Source: Heyndrickxia acidiproducens DSM 23148 (GTDB taxonomy: Bacteria > Bacillota > Bacilli > Bacillales > Bacillaceae_C). From it: 64,000 bases of DNA. The notes under the pieces were generated by a model. The model saw nothing but the letters and a program-made list of their open reading frames with translations, was not told the origin of the DNA and did no database searches. The stretch is from NCBI RefSeq assembly GCF_000374345.1, contig NZ_KB893976.1, forward strand, positions 62,001 to 126,000. Direction: 5' to 3'. Position 1 is the stretch's first letter, and each line of letters starts with the position of its first letter. This document shows, piece after piece, positions 1 to 64,000 of this stretch. Both the position numbers and the translations under genes were made by a program.

Positions 1-106
1 AGCGCCGGATATTCATTTGGGAAAAGTGTCCATTACCCCTCAATATGTGGATGAAAAGCTGCAGGTCATCTCCCAGAATAAAGACCTGAGCCAGTTTATT
101 TTATAA
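1..106 (+). CDS. hslU: HslU (ClpY) ATPase subunit, C-terminal end only
   Basis: Only the last 34 codons are present, in the frame beginning at base 2 and ending with TAA at 104-106. The peptide reads [14 protein letters not shown] and ends in KDLSQFIL. This matches the conserved C-terminal tail of HslU/ClpY, whose final residues dock into the HslV (ClpQ) peptidase and activate it. The family is an AAA+ unfoldase. Its position directly before codY is the codV-clpQ-clpY-codY order known from Bacillus, which supports the call. The ATPase core lies outside the window, so its integrity cannot be judged. Confidence 0.85.
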
Positions 107-176
107 CCGTTTTGAAGAGCTCATGAAGGGTAGTGTAAATTAAGGTTCCGGCCGTTTACCGGTGTCATCTCCATTA

Positions 177-206
177 TTGCAAAAGAAGTAATTCAATTAT
201 GATAAT
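177..206 (+). promoter_or_regulatory. weak sigma-A-like promoter candidate before codY
   Basis: TTGCAA at 177-182 and GATAAT at 201-206 are separated by 18 bases, just upstream of the codY ribosome binding site (AGGAGG, 217-222). In Bacillus codY is usually co-transcribed with codV-clpQ-clpY, so this may be only a secondary promoter or a chance match. Evidence is consensus similarity alone. Confidence 0.25.
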
Positions 207-229
207 GAATCGATCTAGGAGGAATTAAA

Positions 230-1009
230 ATGAGTTTATTAGATAAAACAAGGAAAATTAATTCAATGCTGCAAAATGCTGCCGGACGCCCGGTTAATTT
301 TAAGGAAATGGCAGAAACATTAAGCGATGTCATTGAAGCAAATGTATATGTTGTCAGCCGCCGCGGAAAATTGCTGGGCGTTGCAACCAACCAGCAAATT
401 GAGAATGAGCGCACAAAGAAAATATTTGAAGACCGCCAATTCCCGGAAGAATATACAAAAAGCTTATTCAATATTAATGAAACATCTTCAAACCTGACCA
501 TCGAAAGCGAATATACCGCTTTTCCGGTTGAAAACAAAGATTTATTTGAAAATGGCTTAACAACCATTGTTCCGATTGTCGGAGGAGGAGAAAGAATCGG
601 CACGTTAATTCTTGCCCGCCTCGAAGAACAATTTAACGACGAAGATTTGGTATTGGCTGAATACGGTGCAACGGTTGTCGGCATGGAAATTCTTCGCGAA
701 AAAACAGACGAAATTGAAGAAGAAGCAAGAAGCAAAGCAGTTGTCCAAATGGCAATCAGTTCACTGTCTTACAGCGAATTGGAAGCAATCGAACACATTT
801 TTGAAGAATTGAACGGAAAAGAAGGCCTGCTCGTCGCATCTAAAATTGCAGACCGCGTCGGGATTACACGTTCCGTAATCGTCAATGCCCTCCGTAAATT
901 GGAAAGCGCCGGCGTCATTGAATCCCGCTCTCTCGGCATGAAGGGTACTTATATTAAAGTGCTTAACAATAAATTCCTGGTTGAGCTGGAAAAAGTCAGG
1001 TCAAACTAA
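230..1009 (+). CDS. codY: GTP-sensing global transcriptional repressor CodY
   Basis: CodY binds DNA when loaded with branched-chain amino acids and GTP, and represses genes for nitrogen use, motility and stationary-phase adaptation. The 259-residue product has the usual family length. Residues 1 to about 155 form the GAF ligand-sensing domain and residues about 180-259 the winged helix-turn-helix, with the recognition region near 203-222 ([20 protein letters not shown]). An AGGAGG site lies 7 bases before the ATG. It follows hslU by 123 bases and is followed by a hairpin terminator. It sits immediately before the fla/che operon, which CodY represses in B. subtilis. No clear CodY box (AATTTTCWGAAAATT) was found in the window. 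Identification is secure. Confidence 0.98.
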
Positions 1010-1026
1010 TATGTTTCAATAAACAA

Positions 1027-1056
1027 GGGATACACTTCCAAGGTGTATCCCTTTCC
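1027..1056 (+). terminator. intrinsic terminator after codY
   Basis: Inverted repeat GGGATACAC (1027-1035) and GTGTATCCC (1043-1051) with a short loop, followed by TTT. The T-tract is short, so termination may be partial. It lies 18 bases after the codY stop. Confidence 0.6.
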
Positions 1057-1330
1057 ATTACTTCGATGATTGTACCACTATTGTACCACCCCGGCATTTC
1101 CCCTCAATTGATGTTGTTTTCTGTTGTGATCTGTCGAAAATATAAGGTCCGGCCCTGTTTCACCTTGATATTTTATTTATTGATGTGAATGTATGATTAT
1201 ACAAAACGGCTAATGGAGAATAAGCCGTTTGTCATATGCCATAAGGCTGAAGATAATCAATTATCGGACAAAGTTCCATTATATCCCATGGTATATTATG
1301 CTTTTAAACCAAAAGTCCTATTTTGGGGTA

Positions 1331-1360
1331 TTGTATATCATTTTTCATTAAATTTATAAA
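1331..1360 (+). promoter_or_regulatory. candidate fla/che operon promoter
   Basis: TTGTAT (1331-1336) and TATAAA (1355-1360) with an 18-base spacer lie about 105 bases before the flgB start in A/T-rich DNA. Both hexamers are only moderate matches to the sigma-A consensus. It is the best candidate I see upstream of the operon, but no transcription start is known. Confidence 0.3.
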
Positions 1361-1465
1361 TATGTTCATTTACAGCCAGAAAGGAAACCATTAAAATATT
1401 ACTTAGTTAACATTTTTGTCGTAAAAAAGAAAAAAACGTCATATTTTTGTTAGAAGGTGTCATTT

Positions 1466-1849
1466 ATGCAATTATATTCCAGTACATTTTCTTCACTGGA
1501 AAACGCGCTGCAGTATGCTTCGCTGAGGCAGAAAACCATTTCCAATAACATCGCCAATGCCGATACACCCAACTATAAGGCGCGGGATGTGCGTTTCAAA
1601 AATCTCCTCCAGGATTCGGTTCAAACCGAAAAAACCGATCCGCGGCATTTTGATTTAAGCGGAACGGATGGCAGTGGCTCAAGCATTGTTACGAAGCCGG
1701 GCGTTACCTACAATAATAACGGCAACAGCGTAGATATAGACACGGAAATGTCGAATCTTGCCAGCAACCAAATTTATTACGAATCACTCATACAGCTCGA
1801 AAGCGGCAAACTTTCATCGCTGCTGAATGTCGTGAAAGGGGGCAACTAA
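1466..1849 (+). CDS. flgB: flagellar proximal rod protein FlgB
   Basis: FlgB is a proximal rod subunit of the flagellar basal body, exported by the flagellar type III system. The 127-residue product begins [15 protein letters not shown] and carries the rod/hook family signature [12 protein letters not shown] near residues 27-38. I use the ATG at 1466 because AGAAGG (1452-1457) is spaced 8 bases before it; a GTG at 1457 overlaps that site. It is the first gene of the fla/che operon. Its stop lies one base before the flgC start. Confidence 0.95.
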
Positions 1850-1850
1850 G

Positions 1851-2303
1851 ATGTCCATGTTCTCCGGCATGAATATATCTTCATCGGCACTATCTGCCCA
1901 GCGTTTAAGGATGGACGTTATTTCATCCAATATCGCCAACGCCGATACAACCAGAGATACACTGGTGAACGGCAAATGGCAGCCGTATCGGAGAAAAGAA
2001 GTCGTATTATCAGCCGGCAACGGTTCTTTTTCTTCCATGCTCAGCTCCCGGCTGGGGTCAATCTCGGCCGGTAATGGTGTACAAGCGGCAGGGATTGTCG
2101 AAGATCAAGCAAATTTTAAAAAGGAATACAGCCCGGACGATCCTGACGCGGACGCGGCTGGTTATGTCACAAAGCCAAACGTTGATATTTTAACTGAAAT
2201 GACGGATATGATCAGTGCCACCCGTTCCTATGAAGCAAATGTAACGGCATTAAATGCTTCAAAGGCCATGCTGATGAAAACACTTGAAATCGGCCAATCA
2301 TAA
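1851..2303 (+). CDS. flgC: flagellar proximal rod protein FlgC
   Basis: FlgC is the second proximal rod subunit. The 150-residue product has the N-terminal rod signature ([12 protein letters not shown], about residues 24-35) and the C-terminal heptad motif of axial proteins ending in [14 protein letters not shown], both used for coiled-coil packing in the rod. The AAAGGGGG in the end of flgB serves as its ribosome binding site. It is followed by fliE after 38 bases. Length and order match B. subtilis FlgC. Confidence 0.96.
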
Positions 2304-2341
2304 TAACCGGCCGTTATTCATTAGAAGGGGAGTGACTTAAC

Positions 2342-2653
2342 ATGGCAGTTCAAAATATCGCTTCAGCTGCTTCCAATATTTTTAGCAGCCCGTCTCAAAA
2401 AAAAGCGGGCGGATCAAATTCTGGTGCGGCTTCTGCCACATTTTCGGATCTGTTAAAGCAGTCAATTGACAGTGTTAACCAACAGCAAAATCATGCTGAT
2501 ATGCTGATTACAAAATTGGCGAATGGTGAAAATGTGGACCTTCATCAAGTAATGATTGCGGCGCAAAAAGCCAAAATTTCGATGCAGGCTGCACTTGAAG
2601 TGAGAAACAAAGCGGTCGAAGGCTACCAGGAAATGATGAGAATGCAAGTTTAA
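2342..2653 (+). CDS. fliE: flagellar hook-basal body protein FliE
   Basis: FliE joins the MS ring to the proximal rod and is an early export substrate. The 103-residue product has a variable Ser/Ala-rich N-terminus and the conserved C-terminal helix containing GENVDLHQVMIAAQKAKISMQ and the VRNKAVEGYQEMMRMQV ending. The ribosome binding site AAGGGGAG stands 8 bases before the ATG. The next gene, fliF, follows after 184 bases with no other coding region between. Confidence 0.95.
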   Translation: MAVQNIASAASNIFSSPSQKKAGGSNSGAASATFSDLLKQSIDSVNQQQNHADMLITKLANGENVDLHQVMIAAQKAKISMQAALEVRNKAVEGYQEMMRMQV

Positions 2654-2837
2654 CAGGAAACTGATCTGCAAAAAATGGGCTTTAAAGCTCCAATCGGCAG
2701 CAGGAAAGCAGGCCTGGCGAAATCATTTTGAACCTGTACTGAAATCCACCATCCATTTTCGGAACAAGGAGAGCAGATTTTGTACGCGGTATTGTTCTAT
2801 GTATAAAACAAAGTGAAACCTTTTATCCCGGGGGATA

Positions 2838-4448
2838 ATGATGAATGAAAAGTTGAAACGATCTCTCCAAAGTTTAAAAGACTTTTGGAACAGAAAAAGC
2901 AAAAAGCAAAAAACGCTGGGGATATCCTCTGTTATTCTGATTGTTTTAGTGGCAGCTGCCGGAACATATTTTGCGACGAGAACAAAATATGTTCCGCTGT
3001 ACAGCGGTTTGGATGTAACTGAAACGGGCTCCATAAAAGAAGAACTGGATAACGAAGGGGTTGACTCCAAAGTAACCGATGGCGGTAAGACCATCGAAGT
3101 GCCGGAAGACCAGGTAGATAACTTAAAAGTAACTTTAGCTGCAAAAGGGCTGCCGAAAACCGGAAGCATTGATTATTCCTTTTTCAGCAAAAATGCCAGT
3201 TTCGGCATGACAGACAATGAATTTAATGTTGTCAAACTGGATGCAATGCAAACCGAGCTGGAAAATCTCATCGAGCAGATGGATGGCGTGGAGAAAGCCA
3301 AGGTGATGATCAACCTGCCAAACCAGGGCGTATTTGTCACTGACAGCAAGGCCGAAGCCTCTGCATCTGTGGTATTAACATTAAAATCCGGCTATGATCT
3401 CGATCAAAGCCAGATTAAGGCTGTTTACAATCTCATCTCAAAAAGTGTGCCAAATCTTCCTACTAATAATATCGTCATCATGAACCAGAATTTTGAGTAT
3501 TACGACTTAAATTCTGCAAGTTCTTCATCAAATGCTTATACACAGCAGCAGTCAATTAAAAAACAAATTGAACGCGATATCCAGCAGCAGGTTCAGACGA
3601 TGCTTTCGACATTGATGGGCACCGGAAAAGCGGTTGTAACGGTTACGGCAGATATCGATTTTACCCGGGAAACACGGGAAGAAAAATTGGTTGAGCCAGT
3701 TGACAAAACCAATATGAAAGGCATCGAAATCAGCGCCAAAAAAATTCAGGAAACGTATAAGGGAACCGGAGCAGCAAGCGGGACAACATCTTCTTCAAGC
3801 AGCTCTGATTCACTTGGTTCATCCTATATTTCCGGCACCAATGGAGATGGCACATATTCGAAAACATCCAACACCATTAATTATGAGGTCAACCGGATAA
3901 AACGGAAGATTGTCGAAAGCCCTTATAAAATCAGGGATCTTGGCGTTGAAGTCATGGTAGAGCCGCCGGACAGGACCAAACGTTCATCGCTGCCACCATC
4001 CCGGCTGAAAGATATCAGGACGATGCTTGCGACGATTGTGCGCACGTCGATCGACAAAAGCAGCGGTACAAGCCTGACGAACCGTTCCATCGCAAATAAA
4101 ATTGCTGTGTCAGTTCAGCCGTTTGCTGCCAATGCACCGCAAAAATCAGAAAAGGATACGTCCATTCCGTGGTGGGCTTACGCAATGGGAGCCGCTCTCC
4201 TGCTCATCATTGGAACACTTTCATTCTTTATGATCCGGAACAGAAGAAGAGCCAAAAGAGACGCGGAAGCCTTTGAAGAAGAAATGGCTGCTGGACCGGA
4301 ACAACCGGTCTATATCCCGGAAGTGCCGGATGTAAATGCTGAAAAAGAAACAGAAGCGGTTAAAAGACAACGGCAGCTTGAAAAACTAGCAAAAGAGAAA
4401 CCGGATGAATTTGCCAAATTGTTGCGGTCATGGCTTTCTGAAGAATAG
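2838..4448 (+). CDS. fliF: flagellar MS-ring protein FliF
   Basis: FliF builds the membrane/supramembrane ring on which the rod, export gate and C-ring assemble. The 536-residue product has a first membrane helix at about 28-48, a large extracytoplasmic YscJ/FliF region with a Ser/Thr-rich loop near 310-350, and a second membrane helix at about 445-466. The cytoplasmic tail ends LAKLLRSW-like (FAKLLRSWLSEE), which binds FliG. The start may be the ATG at 2838 or the adjacent ATG at 2841; a GGGGG run just upstream fits either. fliG starts 12 bases after the stop. Confidence 0.97.
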   Translation: MMNEKLKRSLQSLKDFWNRKSKKQKTLGISSVILIVLVAAAGTYFATRTKYVPLYSGLDVTETGSIKEELDNEGVDSKVTDGGKTIEVPEDQVDNLKVTLAAKGLPKTGSIDYSFFSKNASFGMTDNEFNVVKLDAMQTELENLIEQMDGVEKAKVMINLPNQGVFVTDSKAEASASVVLTLKSGYDLDQSQIKAVYNLISKSVPNLPTNNIVIMNQNFEYYDLNSASSSSNAYTQQQSIKKQIERDIQQQVQTMLSTLMGTGKAVVTVTADIDFTRETREEKLVEPVDKTNMKGIEISAKKIQETYKGTGAASGTTSSSSSSDSLGSSYISGTNGDGTYSKTSNTINYEVNRIKRKIVESPYKIRDLGVEVMVEPPDRTKRSSLPPSRLKDIRTMLATIVRTSIDKSSGTSLTNRSIANKIAVSVQPFAANAPQKSEKDTSIPWWAYAMGAALLLIIGTLSFFMIRNRRRAKRDAEAFEEEMAAGPEQPVYIPEVPDVNAEKETEAVKRQRQLEKLAKEKPDEFAKLLRSWLSEE

Positions 4449-4459
4449 GGGGTGTTTTA

Positions 4460-5473
4460 ATGGCGAACAGGGAAAAAACTTTAACCGGAAAAGAAAAAGC
4501 GGCCATTCTCTTAATTTCGCTCGGCCCGGATGTATCGGCCTCTGTTTATAAGCATTTAACAGAAGAAGAGATTGAAAAACTGACGCTTGAAATTTCCGGC
4601 GTGCGGAAAGTGGATAGTGAAACAAAAGAAGAGATTCTTAATGAGTTTCATCATATCGCCCTTGCCCAGGACTATATCTCCCAGGGCGGCATCGGCTATG
4701 CGAAAACAATTCTTGAAAAGGCGCTTGGGCCGGAAGAGGCAGCTTCCATTATTAACCGTTTAACATCATCCTTGCAGGTGCGCCCGTTTGATTTTGCCCG
4801 TAAAGCTGACCCGGCACAAATCTTAAATTTTATTCAGGATGAACATCCGCAAACGATCGCATTAATTTTATCGTATCTTGATCCGCAAAAGGCCGGCCAG
4901 ATTTTGTCCGAGCTCCCGGCCGAGGTACAGGGGGATATTGCACGGAGAATTGCATTAATGGAAGGAACATCTCCTGAAATGATCAGCGAAGTTGAGGCGA
5001 TCCTTGAAAGAAAGCTTTCAGCCACTGTTACCCAGGACTACACGCAAACGGGCGGCATCGAATCTGTAGTCGAGGTGCTAAACGGCGTTGACCGTTCTAC
5101 AGAAAAAACAATTTTGGATTCATTAGAACTAAAAGATCCTGAACTTGCTGAAGAAATTAAAAAGAGAATGTTTGTTTTTGAAGATATTGTTACATTGGAC
5201 AACCGTTCCATTCAGCGCGTGATCCGGGAATGTGAAAATGAAGACTTGCTGCTTTCTATGAAAGTCTCAAGCGAAGAAGTCAAAGAAGTCATTTTCCGCA
5301 ATATGTCGAGCCGGATGGCCGAAACCATCAAGGAAGAAATGGAATACAAGGGCCCTGTCCGTTTGCGGGAAGTGGAAGATGCGCAGTCCCGAATTGTATC
5401 GATTATCCGCAGGCTGGAAGATTCTGGTGAGATCATCATTGCCAGAAACGGGGGGGACGATATCATTGTCTAA
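4460..5473 (+). CDS. fliG: flagellar motor switch protein FliG
   Basis: FliG is the C-ring protein that couples MotA/MotB to rotation and binds FliF and FliM. The product is 337 residues, the usual length. It shows the N-terminal FliF-binding domain (LTGKEKAAILLISLG), the middle domain with the EHPQ motif (FIQDEHPQTIALILSYL, about 124-140), and the C-terminal torque domain with the charged helix ending VSIIRRLEDSGEIIIARNG. It is closely packed with fliF (12-base gap) and overlaps the fliH start by 8 bases. Confidence 0.97.
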   Translation: MANREKTLTGKEKAAILLISLGPDVSASVYKHLTEEEIEKLTLEISGVRKVDSETKEEILNEFHHIALAQDYISQGGIGYAKTILEKALGPEEAASIINRLTSSLQVRPFDFARKADPAQILNFIQDEHPQTIALILSYLDPQKAGQILSELPAEVQGDIARRIALMEGTSPEMISEVEAILERKLSATVTQDYTQTGGIESVVEVLNGVDRSTEKTILDSLELKDPELAEEIKKRMFVFEDIVTLDNRSIQRVIRECENEDLLLSMKVSSEEVKEVIFRNMSSRMAETIKEEMEYKGPVRLREVEDAQSRIVSIIRRLEDSGEIIIARNGGDDIIV

Positions 5474-6230
5474 TATCATTAAAACCCGGTGGAACGAAAA
5501 TCCGGCTCCCGGGCGGAAAGTCATCGGCATTCGCACCCTGCCCGCCTTTCACAGCCGGGAAGAGGGGCTTAGTGAAGAAGAACAGGCAGCCAGGCAGCAG
5601 CTCCTATCCAAGTACAGCCGGGAAGCAGCACGTTTGATCACGAACAGCAAAAATGAAGCGGAAGCGATCCGCAAACAAATCGATGAAGAAAGAAGGAACT
5701 GGTCAACCGAGAAAGACCGCCTCAGTGCTGAAGCCAGCCGGCAGGGATTCGAGGCGGGCTATGCGGACGGCCGCGAGCAGGGGTTAAAAGAGTTCCGGGA
5801 AAAACTGCAGCAGGCCGCAGCCATTATTGACCGTTCCAAACAAGAATTCAAAGCGCATCTTGAACGGTCTGAAAAAGATATTCTCAATCTTGCCATGAAA
5901 GCGGCGGAAAAAATTTTGCATGAAGCCCTGGCACTGGCTCCTGAGAAACTGCTGCCGGTTGTAAAATCAGTTTTAAAAGAAGCGCTTGAAAGCAAAGAAG
6001 TCAATCTGCATATCCATCCGGACCAGTATCTCCTTGTGATGGAAAATAAAGAAGAACTGGATGCGATTTTTCCTAATGATACAAAGTGCTATATATACCC
6101 GGATGAGTCGCTTCATCCTCTCCAAGTGTATATTGAGACAGACAGCGGCCGGATTGATGCGAGCATTGACAGCCAACTTTCCGAACTCAAAGCCAAACTG
6201 CTTGAATATATGGAGAGTGATGAAAATTGA
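5466..6230 (+). CDS. fliH: flagellar export ATPase regulator FliH
   Basis: FliH forms the stator of the export ATPase FliI and links it to the C-ring. The 254-residue product begins MSNIIKTRWNEN, rich in coiled coil between about 40 and 130 with a small GxxxG-like stretch (GFEAGYADGREQG), then the conserved C-terminal V-type ATPase E-subunit-like domain. I choose TTG at 5466, inside the end of fliG, because a G-run at 5450-5456 serves as ribosome binding site. Longer in-frame upstream starts lie inside fliG. The stop overlaps the fliI start. Confidence 0.9.
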   Translation: MSNIIKTRWNENPAPGRKVIGIRTLPAFHSREEGLSEEEQAARQQLLSKYSREAARLITNSKNEAEAIRKQIDEERRNWSTEKDRLSAEASRQGFEAGYADGREQGLKEFREKLQQAAAIIDRSKQEFKAHLERSEKDILNLAMKAAEKILHEALALAPEKLLPVVKSVLKEALESKEVNLHIHPDQYLLVMENKEELDAIFPNDTKCYIYPDESLHPLQVYIETDSGRIDASIDSQLSELKAKLLEYMESDEN

Positions 6231-7552
6231 AGGCGGCACAGCTATTATCCTGTATACCCGAAATCGATACCTTTAAACATTACGGAAAAGTAAAAAGGGT
6301 AATTGGGTTATTAATAGAATCCCAGGGCCCGGATAGTTCAGTCGGCGATGTTTGTTTTATCCATGTGGACAACAAGAAAACAAATAAAACCATTCTGGCG
6401 GAAGTAGCCGGCTTCCGGGATGGCAATGTCATTTTAATGCCCTACACCAATATCCAGGATATTTCACCTGGTAGTTTAGTAGAAGCAACAGGCAGGCCGA
6501 TGCAAATAAAAGCAGGTCTGGCGCTGCTTGGCAAGGCCATTGATTCTTTAGGGAACCCGCTTGATTTAACGCCGCTTCCGTCTGGTTTAAAATCCATTCC
6601 GATCGACCGTACGCCCCCGAACCCGCTTAAACGCCCGCCAATCAGGGAACCGATTGAACTCGGTGTCCGTGCGATTGACAGTTTGCTGACAGTGGGCATG
6701 GGGCAGCGGATCGGGATTTTTGCTGGCAGCGGTGTCGGCAAAAGTACCCTGCTGGGCATGATCGCCCGGAATACCAATGCGGATTTAAACGTTATTGCGC
6801 TAATTGGGGAACGCGGCAGGGAGGTAAAAGAATTCATTGAACACAATCTTGGGCCTGAGGGTTTAAAAAAATCAATTGTCGTGGTGGCTACCTCCGACCA
6901 GCCCGCATTGATGCGCATTAAAGGTGCCTATACAGCAACGGCAATCGCAGAATATTTCCGCGACCGCGGTTTAAATGTCATGTTTATGATGGACTCGGTT
7001 ACCCGGGTTGCCATGGCCCAGCGTGAAGTCGGTCTGGCAACGGGCGAGCCGCCGGCCACTAAAGGGTATACGCCATCCGTTTTTGCGATGCTGCCAAAAT
7101 TGCTGGAAAGAACCGGAACAAACGAATTTGGCACGATTACAGGAATTTATACGGTGCTGGTCGACGGTGATGATATGAACGAACCGATCGCCGATACCGT
7201 CCGCGGAATATTGGACGGGCACTTTGTATTGGACCGGGATCTTGCCAATAAAGGCCAGTATCCGGCGATCAACATCCTAAAAAGCGTCAGCCGCCTGATG
7301 GGCCAGCTGGCAGATGAAGCGCACAAAAAAGCGGCCGGGAAAATCCGCGACCAGTTGAGCACCTATTTGAATTCAGAGGATTTGATTAATATCGGCGCTT
7401 ATAAACCGGGTGCTTCAAAAGAAATTGACGAGGCAATAGAACGCTATCCAAAAATCATTTCATTTATAAAACAAAGCACAGAACAGAAATGGAGCATTGA
7501 GGAAAGCATTCAGGCTTTGATTAAATTGGCGGAAACGGGTGATTGGGTATGA
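6227..7552 (+). CDS. fliI: flagellum-specific export ATPase FliI
   Basis: FliI hydrolyses ATP to help unfold and deliver export substrates. The 441-residue product resembles F1 beta subunits. A Walker A motif GSGVGKST lies near 167-174, the ERGREVKEF catalytic-glutamate region near 197-205, and Walker B VMFMMDSVTR near 248-257. Translation starts at TTG 6227, overlapping the fliH stop by four bases, with GGAG upstream. It is followed by fliJ in an ATGA overlap, the classic fliH-fliI-fliJ export module. Confidence 0.97.
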   Translation: MKAAQLLSCIPEIDTFKHYGKVKRVIGLLIESQGPDSSVGDVCFIHVDNKKTNKTILAEVAGFRDGNVILMPYTNIQDISPGSLVEATGRPMQIKAGLALLGKAIDSLGNPLDLTPLPSGLKSIPIDRTPPNPLKRPPIREPIELGVRAIDSLLTVGMGQRIGIFAGSGVGKSTLLGMIARNTNADLNVIALIGERGREVKEFIEHNLGPEGLKKSIVVVATSDQPALMRIKGAYTATAIAEYFRDRGLNVMFMMDSVTRVAMAQREVGLATGEPPATKGYTPSVFAMLPKLLERTGTNEFGTITGIYTVLVDGDDMNEPIADTVRGILDGHFVLDRDLANKGQYPAINILKSVSRLMGQLADEAHKKAAGKIRDQLSTYLNSEDLINIGAYKPGASKEIDEAIERYPKIISFIKQSTEQKWSIEESIQALIKLAETGDWV

Positions 7553-7995
7553 ATTATCATTATAAATTTGAAAAAATTTTAGATGTCAAAGAAAGAGAGA
7601 AAGATGCAGCCCTCTCAACCTATCAACATGCTTTGCAGGCGTTTGAAGACACGGCCCGGGAACTCTATGCATTACTGAAAAAGAAAGAAGACTTGGAAGC
7701 CTATCAGGCCGCTAAAATTTCAACAGGGCTGTCCGTCCGGGAAATTCGGCATTATCAGCGGTTTATCGCAGATATAGAGAAATCTATCCATTACTACCAA
7801 CAGCTTGTTATGAAAGCCCGTAACAGAATGAACTGGCAACAGCAAAAATTACAGGAGAAAAATATTGAAGTGAAAAAGTTTGAAAAAATAAAGGATAAAG
7901 ATTACAGCCGCTTTCTCGAAAAATTAAAATTAGATGAAGAAAAACAAACGGATGAAATCTCCACACAAACATTCTTTCGGCACATTCGAAATTAG
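7549..7995 (+). CDS. fliJ: flagellar export chaperone FliJ
   Basis: FliJ is the coiled-coil stalk protein of the export ATPase, similar to the gamma subunit of F1, and cycles export chaperones. The product has 148 residues, is highly charged and predicted almost wholly helical (YKFEKILDVKEREKDAALSTYQ at the start). The start is ATG 7549, which overlaps the fliI stop as ATGA; a TTG two codons upstream is less well placed. Sequence conservation in this family is low, so the call leans on position and coiled-coil character. Confidence 0.9.
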   Translation: MNYHYKFEKILDVKEREKDAALSTYQHALQAFEDTARELYALLKKKEDLEAYQAAKISTGLSVREIRHYQRFIADIEKSIHYYQQLVMKARNRMNWQQQKLQEKNIEVKKFEKIKDKDYSRFLEKLKLDEEKQTDEISTQTFFRHIRN

Positions 7996-8003
7996 GTGAT
8001 CAC

Positions 8004-8636
8004 ATGGCAAAAAAAGCAGATGAACAAGAAGAAACGGAAATGGAAGAAGAAACCGGCCGGGGCGGCAAACTGCAGTGGTTTTGCTATGTTGTTCTGATTC
8101 CATTGCTTTTTGCAATTGCGATGGCACTGATTGTGGCAACTTTTTCCGGCATTAATGTCATCGGCAAAGCCGCCTCCGTTGAACACAAAATCACGAATTT
8201 ATTTGCAGGAGATGACAAAGAGCCGCAAAAACAATCGGATCCGGCCTACTCATCCAAGCAATATTCCGGACAGATTACGAAATTGGAAAAGCAACTTGAT
8301 GAAAGAGACAAGGAAATCGATAAGCTTCAATCCCAGCTGGACAGCAGCCGGCAGAAAAATTTAAAAACCGAGCAGCAGGTAAAGGATTTGCAGGCCCAGT
8401 TAAAAAAGGCGCAGCAATCACAGGCGGCGAACAAGAAAAAGATAAAGGAGATCGCCAGTACATACGAAAATATGTCGCCGGATAACGCAGCATCGATACT
8501 TGTCAAAATGAGCGATACAGAGGCCACCCAAATCCTCTCGCAATTAAGTTCTGATACGCTTGCAAGTGTTTTAGAAAAGATGAGTGCGGAAAATGCAGCA
8601 AAATACACTAAACTGCTTACCAATAAAGGCACATGA
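8004..8636 (+). CDS. ylxF: flagellar operon membrane protein YlxF (MgtE-N/MotE-like)
   Basis: The 210-residue product has an acidic cytoplasmic N-terminus, one membrane helix at about 25-49, a long coiled coil at about 88-150, and a C-terminal domain of about 55 residues like the N-terminal domain of MgtE (MSPDNAASILVKMSDTEATQ). YlxF of B. subtilis lies at the same place between fliJ and fliK and is required for motility in some relatives. The domain layout resembles MotE, a periplasmic chaperone of motor assembly. The exact role is inference. Confidence 0.88.
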   Translation: MAKKADEQEETEMEEETGRGGKLQWFCYVVLIPLLFAIAMALIVATFSGINVIGKAASVEHKITNLFAGDDKEPQKQSDPAYSSKQYSGQITKLEKQLDERDKEIDKLQSQLDSSRQKNLKTEQQVKDLQAQLKKAQQSQAANKKKIKEIASTYENMSPDNAASILVKMSDTEATQILSQLSSDTLASVLEKMSAENAAKYTKLLTNKGT

Positions 8637-8670
8637 CCCATTTTGCCTGACTTGAAAGGAGGTGAAAAAT

Positions 8671-10776
8671 GTGAATGTCAGTATGATCCCGGCAACTGTA
8701 CCATTGCAGGGTGCCGGACGGGTGCCGGAAACAGTAAGCGGGCAAAGCACTTCCGATTTTTCAAATGTGCTTCGTGTCCTCTCCATGCAAAAAAGTACCG
8801 GTAAAGAAGAAATTGCCGGAAAGGAACAGGTGGATCTCGCAGTTTTCCAACAGATATTGCAGTGGCTGTCTGTGCCTGGTGCCGGGCAGGTGGAGGATGC
8901 AGGATCCTGCGAATTTTCGGGCTGCACAGATACAGACGGAGCGGGAGAAGCTGCAGCCGGCTTACTGGATGAAATATCGGCGATCATCAGCCCGTATGAT
9001 GCAAGCAGCAGAAAATTGGTACTGGAAACGAAGAAAGCAATAGAAAACCATGATGATACCGGTACAGCTGCCATGAATGTAATCATGTTGTTGGGGATGG
9101 TGCCGGTTGAATCGCTGCCCAAGCTGAATCAGTCCGGTTTAGACAGCTTGCTGAAAGAGGCGAACGCTATTTGGGACAATGTGAATGCAGCGGACGGAAC
9201 AGGTTTGAAATGGATGAAGATGGCAGAGCAAATGAACAAGTTGTCCACGAAAATTGAAAAATTTCTAAAAAACATGCCAAATCAAAACAGCACTTCAAGC
9301 GTCCAAAATCAGCCGAACAGTCAAAACGGCCTCACGATACAAGAAAAGGCTGAGGTTCTGCAAAAATCTTATTTGAACGCACTTGGGGATGAGGTGCTGC
9401 CAAAGGCTGTTCCAAACAAAAGCATGAAGCACCCCGCAAATTCCAACTTTGGCATGAATCGATTCATGGTTACTATGAGAGAATCTGATCCGCCTGCCGG
9501 AAGATTGCAAACCGGCTTACCATCATCTGAAAGCCAGGCAGCAGGGATGAATCCTGGGGAAAGTCCGGACAATGTGACCAGCGTAAAAGATGCCCGATTC
9601 CTTGTTGCCGGGAGCGAAAATGAAGTTTCTGTAAAATCAGCCGGGGAAGCGGCGGCAAAGCCGCCTGACCACGACCTAAAACAGATCGGCAATCATAAGG
9701 CAGCAGCGGAACGCTCAGAAGCCCCGGTAAAAATAACCGGGAAAACGACGGCAAATTCGTCCCGTGGCCAGGATCCAACGGGCAACAGGGCAGCAGGGAC
9801 AGATGCGCTGGAAACTCCAGCCAAAACGCCCGGAGCAACTCCAGCCATGCTCCCGGAGCAACTGCCAAATCAAATTGAAAAAACGCCAGCCCGAACCAAT
9901 ACAGGCGAAACTTCCGGTATGGCATCAGAAGAAAAAGCAACGCCGGCGGATGAAAATAGCTGCAAACCAGCGGGGAATTCCGAAACCGGGATGGGTGCCG
10001 ATAAAGCTTCCAGTCCGGCAGCCAGTAGCCATAATGGCCCTTTAGTGCGGGCAGCCAAAACCAGAAGCGGTTATCCGATCATTGGAGACACCAGCGGGCA
10101 AGTTTCTCATGATCCTTCCGAAAAAAATCAGGATCCTTCGATAAAGGAAAATGGCGGAAGCGGGAAGCCGGGTCAAGATCAGAGCTCAGTTCAACTGAAA
10201 GGCTTTGCATTAGATAAACATGATACAAATCAAAAAGTAAATCGCAGTTATGATCTTAATGAGAAGCCGTCAATTGACCCGAATGTCCAGGTATCACATC
10301 ATCAAATGGCAAAAACAGAACAGTTTACGCTCTATACCGGCGCAGATGAAAACCCGGTTTCATACCGGCAGTTCATTTCGGACTTTGCAGCCATTCTGCA
10401 TAGGGCCAGTTATTCGAACCGGCTGGGATCAAGCAGGCTGATGATACGCCTGCGCCCTGAAAACATGGGGTCGCTGCAGGTCGAATTAACTGAGCAAAAC
10501 GGGCAGCTGACGGCAAAGATCATCACCAACACGAGTGCGGCAAAAGATTTGCTGGACTCGCACTTGCAGCAGTTAAAGCAGGCATTTGCGGGCCAGCATA
10601 TTGATTTGGGCCAAATGAATGTGATTTATAAAGATATGCCGCAACAGACAAGTGATATGCAGCAGCCGCAGAACCAGGAAAAACGGCAGCAGCAGGAAAA
10701 TAAAAAGAAAGAACAAAACGGTACAGATCATTTTTCATCCTTTCTAAAAGATCAATTATTTGAAACGGAAGCGTAG
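8671..10776 (+). CDS. fliK: flagellar hook-length control protein FliK
   Basis: FliK is exported during hook growth and triggers the export specificity switch through FlhB. The 701-residue product is much longer than the roughly 490 residues of B. subtilis FliK. The extra length is a low-complexity Gly/Ala/Pro/Glu/Asn-rich middle (about 270-540) with recurring SAGEAAAKPP-, GKTTAN- and GETSG-like units. The conserved C-terminal domain (about 550-655) holds the LRPENMGSLQVEL motif. The GTG at 8671 is preferred because AAAGGAGG (8655-8662) lies 8 bases before it, while the GTG at 8662 is part of that site. It is followed at once by flgD. Confidence 0.93.
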   Translation: MNVSMIPATVPLQGAGRVPETVSGQSTSDFSNVLRVLSMQKSTGKEEIAGKEQVDLAVFQQILQWLSVPGAGQVEDAGSCEFSGCTDTDGAGEAAAGLLDEISAIISPYDASSRKLVLETKKAIENHDDTGTAAMNVIMLLGMVPVESLPKLNQSGLDSLLKEANAIWDNVNAADGTGLKWMKMAEQMNKLSTKIEKFLKNMPNQNSTSSVQNQPNSQNGLTIQEKAEVLQKSYLNALGDEVLPKAVPNKSMKHPANSNFGMNRFMVTMRESDPPAGRLQTGLPSSESQAAGMNPGESPDNVTSVKDARFLVAGSENEVSVKSAGEAAAKPPDHDLKQIGNHKAAAERSEAPVKITGKTTANSSRGQDPTGNRAAGTDALETPAKTPGATPAMLPEQLPNQIEKTPARTNTGETSGMASEEKATPADENSCKPAGNSETGMGADKASSPAASSHNGPLVRAAKTRSGYPIIGDTSGQVSHDPSEKNQDPSIKENGGSGKPGQDQSSVQLKGFALDKHDTNQKVNRSYDLNEKPSIDPNVQVSHHQMAKTEQFTLYTGADENPVSYRQFISDFAAILHRASYSNRLGSSRLMIRLRPENMGSLQVELTEQNGQLTAKIITNTSAAKDLLDSHLQQLKQAFAGQHIDLGQMNVIYKDMPQQTSDMQQPQNQEKRQQQENKKKEQNGTDHFSSFLKDQLFETEA

Positions 10777-10785
10777 GTGGAAAAT

Positions 10786-11442
10786 TTGACTTCTATAGAT
10801 CCCAGTGATCCCAATCTGCTATTCAGCAGCGCCACCGGCAGTTCGGCAAACAGCAGGCCAACAACGGGAAGCAAAACATTGGATGAAGACGCGTTTTTAA
10901 AGATATTAATCGCCCAGCTTGAAAATCAGGATCCGACAAACCCGATGGATGATTCCCAATTTATCGCGCAAATGGCCCAGTTTTCATCGCTGGAACAGAT
11001 GACAAACATGGGGAATGAGATAAAAAGCCTCGTAAAAGCACAGCAGCAGAACCGGCAAATCTCTTTAACGCAGTATATCGGCAAAGAAGTGTCCTGGAAT
11101 CAGACAACAGCGGCAGATGATGGAACAAAAACTACCACTTCCGGAACGGGCGTTATTACTGGCGTTATCTTTGGCGATGACAATTCAGTTACTTTTACAT
11201 TAACTGACGGAACTCAAGTGGGCGCAACTGATATTACTGCCATCAAAAGCGGCATAGATTCCAGTTCGGCCCTTATTCAGGCCAGTTATTTAATCGGGAA
11301 AAATGTCACTTATACAAACGGTGGCGGTGTTGAAGGATCGGCTGCAGTAAGCGCGGCTTCTATGCATGGCGGTTCTGCAGTGTTGACGCTGGACAATGGA
11401 GAGAAAATCTCAACCGATCAAATATTGAAAATTGCTGGCTAG
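10786..11442 (+). CDS. flgD: flagellar hook assembly scaffold FlgD
   Basis: FlgD caps the growing hook and helps subunits assemble. The product of about 218 residues has the conserved N-terminal FlgD motif (FLKILIAQLENQDPTNPMDDSQFIAQMAQFSSLEQM, about 41-76), a Tudor-like region, and a C-terminus rich in Gly/Ser. The start is uncertain: TTG 10786 has AGGTGG five bases upstream, while GTG 10777 directly after the fliK stop is in frame and adds three residues. The gene lies directly after fliK, as in B. subtilis (ylxG). Confidence 0.92.
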   Translation: MTSIDPSDPNLLFSSATGSSANSRPTTGSKTLDEDAFLKILIAQLENQDPTNPMDDSQFIAQMAQFSSLEQMTNMGNEIKSLVKAQQQNRQISLTQYIGKEVSWNQTTAADDGTKTTTSGTGVITGVIFGDDNSVTFTLTDGTQVGATDITAIKSGIDSSSALIQASYLIGKNVTYTNGGGVEGSAAVSAASMHGGSAVLTLDNGEKISTDQILKIAG

Positions 11443-11456
11443 GGGAGTGTAATGGA

Positions 11457-11864
11457 GTGAACAATATCCGGCATCCGTTTCCCATGCAGCAGCTCACACC
11501 CGTTCGTTCACTCAATCGGACAAAGCAAAACAGTAAGGAAACGCTCCAGCCTGATGGGTTCTCTGCCTATTTGCAAAATGCGCTGACAGACACAGCAGAC
11601 GCTAAGGCTTTGAAAATCAGCAAGCATGCCGGCGAGAGGCTGCAGGAGCGCGGAATTCAACTGGATTCTTCCACGTGGGAGGAAATAGGAGAGAAGGTGA
11701 GCGAAGCCAGGCAAAAAGGCTTAAATGAAATGCTTGTATTAGTAAAAGATGCTGCATTGATCGTCAGTGCTAAAAATTCGACCGTCATTACAGCAATGGA
11801 CCGCCATGAAGCGGGCGCCCGGATTTTCAGCAATATTAACGGCGCCATCATCATGGAATCTTAG
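11457..11864 (+). CDS. flagellar operon protein, TIGR02530 family
   Basis: The 135-residue product has a poorly conserved N-terminus and a conserved C-terminal region reading ISKHAGERLQERGIQL, then MLVLVKDAALIVSAKNSTVITAMDR. This pattern matches the TIGR02530 family, small proteins found in flagellar operons of several Firmicutes and of Thermotoga. No biochemical role is established. No signal peptide or membrane helix is visible, so it is probably cytoplasmic. It starts with GTG 11457 after GGGGAG. It sits between flgD and flgE, where B. subtilis 168 has no gene. Position suggests a hook-assembly or hook-export role, which is inference. Confidence 0.85.
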   Translation: MNNIRHPFPMQQLTPVRSLNRTKQNSKETLQPDGFSAYLQNALTDTADAKALKISKHAGERLQERGIQLDSSTWEEIGEKVSEARQKGLNEMLVLVKDAALIVSAKNSTVITAMDRHEAGARIFSNINGAIIMES

Positions 11865-11936
11865 GCAGGACCCAATACGGAAGCCCGGGCTGCGGAATGA
11901 CAGAAACAGCCCAATACAATAGAGAGGGGAAATAAA

Positions 11937-12749
11937 ATGTTACGTTCATTATATTCAGGTGTCAGCGGCATGAAAAACTTCCAAACCAAACTCGATACAA
12001 TCGGCAACAATATTGCAAATGTGAATACATACGGTTTCAAAAAAAGCCGTGTCACTTTTAAGGATACCATCAGCCAGACACTCGCAGGGGCGACGGCAGG
12101 TTCGAATCCCGGTATGGGCGGTACGAATGCAAAACAGATCGGGCTTGGGTCAACAACTGGTTCGATTGATATCATTGACACCCAAGGCAGCCCCGAATCA
12201 ACAGGGCGTATGCTTGATTTGGAGATTAATGGAGACGGATATTTTGCTCTCCAAGGGAAGGATACCCAAACAACATATTATACGCGTGCCGGCAATTTTT
12301 ATTTAGACGATGACGGCTACATTGTAAACTCGGATGGTTACAAGTTACTGAATTCCGATGGAGAAACCATGAACATTAATTCTTCAGAGGTTACCGGCTT
12401 TAGCATTGCTTCAGACGGAACCATTAATTTAACCGATGCAGAAGGAGCTAATCCTGAAAATCCGGGAAGAGTTGGCGTTGTCACTTTTCCAAACCCGGCA
12501 GGCTTAACCAAAGCGGGTGGGAACTTATACTTGGATAGTGTTAGTTCAGGAGCCCCAAACAATAATAATAGAATTCCCGGAACAGGAAGTAATGGTTCAA
12601 TTGAATCCGGCTTTTTGGAAATGTCCAACGTTGACTTATCCGAAGAACTTACCAACATGATTGTGGCTGAACGCGGATTCCAGGCGAACACCCGGATTAT
12701 TACGACATCAGATGAAATACTCCAGGAACTGGTTAATCTAAAACGATAG
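11937..12749 (+). CDS. flgE: flagellar hook protein FlgE
   Basis: FlgE polymerises into the hook, the joint between rod and filament. The 270-residue product is of the short Bacillus type. It has the axial N-terminal motif (RSLYSGVSGMKNFQTKLDTI, then GNNIANVNTYGFKKSR) and the C-terminal FlgE/FlgG motif VDLSEELTNMIVAERGFQAN. The order flgD-flgE within the fla/che operon identifies it as hook rather than distal rod protein, though older annotations use flgG. AGAGGGG stands before the ATG. It follows the TIGR02530 gene by 72 bases. Confidence 0.94.
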   Translation: MLRSLYSGVSGMKNFQTKLDTIGNNIANVNTYGFKKSRVTFKDTISQTLAGATAGSNPGMGGTNAKQIGLGSTTGSIDIIDTQGSPESTGRMLDLEINGDGYFALQGKDTQTTYYTRAGNFYLDDDGYIVNSDGYKLLNSDGETMNINSSEVTGFSIASDGTINLTDAEGANPENPGRVGVVTFPNPAGLTKAGGNLYLDSVSSGAPNNNNRIPGTGSNGSIESGFLEMSNVDLSEELTNMIVAERGFQANTRIITTSDEILQELVNLKR

Positions 12750-12789
12750 GAGGCAAGGGCCTGAGTTTTTAAAAAGGCCCTAAAATCAC

Positions 12790-13011
12790 TTGATCCTTGT
12801 AACGAGACTGAACGGCAAGACATTTATGCTGAACGCCCTCTATATTGAAACGGTAGAAAGTGTGCCTGACACAAGGATTACATTAACAAACGGGCACAGT
12901 TATATCGTAAAAGAAACGAGTAAAGAGATTGAACAAAAAATAACGGCGTTTTACCGTTCAGTTTCTTTATTTGGCAGGAACCTGGAAGCGGGGGGCAAAC
13001 ATGAAAAATAA
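12790..13011 (+). CDS. swrD: swarming motility protein SwrD (FlbD family)
   Basis: The 73-residue product begins MILVTRLNGKTFMLNALYIE, the FlbD/SwrD signature; SwrD (YlzI) of B. subtilis increases flagellar motor power for swarming. The protein has no membrane helix. It starts at TTG 12790 with only a weak upstream site (AAAAAGG about 12 bases away), so translation may be low or coupled. Its stop overlaps the fliL start by 11 bases. Gene position between flgE and fliL is the same as in B. subtilis. Confidence 0.9.
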   Translation: MILVTRLNGKTFMLNALYIETVESVPDTRITLTNGHSYIVKETSKEIEQKITAFYRSVSLFGRNLEAGGKHEK

Positions 13012-13426
13012 AATGGTACAAACCATGCTGATTATGATTTCGGTCATTTTACTCGCAGGTGTGATTACGTTAATTGTCATTTACAAAACGGACCAATCGT
13101 CAGCAGCAAAGCCGCCAAGCATTGATGACGTCGTGGATTCGTCGGTAGATATCGACCAGATGACGACCAACCTGAAAGATAACCATATCGTTCAGATTGC
13201 AATAAAAATAGAAGGCAGCGACAAAAAGGCAAAAGAAGAACTGACCAAACGGGATTTTCAAATCAAAGATATGATGATTGACGAACTATCAAATATGACA
13301 ATGGCAGATTTGCAGGGTGACGAAGGCAAGACAAAATTTAAAACAGATTTGAAAGAACGCTTAAATAAAATCATGCAGGACGGAACAGTCGTAAATGTGT
13401 ATATCACCTCTTATGTTATCCAATAA
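13001..13426 (+). CDS. fliL: flagellar basal body-associated protein FliL
   Basis: FliL is a single-pass membrane protein that surrounds the stator and supports torque. The 141-residue product has a short cytoplasmic N-terminus, one membrane helix at about 5-26 (MLIMISVILLAGVITLIVIY), and an external domain with DMMIDELSNMTMADLQGDEG, typical of the family. The ATG at 13001 is preceded by GGGGG and overlaps swrD. An upstream in-frame start at 12971 would fuse a hydrophilic extension to the membrane helix and is unlikely. Confidence 0.94.
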   Translation: MKNKMVQTMLIMISVILLAGVITLIVIYKTDQSSAAKPPSIDDVVDSSVDIDQMTTNLKDNHIVQIAIKIEGSDKKAKEELTKRDFQIKDMMIDELSNMTMADLQGDEGKTKFKTDLKERLNKIMQDGTVVNVYITSYVIQ

Positions 13427-13470
13427 GAATCACAGTTCTGTTTATTCATCTAAAAAGGGGGTGATTCCGT

Positions 13471-14472
13471 TTGCCGGAAGAGATTTTATCGCAGTCTGAG
13501 ATTGATGCCTTGTTGTCTGCATTGTCGACAGGTGAAATGAATGCGGAAGAAATCAAAAAAGAAGAAGATACGCAAAAAATTAAAGTGTATGATTTCAAGC
13601 GGGCATTGCGCTTTTCAAAAGACCAGATTCGAAGCCTGACAAGAATACACGAAAACTTCGCGCGTATCCTGACCACATTTTTTTCCGCACAATTGCGGAC
13701 CTATGTTCAGATTACGGTGGCATCGGCGGATCAGATTCCCTATGAAGAATTTATCCGCTCCATTCCTAAATTAACGATTCTAACGGTTTATGAAGTCCCT
13801 CCGCTTGAGGGGAATATCATCATGGAGATTAATCCGAATATCGCTTATTCGATGATGGACCGTGTACTTGGCGGGTACGGGGACAGCATGAATAAAATTG
13901 ATAAATTGACAGAAATTGAAAAGAAAATCATGACAAGAATTTTTGAACAAATGATTGACCAGTTGAGGGAAGCATGGAGCGAAATTACAGATATCAACCC
14001 CTGCTTAACGGAATTGGAAGTCAATCCGCAATTTCTGCAGATGATCTCTCCAAACGAAACCGTTGTAGTGATATCGCTCAACATGACAATCGGCGAGACA
14101 AGCGGCATGATTAATTTATGCCTGCCCCAGGTTGTACTGGATCCAATCATTCCGAAATTATCCGGCCATTACTGGATGCAGCAGACAAATAAGCAGGCCG
14201 ATCCGGAAAACGTAAAATTGCTGGAAGAGGGCATAAAAGATGCGAAAGTTCCGCTTGCTGTCGAATTGGGATCAACCAGCATCAAAATTGAAGAATTCCT
14301 TCATCTGGAACTTGGCGATGTCATCCGGTTGAATCAGACGATTGCAGAACCCATGGTCGTGAAGATCGATAAAATACCGAAATTTCTCGGGCAGCCCGGG
14401 AAATCCGGTACAAAGATGGCTGTCCAGATCATGGACATGATTGTGGAAGGGGATGAAGAAAAGTATGAGTGA
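13471..14472 (+). CDS. fliM: flagellar motor switch protein FliM
   Basis: FliM is the C-ring component that binds phosphorylated CheY. The 333-residue product has the N-terminal CheY-P binding peptide (ILSQSEIDALLSAL, residues 5-18), the middle CheC-like domain (about 45-230) and a C-terminal SpoA domain (about 255-325). It begins at TTG 13471 with AAAAAGGGGG just upstream. Its end overlaps the start of fliY by 8 bases, so the two switch proteins are probably translationally coupled. Confidence 0.97.
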   Translation: MPEEILSQSEIDALLSALSTGEMNAEEIKKEEDTQKIKVYDFKRALRFSKDQIRSLTRIHENFARILTTFFSAQLRTYVQITVASADQIPYEEFIRSIPKLTILTVYEVPPLEGNIIMEINPNIAYSMMDRVLGGYGDSMNKIDKLTEIEKKIMTRIFEQMIDQLREAWSEITDINPCLTELEVNPQFLQMISPNETVVVISLNMTIGETSGMINLCLPQVVLDPIIPKLSGHYWMQQTNKQADPENVKLLEEGIKDAKVPLAVELGSTSIKIEEFLHLELGDVIRLNQTIAEPMVVKIDKIPKFLGQPGKSGTKMAVQIMDMIVEGDEEKYE

Positions 14473-15598
14473 TGATATGCTATCGCAAGAGGAAATTGAT
14501 GCCCTTCTAAATGGCACCGCCAACGAGGGAGAAAAGCCGGATTCAAGTACGCTGAATGTGGAAGATTATTTGGACTCGATGGAAAAGGATGCACTGGGTG
14601 AAATCGGGAACATTTCATTTGGGAGTTCGGCAACGGCTTTATCTACATTGCTGTCCCATAAAGTGGAGATAACGACACCCGAAGTCGGGATTGTGCGGCA
14701 TGATAAATTGGCGGATGAGTTTCCGCATCCGTATGTAGCGATTCAAGTAAAATACACGGAAGGCTTTTCAGGCATCAATGTGCTCGTGATCAAACAGTCG
14801 GATGCCGCAATTATTGCCGATTTAATGCTCGGGGGAACAGGCGAAAACCCAAGTTCAGATCTCGATGAAATTCATTTAAGTGCGGTTCAGGAGGCGATGA
14901 ACCAAATGATGGGTTCTGCGGCCACATCAATGTCCGCCGTATTCAATAAACGGATTGACATTTCGCCGCCAACTGTATCATTATTGAATATTTTGGAAGG
15001 AGAAGGAACGGATTCCCTGCCAAATCAGGAGCTTCTTGTCAAAGTCTCGTTCCGGCTCATGATTCATAACTTAATAGATTCGCAAATTATGCAATTGCTG
15101 CCGCTGCAATTTGCCAAAAGTCTTGTGGCTGATTTGATCCACCAGGACGGAGACACACAAGGCGCGCATCATCCTGCTTCCGAAAGCGAAAGAACTGAAG
15201 CGGACACGCCCGCCCGGCAAACTGAGGAGAGCAGTACGGAAAACGAGCAGGGACAAGTTCCGCCCAAACAGGAAACTTACCAAAATGTGCAGCCGGCCGT
15301 CTTTACCAGCTTCGAGGATACACAACCGCATATTGGAACCAAGAATCTCGATATGCTGCTTGATATTCCGCTTCAAGTTACGGTTGAGTTGGGAAGGACA
15401 TCCAAAACGGTAAGGGATATTCTTGAAATGGGGCCGGGTTCGATTATTGAATTGGACAAGCTCGCCGGGGAACCTGTGGATATTCTTGTAAACCATCAAT
15501 TGATTGCGATCGGCGAAGTCGTTGTCATCGACGAAAACTTCGGCGTTCGTGTAACTGACATTGTCAGCCAAAAAGACAGGCTCAAAAAATTAAATTAA
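14465..15598 (+). CDS. fliY: flagellar switch protein and CheY-P phosphatase FliY
   Basis: FliY sits in the C-ring of Bacilli and dephosphorylates CheY-P. The 377-residue product has an N-terminal CheY-binding peptide (MLSQEEIDALLNG), two CheC-type active-site motifs (ALGEIGNISFGSSATAL near 43-59 and AVQEAMNQMMGSAATSM near 140-156), an acidic and Gln-rich linker at about 232-285, and a C-terminal FliN-like SpoA domain (LDMLLDIPLQVTVELGRT). ATG 14465 is preferred over an upstream in-frame start because it follows GGGGATGAAG and gives the expected N-terminus. Confidence 0.97.
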   Translation: MSDDMLSQEEIDALLNGTANEGEKPDSSTLNVEDYLDSMEKDALGEIGNISFGSSATALSTLLSHKVEITTPEVGIVRHDKLADEFPHPYVAIQVKYTEGFSGINVLVIKQSDAAIIADLMLGGTGENPSSDLDEIHLSAVQEAMNQMMGSAATSMSAVFNKRIDISPPTVSLLNILEGEGTDSLPNQELLVKVSFRLMIHNLIDSQIMQLLPLQFAKSLVADLIHQDGDTQGAHHPASESERTEADTPARQTEESSTENEQGQVPPKQETYQNVQPAVFTSFEDTQPHIGTKNLDMLLDIPLQVTVELGRTSKTVRDILEMGPGSIIELDKLAGEPVDILVNHQLIAIGEVVVIDENFGVRVTDIVSQKDRLKKLN

Positions 15599-15615
15599 TA
15601 TTGGGGGAAGATGGT

Positions 15616-15978
15616 ATGGCAAATACAATTTTGGTTGTGGACGATGCAGCATTTATGCGCATGATGATTAAAGATATTTTGACGAAAAACGGCTATGAGG
15701 TCGTTGCTGAAGCCTCAGACGGCGCCCAGGCAGTTGAAAAATACCGTGAACACCGCCCGGACCTGGTAACGATGGATATCACCATGCCGGAAGTGGATGG
15801 CATCAGTGCTTTAAAGCAAATTAAACAGATTGACAGCAGCGCAAGGGTGATCATGTGCTCGGCGATGGGGCAGCAGGCGATGGTGATTGACGCGATCCAG
15901 GCCGGCGCCAAGGATTTTATTGTCAAACCATTTCAGGCGGACCGCGTCATTGAAGCCATCAAGAAATCATTAAGTTAA
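15616..15978 (+). CDS. cheY: chemotaxis response regulator CheY
   Basis: CheY is phosphorylated by CheA and binds FliM; in Bacillus CheY-P promotes counterclockwise smooth swimming. The single receiver domain of 120 residues has the acidic pair D9/D10, the phosphoacceptor D54 (TMDITMPEVDG), the conserved Ser in MCSAMG and the lysine in FIVKPF. The ATG at 15616 follows GGGGGAAG. It lies between fliY and fliZ, as in B. subtilis. Because CheB here has lost its own receiver, CheY is the only REC domain in this operon. Confidence 0.98.
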   Translation: MANTILVVDDAAFMRMMIKDILTKNGYEVVAEASDGAQAVEKYREHRPDLVTMDITMPEVDGISALKQIKQIDSSARVIMCSAMGQQAMVIDAIQAGAKDFIVKPFQADRVIEAIKKSLS

Positions 15979-16002
15979 ACCTGCTAAGAAGGTGACAACA
16001 GT

Positions 16003-16689
16003 TTGCAAAGCCAATTCAAAAAGGGAATTTCAATTTTCAGCATCCTGATCTTTTTGATTTACGGGCATTATACTGTGGGTTATGCCCAGGCAGCTTCTTT
16101 TAACGGAAATGTAAAAGAATGCATGGAAAACCCGAAAAAATGCGAAAATCAGAAGCAGGGAGAAGATCGTTCCACAAAGCAAACAGAGGGTAAGTCTGTT
16201 GTGCAGGGCAGTTCGGTTGTAACGATAGGGGATATTGTGAAAATGATATTCGCACTTATCTTTGTGATCGCACTCTTATATTTTTTATTAAAATTTATCA
16301 ATAAAAGAAGCCGTTCTTACCAAAACAACAGGCTGATCCAGAATTTCGGCGGTACGCCTTTGGGCGGAAACAAGTCGCTGCAGATTGTAAAAGCAGGAAA
16401 AAGAATTCTTATCCTGGGCGTGGGCGAAGACATCCATTTAGTCAAAGAAATAGCGGACGAGGAAGAGGTCCGGGATTTTGTCGACCAGTACAATCAAAAA
16501 CTCGAACAAACAATGGAGCCAAGAGATTGGGTGTCAAAAGCAGTGAATGTATGGAAAAAACGGCATCAGAATCAACAAGCGGCTTCATCTTTCGGCAAAT
16601 TGCTGAAAACGCAAATCAATACGATGAAAAAAGACAGAAGCATGGTGATGAAAGAACTGGAACAGAAGGGGAAGCAAAGAGATGAATGA
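16003..16689 (+). CDS. fliZ: flagellar export apparatus protein FliZ (FliO type)
   Basis: FliZ/FliO assists assembly of the FliP-FliR export gate. The 228-residue product has a cleavable-looking signal peptide (residues about 1-30, hydrophobic [19 protein letters not shown]), a hydrophilic extracytoplasmic part with two cysteines ([13 protein letters not shown]), one membrane helix at about 80-105 and a basic cytoplasmic tail. TTG 16003 follows AAGAAGGTG. The stop overlaps the fliP start by 8 bases. Sequence conservation in this family is low, so position supports the call. Confidence 0.9.
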
Positions 16690-17347
16690 ATTTATGAATC
16701 TTTTAAGCAACGGATCGGCGGATACTGTATCAACCTCTGTAAAACTCCTTTTGTTCCTGACTGTGCTTTCGCTCGCGCCCAGCATCCTGATTCTTCTGAC
16801 ATCTTTTACACGGATCGTCATCGTGCTTTCATTTGTACGGACATCGCTCGGTACGCAGCAGGCGCCGCCCAACCAGGTGCTGGTCGGCCTTGCGCTGTTT
16901 TTAACTTTTTTCATTATGGCCCCGACTTTTCAACAGGTGAATAAAGAGGCGCTCACCCCTTTGTTCAACGATAAGATTACACTCGATGAAGCTTATGACA
17001 AAGCACAGGTGCCTTTTAAGGAATTCATGGCAAAACAGACGAGGCAAAAAGATTTGCAGCTTTTTTTGGATTATGCGAAGGAAAAGCAACCGAAATCGGT
17101 GCAGGATATACCGATTACAACACTGGTCCCGGCTTTTGCAATCAGTGAGCTGAAGACCGCTTTTGAAATCGGGTTTATGATTTTTATCCCGTTTTTGGTG
17201 ATTGATATGGTGGTTTCCAGTGTACTCATGTCGATGGGAATGATGATGCTGCCGCCGGTGACCATCTCACTTCCTTTTAAAATCTTGTTATTTGTATTAG
17301 TAGACGGCTGGTATTTGGTCGTAAAATCATTGCTTGAAAGTTTTTAA
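16682..17347 (+). CDS. fliP: flagellar type III export gate protein FliP
   Basis: FliP forms the core of the export gate with FliQ and FliR. The 221-residue product has four hydrophobic segments and the conserved FliP signatures [24 protein letters not shown] (near 41-64) and the C-terminal [20 protein letters not shown]. The length equals that of B. subtilis FliP. ATG 16682 overlaps the end of fliZ and is preceded by GGGG. fliQ follows 14 bases after the stop. Confidence 0.97.
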
Positions 17348-17361
17348 AGAAGGTGAACAGA

Positions 17362-17631
17362 ATGAGTCAGGAAATGGTGATTTCTTTGGCGGAAAAGGGC
17401 GTCATGGTGACATTGCTGGTATGCGGGCCGCTGCTGGCAATTGCACTGGTTGTCGGGTTGGTTGTCAGTATATTCCAGGCCGCGACGCAAATACAGGAGC
17501 AAACGCTCGCTTTTATCCCGAAAATTGTTGCGGTGCTGCTCGGGCTCATATTTTTCGGGCCGTGGATGCTTGGCCACATGCTTTCATATACGAAAGACAT
17601 TTTAATGAATCTGACACAGTATATAGGTTAA
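17362..17631 (+). CDS. fliQ: flagellar export gate protein FliQ
   Basis: FliQ is an 89-residue protein with two membrane hairpin helices. The sequence includes ALVVGLVVSIFQAATQIQEQTL, the family's most conserved stretch, at about 27-48. ATG 17362 is used because AAGAAGGTG (17347-17355) precedes it; the GTG at 17353 is part of that site. It lies between fliP and fliR as in all bacteria with this module. Confidence 0.96.
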   Translation: MSQEMVISLAEKGVMVTLLVCGPLLAIALVVGLVVSIFQAATQIQEQTLAFIPKIVAVLLGLIFFGPWMLGHMLSYTKDILMNLTQYIG

Positions 17632-17634
17632 AAC

Positions 17635-18414
17635 ATGGATCAGCTCATTCCTTCTTTCAGTATCTTTTTGTTGGTCTTAATCCGGGTCACCACTTTTTTC
17701 ATTATGATGCCATTATTTTCGCACCGGTCAGTGCCGGCCGTGTTCCGGATCGGGCTTGGTTTTTTCCTGGCGCTGATGATTACTTATACGCTTCGTGTCC
17801 AGCCTTTTCCCATTGGCGGCGCCTATTTTTTGCTGTTAATCAAAGAGGCGCTGATCGGTTTGGTCATTGGATTTGCCGCTGCTTTTCTCATGTCTGCGAT
17901 CCAGATCGCCGGCTCATTCATTGATTTTCAGATGGGCTTTTCAATGGCAAATGTGCTTGACCCGCAGACGGGGGTACAAAGCCCGCTGACCGGCCAGTAT
18001 TTATACAGCTTTGCGCTTTTATTGCTGCTAACGTTAAACGGCCATCACATTATGTTAGACGGCATTTATTACAGCTATAAATTTATTCCGCTGGATCAGG
18101 CATGGATTCCGCTTGGTTCAAGCAATCTTGCAAAATATCTTGCAACGCTGACCGGCCGGGTTTTTCTTGTAGCATTTCAGATGTCCGTCCCGGTTGTTGG
18201 GGTTCTTTTTCTTGTCGATGTGGCACTTGGGCTAATTGCCAGAACGGTGCCGCAGCTGAATATTTTTGTCATTGGATTCCCGGTAAAAACGGCTGTTGGC
18301 TTTATTGTAATGGCCATCACAATGGGCGCCATCTTCATTGTTGCCCGGCATTTATTTGAAGCCATGTTTTATACCATGCGCAGTATGATGGAATTACTGG
18401 GGGGATCCGGATGA
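17635..18414 (+). CDS. fliR: flagellar export gate protein FliR
   Basis: FliR completes the FliPQR export gate. The 259-residue product has about six membrane helices and family motifs including GFSMANVLDPQTG (about 101-113) and the MSVPVVGVLFLVDVALGLIART stretch (about 183-204). The ribosome binding site is weak (TAGG), so translation is likely coupled to fliQ, whose stop lies 3 bases upstream. The stop overlaps the flhB ATG. Confidence 0.96.
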   Translation: MDQLIPSFSIFLLVLIRVTTFFIMMPLFSHRSVPAVFRIGLGFFLALMITYTLRVQPFPIGGAYFLLLIKEALIGLVIGFAAAFLMSAIQIAGSFIDFQMGFSMANVLDPQTGVQSPLTGQYLYSFALLLLLTLNGHHIMLDGIYYSYKFIPLDQAWIPLGSSNLAKYLATLTGRVFLVAFQMSVPVVGVLFLVDVALGLIARTVPQLNIFVIGFPVKTAVGFIVMAITMGAIFIVARHLFEAMFYTMRSMMELLGGSG

Positions 18415-19493
18415 CCTATCTCTCATTGAATCTGCAGTATTTTGCCGGGGAAAAAACGGAAAAAGCAACACCGAAGAAACGACGGGATACCCGCAAAAAA
18501 GGGCAGACGGCAAAAAGCCAGGATATCAATACAGCCATCGTTTTACTGGCCGTGTTTCTGTTTTTATATTTTGGTGCCGGTACGATCGGCAAACCGATGT
18601 CGCAGCTGGTGCATACGTCATTAACGGAATATATGCTTCAGGATGTAACCGAACAAAGCATTCATAAAATTTTTATAGAAATTGTCAAACAAATGGCTTC
18701 CATGCTGGTTCCGGTTATGGCGGTAGCGTTCATTGCCGGTATTGTGGCAAATCTGGCCCAGACCGGTTTCATTTTTACCGGGGAAGGACTAAAGCCAAGC
18801 CTTGGAAAATTAAACCCGCTTACAGGAATAAAAAGAATTCTTTCGATCAGGGCGCTTGTAGAATTGTTAAAGTCCGAATTGAAAATGATGCTGATCGGTG
18901 TTGTGGCTTTCTCGGTGCTGTGGACCAATATTTCGGATATTTTAAATCTGCCATTTAAAAGTGCTGCGGCTTCACTGCAGGTGGTCGGGCATTTGACACT
19001 GTCCATCGGCCTTGCTTCATCCATCGCCCTGTTTGCGCTTGCGATCCTAGATTATTTATACCAGCGCTTTGATTTTGAAAAAAATATCCGGATGTCAAAA
19101 CAGGATATTAAGGATGAATTCAAAAACACGGAGGGCGATCCCTTCATTAAATCTAAAATCCGGCAGAAGCAAAAGGAAATGGCAATGAAACGCATGATGC
19201 AGGAAGTGCCGGATGCCGACGTTGTCATCACCAACCCGACCCATTATGCGATCTGTTTAAAATATGATGAGACAAAAAGTGATGCGCCGCTTGTGATTGC
19301 AAAGGGTGCGGACTATCTCGCCCAAAAAATCAAAGAGATTGCGAGGGAAAACGATATCGTCATGATGGAAAACCGTCCGCTGGCAAGAGCGCTTTATGCC
19401 CAGGTTGAAGTCGGGGATGTGATACCCGAGCAGTTTTTCAAAGCGGTTGCCGAAATTTTAGCTTATGTATATAAAATGAAACACAAAATTTAA
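18411..19493 (+). CDS. flhB: flagellar export switch protein FlhB
   Basis: FlhB has four membrane helices and a cytoplasmic domain that cleaves itself to change export specificity from rod/hook to filament subunits. The 360-residue product has the N-terminal EKTEKATPKKR motif and the autocleavage motif NPTH at residues 275-278, followed by YAICLKYDE. The family function relies on cleavage between Asn and Pro; that residue pair is intact. The ATG overlaps the fliR stop (ATGA). Confidence 0.97.
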   Translation: MTYLSLNLQYFAGEKTEKATPKKRRDTRKKGQTAKSQDINTAIVLLAVFLFLYFGAGTIGKPMSQLVHTSLTEYMLQDVTEQSIHKIFIEIVKQMASMLVPVMAVAFIAGIVANLAQTGFIFTGEGLKPSLGKLNPLTGIKRILSIRALVELLKSELKMMLIGVVAFSVLWTNISDILNLPFKSAAASLQVVGHLTLSIGLASSIALFALAILDYLYQRFDFEKNIRMSKQDIKDEFKNTEGDPFIKSKIRQKQKEMAMKRMMQEVPDADVVITNPTHYAICLKYDETKSDAPLVIAKGADYLAQKIKEIARENDIVMMENRPLARALYAQVEVGDVIPEQFFKAVAEILAYVYKMKHKI

Positions 19494-19524
19494 CTTTTTA
19501 AAGCAAGTTAGGAGAGAAAAACGT

Positions 19525-21561
19525 ATGGCTGCAAGAGAACTCCCCGTTATCGCCGGGGTCATATTGATCATCGCGATGTTAATTATTCCGTTTCCGACAT
19601 GGCTGTTAAGCTTTCTTATCATCTGCAATATTTCTCTTGCCTTGCTTGTGCTGTTGATCTCCATGAATATGAAAGAGCCGCTGCAATTTTCAGTGTTCCC
19701 ATCTTTGCTGCTGCTGCTCACTTTATTCCGGCTCGGACTGAACATCTCTACGACGCGTTCGATTCTTTCGAAAGGAAATGCCGGTGGGGTCATCGAAACA
19801 TTTGGCTCATTCGTTGTTGGCGGCAATATCGTTGTCGGACTGGTTGTCTTTTTGATATTAATCATTATTCAATTCATTGTCATAACAAAAGGCGCTGAGC
19901 GGGTTGCAGAAGTGGCAGCGCGTTTTACGCTGGATGCGATGCCCGGAAAACAAATGAGTATTGATGCAGACTTGAATGCCGGTATGATATCCGACCAGGA
20001 AGCCCGCATAAGGAGGGAAAAAGTAAGCAGGGAAGCGGACTTTTACGGGGCGATGGATGGTGCCAGCAAATTTGTAAAAGGGGACGCGATTGCGAGTATT
20101 GTCATCGTGATCATCAACTTAATTTTCGGGATTATTATCGGCATGACGCAAATGGGCCTGGCCATAAGTGATGCGGCGAGCCAATTTTCCCTGATGACAG
20201 TCGGCGACGGGATCGTCAGCCAGGTTCCTGCCCTGTTAATTTCAACGGCAACCGGTATTATGGTGACAAGAGCGGCTTCAGATGGCAATCTCGGCCAGGA
20301 TGTCATGGCCCAGCTGCTTTCTTACCCCATGATGCTCTATATGGCCGGCGGGACCATATTTTTACTCGGGCTGTTTACACCGATTCATGATCTTCTTACG
20401 ATTCCTGTTTCAGCAGCGCTGGCGATCGGCGGTTACCAGCTTCAACAAGTGCCGAAGAAAGCGGACAAGGCAGGGGATGTGGCAGAGGAAGAAATCCAGC
20501 CTGAAGAAATGAAAAGCCCGGAAAGTGTGATGAGCCTGCTTGATATCGACCCGATTGAGTTTGAGTTTGGCTATGGGCTTATTCCGCTGGTGGAAACGAG
20601 CCAGGGCGGCGATTTACTCGACCGGATTGTGATGATTCGCAGGCAGCTGGCAATAGAACTGGGGATTGTCATTCCGGTCGTACGGATTCGGGATAATATT
20701 CAGCTGCAGCCAAATGAATACCGGTTAAAAATAAAAGGAAATGAGCTGGCAAGAGGGGAACTTCTTTTAGACCATTTTCTGGCGATGACACCCGGTGAAG
20801 ATGACGGCGCCATTAACGGGATAGCTACGGTTGAACCGGCATTCGGGCTGCCTGCGAAATGGATAACAGAAGAGCAAAAGGAGCAGGCGGAAATGATGGG
20901 GTATACCGTCGTTGATCCGCCAACCGTTGTTTCGACACATATAACGGAAACAATACGCTCCAATGCGTACGAACTTCTGGGCAGACAGGAAACAAAAGGC
21001 TTGATCGACCATTTAAAAGAATCCAATCCGGTACTGGTCGAAGAAGTCACGCCGAACCCGTTATCTGTCGGGGAAATTCAAAAGGTTCTTTCAAACCTGT
21101 TAAAAGAACATGTTTCCATACGCAACTTGCCGGCCATTTTTGAAACCCTGGCCGACTATGGTAAATTATCAACAGATACTGATTTACTGACAGAATATGT
21201 CAGGCAGAGTCTGGCACGGCAAATTACGGAACAATATACCACTGCCGGCGACAATTTAAAAGTGATTACGGTCTCGGGAAAAGTGGAAAAGCTGATTGCC
21301 GACAGCATCCAGCAAACTGAACATGGCAACTATTTATCACTGGATCCCGCTATCTCGCAAAAAATCATCGAGTCCGTTACAGAACAGGTGGACAAGGTTT
21401 CCATGACCGGAAGCGCTCCGGTGCTTTTATGTTCGCCTGCTGTCCGGATGTATTTGCGGCAAATGACAGAACGATACTTCCCGCAAGTGCCGGTGCTTTC
21501 CTATAACGAGCTGGAAGCAAATGTTGAGGTACAAAGTATAGGGTTGGTGAACATTGAATGA
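19525..21561 (+). CDS. flhA: flagellar export protein FlhA
   Basis: FlhA is the largest export-gate protein, forming a nonameric ring that receives substrate-chaperone complexes. The 678-residue product has eight membrane helices in the first 300 residues or so, the FHIPEP signature (RLGLNISTTRSIL, about 69-81) and a large cytoplasmic domain to the end. AGGAGAG precedes the ATG. Its TGA overlaps the flhF ATG, so FlhA and FlhF are translationally coupled. Confidence 0.97.
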   Translation: MAARELPVIAGVILIIAMLIIPFPTWLLSFLIICNISLALLVLLISMNMKEPLQFSVFPSLLLLLTLFRLGLNISTTRSILSKGNAGGVIETFGSFVVGGNIVVGLVVFLILIIIQFIVITKGAERVAEVAARFTLDAMPGKQMSIDADLNAGMISDQEARIRREKVSREADFYGAMDGASKFVKGDAIASIVIVIINLIFGIIIGMTQMGLAISDAASQFSLMTVGDGIVSQVPALLISTATGIMVTRAASDGNLGQDVMAQLLSYPMMLYMAGGTIFLLGLFTPIHDLLTIPVSAALAIGGYQLQQVPKKADKAGDVAEEEIQPEEMKSPESVMSLLDIDPIEFEFGYGLIPLVETSQGGDLLDRIVMIRRQLAIELGIVIPVVRIRDNIQLQPNEYRLKIKGNELARGELLLDHFLAMTPGEDDGAINGIATVEPAFGLPAKWITEEQKEQAEMMGYTVVDPPTVVSTHITETIRSNAYELLGRQETKGLIDHLKESNPVLVEEVTPNPLSVGEIQKVLSNLLKEHVSIRNLPAIFETLADYGKLSTDTDLLTEYVRQSLARQITEQYTTAGDNLKVITVSGKVEKLIADSIQQTEHGNYLSLDPAISQKIIESVTEQVDKVSMTGSAPVLLCSPAVRMYLRQMTERYFPQVPVLSYNELEANVEVQSIGLVNIE

Positions 21562-22736
21562 AGATCAAAAAATTTTTAGCGCCCAATATGCCGGAAGCAA
21601 TGAAACAGATCCGCCTTGAACTGGGGGACCAGGCTGTCATTTTGAATTCAAAAGTCATCCAGCGCAAAGGCTTTCTCGGGTTTATGAAAAAAAGGAATAT
21701 TGAAGTCATTGCTGCAGTTGATCCTGAACCTGGAAAACCGCGACAAAGAGAGATCACGCCGGCAAAAATCGAATATGAAAAAGCAAAAGAGATCCGTACT
21801 GATTCCCGGGTTGAACCGGCTGAAGCAAACAAAAAACAAGCAGCTCGGGAAACGGAAAGCCTGCACAGGGAACTGGCAGAGTTAAAAAGAGCAGTACTGG
21901 AAATTTCCGGGTTTTCGAGTGCTGCTTTCCAAAAGTACCCGCTTAAGATCCAGAAGTTTCTGAGCCGTTGTACGGAACAGGAATTGGATAAAGCGTTCGT
22001 TTTATCGATTGGCGAGTGCCTGTTGGAGCAATGGAAAGCCCATGGCAAAGAGCCGTCAGAAGGCGATGTCCTGGATTGGGGCAAAGCGGTGATCAGAAAG
22101 AAACTGAGCCGCTTTGCCTGCGGAGAAATCCAAAGTAAATATGTCAATTTAATCGGCCCGACCGGAGTGGGGAAAACAACGACACTTGCGAAAATGGCGG
22201 CGGGCGCCGTATTGGATAAAAAAGAAAAAATTGCATTTATTACGACGGATACATACCGGATTGCGGCGGTCGAACAGCTCAAAACCTATGCCAATTTGTT
22301 AAATGTCCCGTTTGAAGTCATTTACAAATTATCGGATTTCCATAAAGCAATTGAAAAGTTTGCCGGTTTTGACCGCATTTATATTGATACCGCAGGACGG
22401 AATTACCGTGAAATCCAGTATATCCGGGAACTAAAAGGATTGATTGATTTCAATGAAAATATGGAAACATTCCTGGCTTTATCCATGACCATGAAAGAAA
22501 AAGATATGGCGGCCGTTATGGAAAGCTTTCAGGGCATCCGGATTGACCGTTTTATTTTTACGAAGCTGGATGAAACGGGAACTTATGGGGCCGGTGTGAA
22601 TCTCATGGAAAAATACGGAACAGGCTGCGCTTATGTGACAAACGGACAGGACGTCCCGGATGATATTATTGAGGCATCACCGGATACATTTATTCAATAT
22701 TTATTTGGGGAAAATGGCAATGAAAGACCAAGCTGA
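21558..22736 (+). CDS. flhF: SRP-type GTPase FlhF
   Basis: FlhF sets where flagella are placed. The 392-residue product has an N-terminal basic B domain, a linker with coiled coil and the SRP-like NG domain. The P-loop GPTGVGKTTT lies near 200-209, then TTDTYRIAAVEQLKTYA, DTAGR and TKLDETGTYGA. The ATG at 21558 overlaps the flhA stop. The end of flhF overlaps the flhG start by 17 bases. In B. subtilis FlhF and FlhG control flagellar number and position together. Confidence 0.96.
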   Translation: MKIKKFLAPNMPEAMKQIRLELGDQAVILNSKVIQRKGFLGFMKKRNIEVIAAVDPEPGKPRQREITPAKIEYEKAKEIRTDSRVEPAEANKKQAARETESLHRELAELKRAVLEISGFSSAAFQKYPLKIQKFLSRCTEQELDKAFVLSIGECLLEQWKAHGKEPSEGDVLDWGKAVIRKKLSRFACGEIQSKYVNLIGPTGVGKTTTLAKMAAGAVLDKKEKIAFITTDTYRIAAVEQLKTYANLLNVPFEVIYKLSDFHKAIEKFAGFDRIYIDTAGRNYREIQYIRELKGLIDFNENMETFLALSMTMKEKDMAAVMESFQGIRIDRFIFTKLDETGTYGAGVNLMEKYGTGCAYVTNGQDVPDDIIEASPDTFIQYLFGENGNERPS

Positions 22737-23583
22737 ATCATTACGCGCGCAATTAAAGAAACAGCACGGGCGGCCTGCCAAAACGTTTGCTGTTGTAAGC
22801 GGAAAGGGTGGTGTCGGGAAATCAAATATTTCGGTCAATATGGCTGCGGCACTTGCAAAACAGGGTTCCAAAGTACTGTTATTCGATATGGATATCGGTA
22901 TGGGAAATATTCATGTGCTGCTCGGGCTTGATGCTCCGTACACCATTTCGGATTTTATTCACCGCGGGATGGGGCTCTCGCAAATATTATGCAAGGGGCC
23001 GGATAATATTTCCTATATTTCGGCGGGGAATGGTTTTAATGAAGTAATCCGGATGGAAGATGCGGCAGTCGGAAAGCTCATAAACGAAATAGAATGGCTT
23101 CAATATGACTATGATTATATGATTTTCGACATGGGGGCAGGTGCGGCGGCGTCCAGCCTGCAAATTATGCTTTCGGTTGATGACATCTTTGTTGTGACAA
23201 CACCGGAGCCGACAGCCATAACGGACGCCTATTCGATGATAAAATATATATGCATGCAACAATTTGATTCGCCGCTCTATTTAATTTGCAACCGGGCAGA
23301 AAAAGAGAAAGAAGGGCTGGTGACTTTAAGCCGCCTGCGGTTTACCATTAAAAAATTTCTTGGTAAAGAAGCCGAAATCCTTGGCGTTGTCCCGGAAGAT
23401 TCCAATGTAAAAAAAGCTGTCTTAAGGCAAATGCCGTTTTATCTTGAATATCCGCATACATCTGCCGCAAAAAAGATAGATGCCCTGTTGCAAAGCTACA
23501 TCACCGGCTATGATTCAAAACGCACCGGTGGCGTACCGCTGTTTGTGCGTAAACTGCGGGGGCTTTGGCAAAAAAACAGCTGA
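22720..23583 (+). CDS. flhG: MinD-like ATPase FlhG (YlxH)
   Basis: FlhG regulates FlhF and C-ring assembly. The 287-residue product starts MKDQAESLRAQLKK, which carries the DQAxxLR motif known to stimulate the FlhF GTPase. A deviant Walker A motif KGGVGKS lies at 29-35, then DMDIGMGNIHVLLG and the Walker B FDMGAG. The ATG at 22720 is preferred because GGGG at 22707-22710 is 9 bases upstream; ATG 22714 would be too close. It is followed by an unusual 120-base gap before cheB. Confidence 0.94.
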   Translation: MKDQAESLRAQLKKQHGRPAKTFAVVSGKGGVGKSNISVNMAAALAKQGSKVLLFDMDIGMGNIHVLLGLDAPYTISDFIHRGMGLSQILCKGPDNISYISAGNGFNEVIRMEDAAVGKLINEIEWLQYDYDYMIFDMGAGAAASSLQIMLSVDDIFVVTTPEPTAITDAYSMIKYICMQQFDSPLYLICNRAEKEKEGLVTLSRLRFTIKKFLGKEAEILGVVPEDSNVKKAVLRQMPFYLEYPHTSAAKKIDALLQSYITGYDSKRTGGVPLFVRKLRGLWQKNS

Positions 23584-23703
23584 ACAGCCTTGGCTGAAAG
23601 AAAGCTTTCTGCTATCAAACGGAACCCGGGGAAGCTTTGAATCGGAGCCAGGATCTTAAAAAGGTGTGAGGCGTTTGTTGTTAAAAATGGGGAGGCAAGC
23701 TTT

Positions 23704-24387
23704 GTGAATACGCATCGTAATCAAAAACGACATGTTTCACCTGAAACCCCGGTATATCACCCGGCCGGGGAAGGCCCGGACCAGCAGCCGGCATCCAAAA
23801 GGCGGTCAGCAAGAAAAAAACTTGTATGCATCGGGACGTCAACAGGCGGGCCGCGTGCACTGCAAACCGTACTGGCATCCTTACCGGAGGGTTTGCCGGC
23901 GCCTGTTCTGGTCGTCCAGCATATGCCGCCGGGCTTTACAAGGCAACTTGCAAACCGTCTGAATTCAATTTGCCGGATTACGGTAAAAGAGGCGGAAGAC
24001 GGAGAAATTGTGCAAAAAGGCACCGCCTATATCGCACCTGGAGACTTTCACATGAAGGTAAGGGAACAGGCCGGGCAAATGGTGATACAGCTGGAACAAT
24101 CCCCTACAGTAAGCGGGCACAGGCCGGCAGTCGATCAAACATTTGAATCGATCAGCCGTCTGAAACATTACGATAAAGTGGCGGTTGTGATGACCGGGAT
24201 GGGTTCTGATGGAACAAAAGGTCTGATTCATTTAAAAAATGAAGGAAATGTCAAGGTCATTGCCGAATCAAAAGAAAGCTGCATTGTTTACGGGATGCCG
24301 AGAAGTGCAATTGCTGCGAATCTCGTGGATGAGATCAAGCATCTCAATGACATTGCAGATGCAATTATAGACTATATCAGTGATTAG
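23704..24387 (+). CDS. cheB: CheB methylesterase domain without receiver domain
   Basis: CheB removes methyl groups from chemoreceptor glutamates. The usual protein has about 350 residues, with an N-terminal receiver domain that is phosphorylated by CheA and a C-terminal esterase. This product has only 227 residues. Residues 1-38 are a basic linker and residues 39-227 are the esterase, with the catalytic triad S46 (GTSTGG), H73 (QHMPPGF) and D169 (MTGMGSDG) intact. No receiver is encoded in the 120 bases upstream or in any frame there. GTG 23704 follows GGGGAGG. Loss of the receiver should free the esterase from phosphorylation control. The truncation looks like deletion, not a frameshift. 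Confidence 0.93.
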   Translation: MNTHRNQKRHVSPETPVYHPAGEGPDQQPASKRRSARKKLVCIGTSTGGPRALQTVLASLPEGLPAPVLVVQHMPPGFTRQLANRLNSICRITVKEAEDGEIVQKGTAYIAPGDFHMKVREQAGQMVIQLEQSPTVSGHRPAVDQTFESISRLKHYDKVAVVMTGMGSDGTKGLIHLKNEGNVKVIAESKESCIVYGMPRSAIAANLVDEIKHLNDIADAIIDYISD

Positions 24388-24399
24388 GATGTGGTATTG

Positions 24400-26463
24400 A
24401 TGGAGATGAGCCAGTACTTAGAAATATTTATTGAAGAAAGCAAGGAACATATCCAATCCTTAAATGAAAATTTACTGTTGTTGGAACAAAATCCCCATGA
24501 TCTCGCCATTGTCAATGAAATTTTCCGGTCCGCCCATACTTTGAAGGGCATGTCCGCGACCATGGGCTATGAGGATTTGGCAAATTTAACGCACAAAATG
24601 GAAAATGTCCTTGATGCCATCCGCAATGAAAAGCTCCTCGTTACGCCTGACACGATAGATATTATTTTTACTGCGGTTGACCAGCTGGAGTCCATGGTGG
24701 ATTCAATTTCGGACGGCGGAGATGGAAAATTGGACGTACGTGACACCATCGCACAATTACATACACTTGAAAACGGCGGAAAGACGCCCCCGGCACACCG
24801 GGAGGTATCTGCCGCTGCTGCTGTTACGGATCAACAGGAAGCGGAAAACACCGGTGCCGGCCAATATGATGAGTATGAACAGACCGTTATCATTCAATCC
24901 GCCGAACAAGGCTACCATTGTTATGCGATTACGATCCGGCTCCGTCCGGATTGCCTGCTGAAGGCAGCACGTGTTTTTATGGTGTTCGAGATTCTTGAAA
25001 AAAGCGGTGAAGTCATCCATTCCAATCCACCGGTTGACCAGCTTGAAGATGAACAATTTGAGTTTGAATTTACAGTCACCCTGGTGTCAAAAGAGACTAG
25101 CGAAGAGATTAAACAAAAGATTTTAAAAGTTTCCGAGATAGAAGAGGTTGAAGCGAAAACGGTTGTCATAGAGCCGCATCATAACAATGACTCTGCCGTG
25201 CAGACTGCGCCTGCCGAACAAGCCCAAACTGCCCGGCATACGGAACAAAATCAGAAACAGATTCAAAATCCGAAAACAAAAGACAGCAAAACCGCTATTC
25301 ACCATCATAAAAATGCTTCGAAAACGATTCGTGTCAATATTGAAAGGCTTGACAACCTGATGAATCTATTCGAAGAACTTGTCATTGACCGCGGGCGCCT
25401 GGAACAAATCGCAAAGGAAGTGAACCATCCGGAACTCAATGAAACGGTGGAAAGAATGTCACGGATATCAGGAGATTTGCAAACGATTATTCTGAACATG
25501 CGCATGGTGCCGGTTGAAACCGTATTTAACCGGTTCCCAAGGCTTGTCCGGCAGCTGTCAAGAGATCTGAATAAGAAAATGAATCTCCGGATTATTGGCG
25601 CAGAAACCGAATTGGACCGCACCGTTATTGATGAAATCGGTGATCCGCTTGTGCATCTGATCAGAAACTCATGCGACCATGGCATTGAAACACCGGAAGA
25701 GAGAAGAGCCGCTAATAAATCTGAAACCGGCACGATTAAATTAAAGGCATACCACAGCGGCAACCATGTTTTCATTGAAATTGAGGATGACGGCGCCGGC
25801 ATCAATCGTGAAAAAGTACTGGAAAAAGCTGTTTCAAAAGGAATCGTGAAAGCGGATGAAGCCGGAAACTTAAGCGACAGTGAAATCTTCAACCTGATTT
25901 TTGAATCAGGCTTCTCCACTGCTGATAAAATTTCGGATATTTCCGGGCGGGGCGTCGGGCTTGATGTCGTGAAGTCGACGATCCAATCACTGAGCGGCAC
26001 AATTTCCGTGCACTCTGCAGAAGGGCAGGGTTCGGTTTTTACCATTCAGCTGCCGCTTACTTTATCTATCATTTCTGTTATGCTTGTTGAAATTGGCGCG
26101 GAGAAATACGCTGTGCCGCTTTCTTCCATTATTGAGACGGCTATCATTAAAAAGAGCCGGATTTTAAATGCACATCATCAGAAAGTGATCGACTTCAGAG
26201 GCAAAGTCGTTCCGCTTGTATTTTTAAATGATGTGTTTGATATTCCAAATGCAAATGTGGAAGATGAATTTGTTTCCGTGCTGATTGTGCGAAAAGGGGA
26301 TAAATTGGCTGCTTTTGTGGTCGATGCCTTTATCGGCCAGCAGGAAATAGTCCTCAAATCATTAGGAAACTATTTAACAAACGTTTTTGCCATCTCCGGT
26401 GCCACCATTCTCGGAGACGGGCAAGTTGCACTCATCATCGATTGCAACGCATTGATTAAATAG
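24400..26463 (+). CDS. cheA: chemotaxis sensor histidine kinase CheA
   Basis: CheA autophosphorylates and passes phosphate to CheY. The 687-residue product has the P1 domain with phosphorylated H46 (SAHTLKGMSATMG), a P2-like region (about 165-260), a poorly conserved linker, the P3 dimerisation helices (RVNIERLDNLMNLFEELVI), the P4 kinase domain with N-box (LVHLIRNSCDHGIE) and G boxes, and the CheW-like P5 domain. ATG 24400 gives MEMSQYLEIF, matching the B. subtilis start. All catalytic boxes look intact. One normal phosphate acceptor, the CheB receiver, is missing from this operon. Confidence 0.97.
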   Translation: MEMSQYLEIFIEESKEHIQSLNENLLLLEQNPHDLAIVNEIFRSAHTLKGMSATMGYEDLANLTHKMENVLDAIRNEKLLVTPDTIDIIFTAVDQLESMVDSISDGGDGKLDVRDTIAQLHTLENGGKTPPAHREVSAAAAVTDQQEAENTGAGQYDEYEQTVIIQSAEQGYHCYAITIRLRPDCLLKAARVFMVFEILEKSGEVIHSNPPVDQLEDEQFEFEFTVTLVSKETSEEIKQKILKVSEIEEVEAKTVVIEPHHNNDSAVQTAPAEQAQTARHTEQNQKQIQNPKTKDSKTAIHHHKNASKTIRVNIERLDNLMNLFEELVIDRGRLEQIAKEVNHPELNETVERMSRISGDLQTIILNMRMVPVETVFNRFPRLVRQLSRDLNKKMNLRIIGAETELDRTVIDEIGDPLVHLIRNSCDHGIETPEERRAANKSETGTIKLKAYHSGNHVFIEIEDDGAGINREKVLEKAVSKGIVKADEAGNLSDSEIFNLIFESGFSTADKISDISGRGVGLDVVKSTIQSLSGTISVHSAEGQGSVFTIQLPLTLSIISVMLVEIGAEKYAVPLSSIIETAIIKKSRILNAHHQKVIDFRGKVVPLVFLNDVFDIPNANVEDEFVSVLIVRKGDKLAAFVVDAFIGQQEIVLKSLGNYLTNVFAISGATILGDGQVALIIDCNALIK

Positions 26464-26504
26464 AACAGCCCCGGGAACTTGAACAAGAAAAGAGGATGAT
26501 ATTG

Positions 26505-26948
26505 ATGGAGAAAGTGATCGTGTTTCAGTTAAATGATAAAGAATATGCCGTTCCTGTACAGCAGGTGCTGTCGATCGAAAAACTGCAGCATATTACAAGG
26601 GTACCGCATACGCCTCCATATGTATCGGGGGTCATAAACCTGCGCGGCGTCATCATACCTGTTATTGATTTAAAACGACGATTTGCCATGGAAAGCGCAC
26701 AGGAAAACGCACAGGAAAGCGCTGAAAAACGGAGCTGCAAATTCATCATTGTAAATATTGCTGATATTGAAGTCGGGCTGCTTGTTGATGAAGCGACAGA
26801 CGTGCTTGATTTAGACGATGGCGCCATCGAACCCGAACCGGAAGTGGTCAACAGCAGCAAGGAAGAATATATTTCCGGTGTAGCCAATTTAAACCAAAGG
26901 CTGCTGATGCTTTTGAATCTGGATAAAGTCTTAACTCCTTTACATTAG
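26505..26948 (+). CDS. cheW: chemotaxis coupling protein CheW
   Basis: CheW links receptors to CheA. The 147-residue product is a single CheW domain with VFQLNDKEYAVPV at the start and the conserved GVINLRGVIIPVIDL stretch (about 45-59). ATG 26505 is preferred over ATG 26496 because AGAGG (26491-26495) is 9 bases from it. There is a short acidic Gln/Glu repeat (AQENAQESAEK) in the middle. It follows cheA by 41 bases and precedes cheC by 11. Confidence 0.96.
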   Translation: MEKVIVFQLNDKEYAVPVQQVLSIEKLQHITRVPHTPPYVSGVINLRGVIIPVIDLKRRFAMESAQENAQESAEKRSCKFIIVNIADIEVGLLVDEATDVLDLDDGAIEPEPEVVNSSKEEYISGVANLNQRLLMLLNLDKVLTPLH

Positions 26949-26959
26949 AGGTCTTCTAT

Positions 26960-27598
26960 ATGGATATTAAAAATAAAATTACGCCACTTCATTTGGATGT
27001 TTTAAAAGAGATCGGAAATATCGGGGCCGGCCATGCGGCGACCGCGCTTTCCAAGTTGCTGCATAAAAAAATTGATATGAAAGTGCCCAGGGTTCATATT
27101 GCCTCATTTAAAGAAATTATGGAGTTGATCGGCGGGGCCGAAATCGTTGTTGTCAGTGTCTTTTTAAGGATCGAAGGCGATGTGCCGGGAAATATCTTTT
27201 TCATTGTACCGGTTTCGCAAGGCGAACGGTTTATTAAAGAAATGATTGATGATCCGGACTTTTCTTTGCAACAACCGCCCTATTCCGAATTGGGGCTGTC
27301 TGCGATGCTGGAATTAGGAAATATTTTATCCGGGTCCTATTTAACCGCACTCTCCGATTTTACACAGTTGGATATGCTGCCTTCCGTCCCGGCGCTCAGC
27401 ATTGATATGTTCGGCTCAATCATCAGCTACGGTTTGATTGAACTTTCGCAAGTCAGTGATTACGCCATAGTAATTGATACAATTTTAAATGATGATCAGC
27501 CACTCAATACAGATGTAAAGGGGCATTTCTTCCTTTTTCCCGATCCTGCTGCATATGAAATCCTGTTCCGTTCGTTAAGGATTGAACTCGATGGATAG
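26960..27598 (+). CDS. cheC: CheY-P phosphatase CheC
   Basis: CheC hydrolyses CheY-P and is stimulated by CheD in the Bacillus adaptation system. The 212-residue product has two active-site motifs of the form E-x-x-N: KEIGNIGAGHAATAL (E17, N20) and LELGNILSGSYLTAL (near 118). Both are intact. The start is ATG 26960 with AGAGG upstream. Its stop overlaps the cheD start by 8 bases. Confidence 0.96.
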   Translation: MDIKNKITPLHLDVLKEIGNIGAGHAATALSKLLHKKIDMKVPRVHIASFKEIMELIGGAEIVVVSVFLRIEGDVPGNIFFIVPVSQGERFIKEMIDDPDFSLQQPPYSELGLSAMLELGNILSGSYLTALSDFTQLDMLPSVPALSIDMFGSIISYGLIELSQVSDYAIVIDTILNDDQPLNTDVKGHFFLFPDPAAYEILFRSLRIELDG

Positions 27599-28091
27599 CG
27601 AACTGAATATTGTCAAGGTAGGGATAGCGGAAATGAAAATCGTTTCCCCGCCGCGCATCATCAGGACAACCGGGCTGGGATCATGTGTTGGCGTGATCCT
27701 CTATGATTCGATGGCCAAGATAGCCGGCCTCGCCCACATCATGCTGCCCTCGTCACACATAGCCCGGGATCCTGAGCAGATGAATAAAGCAAAATTTGCA
27801 AATACTGCAATCAAAGAGTTGATAGCACAATTGTGCCTTGCCGGGTGTCATCCGGGACGTCTGAAGGCAAAAATGGCGGGCGGTGCCGAAATGTTTTCGT
27901 TTTCTTCCATGAATGATGCGATGCGGATCGGGCCGCGTAATATTGATGCCGTCATCAAAGAATTAAAGGACAACAAAATTGAACTGGTGGCAAAAGATAC
28001 GGGTGGCAAAAGCGGACGCACCATTGAATTTAATCCGCTGACCGGCATACTCACTGTTAAAACGGTGAACCGGGGCTGTAAAGAGATATGA
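27591..28091 (+). CDS. cheD: chemoreceptor glutamine deamidase CheD
   Basis: CheD deamidates receptor glutamines and activates CheC. The 166-residue product equals B. subtilis CheD in length. The catalytic cysteine and histidine are present: GLGSCVGV with C32 and GLAHIMLP with H49. The ATG at 27591 lies inside the end of cheC, giving coupled translation; AAGG is about 10 bases upstream. CheC and CheD give the cell a methylation-independent adaptation route, which matters because CheB here lacks its receiver. Confidence 0.96.
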   Translation: MDSELNIVKVGIAEMKIVSPPRIIRTTGLGSCVGVILYDSMAKIAGLAHIMLPSSHIARDPEQMNKAKFANTAIKELIAQLCLAGCHPGRLKAKMAGGAEMFSFSSMNDAMRIGPRNIDAVIKELKDNKIELVAKDTGGKSGRTIEFNPLTGILTVKTVNRGCKEI

Positions 28092-28184
28092 AGCGGCAAG
28101 AAATACAACAGTGCCCATCGTCACGGCCCTGTTTAAAAACATTTCTATACTTGTGGAATACGGGCAATAAGGAGGGAAGGCTAA

Positions 28185-28958
28185 ATGGCAGAACCGGTAC
28201 AAGAGGAAGAGCAAAAATATTGGGATTTATGGGTGCGCTGCCGCGATCCTGAAGCAGGGGACATCCTGGTAAAAAAATATTTGCCGCTTGTTTCCTATCA
28301 TGTCCAGAGAATTGCTGTCGGGCTTCCCCGCAATGTCTCAAAAGATGATTTAGAAAGCCTGGGGATGTTCGGGCTTTTGGATTCATTAAACAAGTTCGAC
28401 CCCTCCCGTGAGCTGAAGTTTGACACATATGCTTCTTTCCGCATTCGCGGCGCGATCCTGGATGGCCTGAGAAAAGAGGACTGGTTATCAAGAGGGACGA
28501 GGGAAAAAGCCAAAAAAATTGAAAATACGATTGAAAGACTTGAACAGAAATTTTTGCGCCCCGTTCAGCCGAAGGAAGTGGCAGCCGAATTGGGAATCAA
28601 AGAAGAAGAAGTTTATACCACCATGAATGAACAGTTTTATGCGAACGTATTGTCCATAGAAGAATCCGGCACGGAACATGACGAAAGCGGGTCACCGTTC
28701 CCATACGGAATCAGGGAGCAAACAACGAAACAGCCGGAAGCGGAACTGATCAAAAAAGAATCAGTCCGGGAACTGGCCGAGGTGGTCGCCACCCTTAATG
28801 AAAAAGAACAGCTTGTCTTAAGCCTCTTTTATCATGAGGAATGTACGTTAACGGAGATCGGGGAGATTATGGGCCTGTCAACATCCCGCATTTCCCAAAT
28901 TCATACGAAAGCCCTGTATAAATTAAGGGGGATCTTAGAAAAGAAGATGTTTGCGTAA
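28185..28958 (+). CDS. sigD: RNA polymerase sigma-D factor for motility genes
   Basis: SigD directs transcription of flagellin, motor and autolysin genes. The 257-residue FliA-type factor has region 2 (about 25-95, DDLESLGMFGLLDSLNKFD), a short region 3 and region 4 with a helix-turn-helix near the C-terminus (LTEIGEIMGLSTSRISQIHTKAL). AAGGAGGG stands before ATG 28185. The distance to cheD is 93 bases, with no clear promoter. As the second-last gene of a 28-kb operon, its level is expected to depend on read-through. Confidence 0.97.
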   Translation: MAEPVQEEEQKYWDLWVRCRDPEAGDILVKKYLPLVSYHVQRIAVGLPRNVSKDDLESLGMFGLLDSLNKFDPSRELKFDTYASFRIRGAILDGLRKEDWLSRGTREKAKKIENTIERLEQKFLRPVQPKEVAAELGIKEEEVYTTMNEQFYANVLSIEESGTEHDESGSPFPYGIREQTTKQPEAELIKKESVRELAEVVATLNEKEQLVLSLFYHEECTLTEIGEIMGLSTSRISQIHTKALYKLRGILEKKMFA

Positions 28959-29008
28959 TCCAGCCTTCTGCGGCATCACCATGATCCCAATGATAAGGAT
29001 TGATCAAA

Positions 29009-29566
29009 GTGACCTTTTTTTTAATCGTTCTGTCCTTTCTTTTAAATGCCATCACGATTTTTGCGGTCATTTTACTTTATTTAAGGCAGAACCGCACCGT
29101 ACAAGCAGAACAAAACTACGATAATATGGTGAAAGAAATCGAAAATATATTGGCCGGCTATCTAATTGAAATGAAAGAAGAAAATGAAACATTTATTAAA
29201 AAAATCCAATCCGCGCCGGTGCAGCCGCAAACAAACAGTGCCGCTTCCCATGAAGAAACTGCACAAAGCCCCGGGAATCCGGTTCCGGACGTGCCCGGGG
29301 CAAAATCGGCTGCCCTCTTGAAAATAAACGCGGCAGAAGCGTACCAAAGAGCACAGGCGTCCACGGAAAAAAATGACCCCAACACCGGCGTGGCGGCGGA
29401 TCCGGGGAAAATAGTTACAGATGCAACAAGGCCGAAACAAGAAAAAAGCCTTATCCAGCAGGTGAATGATTTGCAAAAAAGCGGGTATACTATAGAAGAA
29501 ATTGCCCAAAAATTGCACAGGGGCAAAACGGAAATGGAACTGTTGTTGAAATTTCACGCGCGCTAA
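29009..29566 (+). CDS. swrB: swarming motility protein SwrB
   Basis: SwrB promotes activation of the flagellar export apparatus in B. subtilis. The 185-residue product has an N-terminal membrane helix (about 2-24, TFFLIVLSFLLNAITIFAVILLYL), a variable Ala/Pro-rich middle and a conserved C-terminal helix (QVNDLQKSGYTIEEIAQKL near 150-168, with RGKTEMELLLKF). GTG 29009 is preferred since AAGGA lies 9 bases upstream; TTG 29000 is too close. It is the last gene of the operon. No terminator is seen before the rpsB promoter, so read-through is possible. Confidence 0.9.
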   Translation: MTFFLIVLSFLLNAITIFAVILLYLRQNRTVQAEQNYDNMVKEIENILAGYLIEMKEENETFIKKIQSAPVQPQTNSAASHEETAQSPGNPVPDVPGAKSAALLKINAAEAYQRAQASTEKNDPNTGVAADPGKIVTDATRPKQEKSLIQQVNDLQKSGYTIEEIAQKLHRGKTEMELLLKFHAR

Positions 29567-29574
29567 GATAATGC

Positions 29575-29603
29575 TTGATTGAAGCTTTTATTTGTGTTAT
29601 ATT
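29575..29603 (+). promoter_or_regulatory. sigma-A promoter of rpsB with extended -10
   Basis: TTGATT (29575-29580), a 17-base spacer, and TATATT (29598-29603) preceded by TGT, which gives an extended -10 element. It begins eight bases after the swrB stop and drives the rpsB-tsf region, leaving a leader of about 105 bases. Confidence 0.7.
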
Positions 29604-29634
29604 AGTTGCTGGTGTTATCACACACGCTTGATGA

Positions 29635-29675
29635 TTTAAATGGACGGTGCTGCCAGGCGGCAGTTTCCATTTAAA
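29635..29675 (+). promoter_or_regulatory. long hairpin in the rpsB leader
   Basis: A 10-bp stem TTTAAATGGA/TCCATTTAAA (29635-29644 with 29666-29675) encloses an inner 5-bp stem CTGCC/GGCAG (29650-29654 with 29659-29663) and a four-base loop. No T-tract follows, so it is not a terminator. It lies between the promoter and the ribosome binding site. Autogenous control by S2 is known for E. coli rpsB; whether this hairpin serves that purpose is inference. Confidence 0.5.
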
Positions 29676-29717
29676 GAGGATTGAAGCGGAGGAAAACAAA
29701 ACCAAGGAGGAAATAAA

Positions 29718-30461
29718 ATGTCAGTTATTTCAATGAAACAATTACTTGAAGCTGGTGTACACTTTGGACACCAAACACGCCGTTGGAACCCTAAGATGAA
29801 AAAATATATTTTCACAGAGCGTAACGGTATTTATATCATCGATCTTCAAAAAACGGTGAAAAAAGTAGAGGAAGCCTATAACTTCGTAAAAGATCTTGCT
29901 GCAAACGGCGGCAGTGTTCTTTTTGTTGGCACGAAAAAACAGGCGCAGGAATCTGTGAAAGTTGAAGCAGAACGTTCCGGCATGTACTATGTGAATCATC
30001 GCTGGCTGGGCGGTACATTAACAAACTTTGAAACCATCCAAAAACGGATTGACCGCTTAAAACAAATCGAAAAAATGGAAGAAGACGGCACATTCGAAGT
30101 TCTTCCTAAAAAAGAAGTTGTCCAGTTGAAAAAAGAACATGACCGTTTAGTGAAATTCCTGGGCGGGATTAAAGATATGAAGGGCCTTCCTGATGCATTG
30201 TTCATCATCGACCCGCGCAAAGAACGCATTGCGGTGGCAGAAGCAAGGAAATTGAACATTCCGATTATCGGTATTGTCGATACAAACTGTGACCCTGATG
30301 AAATTGACTATGTGATTCCGGCAAACGATGACGCAATCCGTGCGGTTAAACTTTTAACGGGCAAAATGGCTGATGCCATTATGGAAGCGCGCCAAGGTGA
30401 AGAAGAAGTTGTTACCGCTGATGAAACCACAACAGAAACAACAGAAACAGTTGAAGCTTAA
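29718..30461 (+). CDS. rpsB: 30S ribosomal protein S2
   Basis: S2 is an essential small-subunit protein that recruits S1-type factors. The 247-residue product starts [27 protein letters not shown], the family signature, and contains [22 protein letters not shown] and [24 protein letters not shown]. The C-terminus is an acidic Thr/Glu tail. AAGGAGG precedes the ATG by 9 bases. It is followed by a strong terminator and then tsf, the common rpsB-tsf pairing. Confidence 0.99.
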
Positions 30462-30518
30462 GTTGCGTTAAGACCTGCGCGCCCATAAAAGCCGCATCTT
30501 ATCTATACAACCAACATC

Positions 30519-30559
30519 AAAAGGTGATAAGAAGGTTTTTTTGCTTATCACCTTTTTTT
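30519..30559 (+). terminator. strong terminator between rpsB and tsf
   Basis: A 13-bp stem AAAAGGTGATAAG (30519-30531) pairs with CTTATCACCTTTT (30544-30556), loop of 12, followed by T residues to 30559. It probably tunes the ratio of S2 to EF-Ts by partial read-through, since no clear promoter stands between it and tsf. Confidence 0.85.
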
Positions 30560-30601
30560 AAAGTAATGAATTTACATAATACTGAAGGAGGAATTTCCCC
30601 A

Positions 30602-31486
30602 ATGGCAATTACTGCAAAAATGGTTAAAGAACTGCGTGAAAAAACAGGCGCCGGCATGATGGACTGCAAAAAAGCGCTGACAGAAACAAATGGCGATATG
30701 GAAAAAGCAGTCGACTTCCTTCGCGAAAAAGGAATTGCAAAGGCTGCAAAAAAAGCGGATCGCATTGCAGCGGAAGGAACCACATATGTACTAAGCAAAG
30801 GCAATACCGCGGTCATTTTGGAAGTGAATGCAGAAACAGACTTCGTTGCCAAAAACGAAAACTTCCAAAACCTTGTAAAAGAAATTGCAGAGCATTTGCT
30901 GGCCAGCAAACCGGCTGATTTGGATGCAGCGTTAAATTCAAAAATGGCAAACGGTTCAACTGTCAATGAATTGATTACGGAAGCCATTTCCAAAATTGGT
31001 GAAAAAATTACGCTTCGCCGCTTTGCGCTTAAAACAAAAACGGATAATGGCGTATTTGGCGAATATCTGCACATGGGCGGCCGCATTGGTGTACTGACTG
31101 TATTGGAAGGTACGACGGATGCATCGGTTGCTAAAGACGTTGCCCTTCATGTTGCCGCATTAAATCCAAAATACGTATCCCATGACCAAGTATCCCAGGA
31201 AGAAGTGGAACATGAGCGTGAAGTATTGAAACAGCAGGCTTTAAACGAAGGCAAACCGGAAAAAATCGTTGAAAAAATGGTGGAAGGCCGCCTGAAAAAG
31301 TACTTCGAAGAAATCTGCATTAGTGATCAAGCATTTGTGAAAAACCCGGATCAGACGGTCAGCCAATTTGTTGGATCCCACAATGCGAAAATCATTGATT
31401 TTGTCCGCTATGAAGTCGGCGAAGGCATTGAAAAACGCGAGGAAAACTTTGCGGAAGAAGTCATGAGCCAAATTAAGAAAAACTAA
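30602..31486 (+). CDS. tsf: translation elongation factor Ts
   Basis: EF-Ts recycles EF-Tu by exchanging GDP for GTP. The 294-residue product has the N-terminal UBA-like domain with the Tu-binding TDF region: [26 protein letters not shown], and later [15 protein letters not shown] (about 81-95). AAGGAGG stands before ATG 30602. Upstream in-frame starts lie inside the terminator and are rejected. Confidence 0.99.
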
Positions 31487-31494
31487 TTTTTGAT

Positions 31495-31524
31495 AAAAGG
31501 GGGACACGCGGTGTTCCTCTTTTT
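31495..31524 (+). terminator. terminator between tsf and pyrH
   Basis: A 13-bp stem with two G-T pairs, AAAAGGGGGACAC (31495-31507) with GTGTTCCTCTTTT (31511-31523), a GCG loop and a T-tract continuing the stem. It separates tsf from pyrH by a second partial or full stop. Confidence 0.8.
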
Positions 31525-31568
31525 AGAAGACAAAAGCTTTATACATAATACACTATTGGAGGATTAAA

Positions 31569-32297
31569 ATGGCCACCCCTAAATATAAACGTGTTGTTCT
31601 TAAATTAAGTGGAGAAGCATTGGCAGGAGAGGAAGGCTTTGGCATCCATCCGACTGTGATCCAGTCTGTTGCCCAGCAGGTTAAAGAAATTGCGCAATTG
31701 GGCGTAGAGGTTGCGGTTGTTGTCGGCGGCGGCAATATTTGGCGCGGCAAAATCGGCAGTGAAATGGGCATGGACCGTGCAACAGCCGATTATATGGGCA
31801 TGCTGGCAACGGTCATGAACTCAATGGCGCTCCAGGACAGCCTTGAGCAAAGCGGCATTGAGACACGTGTACAGACTTCTATTGACATGCGGCAAATAGC
31901 TGAGCCATACATCAGGAGGCGTGCGATCCGCCATCTGGAAAAAGGGCGTGTCGTAATTTTTGCTGCCGGTACAGGCAACCCGTATTTTTCAACGGATACA
32001 ACGGCCGCATTGCGTGCAGCTGAAATTGAAGCCGATGTGATTTTAATGGCAAAAAATAATGTGGATGGTGTATATTCTGCGGATCCGAAACTGGATAAAG
32101 CAGCGGTCAAATTTGATGAATTGTCCTATCTTGACGTGATCAAAGACGGTCTGGCTGTGATGGATTCAACCGCATCCTCTTTATGTATGGACAATGACAT
32201 TCCGCTTATAGTATTCTCGATAATGGAAGAAGGAAATATAAAACGGGCCGTAATGGGTGAAACCATCGGGACAATCGTGAGGGGGGAAGCAAAATGA
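31569..32297 (+). CDS. pyrH: uridylate kinase
   Basis: PyrH phosphorylates UMP to UDP, the first committed step to UTP and CTP. The 242-residue amino-acid-kinase-fold product has the N-terminal [14 protein letters not shown] motif, the glycine-rich [11 protein letters not shown] (about 54-64) and the [21 protein letters not shown] helix, all typical of bacterial UMP kinase. TTGGAGG is the ribosome binding site. Its stop overlaps the frr start as ATGA. Confidence 0.99.
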
Positions 32298-32851
32298 CAA
32301 AGCAAGTGATCGATACTGCCAATGATAAAATGTCAAAAGCCATTCACGCTTTTCAACGTGAACTTGGCTCCATTCGCGCAGGACGTGCGAACGCATCTTT
32401 GCTTGACAAAATTTCCATTAATTACTATGGTGCACCAACGCCTGTAAACCAACTGGCATCCGTTTCTGTTCCGGAAGCGCGCCTTTTAGTGATTCAGCCG
32501 TATGATAAAACGGCACTCGGTGAAATTGAAAAAGCAATTTTAAAATCGGATTTGGGCCTGACACCGAATAATGACGGCTCTATCATCCGCCTTGCCATTC
32601 CACCATTGACAGAGGAAAGAAGAAAAGAACTCGTAAAGCTTGTAAAAAAAGAAGCGGAAGAAGCGAAAGTTGCTGTCCGCAATATTCGCCGCGATGCCAA
32701 TGATGAGTTGAAAAAGCTTGAAAAAAATGGAGAAATTACGGAGGATGAGCACCGTAATTTTGCAGATGATGTCCAAAAAATTACCGATCAGCATATCCAA
32801 AAAATTGATAAAATCTCAAAAACAAAAGAACAGGAAATCTTAGAAGTCTAA
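32294..32851 (+). CDS. frr: ribosome recycling factor
   Basis: RRF splits post-termination ribosomes with EF-G. The 185-residue product has the canonical length and the conserved [21 protein letters not shown] stretch (about 26-46) and the closing helix KEQEILEV. The ATG overlaps the pyrH stop and GGGGGG precedes it. A strong terminator follows. Confidence 0.99.
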
Positions 32852-32875
32852 TGGGACTTCCCAACCGTTAAAGCG

Positions 32876-32917
32876 AACCTTCCATCAGCACTGCAACAGG
32901 CTGGCGGAAGGTTTTTT
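32876..32917 (+). terminator. intrinsic terminator after frr
   Basis: Outer stem AACCTTCC (32876-32883) with GGAAGGTT (32906-32913), inner CAGC/GCTG pairing, followed by T residues to 32917. It closes the rpsB-frr region. Confidence 0.85.
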
Positions 32918-32940
32918 GCTTCTCTAAGGTGAATCACGGC

Positions 32941-32969
32941 TACACAAATACATATAATTTCTCTATAAT
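32941..32969 (+). promoter_or_regulatory. sigma-A promoter candidate for uppS
   Basis: TACACA (32941-32946), 17-base spacer, perfect TATAAT (32964-32969). It lies just after the frr terminator and about 120 bases before uppS. A second weaker candidate is the extended -10 TGGTATGAT ending at 33018, without a clear -35 element. Confidence 0.5.
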
Positions 32970-33088
32970 AGGGGATGGCAAACTTAACGTATGAATGCCA
33001 TGCTTTTTTTGGTATGATAGAATAGCATATACATAATGGCTTTTTGAGTCATTAAAACGCTTGACGGAATCCATTTGGAGGGCAGATA

Positions 33089-33892
33089 ATGCTTAAAAAC
33101 ATAAAAATATGGAAATCTTTCAATAAAGAAAGGTTAAACGAAATCAGCGGACCGGGGGGGAGCGCGGAAGAATTCGATGTGCCTGCCCACGTTGCAATTA
33201 TTATGGACGGCAACGGAAGATGGGCGAAAAAGAGAAACCTGCCCCGGATCGCCGGCCATCATGAAGGAATGAAAGTGGTCCGGAAAATTACCCGCCTGGC
33301 CAATCAGCTTGGTATCAAAGTATTAACATTGTATGCTTTTTCCACGGAAAACTGGAAGAGGCCGAAACCTGAAGTCGATTATTTAATGAAACTGCCGGAA
33401 AAATTTTTATCCACTTATCTCCCTGAATTAAAAGAAGAAAATGTAAAAGTCCAAATGATGGGGTACAAAGAGCAAATTCCCTCGCATACACAAAGGGCAA
33501 TCGACAAGGCGATAAAAGAAACGGAAGGCAACAACGGGCTTATTCTGAACTTTGCGCTGAATTACGGGAGCAGGGATGAAATCATGCAGGCCGTGAAAAG
33601 CATTTTAAGAGATGTAAAAAATGGTATAATGGACGAAAAAGAACTTACAGAAGAAGTATTTAACCGCTATTTGATGACAAACGAACTGCAGGATCCCGAC
33701 CTTTTGATCCGTACCAGCGGTGAAATCCGCCTCAGCAATTTTATGCTGTGGCAGCTGGCTTATACTGAATTTGTTTTTACAGATGTATTGTGGCCTGATT
33801 TCAACGAAGAACATTTTATGGACGCAATTGAGGAGTATCAAAAACGTTCGAGAAGATTTGGCGGTTTACAAAGTGAGGAGCAAAATCAATGA
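33089..33892 (+). CDS. uppS: undecaprenyl diphosphate synthase
   Basis: UppS adds eight isoprene units to farnesyl diphosphate, making the C55 lipid carrier for peptidoglycan and teichoic acid. The 267-residue product has the cis-prenyltransferase motif HVAIIMDGNGRWAKKR with the catalytic Asp near 39-40, followed by GHHEGMKVV, YAFSTENWKRP and LLIRTSGEIRLSNFMLWQ. An extra N-terminal stretch of about 30 residues precedes the core. TTGGAGG is the binding site. Its stop overlaps cdsA (ATGA). Confidence 0.98.
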   Translation: MLKNIKIWKSFNKERLNEISGPGGSAEEFDVPAHVAIIMDGNGRWAKKRNLPRIAGHHEGMKVVRKITRLANQLGIKVLTLYAFSTENWKRPKPEVDYLMKLPEKFLSTYLPELKEENVKVQMMGYKEQIPSHTQRAIDKAIKETEGNNGLILNFALNYGSRDEIMQAVKSILRDVKNGIMDEKELTEEVFNRYLMTNELQDPDLLIRTSGEIRLSNFMLWQLAYTEFVFTDVLWPDFNEEHFMDAIEEYQKRSRRFGGLQSEEQNQ

Positions 33893-34686
33893 AGCAGAGA
33901 ATTATAACTGCTGTCATCGCAGCAGCTCTTTTTATCCCATTTGTGATTTACGGGAATATGCCGTTTATCATATTGACATACACAATGGCAACCATTGCCC
34001 TGTTTGAACTGCTGAGAATGGGCAAACAGGCCTTTTTTTCATTTGAAGGAATACTTTCCGCATTATTATTGTGGGTGATTCTGATTCCATCCCAATACGG
34101 GCATGCCATTGAACATTTCGGCTTTTCGAAGCTTGAATATACGTACATGATCGTCCTGTTGCTTTTGGCTTATACGGTGCTGACAAAAAACCGGCTTACG
34201 TTTGAAAAAACAGGATTTTTAATCTTATCGGCTATTTATGTCGGCATCGGTTTTTATTATTTTATTGAAACAAGAAATACGGCAAACGCAGGCATCACCT
34301 ATATTCTTTATGCCCTGTGCCTGATCTGGGCGACTGATTCCGGGGCTTATTTTATCGGGCGTGCGTTAGGAAAACATAAGCTGTGGCCGGAAATCAGCCC
34401 GAACAAAACGGTGGAAGGGGCCCTGGGCGGGGTGCTGTGTGCGGTCATTGTCGCAGTGATCTTCGCTTTTTTTTCGGATATCAGCATCGGGGTCGTGCGG
34501 CTGACGATCTCCACAGTCATTTTGTCCGTTTCCGGCCAGATTGGCGATTTAGTTGAATCTGCATATAAGCGGCATTACGGGGTGAAGGATGCCGGGAATA
34601 TTCTGCCGGGCCACGGCGGGATATTGGACAGGTTTGACAGCTTGTTATTTGTACTTCCGCTCATCCATTTCTTAAAATTAATGTAG
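33889..34686 (+). CDS. cdsA: phosphatidate cytidylyltransferase
   Basis: CdsA makes CDP-diacylglycerol from phosphatidic acid and CTP. The 265-residue product has about seven to eight membrane helices and the C-terminal CDP-diglyceride synthase signature (VESAYKRHYGVKDAGNILPG, followed by HGGILDRFDS, near 223-252). The ATG overlaps the uppS stop. The pairing uppS-cdsA is conserved in Firmicutes and combines lipid-carrier and phospholipid synthesis. Confidence 0.98.
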   Translation: MKQRIITAVIAAALFIPFVIYGNMPFIILTYTMATIALFELLRMGKQAFFSFEGILSALLLWVILIPSQYGHAIEHFGFSKLEYTYMIVLLLLAYTVLTKNRLTFEKTGFLILSAIYVGIGFYYFIETRNTANAGITYILYALCLIWATDSGAYFIGRALGKHKLWPEISPNKTVEGALGGVLCAVIVAVIFAFFSDISIGVVRLTISTVILSVSGQIGDLVESAYKRHYGVKDAGNILPGHGGILDRFDSLLFVLPLIHFLKLM

Positions 34687-34713
34687 ATGGGTAAACAAAA
34701 GAGGTGTATATAA

Positions 34714-35865
34714 ATGAAATGGATCAGCTTATTAGGGGCAACCGGATCAATCGGCACCCAAACTTTGGATGTGATCAGAAACCACCCCGATGATTTTAAA
34801 CTGGCCGCTTTTTCGGCAGGGCGAAATATCGATGGTGCAAAGAAAATCATCCGTGAGTTTCAGCCGGAATTTGTATCGGTTGCCGAAAAAGCCGGCTGTG
34901 ACAGGCTGAGAACTGAATTTGGCAGTGCGGTAACTTTTGGGCACGGGGAGGAAGGCCTGGTTGAAGCGGCTGTATATCCAAAGGCGGACATGCTGGTGAA
35001 TGCCGTCCTTGGCAGTGTCGGACTTCTGCCTACGCTGCAGGCGATCGAAGCCGGGAAAACAATCGCAATTGCCAATAAAGAAACATTGGTGACAGCAGGG
35101 CATCTTGTCATGGAGGAGGCCCGGCGCCATCAAGTGGATATCCTGCCGATCGACAGCGAGCATGCCGCAATTTTTCAGTGTTTGCAAGGGGAAAACAAGG
35201 ATGAAGTCAAGCGCCTGATCATTACGGCATCCGGCGGCAGTTTCCGGGATCTATCAAGAGAAGAGCTGGCGCATGTCATGGTGAAAGATGCGCTAAACCA
35301 TCCGAATTGGTCGATGGGTGCAAAAATCACAATCGATTCGGCAACAATGATGAATAAAGGGCTCGAAGTCATTGAAGCACACTGGCTTTTTGATCTGCCT
35401 TTTGAACAGATTGATACGATCCTGCACCGTGAAAGCATTGTACATTCTTTGGTGGAATTCCGTGACAACAGCGTAAAAGCCCAGCTCGGGACGCCGGATA
35501 TGCGGATACCGATTCAATACGCCCTCTCTTATCCGAACAGAATGGCGCTGCCTGGTTCAAACCGCCTGGACCTGGCAGAAATCGGGCAGCTGCATTTTCA
35601 GAAAATGGACAAAGCACGTTTTTATTGTTTGAAACTCGCTTATGAGGCCGGAAAAATCGGCGGCTCGATGCCAACGGTTTTAAATGCGGCAAACGAAGCG
35701 GCAGTTACTGCTTTCCTGGAGGAAAAAATTCCGTTTTTGCGGATTGAACAGTTGATTGAAAAGGCACTGGCAAGGCATAATGGTATTAAACACCCCGATT
35801 TGGAAACCATCCAATCGATAGATGCCGAAACCCGTTCTTTTGTACGTTCGCTCATATCATTTTAG
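34714..35865 (+). CDS. dxr: 1-deoxy-D-xylulose 5-phosphate reductoisomerase
   Basis: Dxr makes 2-C-methylerythritol 4-phosphate, the second step of the MEP isoprenoid pathway, using NADPH. The 383-residue product has the N-terminal nucleotide-binding motif [16 protein letters not shown], the metal-binding [16 protein letters not shown] (about 147-162) and the substrate region ASGGSFRD. It lies between cdsA and rseP as in B. subtilis. AGAGGTG precedes the ATG. Confidence 0.98.
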
Positions 35866-35953
35866 GAAAACAGGCCAAACCGGTTGCATGGAAAGTTAAA
35901 CACCGGCTAAATAGCAGGAAACTATTCTTAAAGTAAAAAAGGTGGTATTTCAT

Positions 35954-37213
35954 TTGACAACAGTGATAGCCTTTATCTTAATTTTTGGTTCACTCGTCAT
36001 TTTTCATGAAGCAGGGCATTTCATCGTTGCGAAAAAAGCAGGGATTCTGTGCCGGGAATTTGCGATTGGCTTCGGGCCGAAGATCTTATCCTTCAAGAAA
36101 AATGAAACACAGTACACGGTCCGCCTGCTGCCGATCGGCGGTTATGTGAGGATGGCCGGAGAGGATCCGGAAATGGCTGAGTTAAAGTCGGGGCAGCGGG
36201 TCGGTTTGGTGCTTGGCCAAAATGAAGAGGTTAAAAAGATCGTTGTGAACGGAAAGGACCGCTATTCCGACCTGCGCATTATTGAAGTAGAAGCGGCGGA
36301 TTTAGAGCATCAACTGTATATTAAAGGCTATGAAGATGGGGATGATGAGGTTCCACGCACATTTAAAGTGAAACGGGATGCTGTCCTTGTAGATGACCGC
36401 ATGGAAACACAGATTGCGCCCTGGGACCGGCAGTTTGCTTCTAAGTCACTCGGCAAACGCGCATTGACGATTTTTGCCGGACCGCTGATGAACTTTGTGC
36501 TGGCTGCAATTGTATTTACACTGATGGCCATTGTCCAGGGGGTGCCGGTTACAGATCCGGTTCTTGGCACTCTGGCAAAAGGCGGTGCTGCTGCCCAGGC
36601 AGGCCTGCAAAAAGGTGACACGGTCATCAGCGTTGATGGCGCGGAGATTTCAAACTGGAATGATATCGTGGAGGTCATCCAAAAACACCCGGATGAAGAA
36701 ATTACCTTTACCATCGAACGCGGCGGGAAAACAATGGATATCCCTGTGACGCCGAAAAGCGTGAACATAGATAATACTGAAATTGGCCGGATCGGCGTGA
36801 ACGGCCCGGTTGACCATTCCCCGCTGAAAATTGCCACATACGGGATCACGCAGACATATGTGTGGACGGTTGAAATTTTGAAATTGCTGGGCCAATTGAT
36901 TACAGGCGGATTTTCCATTGACATGCTTTCCGGGCCGGTCGGAATTTATAAATCAACGGAGACGGTTGCCAAAACCGGCCTCATCTATTTGTTTAAGTGG
37001 GCCGGGCTGTTAAGCATCAATATTGGGATCATGAACCTGCTCCCATTGCCGGCACTTGACGGCGGCAGACTGTTGTTCTTTGGAGTTGAGGCATTAAGAG
37101 GGAAACCGATCGACCGCCAAAAAGAAGGCATTGTCCATTTTATCGGTTTTGCATTATTGATGCTCTTAATGATCATTGTGACGTGGAATGACATTCAAAG
37201 GTTTTTCCTTTAA
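35954..37213 (+). CDS. rseP: site-2 intramembrane metalloprotease RseP (RasP)
   Basis: RasP cleaves membrane-bound anti-sigma factors and signal peptides within the membrane. The 419-residue product has the zinc-binding HEAGH at residues 18-22 in the first membrane helix, a PDZ domain (about 195-270, GLQKGDTVISVDG) and the third ligand in NLLPLPALDGGRLLFF near 362-377. TTG 35954 is chosen because AAAGGTGG lies 8 bases upstream, and it gives the expected N-terminus; GTG 35942 overlaps that site. Three to four membrane helices are present. The next gene is proS. Confidence 0.95.
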   Translation: MTTVIAFILIFGSLVIFHEAGHFIVAKKAGILCREFAIGFGPKILSFKKNETQYTVRLLPIGGYVRMAGEDPEMAELKSGQRVGLVLGQNEEVKKIVVNGKDRYSDLRIIEVEAADLEHQLYIKGYEDGDDEVPRTFKVKRDAVLVDDRMETQIAPWDRQFASKSLGKRALTIFAGPLMNFVLAAIVFTLMAIVQGVPVTDPVLGTLAKGGAAAQAGLQKGDTVISVDGAEISNWNDIVEVIQKHPDEEITFTIERGGKTMDIPVTPKSVNIDNTEIGRIGVNGPVDHSPLKIATYGITQTYVWTVEILKLLGQLITGGFSIDMLSGPVGIYKSTETVAKTGLIYLFKWAGLLSINIGIMNLLPLPALDGGRLLFFGVEALRGKPIDRQKEGIVHFIGFALLMLLMIIVTWNDIQRFFL

Positions 37214-37220
37214 CAAATGC

Positions 37221-38993
<1,773 letters not shown>

Positions 38994-39012
38994 TACAAGC
39001 GGATGAAAAGGG

Positions 39013-39043
39013 GCACCGGCTTCATGGCCGGTGCTTCTGGTGT
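39013..39043 (+). terminator. terminator after proS
   Basis: GCACCGGC (39013-39020) pairs with GCCGGTGC (39027-39034), loop TTCATG, then a broken T-rich tail TTCTGGTGTTTT. It closes the rseP-proS transcript. Confidence 0.65.
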
Positions 39044-39114
39044 TTTGTGCGCACATGAATATGCAGCAAGCGGGATGATTTTTTCGCTGGTAAGATTTTT
39101 ACGGAATGGAATCA

Positions 39115-39143
39115 TTGAATTATCGCCGCTTATTTTTTATGAT
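39115..39143 (+). promoter_or_regulatory. sigma-A promoter candidate for polC
   Basis: TTGAAT (39115-39120), 17-base spacer, TATGAT (39138-39143). It starts 72 bases after the proS hairpin and lies 41 bases before the polC ATG, a fitting distance. Confidence 0.55.
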
Positions 39144-39184
39144 GAAGTATAGACATTCATTTATTCAGGATGGGAGAGGGAAAT

Positions 39185-42100
39185 ATGATTGAAAATCCCG
39201 CCGAAAAGAAAGAACGGTTTCAAATTTTAATGCAACAGCTGAAACTGACAGATAACAATATTTACGGCTGGTTTGAAAACGGGGAAATTGAAAAGCTTGT
39301 TGTTGAAAGGCAGTCGAAACACTGGCATTTTTACTTTTTGTTGGAGAAAATCCTCCCGCATCAGGCCTATCTGATATTTTCAACCCAATTACACCATGCT
39401 TTTCAGCAGATCGCAAATGTTGATTTTTCGATTAAAACGAAGGACCCGTCCTTTCAGCCTGCGCTTGTTGCAGATTATTGGACATCATGCCTGAAGGAAC
39501 TTGAAGGCATGTCACCAATGCTGGTTTCGCTTCTTGCCGGCCAGGTTCCGAAAATAAACGGAAACAAGCTGATGGTTACCGGCCGCAATGATACAGAAGT
39601 CAGGATGCTGAAACAAAAATACGGGGCCATGATCACCGGTTTTTATGAACGTGCAGGTTTTCCTCCATTCATCTTTGAAACGGAAACGGCAGAAACGGAT
39701 ACTTCTGAAGAATTTTCCAAATTTATGGAAGCAAAACAAAAAGAAGATGAGGAACGGGCAAAACAGGCAGTGATCGAAATGCAAAAGAGCCAGTCCGAAG
39801 TACATGCAGACGATGCGCCTGAAGCCCGGGGGCCGCTTTTGATCGGGCTGAGAATTCCTCCTGATGAACAAATCCGAAGCCTTTCAGAGATTATCGATGA
39901 AGAAAGGCGCATTACAGTGGAAGGCTGCGTTTTTGACGCCGAAACAAGGGAATTGCGCAGCGGCCGTACACTGTTGACCTTGAAAATCACCGATTATACA
40001 AGTTCGATTCAAGTCAAGATGTTTTCGCGTGACAAAGAAGATGCCGCACAGTTCGCCCGCTTTAAAAAAGGGATGTGGCTGCGGGCACGCGGCAGCATCC
40101 AAAATGACACCTTTGTACGCGATTTGGTGATGATTGCCAATGATATTTGCGAAGTCAGGCCACATGTCCGCAAAGATACAGCACCGGAAAATGAAAAACG
40201 GGTTGAGCTCCATCTCCATACGCCGATGAGCCAGATGGATGCTGTTTCGTCTGTGGGCGATCTGGTCGCACAGGCGAAAAAATGGGGGCATCCGGCGATT
40301 GCGGTAACCGACCATGCTGTGGCCCAAAGTTTCCCGGAAGCATACAGTGCCGGCAAAAAAAACGGCATAAAGGTAATTTTCGGCCTCGAAGTCAATCTGG
40401 TCGATGATGGCGTACCCATTGCATATAATGATGCCCATATTTTTCTCGACGATGCGACCTATGTCGTCTTTGACGTGGAAACGACAGGTTTGTCGGCCGT
40501 CTATAACACGATTATCGAACTCGCTGCTGTGAAAATAAAAAACGGCGAAGTAATTGACACCTTTGAACGCTTTGCCAACCCGCATCATCCATTATCCAAT
40601 ACGACGATTGAGCTGACTGGCATTACAGATGAAATGGTAAGGGACGCACCGGATATCTCGGAAGTATTGAAAGAATACAATACGTGGATTGAAGATGCGA
40701 TTTTGGTTGCCCACAATGCTTCGTTTGATGTCAGCTTTTTAAATGTTGGGCTTCAGAAGGCCGGGCTGCCGAAATCCAAAAATCCGGTTATTGATACACT
40801 GGAATTGGGGAGATTTTTGTACCCCCACTTCAAAAACTACCGGCTGAACACGCTGGCGAAAAAATTCAACGTGGAATTAACGCAGCACCACCGTGCGATT
40901 TATGATACGGAAGCCACCGGCCATATCTTTTTGAAGATGCTGGATGATGCCGGAAAGAAAAACATTGAGTACCATGACCAGCTTAACCGGTATATGGGCG
41001 AAGGGGGCGCATTTAAACGGGCGCGGCCGTCCCACTGCACATTGCTTGTGCAAACACAGGAAGGCCTGAAGAATCTGTTTAAGCTCATTTCTGTCTCCCA
41101 TATCGAGTATTATTACCGGGTGCCGCGCATTCCGCGGTCGCAGCTGCAAAAATATCGTGAAGGCATATTGGTTGGCTCCGGCTGCGACCAGGGCGAAGTG
41201 TTTGAAGGCATGATGCAGAAAGATCCTGCTGAAGTCGAGGAAATGGCCCGTTTTTATGATTATCTTGAAGTACATCCAAAAGAAGTTTATGCACCGCTGA
41301 TTGAGAAGGAACTGATCCGCGATGAAAAAGCACTTGAAGAAATCATTACGAAAATTGTTAAACTGGGTGAAAAATTGCATTTGCCGGTTGTGGCAACAGG
41401 CAATGTCCATTATTTAAACCCGGAAGATAAAATTTACCGGAAAATCCTGGTTGGTTCACAGGGCGGCGCCAATCCGCTCAATCGTTATGAACTGCCTGAT
41501 GTTCATTTCCGCACGACCAACGAAATGCTGGATTGTTTTTCTTTCCTCGGGGAAGAAAAGGCGAAGGAAATTGTGGTTGAAAACACCAACAAAATTGCGG
41601 ATTTAATCGACGATGTCAAGCCGGTCAAGGATGATTTGTATACGCCAAAAATTGAAGGCGCAGAAGAAGAAATCCGTGAAAAAAGTTATCTGATGGCAAA
41701 GAGCATATACGGGGACCCGCTTCCTGAAATTGTCGAAGCCCGGCTTGAAAAAGAATTGAAAAGCATCATCGGCCACGGATTTGCGGTGATTTATTTAATT
41801 GCCCATAAGCTGGTTAAAAAATCTTTGAATGACGGCTATCTGGTCGGTTCACGGGGGTCTGTCGGTTCATCACTCGTTGCGACCATGACGGAAATTACCG
41901 AGGTGAACCCGCTGCCGCCGCATTATGTGTGCCCGAATTGCAAGCACTCCGAGTTTTTCCACGATGGCTCAGTCGGTTCAGGGTTTGACCTGCCTGATAA
42001 AAAATGCCCGAATTGCGGCACGGCATACAAAAAAGACGGCCACGATATTCCGTTTGAAACGTTTCTTGGATTTAAAGGGGATAAAGTTCCGGATATTGAC

Positions 42101-43510
42101 TTGAACTTCTCCGGGGACTACCAGCCGCGGGCCCATGCCTATACAAAGGTCCTGTTCGGCGAAGATTTCGTCTATCGCGCCGGCACAATCGGCACGGTTG
42201 CGGAAAAGACGGCGTATGGTTACGTTAAAGGTTATGCCCAGGATCATAATTTAACGATCAGAAGCGCGGAAGTGGACCGCCTTGTGCAGGGATGCACGGG
42301 TGTAAAACGGACAACCGGCCAGCACCCGGGCGGCATCATTGTTGTGCCGGATTATATGGATATATATGATTTTACGCCGATCCAGTTTCCGGCTGATGAT
42401 AACAGTTCAGAATGGCGGACGACGCATTTTGACTTCCACTCCATCCATGATAATATTTTGAAGCTGGATATTCTTGGCCATGATGATCCGACCGTGATCC
42501 GGATGCTGCAGGATTTGAGCGGGATTGATCCGAAAACGATTCCGACTGATGATCCTGAAGTCATGAAAATATTCAGCGGACCGGAATCGCTCGGGGTGAC
42601 GGAAGAACAGATTATGTGCAAAACCGGTACGCTCGGCATTCCGGAATTCGGCACGAAATTTGTGCGGCAAATGCTTGAAGATACAAAACCGACGACTTTC
42701 TCTGAACTTGTCCAGATTTCGGGACTGTCGCACGGGACGGATGTATGGCTCGGCAATGCACAGGAATTGATCCAAACCGGCACCTGCACACTGCCGGAAG
42801 TGATCGGCTGCCGTGACGATATTATGGTTTATCTGATTTATCAGGGGCTTGAACCTTCCCTTGCTTTTAAAATTATGGAATCGGTCCGGAAAGGGAAAGG
42901 GCTCCAGCCGGAAATGGAAGAGGAAATGATCAAGCAGAATGTGCCGGACTGGTACATCGCGTCATGCAAAAAAATCAAGTATATGTTCCCAAAGGCCCAC
43001 GCAACGGCCTATGTTTTGATGGCAATCAGAATCGCATACTTCAAGGTGTACCACCCGCTTTTGTACTATGCAACCTATTTTACGGTCAGGGCGGAAGACT
43101 TTGATTTGGATGCGATGATTCATGGCTCCTTATCCATCAAAGCGAAAATCGGCGAGATCAATGCCAAAGGAATGGATGCCTCGACAAAAGAGAAAAGTTT
43201 GCTGACGGTTCTCGAACTGGCGCTTGAAATGTGCGAGCGCGGCTACCATTTCCAAAAAATTGATCTGTATCGTTCAGAAGCGGACAGGTTTGTGATTGAT
43301 GGCGATACGCTTATCCCGCCGTTTAATTCGATTCCGGGACTGGGTACAAACGCTGCGTTGAATATCGTAAAAGCGCGCAAGGACGGTGAATTTCTGTCCA
43401 AGGAAGACTTGCAAAAGCGCGGCAAGGTCTCAAAAACGATTATGGAATATCTCGACAATCACGGCTGTCTCGAGTCGCTGCCGGAACAAAACCAGTTGTC
43501 GCTGTTTTAA
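39185..43510 (+). CDS. polC: DNA polymerase III alpha subunit, Gram-positive type PolC
   Basis: PolC is the main replicative polymerase of low-G+C Gram-positives. The 1441-residue product has N-terminal and OB-fold domains, a split PHP domain (LHLHTP near 342), an inserted DnaQ-like 3'-5' exonuclease (FDVETTGLS near 429, [11 protein letters not shown]), the zinc-binding motif CPNC/CPNC (about 916-960), the palm with PDIDLNFSG (about 970-978) and the C-terminal duplex-binding domain. ATG 39185 follows GGGAGAGG; an ATG five codons upstream lies before that site. The last residues (NQLSLF) resemble the beta-clamp binding motif QLSLF. Confidence 0.98.
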
Positions 43511-43564
43511 GCTGCAGCTGTCCGGATGAAAGCAGGCCGTTGTAAGCGGCACAGCCTTGTTCGT

Positions 43565-43593
43565 TTGCTTTTTTAAGGATGTTATGGTATATT
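43565..43593 (+). promoter_or_regulatory. sigma-A promoter of the rimP-nusA-infB operon
   Basis: TTGCTT (43565-43570), 17-base spacer, TATATT (43588-43593) with a preceding TGG (extended -10). Transcription from here would pass through the leader terminator at 43629-43664 before rimP. Confidence 0.55.
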
Positions 43594-43628
43594 CTTTTAT
43601 GGAAATACTACTGATAAACTCTCGTGTA

Positions 43629-43664
43629 AAAGAGTGGGGCAAAACCCCGCTCTTTCGTATTTTT
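43629..43664 (+). terminator. leader terminator (attenuator) upstream of rimP-nusA
   Basis: AAAGAGTGGGG (43629-43639) pairs with CCCCGCTCTTT (43645-43655) with one T-G pair and a CAAAA loop, followed by CGTATTTTT. The T-tract is interrupted after the stem, a pattern seen at NusA-dependent terminators. It stands between the promoter and the rimP ribosome binding site, not at the end of polC alone, so it may control the operon. B. subtilis nusA is known to be autoregulated through a NusA-dependent leader terminator. Confidence 0.75.
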
Positions 43665-43690
43665 AAATCGGATTTTTTCAGGAGGTACGC

Positions 43691-44158
43691 ATGAGTAAAG
43701 TCATTGAAGTGGTGGAAGAACTTGTATCCCCAATCGTTCAAGACATGGGCCTTGAGCTTGTTGATATTGAATACGTAAAGGAAGGAAAAAGTTGGTTTCT
43801 CCGTATTTATATTGATAAAGAAGGCGGGATTGACATTGAGGAATGCGGCATTGTCAGCGAACGGCTGGGCGAACGCCTGGATGAAGTTGACCCGATTCCG
43901 CACAATTATTTTCTTGAAGTTTCTTCTCCCGGAGCAGAACGCCCCTTAAAAAAGGAACAGGATTTTGAACGCGCTGTCGGGGAAACGGTATTCGTTAAAA
44001 CATATGAAGCCGTTGACGGAGAAAAAACTTTTCAAGGGAAGCTCCTTGCTTTTAATAAAGAAACATTAACACTAGAATTAAAAGTAAAGACAAGAAAAGT
44101 TGAAAAAGAAATACCGTTTGACAAAGTGGCACAAGCACGCCTGGCCATCGAATTTTAA
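43691..44158 (+). CDS. rimP: ribosome maturation factor RimP
   Basis: RimP (YlxS) assists 30S assembly. The 155-residue product has the N-terminal alpha/beta domain ([27 protein letters not shown]) and a C-terminal SH3-like domain. The motif [14 protein letters not shown] (about 76-89) is the family signature. CAGGAGG precedes the ATG by 6 bases. It opens the rimP-nusA-ylxR-ylxQ-infB operon, the standard Firmicutes order. Confidence 0.98.
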
Positions 44159-44230
44159 AAAGGATGCCGAAAAAGAAGCAAAGCGGCTGCAATAGGAAAG
44201 CTTCAAATATTAAAGGGGGATCAAATTTCC

Positions 44231-45367
44231 ATGAGCTCAGAATTAGTAGATGCTCTTACCGTGTTGGAGAAAGAAAAAGGCATTTCGCGCGATGTGTTAG
44301 TTGAAGCGATTGAAGCTGCGCTTGTCTCAGCATATCGCCGTAATTTTAACCAAGCGCAAAATGTAAGGACAGATTTAAATCTCGCTAACGGCACAATCCG
44401 GGTTTTTGCCCGTAAAGATGTAGTCGAAGAAGTGTTCGACTCAAGGCTTGAAATTTCACTTGAGGATGCCCACAAAATAAATCCTTCCTATGAAGTGGGT
44501 GACGTCGTTGAAATCGAGGTCACTCCGAAAGACTTCGGCCGGATCGCTGCGCAAACAGCCAAACAAGTTGTTACACAGCGTGTCAGGGAAGCAGAGCGGG
44601 GGATTATTTATAATGAATTCATCGACCGCGAAGATGACATTATGACAGGCATTGTCCAGCGCAAAGATGCCCGTTTCACTTATGTCAGCCTCGGAAAAGT
44701 CGAGGCACTTCTGGCACCGGGTGAACAGGCGCCGAACGAAACATACCATCCGCATGACCGGATTAAAGTGTATATTACAAAAGTGGAAAAAACAACAAAG
44801 GGACCGCAAATTTTTGTATCCCGTACACATCCGGGGCTGTTGAAAAGATTATTTGAAATTGAAGTGCCGGAAATCTATGACGGCACTGTTGAAATCCGTT
44901 CTGTGGCGCGTGAGGCAGGAGACCGCTCAAAAATTTCCGTCTATACCGACAACCCTGATGTTGATGCGGTCGGGGCATGTGTCGGCCCTAAAGGTGTCCG
45001 CGTCCAGGCGATCGTCAATGAACTCCATGGTGAAAAAATTGATATTGTCAAATGGTCTGACGATCCTGTCGAATTTGTTGCCAATGCATTAAGCCCGTCA
45101 AAAGTCCTTGATGTGATTGTCGACGAAAAAGCGAAAGCAACGACAGTGATTGTGCCGGATTACCAGTTATCGCTTGCAATCGGCAAACGCGGCCAAAACG
45201 CAAGGCTGGCCGCTAAGCTTACCGGCTGGAAAATTGATATCAAGAGCGAAACCGATGCCAGAGAAGCCGGGATATACCCGCATGCCGAAACTGCGCCTTT
45301 ACAAGACGAAACAGCGTCTGCTGAAGGCAGCGGCCCATTCGATGGAACGAACGAAGAAATCGAATAA
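44231..45367 (+). CDS. nusA: transcription termination/antitermination factor NusA
   Basis: NusA binds RNA polymerase and modulates pausing and intrinsic termination. The 378-residue product is the short Gram-positive form without the C-terminal acidic repeats of E. coli. It has the polymerase-binding N-terminal domain (1 to about 125), an S1 domain (about 133-200), and KH1 and KH2 domains ([19 protein letters not shown] and [18 protein letters not shown]). The last 25 residues are an acidic, variable tail. GGGGGAT lies before the ATG. Its own level may feed back on the leader terminator upstream of rimP. Confidence 0.98.
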
Positions 45368-45379
45368 GGAGTGGACATA

Positions 45380-45670
45380 ATGGCGACACGAAAGAAAATT
45401 CCGATGAGAAAATGCGTTGCAACGGGAGAAATGAAACCAAAGAAAGAAATGCTGCGGATCGTGCGTTCCAAAGAAGGAGAAGTTTCAATCGATCCAACAG
45501 GAAAGAAATCCGGGAGAGGCGCGTACCTTTCGAAAGACGAGGCAGCCATCCTTTTGGCAAAGAAAAAAAACATACTTGCAAGCCATCTTGAAACTGCTAT
45601 AAATGATTCTTTTTATGACGAAATCCTTGCGTTTATTCAAAACGAAAAAAAGGAGAATAAACAAAAATGA
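45380..45670 (+). CDS. rnpM: RNA-binding protein YlxR (RnpM)
   Basis: The 96-residue product of the YlxR family has the motif [22 protein letters not shown] with the later [15 protein letters not shown], which forms a conserved positive surface. B. subtilis YlxR was renamed RnpM as an RNase P modulator. ATG 45380 follows AAGGAG; GTG 45371 overlaps that site. Its stop overlaps the ylxQ start as ATGA. Confidence 0.94.
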
Positions 45671-45978
45671 TGATGGCTAACAGGGCATTTTCTTTACTCG
45701 GACTGGCATACCGGGCAGGAAAGGTGATTTCAGGCGAAGAGCAAGTCATGAAGGAAATCCGCGCAGAGCGTGCAAAACTGGTAATCCTGTCAAAAGATGC
45801 CTCGGCCAATACGTCAAAGAGAATAACAGATAAATGCCGTTTCTACCATGTCCCTGTACATTTGGCAGAAACACGGGAAATACTTGGGAAAGCCATCGGG
45901 AAAGAGGCAAGAGTTGTTGCCGCAGTCACGGATCATGGCTTTGCGCATAAGCTTGCCCAGTTACTCGATGAATCATAG
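45667..45978 (+). CDS. ylxQ: L7Ae-type ribosomal protein YlxQ
   Basis: The 103-residue product is an L7Ae/L30e/S12e-family protein that binds kink-turn RNA. Signatures include [18 protein letters not shown] (about 10-27) and [17 protein letters not shown] (about 36-52). The function in Bacillus is not settled; K-turn binding is family knowledge. The start at 45667 overlaps ylxR as ATGA. infB follows after 14 bases. Confidence 0.94.
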
Positions 45979-45992
45979 GTGGGGGTGACGAT

Positions 45993-48341
45993 ATGAGCAA
46001 ATTACGTATTTATGAATATGCGAAAGCTCATCATACATCAAGTAAAGAAATTATCACGAAATTAAAACAAATGAATATAGAGGTATCCAATCATATGTCA
46101 ATGATTGATGGGGAAACTGTAAACAGGCTGGATGCTTTATACGGTGCAAAGAAACAAAACCCGAATCAAAATACGGGTAAACAAAATGCACAGAAAAATC
46201 CGGCACAACAGGTGAAATCTGCAAAAACGCAGCCCGCAAACCGCGACCGCAATGCAAATGACGGGAAGCAAAAACAAAAGGGCAATCAGAATCAAAACCA
46301 AAGCCCGAACAAAAATCAAAACCAAAACCGGAATCAAAGCCAAAATCAAAACCAGGGCCGGAGTCAAAGCCAAGGACAAAATCAAAATCAAAACCAAGGC
46401 CGGAATCAAAGCCAAGGACAAAATCAAAACCAAAACCGGAATCAAAACCAGAATCGCAACCAGGGAAACGGCCCGGCAAGAAAGCAAACACGGAATAACA
46501 CAAAACCTTATAACCAGCAAAAGAGAAACAAAAAAAATAGAAACGCCAAACCGCAAACAACACCGCCTGTCCAAAAGAAAAAAGAACTGCCGGAAAAAAT
46601 TACGTTTACAGAATCTTTGACTGTGGCAGAACTTGCAAAGAAACTAAACCGCGAGCCTTCCGAAATTATCAAAAAACTATTCCTGCTTGGCGTTGCTGCA
46701 ACCATCAACCAGCAGCTGGATAAAGATGCCATTGAATTGATTGCTTCCGAATATGGGGTAGAAGTGGAAGAAGAAGTCGTAGTCGACCAAACCGATTTGG
46801 AAACTTACTTTACGGAAGACCGTGAAGAAGACCTTACCGCCCGGCCGCCGGTTGTAACCATTATGGGCCACGTTGACCATGGGAAAACAACGACGCTCGA
46901 TTCAATCCGCCATACGAAAGTGACCGCGGGTGAGGCAGGCGGCATTACACAGCATATCGGTGCTTATCAAGTGCGTGTCAATGGCAAGAAAATTACATTC
47001 CTTGACACACCGGGGCATGCTGCTTTCACTACAATGCGTGCACGCGGCGCCCAGGTAACCGACATCACAATCCTGGTTGTCGCTGCTGATGATGGCGTGA
47101 AGCCGCAGACGGTAGAAGCGATTAACCATGCGAAAGCGGCAAATGTGCCCATCATTGTGGCCGTCAATAAAATTGACAAACCGACTGCAAGCCCTGAAAG
47201 AGTCATGCAGGAATTGACCGAATACGGGCTGGTTCCGGAAGACTGGGGCGGCGACACGATTTTTGTCCCGATTTCAGCTTTAACCGGTGAAGGGATCGAT
47301 AACCTGCTGGAAATGATTCTGCTTGTCAGCGAAGTAGAGGAATTAAAAGCAAATCCAAATCGGCGGGCTGTTGGATCGGTCATTGAAGCACGCCTTGACA
47401 AAGGCCGCGGCCCGGTTGCCACACTGCTTGTTCAAAACGGAACTTTGCATGTCGGTGATCCGATCGTAGTCGGGCATACATTTGGCCGTGTGCGCGCAAT
47501 GGTCAATGATCTTGGCCGCCGCGTCAAAGAAGCAGGCCCGTCCACCCCGGTGGAAATAACCGGCCTCAATGATGTGCCGGAAGCCGGCGACCATTTTGTT
47601 GTCTTTGCGGATGAGAAAACTGCCCGCCAGATCGGGGAAGCAAGGAACCAGCAGGCTGTTCAGGCCCACCGTAAAGAAACAGCACACATCAGCCTTGACA
47701 CTTTGTTTGAACAAATGAAGCAAGGGGAAATGAAAGAACTGAATGTGATCGTAAAAGCGGATGTTCAGGGTTCAGTAGAAGCTTTAGCCAGCGCTTTGCA
47801 AAAAATTGATGTGGAAGGCGTTAATATTAAAGTGATCCACACGGGTGTTGGCGCGATTAATGAATCCGACGTGACATTGGCCTCCGCTTCCAACGCGATT
47901 ATTATCGGCTTTAACGTCCGCCCGGATGTCAATGCAAAACGGGCTGCGGAAGCAGAAAAGGTGGATATCCGCCTGCACCGCATTATTTATAAAGCGATTG
48001 AAGAAATTGAAGCGGCGATGAAAGGGATGCTTGATCCTGAATTTGAAGAAAAAATCATCGGCCAGATTGAAGTCCGGCAAACGTTCAAAGTATCCAAGAT
48101 CGGTACGATTGCCGGCGGCTATGTTACAGATGGGAAAGTGACCCGTGACAGCGGCGTGCGCATCATTCGTGACGGTGTTGTCATTTTTGAAGGCGAAATT
48201 GATACATTGAAACGTTTTAAAGATGATGTGAAGGAAGTCAGCCAGGGTTACGAATGCGGGATTACCATCAAGAATTATAACGATATTAAAGAGGGCGACG
48301 TCATTGAATCGTTCATCATGGAAGAAGTCGAAAGAAAATGA
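45993..48341 (+). CDS. infB: translation initiation factor IF-2
   Basis: IF-2 is the GTPase that delivers initiator tRNA. The 782-residue product has an N-terminal IF2N helix, a very N/Q-rich disordered linker at about 90-165 built of [10 protein letters not shown]-like units, a second IF2N domain ([16 protein letters not shown]), the G domain (GHVDHGKTT near 292, NKID near 392), and C-terminal domains II to IV. The N/Q tract reads as near-tandem 24-base repeats in DNA (46280-46465). Family N-terminal regions are known to vary. GGTGGGGGTG precedes the ATG. Confidence 0.98.
46280..46465 (+). repeat. tandem-like N/Q-coding repeats inside infB
   Basis: The segment is built from repeated AATCAAAACCAA and AGCCAAGGACAA-type units, in frame and coding Asn-Gln-Asn-Gln with Arg and Ser-Gln interruptions. 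Two nearly identical copies of the stretch coding [13 protein letters not shown] occur. It is internal to the gene and keeps the reading frame. Confidence 0.85.
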
Positions 48342-48616
48342 TTGGAAGCGTCCAATGTGAATTTCACATTCACGGCGCCCATTCATTAAAGGAAAAGCGG
48401 GCCGTCCTGCAAAGGGTGCTGACACGGCTCAAGCAAAAATATAATGTGGCGGCCGGCGAGATGGCTTACCAGGACATCTGGCAGCGAACCGTGATCGAAG
48501 TGGTTACGGTCGCTTCGAGCCAGGCCGCTTGCGAAAAAGAATTGCAAAGAGCGATTAAGTTCCTTGACACATTTCCGGAATGGGAGCGTCTCGGGACAAA
48601 CTATGAATGGCTATAA
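48338..48616 (+). CDS. ylxP: DUF503 family protein YlxP
   Basis: The 92-residue product starts [26 protein letters not shown], the DUF503 signature. The family folds as a small alpha/beta domain of unknown role; its constant place between infB and rbfA suggests a link to ribosome assembly, which is inference. The ATG overlaps the infB stop as ATGA. rbfA follows after 15 bases. Confidence 0.92.
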
Positions 48617-48631
48617 AATGAGGTGTGACAG

Positions 48632-48979
48632 ATGAGTCTTCGTGCGAACAGGGTTGGCGAGCAAATGAAAAAAGAACTGAGCGATATCATCGGAAGAAAA
48701 CTGAAAGATCCCCGCATCGGTTTTGTGACGGTCACAGATGTTGAGGTGACAGGGGATCTCCAGCAGGCAAAAGTGTACATCACCGTTCTTGGCGATGAAG
48801 AGCAAAGAAAAAATTCACTGGCCGCCCTTGAAAAAGCAAAAGGTTTTATCCGCTCCGAAGTCGGCCAGCGGATCCGTTTGCGGAAAACGCCTGAACTGTT
48901 ATTTGAAATGGATGAATCGATTGATTATGGCAATCGCATTGATACATTATTGAAAAAGCTGCATGACGGCGAAAAGTAA
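48632..48979 (+). CDS. rbfA: 30S ribosome-binding factor RbfA
   Basis: RbfA matures the 30S subunit and 16S rRNA ends. The 115-residue product has the KH-like fold with [40 protein letters not shown] at the start, and the conserved [21 protein letters not shown] near the end. AGGTGTG precedes the ATG. A strong terminator lies 8 bases after its stop. Confidence 0.98.
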
Positions 48980-48986
48980 GGAGTGA

Positions 48987-49021
48987 AGGAAACTGGATGC
49001 TGCATTCAGTTTCCTTTTTTT
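48987..49021 (+). terminator. terminator between rbfA and truB
   Basis: GGAAACTG (48988-48995) pairs with CAGTTTCC (49007-49014), extended by an AT pair inside, followed by seven T residues. A canonical intrinsic terminator that partly or fully separates truB-ribF from the infB operon. Confidence 0.88.
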
Positions 49022-49066
49022 CAGGATAAGGATTCATGTTTTGATATTGGAAAGGAAGTGGCGCAG

Positions 49067-49981
49067 ATGGACGGGATTCTTCCGTTATGGAAACCAGCAG
49101 GGATGACTTCGCATGATTGCGTCTTTAAAATCAGGAAAATCTTAAAGACTAAAAAAGCAGGGCACACCGGAACGCTCGACCCCGATGTCGAAGGTGTCCT
49201 CCCGATTTGCATCGGAAAAGCCACAAAAATTGCCGAATACATGACCAATGCCGGAAAAGAATACGTGGGGGAAGCCACGATCGGCCGGTCGACGGCAACC
49301 GAGGACAGCTCAGGGGAAACTGTTGCAATAAAAGAAGTGGTGCCTCCGATCCGCCGCGAAGAAATTTTGAAAGTATTGGCTTCACTTACAGGCCGGATCC
49401 GGCAAACGCCTCCCATGTTTTCTGCTGTAAAAGTGAAGGGGAAGCGATTGTATGAATATGCGCGGCAGGGAATAGAAGTAGAGCGGCCGACAAGGGAAGT
49501 GCAAATTTACAAGCTGGAATTGCTGGATAACCGTACGGTGTTTGAAGGGCCGGCCGTATCTTTTCGTTTCCGTGCAGCCTGCAGCAAGGGTACCTACATC
49601 CGTACACTTGCCGTCATGATCGGCGAAAGGCTTGGTTACCCTGCCCATATGTCGCAGCTGACAAGAACGGCCGCGGGCGGATTTACAAAAGCACAATGTG
49701 TTTCCTTTGAGGAAATTGAAAGGCGTCTGGAAGAACAGACAATAGACAAAATTCTCTTCCCTTTAGAGGCGGGGCTTGAGCATTTGCCGAAATGGGAAAT
49801 AAGTGGTACATTAGCAGAGAAAGTGAGAAATGGCGCCGTATTAGAAAAAGATGGGCAATGGGAGAATGAAAACGGGGAAAAGGCAGTTTGCTTCCAACAA
49901 CAGGTCATTGCAATTTATCAGGTCCATCCCGAAAAACCTCATCTTATCAAACCGGTAAAAGTGATCAGGAATGATTTCTAA
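49067..49981 (+). CDS. truB: tRNA pseudouridine-55 synthase TruB
   Basis: TruB makes pseudouridine 55 in the T-loop of tRNA. The 304-residue product has the catalytic motif GHTGTLDPDVEGVLP with D38, and the later SKGTYIRTLAVMIGERLGYP region (about 184-203). ATG 49067 follows GGAAAGGAAG; a longer frame starts inside the terminator and is rejected. A C-terminal PUA-like region follows. ribF starts 29 bases after the stop. Confidence 0.97.
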   Translation: MDGILPLWKPAGMTSHDCVFKIRKILKTKKAGHTGTLDPDVEGVLPICIGKATKIAEYMTNAGKEYVGEATIGRSTATEDSSGETVAIKEVVPPIRREEILKVLASLTGRIRQTPPMFSAVKVKGKRLYEYARQGIEVERPTREVQIYKLELLDNRTVFEGPAVSFRFRAACSKGTYIRTLAVMIGERLGYPAHMSQLTRTAAGGFTKAQCVSFEEIERRLEEQTIDKILFPLEAGLEHLPKWEISGTLAEKVRNGAVLEKDGQWENENGEKAVCFQQQVIAIYQVHPEKPHLIKPVKVIRNDF

Positions 49982-50010
49982 ACATGAGAAACAAAAGAAG
50001 GTGAGAGGCA

Positions 50011-50961
50011 TTGAAAGTAATAACGGTTCATCATCCTCACGCTTTTTGTCCGGGGGATTTTCCTCCGTTCGCGATCGCATTGGGCTATTTTGACGGTATA
50101 CACCTCGGCCATCAAAAGGTGATCCGGACTGCAAAAGAGATTGCCGGTCAAAACGGTTGGAAAAGTGCGGTTATGACGTTTGAACCCCATCCTTCTGTTG
50201 TATTGGGGAATAACAAAGAAGGCATTGAACTCATCACACCGCTTGAGGATAAAATCAAGCTAATCGAAGCACTTGGCATCGATTATTTGTTCATCGTCCG
50301 CTTCACATCCAGCTTCGCCAGCCTGCTGCCGCAGGACTTTGTTGAACAGTACTTAATTGGATTGGGCATCAAACATGCAGTAGCCGGCTTTGATTATACA
50401 TATGGCAAGTTCGGCAAGGGAAATATGGAAAATTTGGCGGAATATGCAAAACAGCGGTTTGCAATTACGGCGATCGGGAAATATGCTGTTGAAAACACGG
50501 ATGAAAAGATCAGTTCAACGCTGATCAGAGAGAAGATTAAACGGGGCGCAGTCAGTCACGTAAAGAATTTGCTCGGGCGATATTATGAAGTGAAAGGAAC
50601 TGTAGTCCACGGTGAAAAAAGAGGGAGGCAGCTTGGATTTCCAACTGCCAATATCCAGCTTTCGGAACCGTATATCCTGCCTCCAAACGGTGTGTACATT
50701 GTACAAATGAAAGTCGGGAAACATTGGCATAACGGCCTTTGCAGCGTCGGGTACAATCCAACATTTAAGAATCCGAATGAGTATGAACGGACAACAGAAG
50801 TGTATCTGCTTCATTTCTCATCAGATATATACGGGGAAGAAGTTGTGGTACGCTGGCTGGACAGGATCAGGGATGAAAAGAAATTTAACCGGGTGGAAGA
50901 CTTGATTGCCGAAATGAAGCATGATGAACAAGTGGCAGAATCATACTTTGAAAATAATTGA
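50011..50961 (+). CDS. ribF: bifunctional riboflavin kinase/FAD synthetase RibF
   Basis: RibF (called RibC in B. subtilis) makes FMN and FAD. The 316-residue product has an N-terminal nucleotidyltransferase domain (ALGYFDGIHLGHQKVI, then FTSSFASLLPQDFVEQYL) and a C-terminal riboflavin kinase domain (GRQLGFPTANIQLSE with PPNGVYIVQMKVG). TTG 50011 is preceded by AAGAAGGTGAG. The place after truB is conserved in Bacilli. Confidence 0.98.
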   Translation: MKVITVHHPHAFCPGDFPPFAIALGYFDGIHLGHQKVIRTAKEIAGQNGWKSAVMTFEPHPSVVLGNNKEGIELITPLEDKIKLIEALGIDYLFIVRFTSSFASLLPQDFVEQYLIGLGIKHAVAGFDYTYGKFGKGNMENLAEYAKQRFAITAIGKYAVENTDEKISSTLIREKIKRGAVSHVKNLLGRYYEVKGTVVHGEKRGRQLGFPTANIQLSEPYILPPNGVYIVQMKVGKHWHNGLCSVGYNPTFKNPNEYERTTEVYLLHFSSDIYGEEVVVRWLDRIRDEKKFNRVEDLIAEMKHDEQVAESYFENN

Positions 50962-51013
50962 ACTGCTACTTGTGTTTCACCCCAAAAAGTAGTATTCTTA
51001 TACAGTACGAGAA

Positions 51014-51058
51014 CCTATGCTTGGCAAAGCGATTCACCAACGTTTGCTCAGCAATAGG
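51014..51058 (+). promoter_or_regulatory. structured rpsO leader
   Basis: CCTATGC (51014-51020) can pair with GCAATAGG (51051-51058, one bulge), enclosing GCAAA/TTTGC (51024-51028 with 51043-51047). It lies just before the rpsO ribosome binding site. In Geobacillus stearothermophilus S15 is known to bind a structured rpsO leader, so autoregulation is possible. Pairing was done by eye only. Confidence 0.4.
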
Positions 51059-51087
51059 GGATTGGAATTTTTCAGGAGGTGAAAAGG

Positions 51088-51357
51088 ATGGCGATTTCTC
51101 AAGAACGTAAAAACGAAATCATCAGCCAATTTAAAATTCATGAGAACGATACAGGTTCTCCGGAAGTGCAAGTTGCTGTATTGACTGAAGAAATCAACAA
51201 ATTAAATGACCATTTACGTGTCCATAAAAAAGACCACCATTCCCGCCGCGGATTAATGAAAATGGTAGGGCGGCGCCGTAATTTGTTGACTTACCTGCGC
51301 AATAAAGATGTGCAACGTTATCGTGAACTCATCAATCGATTGGGCTTGCGCCGATAA
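51088..51357 (+). CDS. rpsO: 30S ribosomal protein S15
   Basis: S15 binds the central domain of 16S rRNA early in assembly. The 89-residue product has the exact family length and the motif HDxHSRRGL ([24 protein letters not shown]). ATG 51088 follows AGGAGGTG; GTG 51079 is within that site. A strong terminator follows, then pnp. The order ribF-rpsO-pnp is conserved. Confidence 0.99.
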
Positions 51358-51370
51358 TCAAATACAAGGT

Positions 51371-51398
51371 AAAAAAGCGGGATATATCCCGCTTTTTT
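51371..51398 (+). terminator. terminator after rpsO
   Basis: A near-perfect palindrome AAAAAAGCGGGATATATCCC then GCTTTTTT (51371-51398), with a T6 end. Canonical intrinsic terminator. Confidence 0.9.
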
Positions 51399-51615
51399 GC
51401 AATGTTCTGGCTTGCATTGCTCCTCTCTTTTTTTCTCATCCTTTCACAGATAAAGAGAACGCGCCGCACGGCTGGTTTTCCGATGTCTGCACTGGCTATG
51501 TACATACCGGCATGATGATGTGGATTCCATGCTTTTTGTGGGACTTCTATCTGATGCTTATCTTTTTTGTAAATGTGAAACAATATTAGAAATATGAAAG
51601 GAGATTTTTTTATAT

Positions 51616-53730
51616 ATGGCACAAGACAAACATATATATACATTAGACTGGTCAGGGCGCCCTTTGACAGTTGAAATCGGGCAGCTGGCGAAACAGGCGA
51701 ACGGCGCTGTGCTTGTCCGCTATGGCGAAACCGTCGTTTTAAGCACAGCAACTGCTTCAAAAGAACCAAAAAATGTAGATTTTTTTCCGTTGACAGTGAA
51801 TTATGAAGAACGTTTATACGCAGTCGGTAAAATTCCCGGCGGCTTTATTAAACGGGAGGGGCGCCCGAGTGAAAAAGCCATTTTATCGAGCCGGTTAATT
51901 GACCGCCCGATCCGCCCGCTGTTTGCTGACGGGTTCCGCAATGAAGTGCAGGTCATCAGCATCGTCATGAGCGTAGACCAGGACTGCACGCCGGAAATGG
52001 CTGCTATGCTTGGATCTTCATTGGCCCTGTCTACTTCCGATATTCCGTTCGAGGGGCCGATTGCAGGTGTCATTGTCGGCAGAATTGATGGCAAATTCCT
52101 GATTAACCCGACTGTTGAGCAAATGGAAAAAAGCGATATTAGCTTGACGGTTGCAGGCACAAAAGATGCAATCAATATGGTGGAAGCAGGGGCCAAAGAA
52201 GTGCCTGAAGAAGTAATGCTTGAAGCCATTATGTTTGGCCATCAGGAAATCAAACGCCTGATTGAATTCCAGGAAAACATTGTGGCTGAAGTTGGGAAAG
52301 AAAAGATGCCTGTCGAACTGTTTGAACTGGATGAGGAACTTGCCGGAAAAGTCAGCGGCATGTGCCGTGAAGATATGATCCAGGCCATCCAGGTGCATGA
52401 AAAACATGCCCGTGATACCGCGATTAAAGCGGTAAGTAACCGCGTGATCGAACAATTTGAAGCAGAAGAAGCCGATGAAGATACGATCAAGCAGGTCAAG
52501 CAGATCCTGCACAATATTGAAAAAACGGAAGTCCGTAAACTGATCACTGTGGACAAAATCCGCCCGGACGGCCGTAAAATTGACGAAATCCGTCCGCTGT
52601 CCTCAGAAGTAGGGGTCCTGCCGCGCACGCACGGTTCCGGTTTGTTTACACGCGGCCAGACACAGGCGCTAAGCATTTGTACACTGGGGGCTTTAGGCGA
52701 TGTGCAAATTTTAGACGGACTGGGCATTGAAGAATCCAAACGGTTTATGCACCATTATAATTTTCCACAGTTCAGCGTCGGGGAAACAGGGCCGATGCGG
52801 GGGCCGGGCCGCCGCGAAATCGGCCATGGCGCGCTCGGTGAACGTGCATTGGAACCGGTGGTACCGGATGAAAAAGAATTCCCGTATACCATCCGTTTGG
52901 TTTCGGAGGTGCTTGAGTCAAACGGTTCAACATCACAGGCAAGCATCTGCGCTTCAACGCTAGCAATGATGGATGCCGGGATTCCAATTAAAGCCCCTGT
53001 AGCCGGGATTGCAATGGGCCTCGTTAAATCAGGCGAACATTATACGATTTTGACGGATATTCAAGGCATGGAAGACCATTTGGGCGACATGGACTTCAAA
53101 GTTGCAGGTACGTCCCAGGGTGTTACCGCGCTGCAAATGGATATCAAGATTGACGGCCTCTCAAGGGAAATTTTGGAAGAGGCTTTGCAGCAGGCCAGAA
53201 AAGGCAGAATGCAGATTTTGCACCATATGATGGGGACGATTTCCAAGACCCGCAGCCATTTGTCCAGATATGCACCAAAAATTTTAACGATGAAGATTAA
53301 TCCTGATAAGATTCGGGATGTGATCGGGCCAAGCGGCAAACAAATCAATAAGATTATTGATGAAACAGGCGTAAAAATTGATATTGAACAAGACGGTACG
53401 GTGTTTATCTCTTCCACCAATGAAGAAATGAACAACAAAGCGAAGAAAATTATCGAAGACATTGTCAGGGAGGTTGTCGTTGGACAAGTTTACCTTGGCA
53501 AAGTCAAACGGATTGAGAAATTCGGCGCTTTTGTGGAAATTTTCCATGGCAAAGACGGGCTTGTTCATATTTCCGAACTGGCCGAGGAACGCGTCCGCAA
53601 AGTCGAAGATGTCGTCAATATCGGTGATGAAATTCTCGTGAAAGTAACGGAAATTGACAGCCACGGCCGCATCAACTTATCGCATAAAGCCGTTTTAAAG
53701 GAACAGCGGGAAAAAAAAGAAAATAAATGA
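51616..53730 (+). CDS. pnp: polyribonucleotide nucleotidyltransferase (PNPase)
   Basis: PNPase degrades RNA by phosphorolysis. The 704-residue product has two RNase PH domains with an alpha-helical linker, a KH domain ([15 protein letters not shown] near 571-585) and a C-terminal S1 domain ([15 protein letters not shown] near 627-641). The second PH domain holds the conserved [10 protein letters not shown]... and [29 protein letters not shown] region. AAAGGAG lies about 12 bases before the ATG, a longer spacing than usual. The 217-base leader after the rpsO terminator shows no clear gene. Confidence 0.98.
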
Positions 53731-53735
53731 TGATG

Positions 53736-53761
53736 AAAGTCAGGGCACCCTGGCTTTTTTT
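53736..53761 (+). terminator. terminator after pnp
   Basis: AAAGTCAGGG (53736-53745) pairs with CCCTGGCTTT (53748-53757) with one T-G pair, two-base loop CA, then T residues. Intrinsic terminator six bases after the pnp stop. Confidence 0.85.
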
Positions 53762-53839
53762 ATGCCTTTATTGAATGTACTGCTATTGTTCTAGCCTGTC
53801 CCTTTTATTCATATTTTTAAATGAAGGGGGGAAAATAAC

Positions 53840-54817
53840 TTGGACAAAGCAAAACACTTGATTGCAGCAGCCCTGATTGCTATTCTAGCATTGTTGCTTG
53901 TGGAAAATCCGCTGACAGACCATTACATAAGCAAACGTTCAGCAGTTGCGGCTGAGCAAAACAATCTGTACACCAACATTGAACAAGCGGCAAAGCAATA
54001 TAACCGCCCTCCCCAGGATGCAAAAATTGACCCGGTTTGGAAAGCCATACCCGGTTACAACGGGGTGCAGGTGGATAAAAGGGCGTCTTATCAGAAAATG
54101 AAAAAAGACGGCCGTTATGATGAACGTAAATTAGTATTTAAACAAGTCCCTCCGGATATCCATTTAGAGGACTTAAAAGCCGCCCCTGTGTATACGGGAA
54201 ACCCGGATAAACCGATGGTCGGGTTTTTGATCAATGTGGCATGGGGAAATGAATATTTGCCGGCTATGCTAAAAACTTTAAAAAAGCATAATGTCCATGC
54301 GACCTTTTTTTTAGAAGGGCGCTGGGCAAAGGAAAACCCGGAGCTCGTCAAGCTGATTGCCGGCGGAGGCAATGAAATCGGAAACCATTCCTACACCCAC
54401 CCCGATTTAAAACGGTTGTCTGCCGCCCAAATCAGAAAACAATTGGAACAGACAAACCGTGTTATCAAAGCGGAAACAGGCGAAAAAGTTAAATGGTTTG
54501 CCCCTCCGAGCGGAAGTTACCGGGACGAGGTGGTAGAAATTGCAAAATCCATGAAAATGGGGACGATCATGTGGACGGTGGATACGATTGACTGGCAAAA
54601 ACCGGCACCGGATGTGATTGTGCACCGTGTCATGTCAGGGGCCAAATCCGGTTCGATGATTTTAATGCACCCGACCGCATCAACCGCGAAAGCATTAGAG
54701 CCCATGATTGTCCAATTGAAAAAGAAAAATTTGCGCATCGGCACCGTTTCAAAATTGCTGGATGAAGAAAGAATTGTAAAGAACGAAGACGGAAAATTCA
54801 TCAGCGAACCGGAGTAG
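53840..54817 (+). CDS. ylxY: polysaccharide deacetylase family sporulation protein YlxY
   Basis: The 325-residue product has an N-terminal membrane anchor or signal (about 5-22) and a C-terminal NodB-like domain of the ylxY sporulation family (TIGR02873-like). The usual catalytic motif 1 (TFDDG) is replaced by INVAWG near residue 131, so the metal- and base-providing aspartates are missing. Motif 2 is kept as HSYTHPD near 183-189, and motif 3 is altered (APPSGSYRDE). Deacetylase activity is therefore doubtful. TTG 53840 follows AAGGGGGG. The following gene, mlpA, is the same as in B. subtilis. Confidence 0.9.
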   Translation: MDKAKHLIAAALIAILALLLVENPLTDHYISKRSAVAAEQNNLYTNIEQAAKQYNRPPQDAKIDPVWKAIPGYNGVQVDKRASYQKMKKDGRYDERKLVFKQVPPDIHLEDLKAAPVYTGNPDKPMVGFLINVAWGNEYLPAMLKTLKKHNVHATFFLEGRWAKENPELVKLIAGGGNEIGNHSYTHPDLKRLSAAQIRKQLEQTNRVIKAETGEKVKWFAPPSGSYRDEVVEIAKSMKMGTIMWTVDTIDWQKPAPDVIVHRVMSGAKSGSMILMHPTASTAKALEPMIVQLKKKNLRIGTVSKLLDEERIVKNEDGKFISEPE

Positions 54818-54875
54818 AGATCACTGCATCGTGCAGCAACTTTTTAGGGTATGAAACGCACAAGGAGGTACAAAC

Positions 54876-56114
54876 ATGATTCAAAAATACACTTGCAAAA
54901 ATGGCTTGAGAATCGTGCTGGAAGAAATTCCAACCGTTCGTTCTGTTGCAATCGGCATCTGGATCGGTATCGGCTCAAGAAATGAAAATGAAAAAAACAA
55001 TGGGATCTCCCATTTTTTGGAGCATATGTTTTTTAAAGGGACGGAAAAAAGAAGCGCCAGGGATATCGCCGAGTCTTTTGACTCGATCGGCGGCCAGGTG
55101 AATGCTTTTACATCAAGAGAATACACCTGCTTTTACGCGAAAGTGCTTGATACCCACGCGCCGATCGCCCTTGACCTGCTTTCGGATATGTTCTTTCATT
55201 CAACTTTTTCAGAAGATGAAATGGCACGCGAGAAAAATGTCGTAAATGAAGAAATCAAAATGTATGAAGATACACCGGATGATATTGTCCACGATCTGCT
55301 TGGCAAGGCCATTTATGAGAACCATCCGCTCGGCTATCCGATTTTGGGTACGGAAGAAACTTTGGCTTCTTTTACAAGTGAAGACCTGCACCAGTATGTA
55401 CACGATATGTATACGCCCGGCCGTGTTGTTGTATCGGTTGCGGGAAATGTCGGCCAATCCTTTATTCATGATATTGAAGCACTGTTCGGCTCATATGAAG
55501 GCGGAAGCGGCGGGGAAAAAGGAAATGCAGCTGTCTTCCATACAAATGATCTTGCCCGCAAAAAAGAAACCGAGCAGGCGCATCTTTGCCTCGGTTATGA
55601 AGGCAAGGCAATTGGCAGTACGGGGATTTATGATCTGATCGTTTTAAATAATATTTTAGGCGGCAGCATGTCATCACGGCTTTTCCAAAATGTCCGCGAA
55701 CAGCGCGGGCTTGCCTATTCTGTCTTTTCATACCATACTTCTTATAAAGACAGCGGGATTTTGACGATTTACGGCGGGACTGGCGCAGACCAGCTGGATG
55801 AACTTTTCGATACTGTTCAGGATACGCTGAAAATGCTGAAGGCAAAAGGGGTAACGGAGAAAGAAGTGCGCAATTGCAAAGAGCAGTTGAAAGGCAGCCT
55901 GATGCTCAGCCTTGAAAGTACGAATAGCCGGATGAGCCGCAATGGGAAAAATGAACTGCTTTTGAAGAAACACCGCTCTTTGGATGAAATTGTTGAGCTG
56001 ATTGATCAAGTAAGTGTAGAGAAAGTAAATGACTGTGCACAGAAAATCTTTTCCGGCCGTTTTTCTGCCTCACTGATCAGCCCGGACGGCAGAATGCCAA
56101 ACGGGCTGTCCTGA
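54876..56114 (+). CDS. mlpA: M16 family zinc protease MlpA (YmxG)
   Basis: The 412-residue product is a pitrilysin-like (M16) protease similar to mitochondrial processing peptidase. The inverted zinc motif HFLEH is at residues 46-50, with the third ligand region VVNEEIKMYEDTPDD about 75 residues later. An inactive-like second M16 domain follows (about 215-400). B. subtilis MlpA is implicated in control of extracellular protease levels. AAGGAGG precedes the ATG. ymxH follows after 86 bases. Confidence 0.95.
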   Translation: MIQKYTCKNGLRIVLEEIPTVRSVAIGIWIGIGSRNENEKNNGISHFLEHMFFKGTEKRSARDIAESFDSIGGQVNAFTSREYTCFYAKVLDTHAPIALDLLSDMFFHSTFSEDEMAREKNVVNEEIKMYEDTPDDIVHDLLGKAIYENHPLGYPILGTEETLASFTSEDLHQYVHDMYTPGRVVVSVAGNVGQSFIHDIEALFGSYEGGSGGEKGNAAVFHTNDLARKKETEQAHLCLGYEGKAIGSTGIYDLIVLNNILGGSMSSRLFQNVREQRGLAYSVFSYHTSYKDSGILTIYGGTGADQLDELFDTVQDTLKMLKAKGVTEKEVRNCKEQLKGSLMLSLESTNSRMSRNGKNELLLKKHRSLDEIVELIDQVSVEKVNDCAQKIFSGRFSASLISPDGRMPNGLS

Positions 56115-56200
56115 TCCGGCATATATCCCGTACTTTCTAAATAAAATGGAGATAGGCAGATAAGGCCGCCGCCATTTGAAAGGGAAAGAGGGGAAGAAAA

Positions 56201-56446
56201 TTGCGTCTCAGTGAATTAAGCGGCAAAGAAATGGTTGATTTTAAAAAAGCGGAACGGCTCGGGGTATTGGGGCAGACTGACCTTGAGATTAATGAAACAA
56301 CAGGTAAAGTCGAAACACTGATTATCCCGGCCGGACGCCGTTTTAAAAAACAGGGAAATGAAATCCGCGTTCCCTGGAACCGGATCCGGACCATCGGCAC
56401 AGACATGATTATCCTTGAAGTGCCTGAAAACCAGTACAGTTATTAA
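56201..56446 (+). CDS. ymxH: YlmC/YmxH family PRC-barrel sporulation protein
   Basis: The 81-residue product begins MRLSELSGKEMVDFKKAERLG and contains the PRC-barrel-like core (TDLEINETTGKVETLIIPAG). Members are common in spore formers and their exact role is unknown. TTG 56201 follows GGGGAAG. A very long terminator begins at its stop codon. It lies directly upstream of dpaA, as in B. subtilis. Confidence 0.93.
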   Translation: MRLSELSGKEMVDFKKAERLGVLGQTDLEINETTGKVETLIIPAGRRFKKQGNEIRVPWNRIRTIGTDMIILEVPENQYSY

Positions 56447-56498
56447 AAAGGCAAATAAAAAGTGCCGGAATTTCCGGCATTTTTTATTTGCCTTTTTT
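56445..56498 (+). terminator. long terminator after ymxH
   Basis: An outer stem AAAAAGGCAAATAAAAA with TTTTTTATTTGCCTTTTTT and an inner GTGCCGGAA/TTTCCGGCA make a stem of about 26 pairs, overlapping the ymxH stop. The symmetrical A and T ends mean it could work in both directions. Confidence 0.9.
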
Positions 56499-56527
56499 CA
56501 CCGAAAGCCTGCCCCGCTCATAAGATG
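56499..56527 (+). promoter_or_regulatory. sigma-K-like promoter of dpaAB
   Basis: CACC (56499-56502), a 16-base spacer and CATAAGATG (56519-56527) fit the sigma-K pattern (AC in the -35, CATAnnnTA in the -10) except for the last base. It lies 49 bases before the dpaA start and abuts the ymxH terminator. B. subtilis spoVF is transcribed by sigma-K in the mother cell, which supports the call. Confidence 0.6.
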
Positions 56528-56575
56528 TGTAGAAATGACCCTTTCATCATTCGAAAAAAGAAGGTGAAGAGACAC

Positions 56576-57475
56576 ATGTTGACCGGTTTGCAAATTGCAA
56601 TAATCGGCGGGGATGCGCGGCAGTTGGAAGTGATCCGCAAACTCGCGGACCTGGATGCGAAGATTTCATTAATTGGTTTTGAACAGCTGGATTTTGTCTA
56701 TTCCGGTGTCACAAAAGAAAAGTTTAGTGATGTTCATTTTGCTGAAATGGACTGTGTCATACTGCCGATTACGGGCACAAACACAGAGGGAAAAGTGGAG
56801 TTGATTTTTTCAAACGAGGAGGTTGTTATAACAGAAGACATCCTATTGGAAACGCCTCCATATTTTACAATTTATTCCGGCATCAGCAATGCGTACTTAG
56901 ACGGTCTTGCCAAAAAAATGGACCGGCGCCTGGTCAAATTATTTGAACGGGACGATGTCGCCATCTATAATTCGATTCCAACCGTGGAAGGAACGATTAT
57001 GATGGCGATTCAGCATACGGAATTTACGATTCACGGTTCCAATGTCGCCGTGCTTGGTTTGGGAAGAGTTGGTATGAGTATCGCCAGGGCGTTCCACCAT
57101 TTGGGTGCCCATGTGAAAGTCGGGGCCAGAAAGAGTGAACATTTGGCAAGAATTACGGAAATGGGGCTTGTACCTTTCCAGCTGAATGAGCTTGAACAGG
57201 AAGTAAAAGACATCGACATCTGTATTAATACGATCCCGCAATTGATTGTAAATGCCGCAGTCATCCAAAAAATGCCCACCCATACGCTCATACTCGATAT
57301 TGCTTCAAAACCGGGGGGAACCGATTTCCGCTATGCCGAAAAACGGGGAATTAAAGCGCTGCTTGCACCAAGCCTGCCGGGAATTGTTGCACCGAAAACA
57401 GCCGGCCGGATTCTCGGAAATGTGCTGGCCCGGCTGATTGAAGAAGATGTATTAAATAGAAAGGAGCCTTCATGA
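56576..57475 (+). CDS. dpaA: dipicolinate synthase subunit A (SpoVFA)
   Basis: With DpaB this enzyme oxidises dihydrodipicolinate to dipicolinate, the spore core chelator. The 299-residue product has an N-terminal domain (IAIIGGDARQLEVIRKLADL) and a Rossmann NAD(P)-binding domain (VAVLGLGRVGMSIARAF near 158-174). ATG 56576 follows AAGAAGGTG and gives the usual start; a much longer frame would cover the promoter and is rejected. The end overlaps dpaB by four bases. Confidence 0.97.
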   Translation: MLTGLQIAIIGGDARQLEVIRKLADLDAKISLIGFEQLDFVYSGVTKEKFSDVHFAEMDCVILPITGTNTEGKVELIFSNEEVVITEDILLETPPYFTIYSGISNAYLDGLAKKMDRRLVKLFERDDVAIYNSIPTVEGTIMMAIQHTEFTIHGSNVAVLGLGRVGMSIARAFHHLGAHVKVGARKSEHLARITEMGLVPFQLNELEQEVKDIDICINTIPQLIVNAAVIQKMPTHTLILDIASKPGGTDFRYAEKRGIKALLAPSLPGIVAPKTAGRILGNVLARLIEEDVLNRKEPS

Positions 57476-58068
57476 TGAATGTAGAAGGAAAAAGAATCGG
57501 CTTTGGACTTACAGGTTCCCATTGCACGTACCAGGCAGTTTATCCGGAGATTGAAAAACTGGTTGCAGCCGGGGCAGAAGTGATACCCGTCATAACATAT
57601 ACGGTCAAGACGACGGACACAAGATTTGGAAAAGGCGAAGAATGGGTGGAAAAAATTGAAAAAGCGACCGGCCATAAAGCCATTGATACGATTGTGGACG
57701 CAGAGCCGCTCGGTCCGAACCTGCCGCTTGACTGTATGGTCATTGCGCCGTTAACAGGCTTTACAATGAGCAAACTGGCAAATGCGCTGACAGATTCGCC
57801 GGTGCTCATGGCTGCAAAAGCGACTTTAAGAAATTTGAAACCGGTTGTACTCGGCATTTCAACGAATGACGCGTTGGGATTGAATGGCGTAAATTTAATG
57901 CGGCTGATGGCAACCAAAAATATTTACTTTATCCCTTACGGCCAGGATGATCCGGTAAAAAAACCGAATTCCATGGTCGCACGCATGTCCAGCCTGCTTG
58001 ATACGGTTTCCTTTGCGCTCGAAGGAAAACAAATCCAGCCTGTGATTGTCGAAAGGTTCCGCGATTGA
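57472..58068 (+). CDS. dpaB: dipicolinate synthase subunit B (SpoVFB)
   Basis: The 198-residue flavoprotein-like subunit has KRIGFGLTGSHCTYQAVYPEI at the start, and later AEPLGPNLPLDCMVIAPLTGFTMSKLANALTDSPVLMAAKA and GISTNDALGLNGVNLMRLM, typical of the family. ATG 57472 overlaps the dpaA stop; ATG 57475 is one codon on and is equally likely, with AAGGAG upstream. Substrate supply comes from asd, dapG and dapA downstream. Confidence 0.97.
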   Translation: MMNVEGKRIGFGLTGSHCTYQAVYPEIEKLVAAGAEVIPVITYTVKTTDTRFGKGEEWVEKIEKATGHKAIDTIVDAEPLGPNLPLDCMVIAPLTGFTMSKLANALTDSPVLMAAKATLRNLKPVVLGISTNDALGLNGVNLMRLMATKNIYFIPYGQDDPVKKPNSMVARMSSLLDTVSFALEGKQIQPVIVERFRD

Positions 58069-58154
58069 ACGGTGCTGCCGGAAAGCCCATCCGGATTTAC
58101 CGCAAATGGAGCAGGACAAAGGAAATGCAAAAAAATATAACTGTAAAAGGAAAC

Positions 58155-58166
58155 ATGTGATACAAT
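58155..58166 (+). promoter_or_regulatory. extended -10 promoter candidate for asd
   Basis: TGTGATACAAT ends at 58166: a TACAAT -10 hexamer preceded by TGA, 47 bases before the asd ATG. No convincing -35 hexamer at 17 bases is visible. Consensus match alone. Confidence 0.35.
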
Positions 58167-58213
58167 AAAAGCAAAAATGAAATAGGTATGTGTAACTGGA
58201 AGGGGAATTCTTA

Positions 58214-59260
58214 ATGGCAAATACAGCAGGTTATCACGTAGCGGTTGTTGGGGCTACCGGCGCAGTCGGCCAGCAAATGATCCAGACATTGGCAAACAGA
58301 AATTTTCCAATCAAAAAATTAACCCTTTTGTCATCTTCACGTTCAGCGGGCAAAAAGATCATGTTTGGCGGAGAAGAAATTACGGTGCAGGAAGCGAAGC
58401 CTGAAAGCTTTGAAGGCGTAGAGATTGCGCTTTTTAGTGCCGGCGGAAGTGTTTCGAAAAAATTTGCGCCTGAAGCGGTGAAACGCGGCGCAATTGTAAT
58501 AGATAATACGAGTGCATTCAGGATGGATAAAGATGTGCCGCTTGTCGTACCTGAAGTGAATGAAGAAGATATAAAGAAACATCACGGCATCATTGCCAAT
58601 CCAAACTGCTCTACAATCCAAATGGTGGTGGCGCTTGAGCCGATCCGCCGGCAATTCGGGCTAAACCGGGTGCTTGTTTCGACTTACCAGGCCGTTTCCG
58701 GATCAGGGGCGGCCGCTGTCAGGGAACTGCAAGAACAAACGAAATCATTGATAAACGGGGAATCCTATGAGCCGCAGATTTTGCCTGTAAAAGGCGATCA
58801 AAAACATTACCAGATCGCCTTTAATGCCATTCCGCAAATCGATGTGTTCACAGAAAATGGTTTTACATTTGAAGAAATGAAAATGATCAATGAAACGAAA
58901 AAAATCATGCACATGCCCGGGTTGAAAGTTTCTGCCACATGCGTGCGGATTCCGGTTGCAACCGGCCACTCTGAATCAGTTTATTTTGAAGTGGAAAAAG
59001 ACGGCCTCTCGGCAAAACAAATCCAGGATGCGCTCGTTTCAGCTCCGGGAGTGGTACTGGAAGACCGGCCAGAAGAACAAATTTACCCGATGGCCGTCAA
59101 AGCTGTCGGAAAAATGGACACATTTGTCGGCCGCATCCGTAAAGACCCGGATGACAGCAAAGGATTCCATATGTGGGTGGTTTCGGACAATTTGCTGAAA
59201 GGGGCGGCATGGAATTCAGTACAGATCGCAGAAAGCCTGATGAAACTTGAATTGATCTGA
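58214..59260 (+). CDS. asd: aspartate-semialdehyde dehydrogenase
   Basis: Asd reduces aspartyl phosphate with NADPH, leading to lysine, diaminopimelate, threonine and methionine. The 348-residue product has the nucleotide-binding [11 protein letters not shown] motif (about 14-24), the catalytic cysteine C132 in [10 protein letters not shown], and the later substrate-binding [20 protein letters not shown] precedes the ATG. A weak AAAAAGC/GCTTTTTT pairing with a large loop after the stop may act as a terminator. Confidence 0.98.
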
Positions 59261-59463
59261 CCGGATTTCGGGGTAACCTTTTCAAAAGCTATGAGGATAG
59301 ATAAAAAGCTTTCTTTTGAAATCTTGCCTGTTGCCCGCTTTTTTTGCAATGGATGGTTCTTTAAAATGGATGGTTTAAAATCGAATGATTGGCAGTCCAT
59401 TGGCTAAAACCGATGCAGGAACAGTTGATCTAATCCAGCAAGTTAACAATAGAGGTGTTCAGA

Positions 59464-60699
59464 TTGAAATTAATTGTCCAAAAATTTGGCGGTACATCTG
59501 TCCGTGACCATGATGCAAGAATGCATGCCAAGCATCATATTGAAAAGGCGCTTGAAGAAGGGTATAAGGCCGTTGTTGTTGTATCTGCGATGGGCAGGCA
59601 GGGCGAGCCGTACGCGACGGACACGCTTTTGTCGCTTGTCGGTGCATCCGGGACGCACTTATCTAAGCGCGAGCAGGATTTATTGTTGTCTACGGGAGAA
59701 ATTATCTCCAGCCTCGTCTTTACCAATATGCTGAATGAACACGGCATAAAAGCATGCGCGCTGACCGGAGCACAGGCGGGTTTCCGCACGAATGCCGAGC
59801 ATACAAACGCAAAGATCATTGACATGAAATGCGACCGGCTGCTGCGGGAACTGGATAGCCATGATGTTGTCGTTGTTGCCGGCTTCCAGGGCGCCGCAAA
59901 AAACGGTGATGTGACGACACTCGGGCGCGGCGGCAGCGATACGTCTGCAGCGGCGCTCGGGGCGAGTCTCCATGCGGAATGGATTGATATTTTCACTGAT
60001 GTGGACGGCATCATGACAGCCGATCCGCGAATTGCCGAAAACGCCAGGAAATTGCCGGTTGTTACCTATAACGAAGTATGCAACATGGCGTATCAGGGTG
60101 CCAAAGTGATTCACCCGCGCGCCGTTGAAATTGCCATGCAGTCGAAGGTGCCAATCCGGATCCGTTCCACATACTCCGAAGATATCGGTACAATTGTCAC
60201 GTCTTTGAATCGCCAGAAAGTCGGCACCGATATAAAAGAACGCACTGTTACAGGCATTGCTTATGTCTCAAAAATTTCGCAAGTGAAAGTTTATGCAAAA
60301 GACGGGCAGTATGATTTGCAGTCAGAGGTATTTAAAGCAATGGCATCAGAAAATATCAGTGTCGATTTCATCAATATTTCACCAAACAGCGTGGTTTATA
60401 CCATTTCGGAAGAGGTAGCCGACCATGCCGAAACCGTATTGAAAAAACTGGGGCATGCACCGATCATTGAACGGGACTGCGCCAAAGTTTCGATTGTCGG
60501 TGCCGGCATTGCAGGCGTTCCGGGCGTGACGTACAAAATTGTCTCTGCGCTGTCTGAAAAAGGTATCCGTATTTTACAGTCCGCCGACAGCCATACAACC
60601 ATTTGGGTACTTGTTAAACAAGAAGATCTTGTAACAGCTGTCAATGCCCTCCATGATGCCTTTAATCTGGAAAGCGAAGTATACAATATCCAAATGTAG
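59464..60699 (+). CDS. dapG: aspartokinase I (diaminopimelate-sensitive)
   Basis: DapG phosphorylates aspartate, the first step of the pathway. The 411-residue product has KLIVQKFGGTSVRDHD at the start, the GRGGSDTSAAALGASL motif (about 159-174) and two C-terminal ACT domains (VKVYAKDGQYDLQSEVFKAM and VSIVGAGIAGVPGVTYKIVSAL). Its place between asd and dapA is that of B. subtilis DapG, the meso-diaminopimelate-regulated isozyme; the effector here is inferred from family. TTG 59464 follows AGAGGTG. No lysine riboswitch is seen upstream. Confidence 0.96.
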   Translation: MKLIVQKFGGTSVRDHDARMHAKHHIEKALEEGYKAVVVVSAMGRQGEPYATDTLLSLVGASGTHLSKREQDLLLSTGEIISSLVFTNMLNEHGIKACALTGAQAGFRTNAEHTNAKIIDMKCDRLLRELDSHDVVVVAGFQGAAKNGDVTTLGRGGSDTSAAALGASLHAEWIDIFTDVDGIMTADPRIAENARKLPVVTYNEVCNMAYQGAKVIHPRAVEIAMQSKVPIRIRSTYSEDIGTIVTSLNRQKVGTDIKERTVTGIAYVSKISQVKVYAKDGQYDLQSEVFKAMASENISVDFINISPNSVVYTISEEVADHAETVLKKLGHAPIIERDCAKVSIVGAGIAGVPGVTYKIVSALSEKGIRILQSADSHTTIWVLVKQEDLVTAVNALHDAFNLESEVYNIQM

Positions 60700-60783
60700 A
60701 TAGGACTGTTTATCAGGTTTTCTTGACGATAGTTTTAAGCGGCTGCTTTTTTTTCGTGTGCAGCCAAATGAAGGAGTGTCAGT

Positions 60784-61659
60784 ATGAGCCATTTTGGAAA
60801 AGTTGCAACCGCTATGGTTACACCTTTTGACCATAAAGGGAATTTGGACTTGCAAAAAACAACACAGCTTGTGAATTATTTAATTAATAACGGCACAGAT
60901 ACCCTTGTCATTGCCGGGACAACCGGGGAATCGCCGACCTTGTCGAGTGAAGAAAAAATCGCGCTTTTTAAGCATGTTGTTAAAGCAGCCGGCGGACGGG
61001 TACCAGTCGTTGCAGGAACCGGCAGCAACAACACACATGCTTCAATTGAACTGACAAAAAGGGCGGAAGAATGCGGTGTGGATGCGGTTATGGTCGTCGC
61101 GCCTTACTACAATAAGCCAAACCAGGCCGGCATTTATGCCCATTTTAAAGCAATTGCCGAGTCTACTGCGCTTAAAGTGCTGATGTATAATATTCCGGGG
61201 CGCTCGGTTATTAATATCGAACCGGAAACCATCATTGAACTCTCCAAAATTCCGAATATCGCGGCCGTAAAAGAAGCAAGCGGGAATTTGGATGCAATGG
61301 CTGAAATTATCACGCAAACAGATGACGATTTTGACCTGTACACCGGCGATGACGGTTTAACCGTACCCGTGCTTTCAATCGGCGGCACGGGTGTGATTTC
61401 GGTTGCTTCCCATGTCGCCGGCCTGAAAATGCAGGAAATGGTGCAGGCGTTTTTTGCCGGAAATATCGCGAAAGCAGCGCAAATGCACCGCAGCCTGCTG
61501 CCGTTGATGCGCGGCTTATTTGCAGCGCCAAGCCCGGTGCCGGTCAAAACGGCCTTGCAGATGAGGGGAATGGATGTCGGTGGTGTCCGGCTTCCGCTCG
61601 TTCCATTGACAAATGAAGAAAGAAGCACACTGCTCCAACTGTTAACTGCTGCAGATTAA
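60784..61659 (+). CDS. dapA: 4-hydroxy-tetrahydrodipicolinate synthase
   Basis: DapA condenses pyruvate with aspartate semialdehyde, the branch point to diaminopimelate, lysine and dipicolinate. The 291-residue TIM-barrel product has GTTGESPTLSSEEK (about 44-57), the tyrosine in MVVAPYYNKPNQ and the Schiff-base lysine K163 in AAVKEASGN. AAGGAGTG precedes the ATG. A GC-rich hairpin with an internal T8 lies upstream (60741-60765). Confidence 0.98.
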   Translation: MSHFGKVATAMVTPFDHKGNLDLQKTTQLVNYLINNGTDTLVIAGTTGESPTLSSEEKIALFKHVVKAAGGRVPVVAGTGSNNTHASIELTKRAEECGVDAVMVVAPYYNKPNQAGIYAHFKAIAESTALKVLMYNIPGRSVINIEPETIIELSKIPNIAAVKEASGNLDAMAEIITQTDDDFDLYTGDDGLTVPVLSIGGTGVISVASHVAGLKMQEMVQAFFAGNIAKAAQMHRSLLPLMRGLFAAPSPVPVKTALQMRGMDVGGVRLPLVPLTNEERSTLLQLLTAAD

Positions 61660-61672
61660 TATCATGCAGACG

Positions 61673-61703
61673 AACCCTTTCCGTACAGACGGAAAGGGTT
61701 TTT
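61673..61703 (+). terminator. terminator after dapA
   Basis: AACCCTTTCCGT (61673-61684) pairs with ACGGAAAGGGTT (61689-61700), followed by T residues. A 12-bp canonical intrinsic terminator. Confidence 0.92.
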
Positions 61704-62091
61704 AATTGAAAACAGGTGAATAAAACATCGTGTTCATTGACCAAACAGTCCCTTTTCGGTTAAGCTATACATAAGAGAAAGGAACGGACAGTAGTTTATT
61801 TGTGAAAACATGATTTGTGAACGTCATTACGGATAGGATTAGAAACGGTAATCGCAAAATACCGGGAGCCTGCATAACTGCGGCGGCGGCCCCTATAGAG
61901 TTGCTTTCTTCATACTGAATATGTAACAAAAGCTGCATTTTACACATGAGGAGTTTTCGGCTTTCTTTCTTCATGGTACACATTCATGGTGAACAGCCAG
62001 CCCATATAGAACCCCGCAAACCCTATTCTTAAATGATATTCAACGAATGATTCCTACTCTATATTTTTGACAACTCGGGAGGAATAATAAT
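61704..62091. other. 388-base non-coding region before rnjB
   Basis: No supported gene lies here. A minus-strand frame of 72 codons (61765-61983) has no ribosome binding site and no recognisable domain. The region holds TATACATAAGAGAAAGGA near 61767 and an A/T-rich end before the rnjB site GGGAGGAATAATAA. No promoter fits the consensus well. Confidence 0.5.
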
Positions 62092-63762
62092 TTGACCAGA
62101 GAAAAGAACGAAACCATCAAGGTGATTCCTTTAGGAGGAATTGGAGAAGTCGGTAAAAATTTATATGTGGCTGAAATTGATCAGGAGATTTTTGTATTGG
62201 ATACCGGGCTGATGTTTCCGGAAGATGAGATGCTTGGCATTGATATCGTTATCCCGGATTTTTCTTATCTTTTAGAGAACAAGCATAAAATAAAGGGGAT
62301 TTTCCTCACCCACGGTCATGAAGACGCGATCGGTGCGCTGCCATACATCCTGATGAAGCTGAATGTTCCGGTATATGCGACAAAATTGACACTTGCCCTT
62401 GCAAAGGAAAAAGTAAAAGAAGTCAAACTGAAGAAAAATATCCGCTTTATAGAAATCCATGCGGACAGTGTGCTCCATTTTGATTCAGCAGATATTCGAT
62501 TCTTTAAAACCACGCACAGTATCCCGGATTCGGTCGGGATCTGCATTTCCACATCAGAAGGGAATATTGTGTACACAGGCGATTTTAAATTCGACCAGGA
62601 AATTACCGGGAATTACCGTTCCGAAATCGGAAAAATGGCCAATATCGGGGATGAAGGCGTACTGCTTTTGCTTTCAGACAGCACAGAAGCAGAACATCCC
62701 GGCTTTACGATCCATGAATCTGTGATTGCTGAAGAAATCGCCGATGCTTTTTATGACGCAAAAGGCAGGATTATCATTGCCAGCTTTGCTTCCAATTTGA
62801 TCAGGGTCCAGCAAATCCTTGATTCAGCCCATAAAACGCATCGTAAAGTGGCAATTGTCGGAAATTACTTGGAAAAATTATATAAAATTGCATTAAAATC
62901 AGGCTATTTAAAAGCCCAAAGCACCGATTTGATCATCCCGGTGCAGGACATCTCCAAATATCCGGACTCCCGACTGGTCATTTTGACGACCGGCAGCCAG
63001 GGAGAACCGTTTCTGGTTCTGCAAAAAATGGCGAGAAGAGCCCATAAACAAATAAATATCCAAAAAGGCGATACGGTCTTTCTCGCGATGACGCCGTCCC
63101 CGGGAATGGAACTATTCATGGCCAGAACGATCGATATGCTGTACCGCGCCGGGGCGAATGTCTATTCAAGCAAACGGAAAATTCATGTCACAGGCCATGG
63201 CTGCCAGGAAGATTTAAAACTGATGCTCAATCTCATGAAGCCGAAATATTTCCTGCCTGTCCAGGGTGAATACAGAAGCTTGTATGCGCATGCGAAACTG
63301 GCAAACCAGATTGGCATTCCAAAAGAGTCGGTCATCATCTCCAGTAACGGTGAAGTCATTGAATATAAGCATGAGAAGCTGTCCATCAGCGGGCGTGTCG
63401 CCTCGGGCAATATTTTAATCGACGGGATTGGTGTCGGGGATGTCGGCAATATTGTGTTGCGGGACCGGCGGCTGCTCTCGCAGGACGGAATTTTAATCGT
63501 GGTCGTGACTTTAAACAGGAGACGGAAATACATTGCTGCCGGGCCGGAAATCATTTCCAGGGGGTTCGTATATGTGCGTGAATCCGAGAAGCTGATCAAT
63601 GATTCAGCGAACCTGGTGAAAGAAGTCACAGAAAAAAATATGGCAAAGGAATCTTTTGACTGGACAAGTATTAAGCAGGATATACGTGACCATTTAAGCT
63701 CATTCCTGTACGAACAAACAAAACGGCGCCCGATGATTCTTCCGATTATTATGGAAGTTTAA
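62092..63762 (+). CDS. rnjB: ribonuclease J2
   Basis: RNase J2 pairs with RNase J1 in mRNA turnover. The 556-residue product has the beta-lactamase/beta-CASP fold. The first metal motif reads HGHEDA at residues 74-79, where RNase J1 has HGHEDH, and the late motif reads PVQGEYR where J1 has PVHGE. Two metal ligands are therefore missing, as expected for the less active J2 subunit. Other motifs are kept: TTHSIPDS, YTGDFKFD and HVTGHGCQEDLK. TTG 62092 follows GGGAGGAA. The place after dapA matches B. subtilis rnjB (ymfA). Confidence 0.95.
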   Translation: MTREKNETIKVIPLGGIGEVGKNLYVAEIDQEIFVLDTGLMFPEDEMLGIDIVIPDFSYLLENKHKIKGIFLTHGHEDAIGALPYILMKLNVPVYATKLTLALAKEKVKEVKLKKNIRFIEIHADSVLHFDSADIRFFKTTHSIPDSVGICISTSEGNIVYTGDFKFDQEITGNYRSEIGKMANIGDEGVLLLLSDSTEAEHPGFTIHESVIAEEIADAFYDAKGRIIIASFASNLIRVQQILDSAHKTHRKVAIVGNYLEKLYKIALKSGYLKAQSTDLIIPVQDISKYPDSRLVILTTGSQGEPFLVLQKMARRAHKQINIQKGDTVFLAMTPSPGMELFMARTIDMLYRAGANVYSSKRKIHVTGHGCQEDLKLMLNLMKPKYFLPVQGEYRSLYAHAKLANQIGIPKESVIISSNGEVIEYKHEKLSISGRVASGNILIDGIGVGDVGNIVLRDRRLLSQDGILIVVVTLNRRRKYIAAGPEIISRGFVYVRESEKLINDSANLVKEVTEKNMAKESFDWTSIKQDIRDHLSSFLYEQTKRRPMILPIIMEV

Positions 63763-63763
63763 C

Positions 63764-63820
63764 AAAACCCGCCCTGTTTTTGGCAGTTTGGCTGCCGAAA
63801 ACGGGGTGTTTTTTTGTTTT
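63764..63820 (+). terminator. terminator after rnjB
   Basis: AAAACCCGCCCTGTTTTTGGCAG pairs imperfectly with CTGCCGAAAACGGGGTGTTTT around a TTTGG loop, ending in a run of seven T. It starts right after the rnjB stop. Confidence 0.85.
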
Positions 63821-63977
63821 ACGAATTCTTCCGCCTGAATCGGTAAACCCAAAAAGAATGAATGAAAAACTACCGCAGGCAAATAATAAAGCGGAAAGGC
63901 GCCTGTACGAAGGCTGCAAGGCTGGGCGATGCGAAGCAGGCCTGCAGCTAAAAATTGGTTAAAGGGGTTTTATAAAT

Positions 63978-64000
63978 ATGACGGACCAGCAAATGCCAAA
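63978..64000 (+). CDS. start of a gene, probably tepA (ClpP-like protease)
   Basis: ATG 63978 opens a frame reading MTDQQMP before the window ends. AAAGGGG (63961-63967) lies 10-11 bases upstream. Sequence is far too short for identification. In B. subtilis the gene after rnjB is tepA, a ClpP-family protease, so synteny suggests that product. Confidence 0.45.

Follow-up and report, generated by a model that had tools for sequence, protein, structure and literature searches.

A CheB methylesterase without a receiver domain in Heyndrickxia, and repeated receiver loss in Bacilli

Can chemotaxis of the Bacillus subtilis type run on a CheB that has no receiver for CheA to phosphorylate? The question is raised by one gene in the window analysed here, a 64,000-nt stretch of the Heyndrickxia acidiproducens DSM 23148 genome (contig NZ_KB893976.1, positions 62,001–126,000; positions below count from the first letter of the stretch). 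To our knowledge, most work on the role of CheB phosphorylation has used engineered E. coli mutants. The original prediction described this cheB (23704–24387, + strand, GTG start) as an esterase-only protein of 227 residues with S46, H73 and D169 conserved, a description that domain and alignment searches bear out. A non-conserved N-terminal tail of ~40 residues is followed by the esterase core at residues 41–221; the Pfam profile CheB_methylest (PF01339) is matched along its whole length (1–174 of 174) at 218.3 bits against a curated cut-off of 24, and is the sole domain, a Pfam search of the protein for Response_reg finding none. NCBIfam PRK00742 assigns the protein at 274.8 bits, under its curated cut-off of 293, with the match spanning profile positions 153–353 of 357. 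The Ser, His and Asp, which we take to be the catalytic triad of CheB, are invariant among 42 aligned CheB cores (from 52 rows; ten missed by the cutting pattern were excluded). They align with the S, H and D of the solved CheB chains 3sft and 6ymz, and chains 1chd and 1a2o match the protein over the triad-bearing stretch. In operon place and esterase the protein resembles the two-domain CheB of the B. subtilis type (PRK00742), and its identity to a CheB that does carry a receiver reaches 66% (L008), but the N-terminal receiver with its phosphoacceptor Asp is absent.

The gene lies where it was predicted to lie, in the che operon order flhG-cheB-cheA-cheW-cheC-cheD, and has the start signals expected of it. 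Upstream is the MinD/ParA-like flhG (22660–23583, given as the longest frame; its true start may be further down). The 120 nt from the flhG stop to the cheB start (23584–23703) occupy the place of the receiver coding region in full-length relatives; neither a receiver remnant, sought in six frames with a receiver HMM, nor a sigma-70-like promoter was found in this gap. An SD-like GGGGAGG with its spacer (23689–23703) precedes the GTG, which is the first start codon in a frame open for 21 codons 5′ of it. Downstream follow cheA (24391–26463), whose Pfam domains are Hpt, P2, H-kinase_dim, HATPase_c and CheW only, with no receiver; cheW (26496–26948); cheC (26960–27598), with both EIGN/ELGN-type motifs, presumably phosphatase motifs, in its translation; and cheD (27582–28091). 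Further upstream are fliY (14441–15598; a CheC-like phosphatase with a FliN C-terminus) and cheY (15601–15978), all on the + strand. Expected domains are present in CheA, CheW, CheC, CheD, CheY, FliM and FliY, in agreement with the prediction that the first five are intact. A CheV with receiver is encoded on another contig (C15).

Over the whole genome (3.3 Mb in 103 contigs, 99.9% complete) PF01339 matches this CheB alone, so that the second, full-length CheB that had been considered as a counter-explanation was not found. An orphan receiver was also sought: no stray CheB-type receiver occurs among the receiver matches of the genome, and its three single-domain receivers are CheY and two that we take to be Spo0F-like and YneI-like.

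The loss is real, and it is not peculiar to one genome. All five sampled genomes of the genus (the Heyndrickxia coagulans group), one of them a single contig, have a CheB without receiver in the identical position, flanked by flhG and cheA, in frames of 225–248 residues stop to stop; the esterases of H. coagulans 36D1 (L006) and DSM 1 (L007) are 67–68% identical to that of the window. The start codon is GTG in four genomes and TTG in one, and a G-rich SD-like sequence stands before each, here and in the four other members, which suggests that a single receiver deletion predates diversification of the genus. Across the family (34 genomes in seven genus groups) the receiver is deleted in 20 genomes, degenerate in two more and intact in 12. 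On a receiver HMM derived from 40 named CheB proteins (one of its rows, L071, probably duplicates genome G028), intact family receivers score 185–213 bits, and the 20 receiver-deleted genomes yield nothing above 5 bits. The distance from the flhG stop to the esterase is 11–240 nt in these 20, against 505–512 nt in the six flhG-linked genomes whose receiver is intact. The six genomes of group g7 (G028–G033) keep the receiver in a CheB that does not adjoin flhG. It lies near a CheR and another CheA-like frame, a full-length CheV match is absent from all six, and the chemotaxis genes of this group may have been replaced.

The two degenerate cases belong to Lederbergia-type genomes (G015, L139:4465–5574; G024, L148:4480–5583), in which a receiver-sized N-terminus is still in frame with the esterase. 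It scores 22–24 bits against 185–213 for the 12 intact family receivers, and goes unrecognised in a Pfam search at E up to 1. Its DD pair reads SD, the MPxM(D/N)G loop after the phospho-Asp is gone, and dN/dS is ~0.26, as against 0.05–0.15 in three pairs of intact receivers. This domain is likely an intermediate on the way to loss. A diverged CheB receiver was also observed in Virgibacillus sp. YIM 98842 (L061, bases ~7554–8615; 64 bits), where the MPxM(D/N)G loop is lost and the Lys of KPSG apparently reads as Arg. The three proteins share with the window CheB the missing canonical receiver signature, but they still encode a receiver-sized N-terminal domain.

How often the receiver was lost was approached with trees and wider samples. 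A 44-row tree of FlhG, CheA, CheW, CheC and CheD takes three changes for the absent working receiver, or at least two counting starred branches. AU tests on 33 rows reject placing all 22 family genomes that lack a working receiver in a single clade (p = 0.015) and marginally support separate deletions inside the Lederbergia-type group (p = 0.035), p values that lean low because the tested groups were named after seeing a tree. A clade of Heyndrickxia and G005 is not rejected (p = 0.62), and G005 also joins Heyndrickxia in a quick 111-row tree. Three independent family losses are thereby weakened, and we claim two as the minimum: judged from sequence, the receiver was lost at least twice within the family. 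The 111-row tree has nine changes, at least seven by starred branches, a rough number since that tree includes the esterase itself and warns of long branches.

Beyond the family, receiver loss was examined in CheB frames under 260 residues. In 299 genomes sampled across the order (265 of them with CheB), 2 of the 140 outside-family frames among the matches listed are that short, and both are frame breaks with an intact receiver. Among the matches listed of a class-wide sample (299 genomes, 174 with CheB), the count is 11 of 148 outside-family rows. In nine of these 11 loci the preceding 1500 nt contain no receiver; eight of the nine directly follow flhG (gap 16–67 nt), and a cheA match lies within the fetched stretch in seven of those eight (not in G355). 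The remaining two are a frame break (G370) and a locus with a separate CheY-like gene in front (G398); a long control, G461, shows its receiver at 165 bits. Clean receiver deletions thus occur elsewhere in the class Bacilli as well. Among named loci, a receiver scoring 60 bits or more precedes the esterase in 74 of 80, the six without being the two H. coagulans loci, Lederbergia citrea (L017), Bacillus sp. SD088 (L033), a Bacillota MAG with flhG absent from the stretch read (L062) and Gorillibacterium (L069).

Several candidates were set aside. G206 (L158) and G162 (L159) look receiverless by frame length, and an intact receiver stands in another frame; G370 (L180), L055 and L067 are likewise frame breaks, and none was counted as a loss. 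The breaks in these five fall between or within receiver and esterase, as a sequencing error, a pseudogene or a split gene would produce. In G398 (L183, 1583–2564) the CheY-like gene immediately precedes a lone CheB esterase frame, with a slight overlap, a possible two-protein CheB.

The esterase left without a receiver is under purifying selection. Among ten pairs without a working receiver, dN/dS is 0.07–0.14 in seven, 0.23 and 0.30 in two very close pairs, and undefined through saturation in one; three receiver-bearing control pairs give 0.05–0.07. The slightly higher values in receiver-free pairs, with dS near saturation in several, leave room for some relaxation. Triad motifs are kept in 22 of 22 family genomes without a working receiver. 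Esterase site 77 was tried as a docking signature (17 rows with against 20 without receiver) and failed in 109 rows, in which no clean signature of esterase residues covarying with receiver loss was found.

The partners of CheB are largely retained. CheR is present in 34 of 34 family genomes; in G008 the gene is split over two frames (C1:3333806–3334335), and no other CheR match occurs there. In the 28 flhG-linked genomes the operon also includes CheC and CheD matches. Outside g7, CheV is matched at full length in 24 of the 34 (G025 with one stop flagged) and over its CheW part only in four, in frames of 156–181 aa (L170 in G010, L171 in G014, L169 in G023, L172 in G026) that seem, judged by their neighbours, to sit at the usual chromosomal place of cheV. 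Leaving the six g7 genomes aside, loss of the CheV receiver shows no association with that of CheB: it is seen in 3 of the 22 genomes that lack a working CheB receiver and in 1 of the 6 that have one. Of 30 receptor loci of the genus, scanned on the longest frame, 21 contain what we take to be a methylation-type motif; nine do not, and in two loci (L105, L107) the longest frame is not the receptor.

Four other explanations of the short gene were weighed. The original prediction itself named bases lost in assembly as its weak point, and the genome is indeed a draft in 103 contigs; the breaks in G206, G162, G370, L055 and L067 also indicate that such errors or mutations occur. An assembly or sequencing artefact of ~300 bases can nevertheless be practically dismissed, as five separately assembled genomes agree, one of them single-contig, and in each the flhG-esterase gap is too short for a receiver. 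It is also unlikely that cheB is decaying and its esterase a relic, with adaptation left to CheD/CheC and CheV. CheD is kept and could modify receptors, and a receiver has, after all, decayed and been lost, but the complete set of triad motifs, dN/dS near 0.1 in seven of ten esterase pairs and the presence of CheR in all 34 family genomes speak against a relic.

Somewhat less improbable, though still unlikely, is a receiver acting in trans, by which CheY-P or another single-domain receiver would bind the esterase core. CheY is phosphorylated by the same kinase as a two-domain CheB, and in G398 the CheY-like gene stands immediately in front of the lone esterase gene. Against this, the genome of the window has no extra CheB-like receiver, clean co-varying esterase residues were not found, and the gene before its cheB is flhG. 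The core might instead also, or mainly, demethylate another substrate of a CheR-type enzyme, for example the kinase RsbK. The genome encodes at L165 (G000:C51) what we take to be an RsbK-RsbM-RsbY-like set with a second CheR-type methyltransferase, and two CheR matches occur in four of the five genus genomes. In B. cereus, RsbK is methylated by RsbM (available text of PMC4574943). This reading is very unlikely, given that G001, a member of the genus, combines a single CheR match with the same receiverless CheB, that 13 of the 22 family genomes lacking a working receiver likewise show one CheR match, and that cheB stays in the fla/che operon.

We therefore favor the reading, to which we give a probability of about 0.8, that the window cheB encodes a natural catalytic-only CheB, free of phosphorylation feedback from CheA. 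Together with some of the linker, the receiver would have been lost in an ancestor of the genus, with translation now beginning at a start codon that precedes the esterase. The esterase is then presumably neither inhibited by nor activated through a phosphorylatable receiver, so that its rate would depend on how much of it is present and on the state of the receptor substrate. Adaptation would run on activity-dependent demethylation against CheR, with contributions from the remaining phosphorylation loops (CheY-P with CheC/CheD, FliY, CheV).

A comparison is offered by engineered E. coli cells whose CheBc, like the window CheB, consists of the methylesterase domain only and has its phosphorylation feedback removed. 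The accessible part of PMC5809149 states that such cells can adapt precisely through activity-dependent feedback, their steady-state activity being more variable and their recovery more symmetric. By analogy, adaptation in Heyndrickxia would be preserved with altered, more symmetric recovery kinetics, and cell-to-cell variation would be greater unless CheR and CheB levels are matched. The original prediction expected demethylation to be constitutive, or controlled through expression, CheR or the CheC/CheD route; control of CheB by CheA through its own receiver is indeed gone, but constitutive demethylation need not mean that feedback is absent, as CheBc illustrates (same portion of PMC5809149). 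Unlike CheBc, the window CheB is natural and genus-wide, has its own start codon and N-terminal tail, and is encoded in an operon of the B. subtilis type that includes cheC and cheD, with cheV at a separate genomic place. The analogy may fail to carry over, the wiring of B. subtilis being different. There, cells without CheB or CheR run and tumble and lose precise adaptation, and further feedback in such systems is possible, on a model, via CheC/CheD, CheY-P and CheV (available portion of PMC340952). This additional feedback may be the reason that the loss is tolerated.

Receiverless CheB as such is already known. In the accessible text of PMC9321776 and PMC9239204 it is a defining marker of the Campylobacterota F3 class, alongside a receiver-bearing CheA and a core operon of the order cheVAW. 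The F3 CheB and the window CheB are both natural and both without receiver; unlike the F3 class, the window system has no extra receiver on CheA and no cheVAW operon, and its cheB stands between flhG and cheA. Our literature search, with subscription papers largely beyond reach, found no report of a receiverless CheB in Bacillota, and the present case appears new as far as the sources available go.

Whether control of CheB by phosphorylation is dispensable in B. subtilis-type chemotaxis, and has been shed many times, we judge an even bet. On that proposal CheY-P/CheC/CheD and receptor-state-dependent demethylation probably suffice, and intact, degenerate and deleted receivers would be visible steps of the path. 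Of the 22 family genomes that lack a working CheB receiver, 19 keep a full CheV. In the other three (G010, G014, G023) the CheV receiver is gone too, which would leave CheY the only phosphoryl acceptor among the Che proteins examined; if this is true, they represent a minimal, one-output form of the circuit.

These findings suggest that nature has repeatedly made the same deletion as the engineered mutants, in genomes that keep CheR, CheC and CheD. Recurrent loss thus provides natural experiments on the purpose of the CheB phosphorylation switch, and sister lineages with intact or decaying receivers offer a comparison to show when CheB feedback is needed. They also advise caution: the wiring of E. 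coli or B. subtilis should not be transferred to relatives such as H. coagulans.
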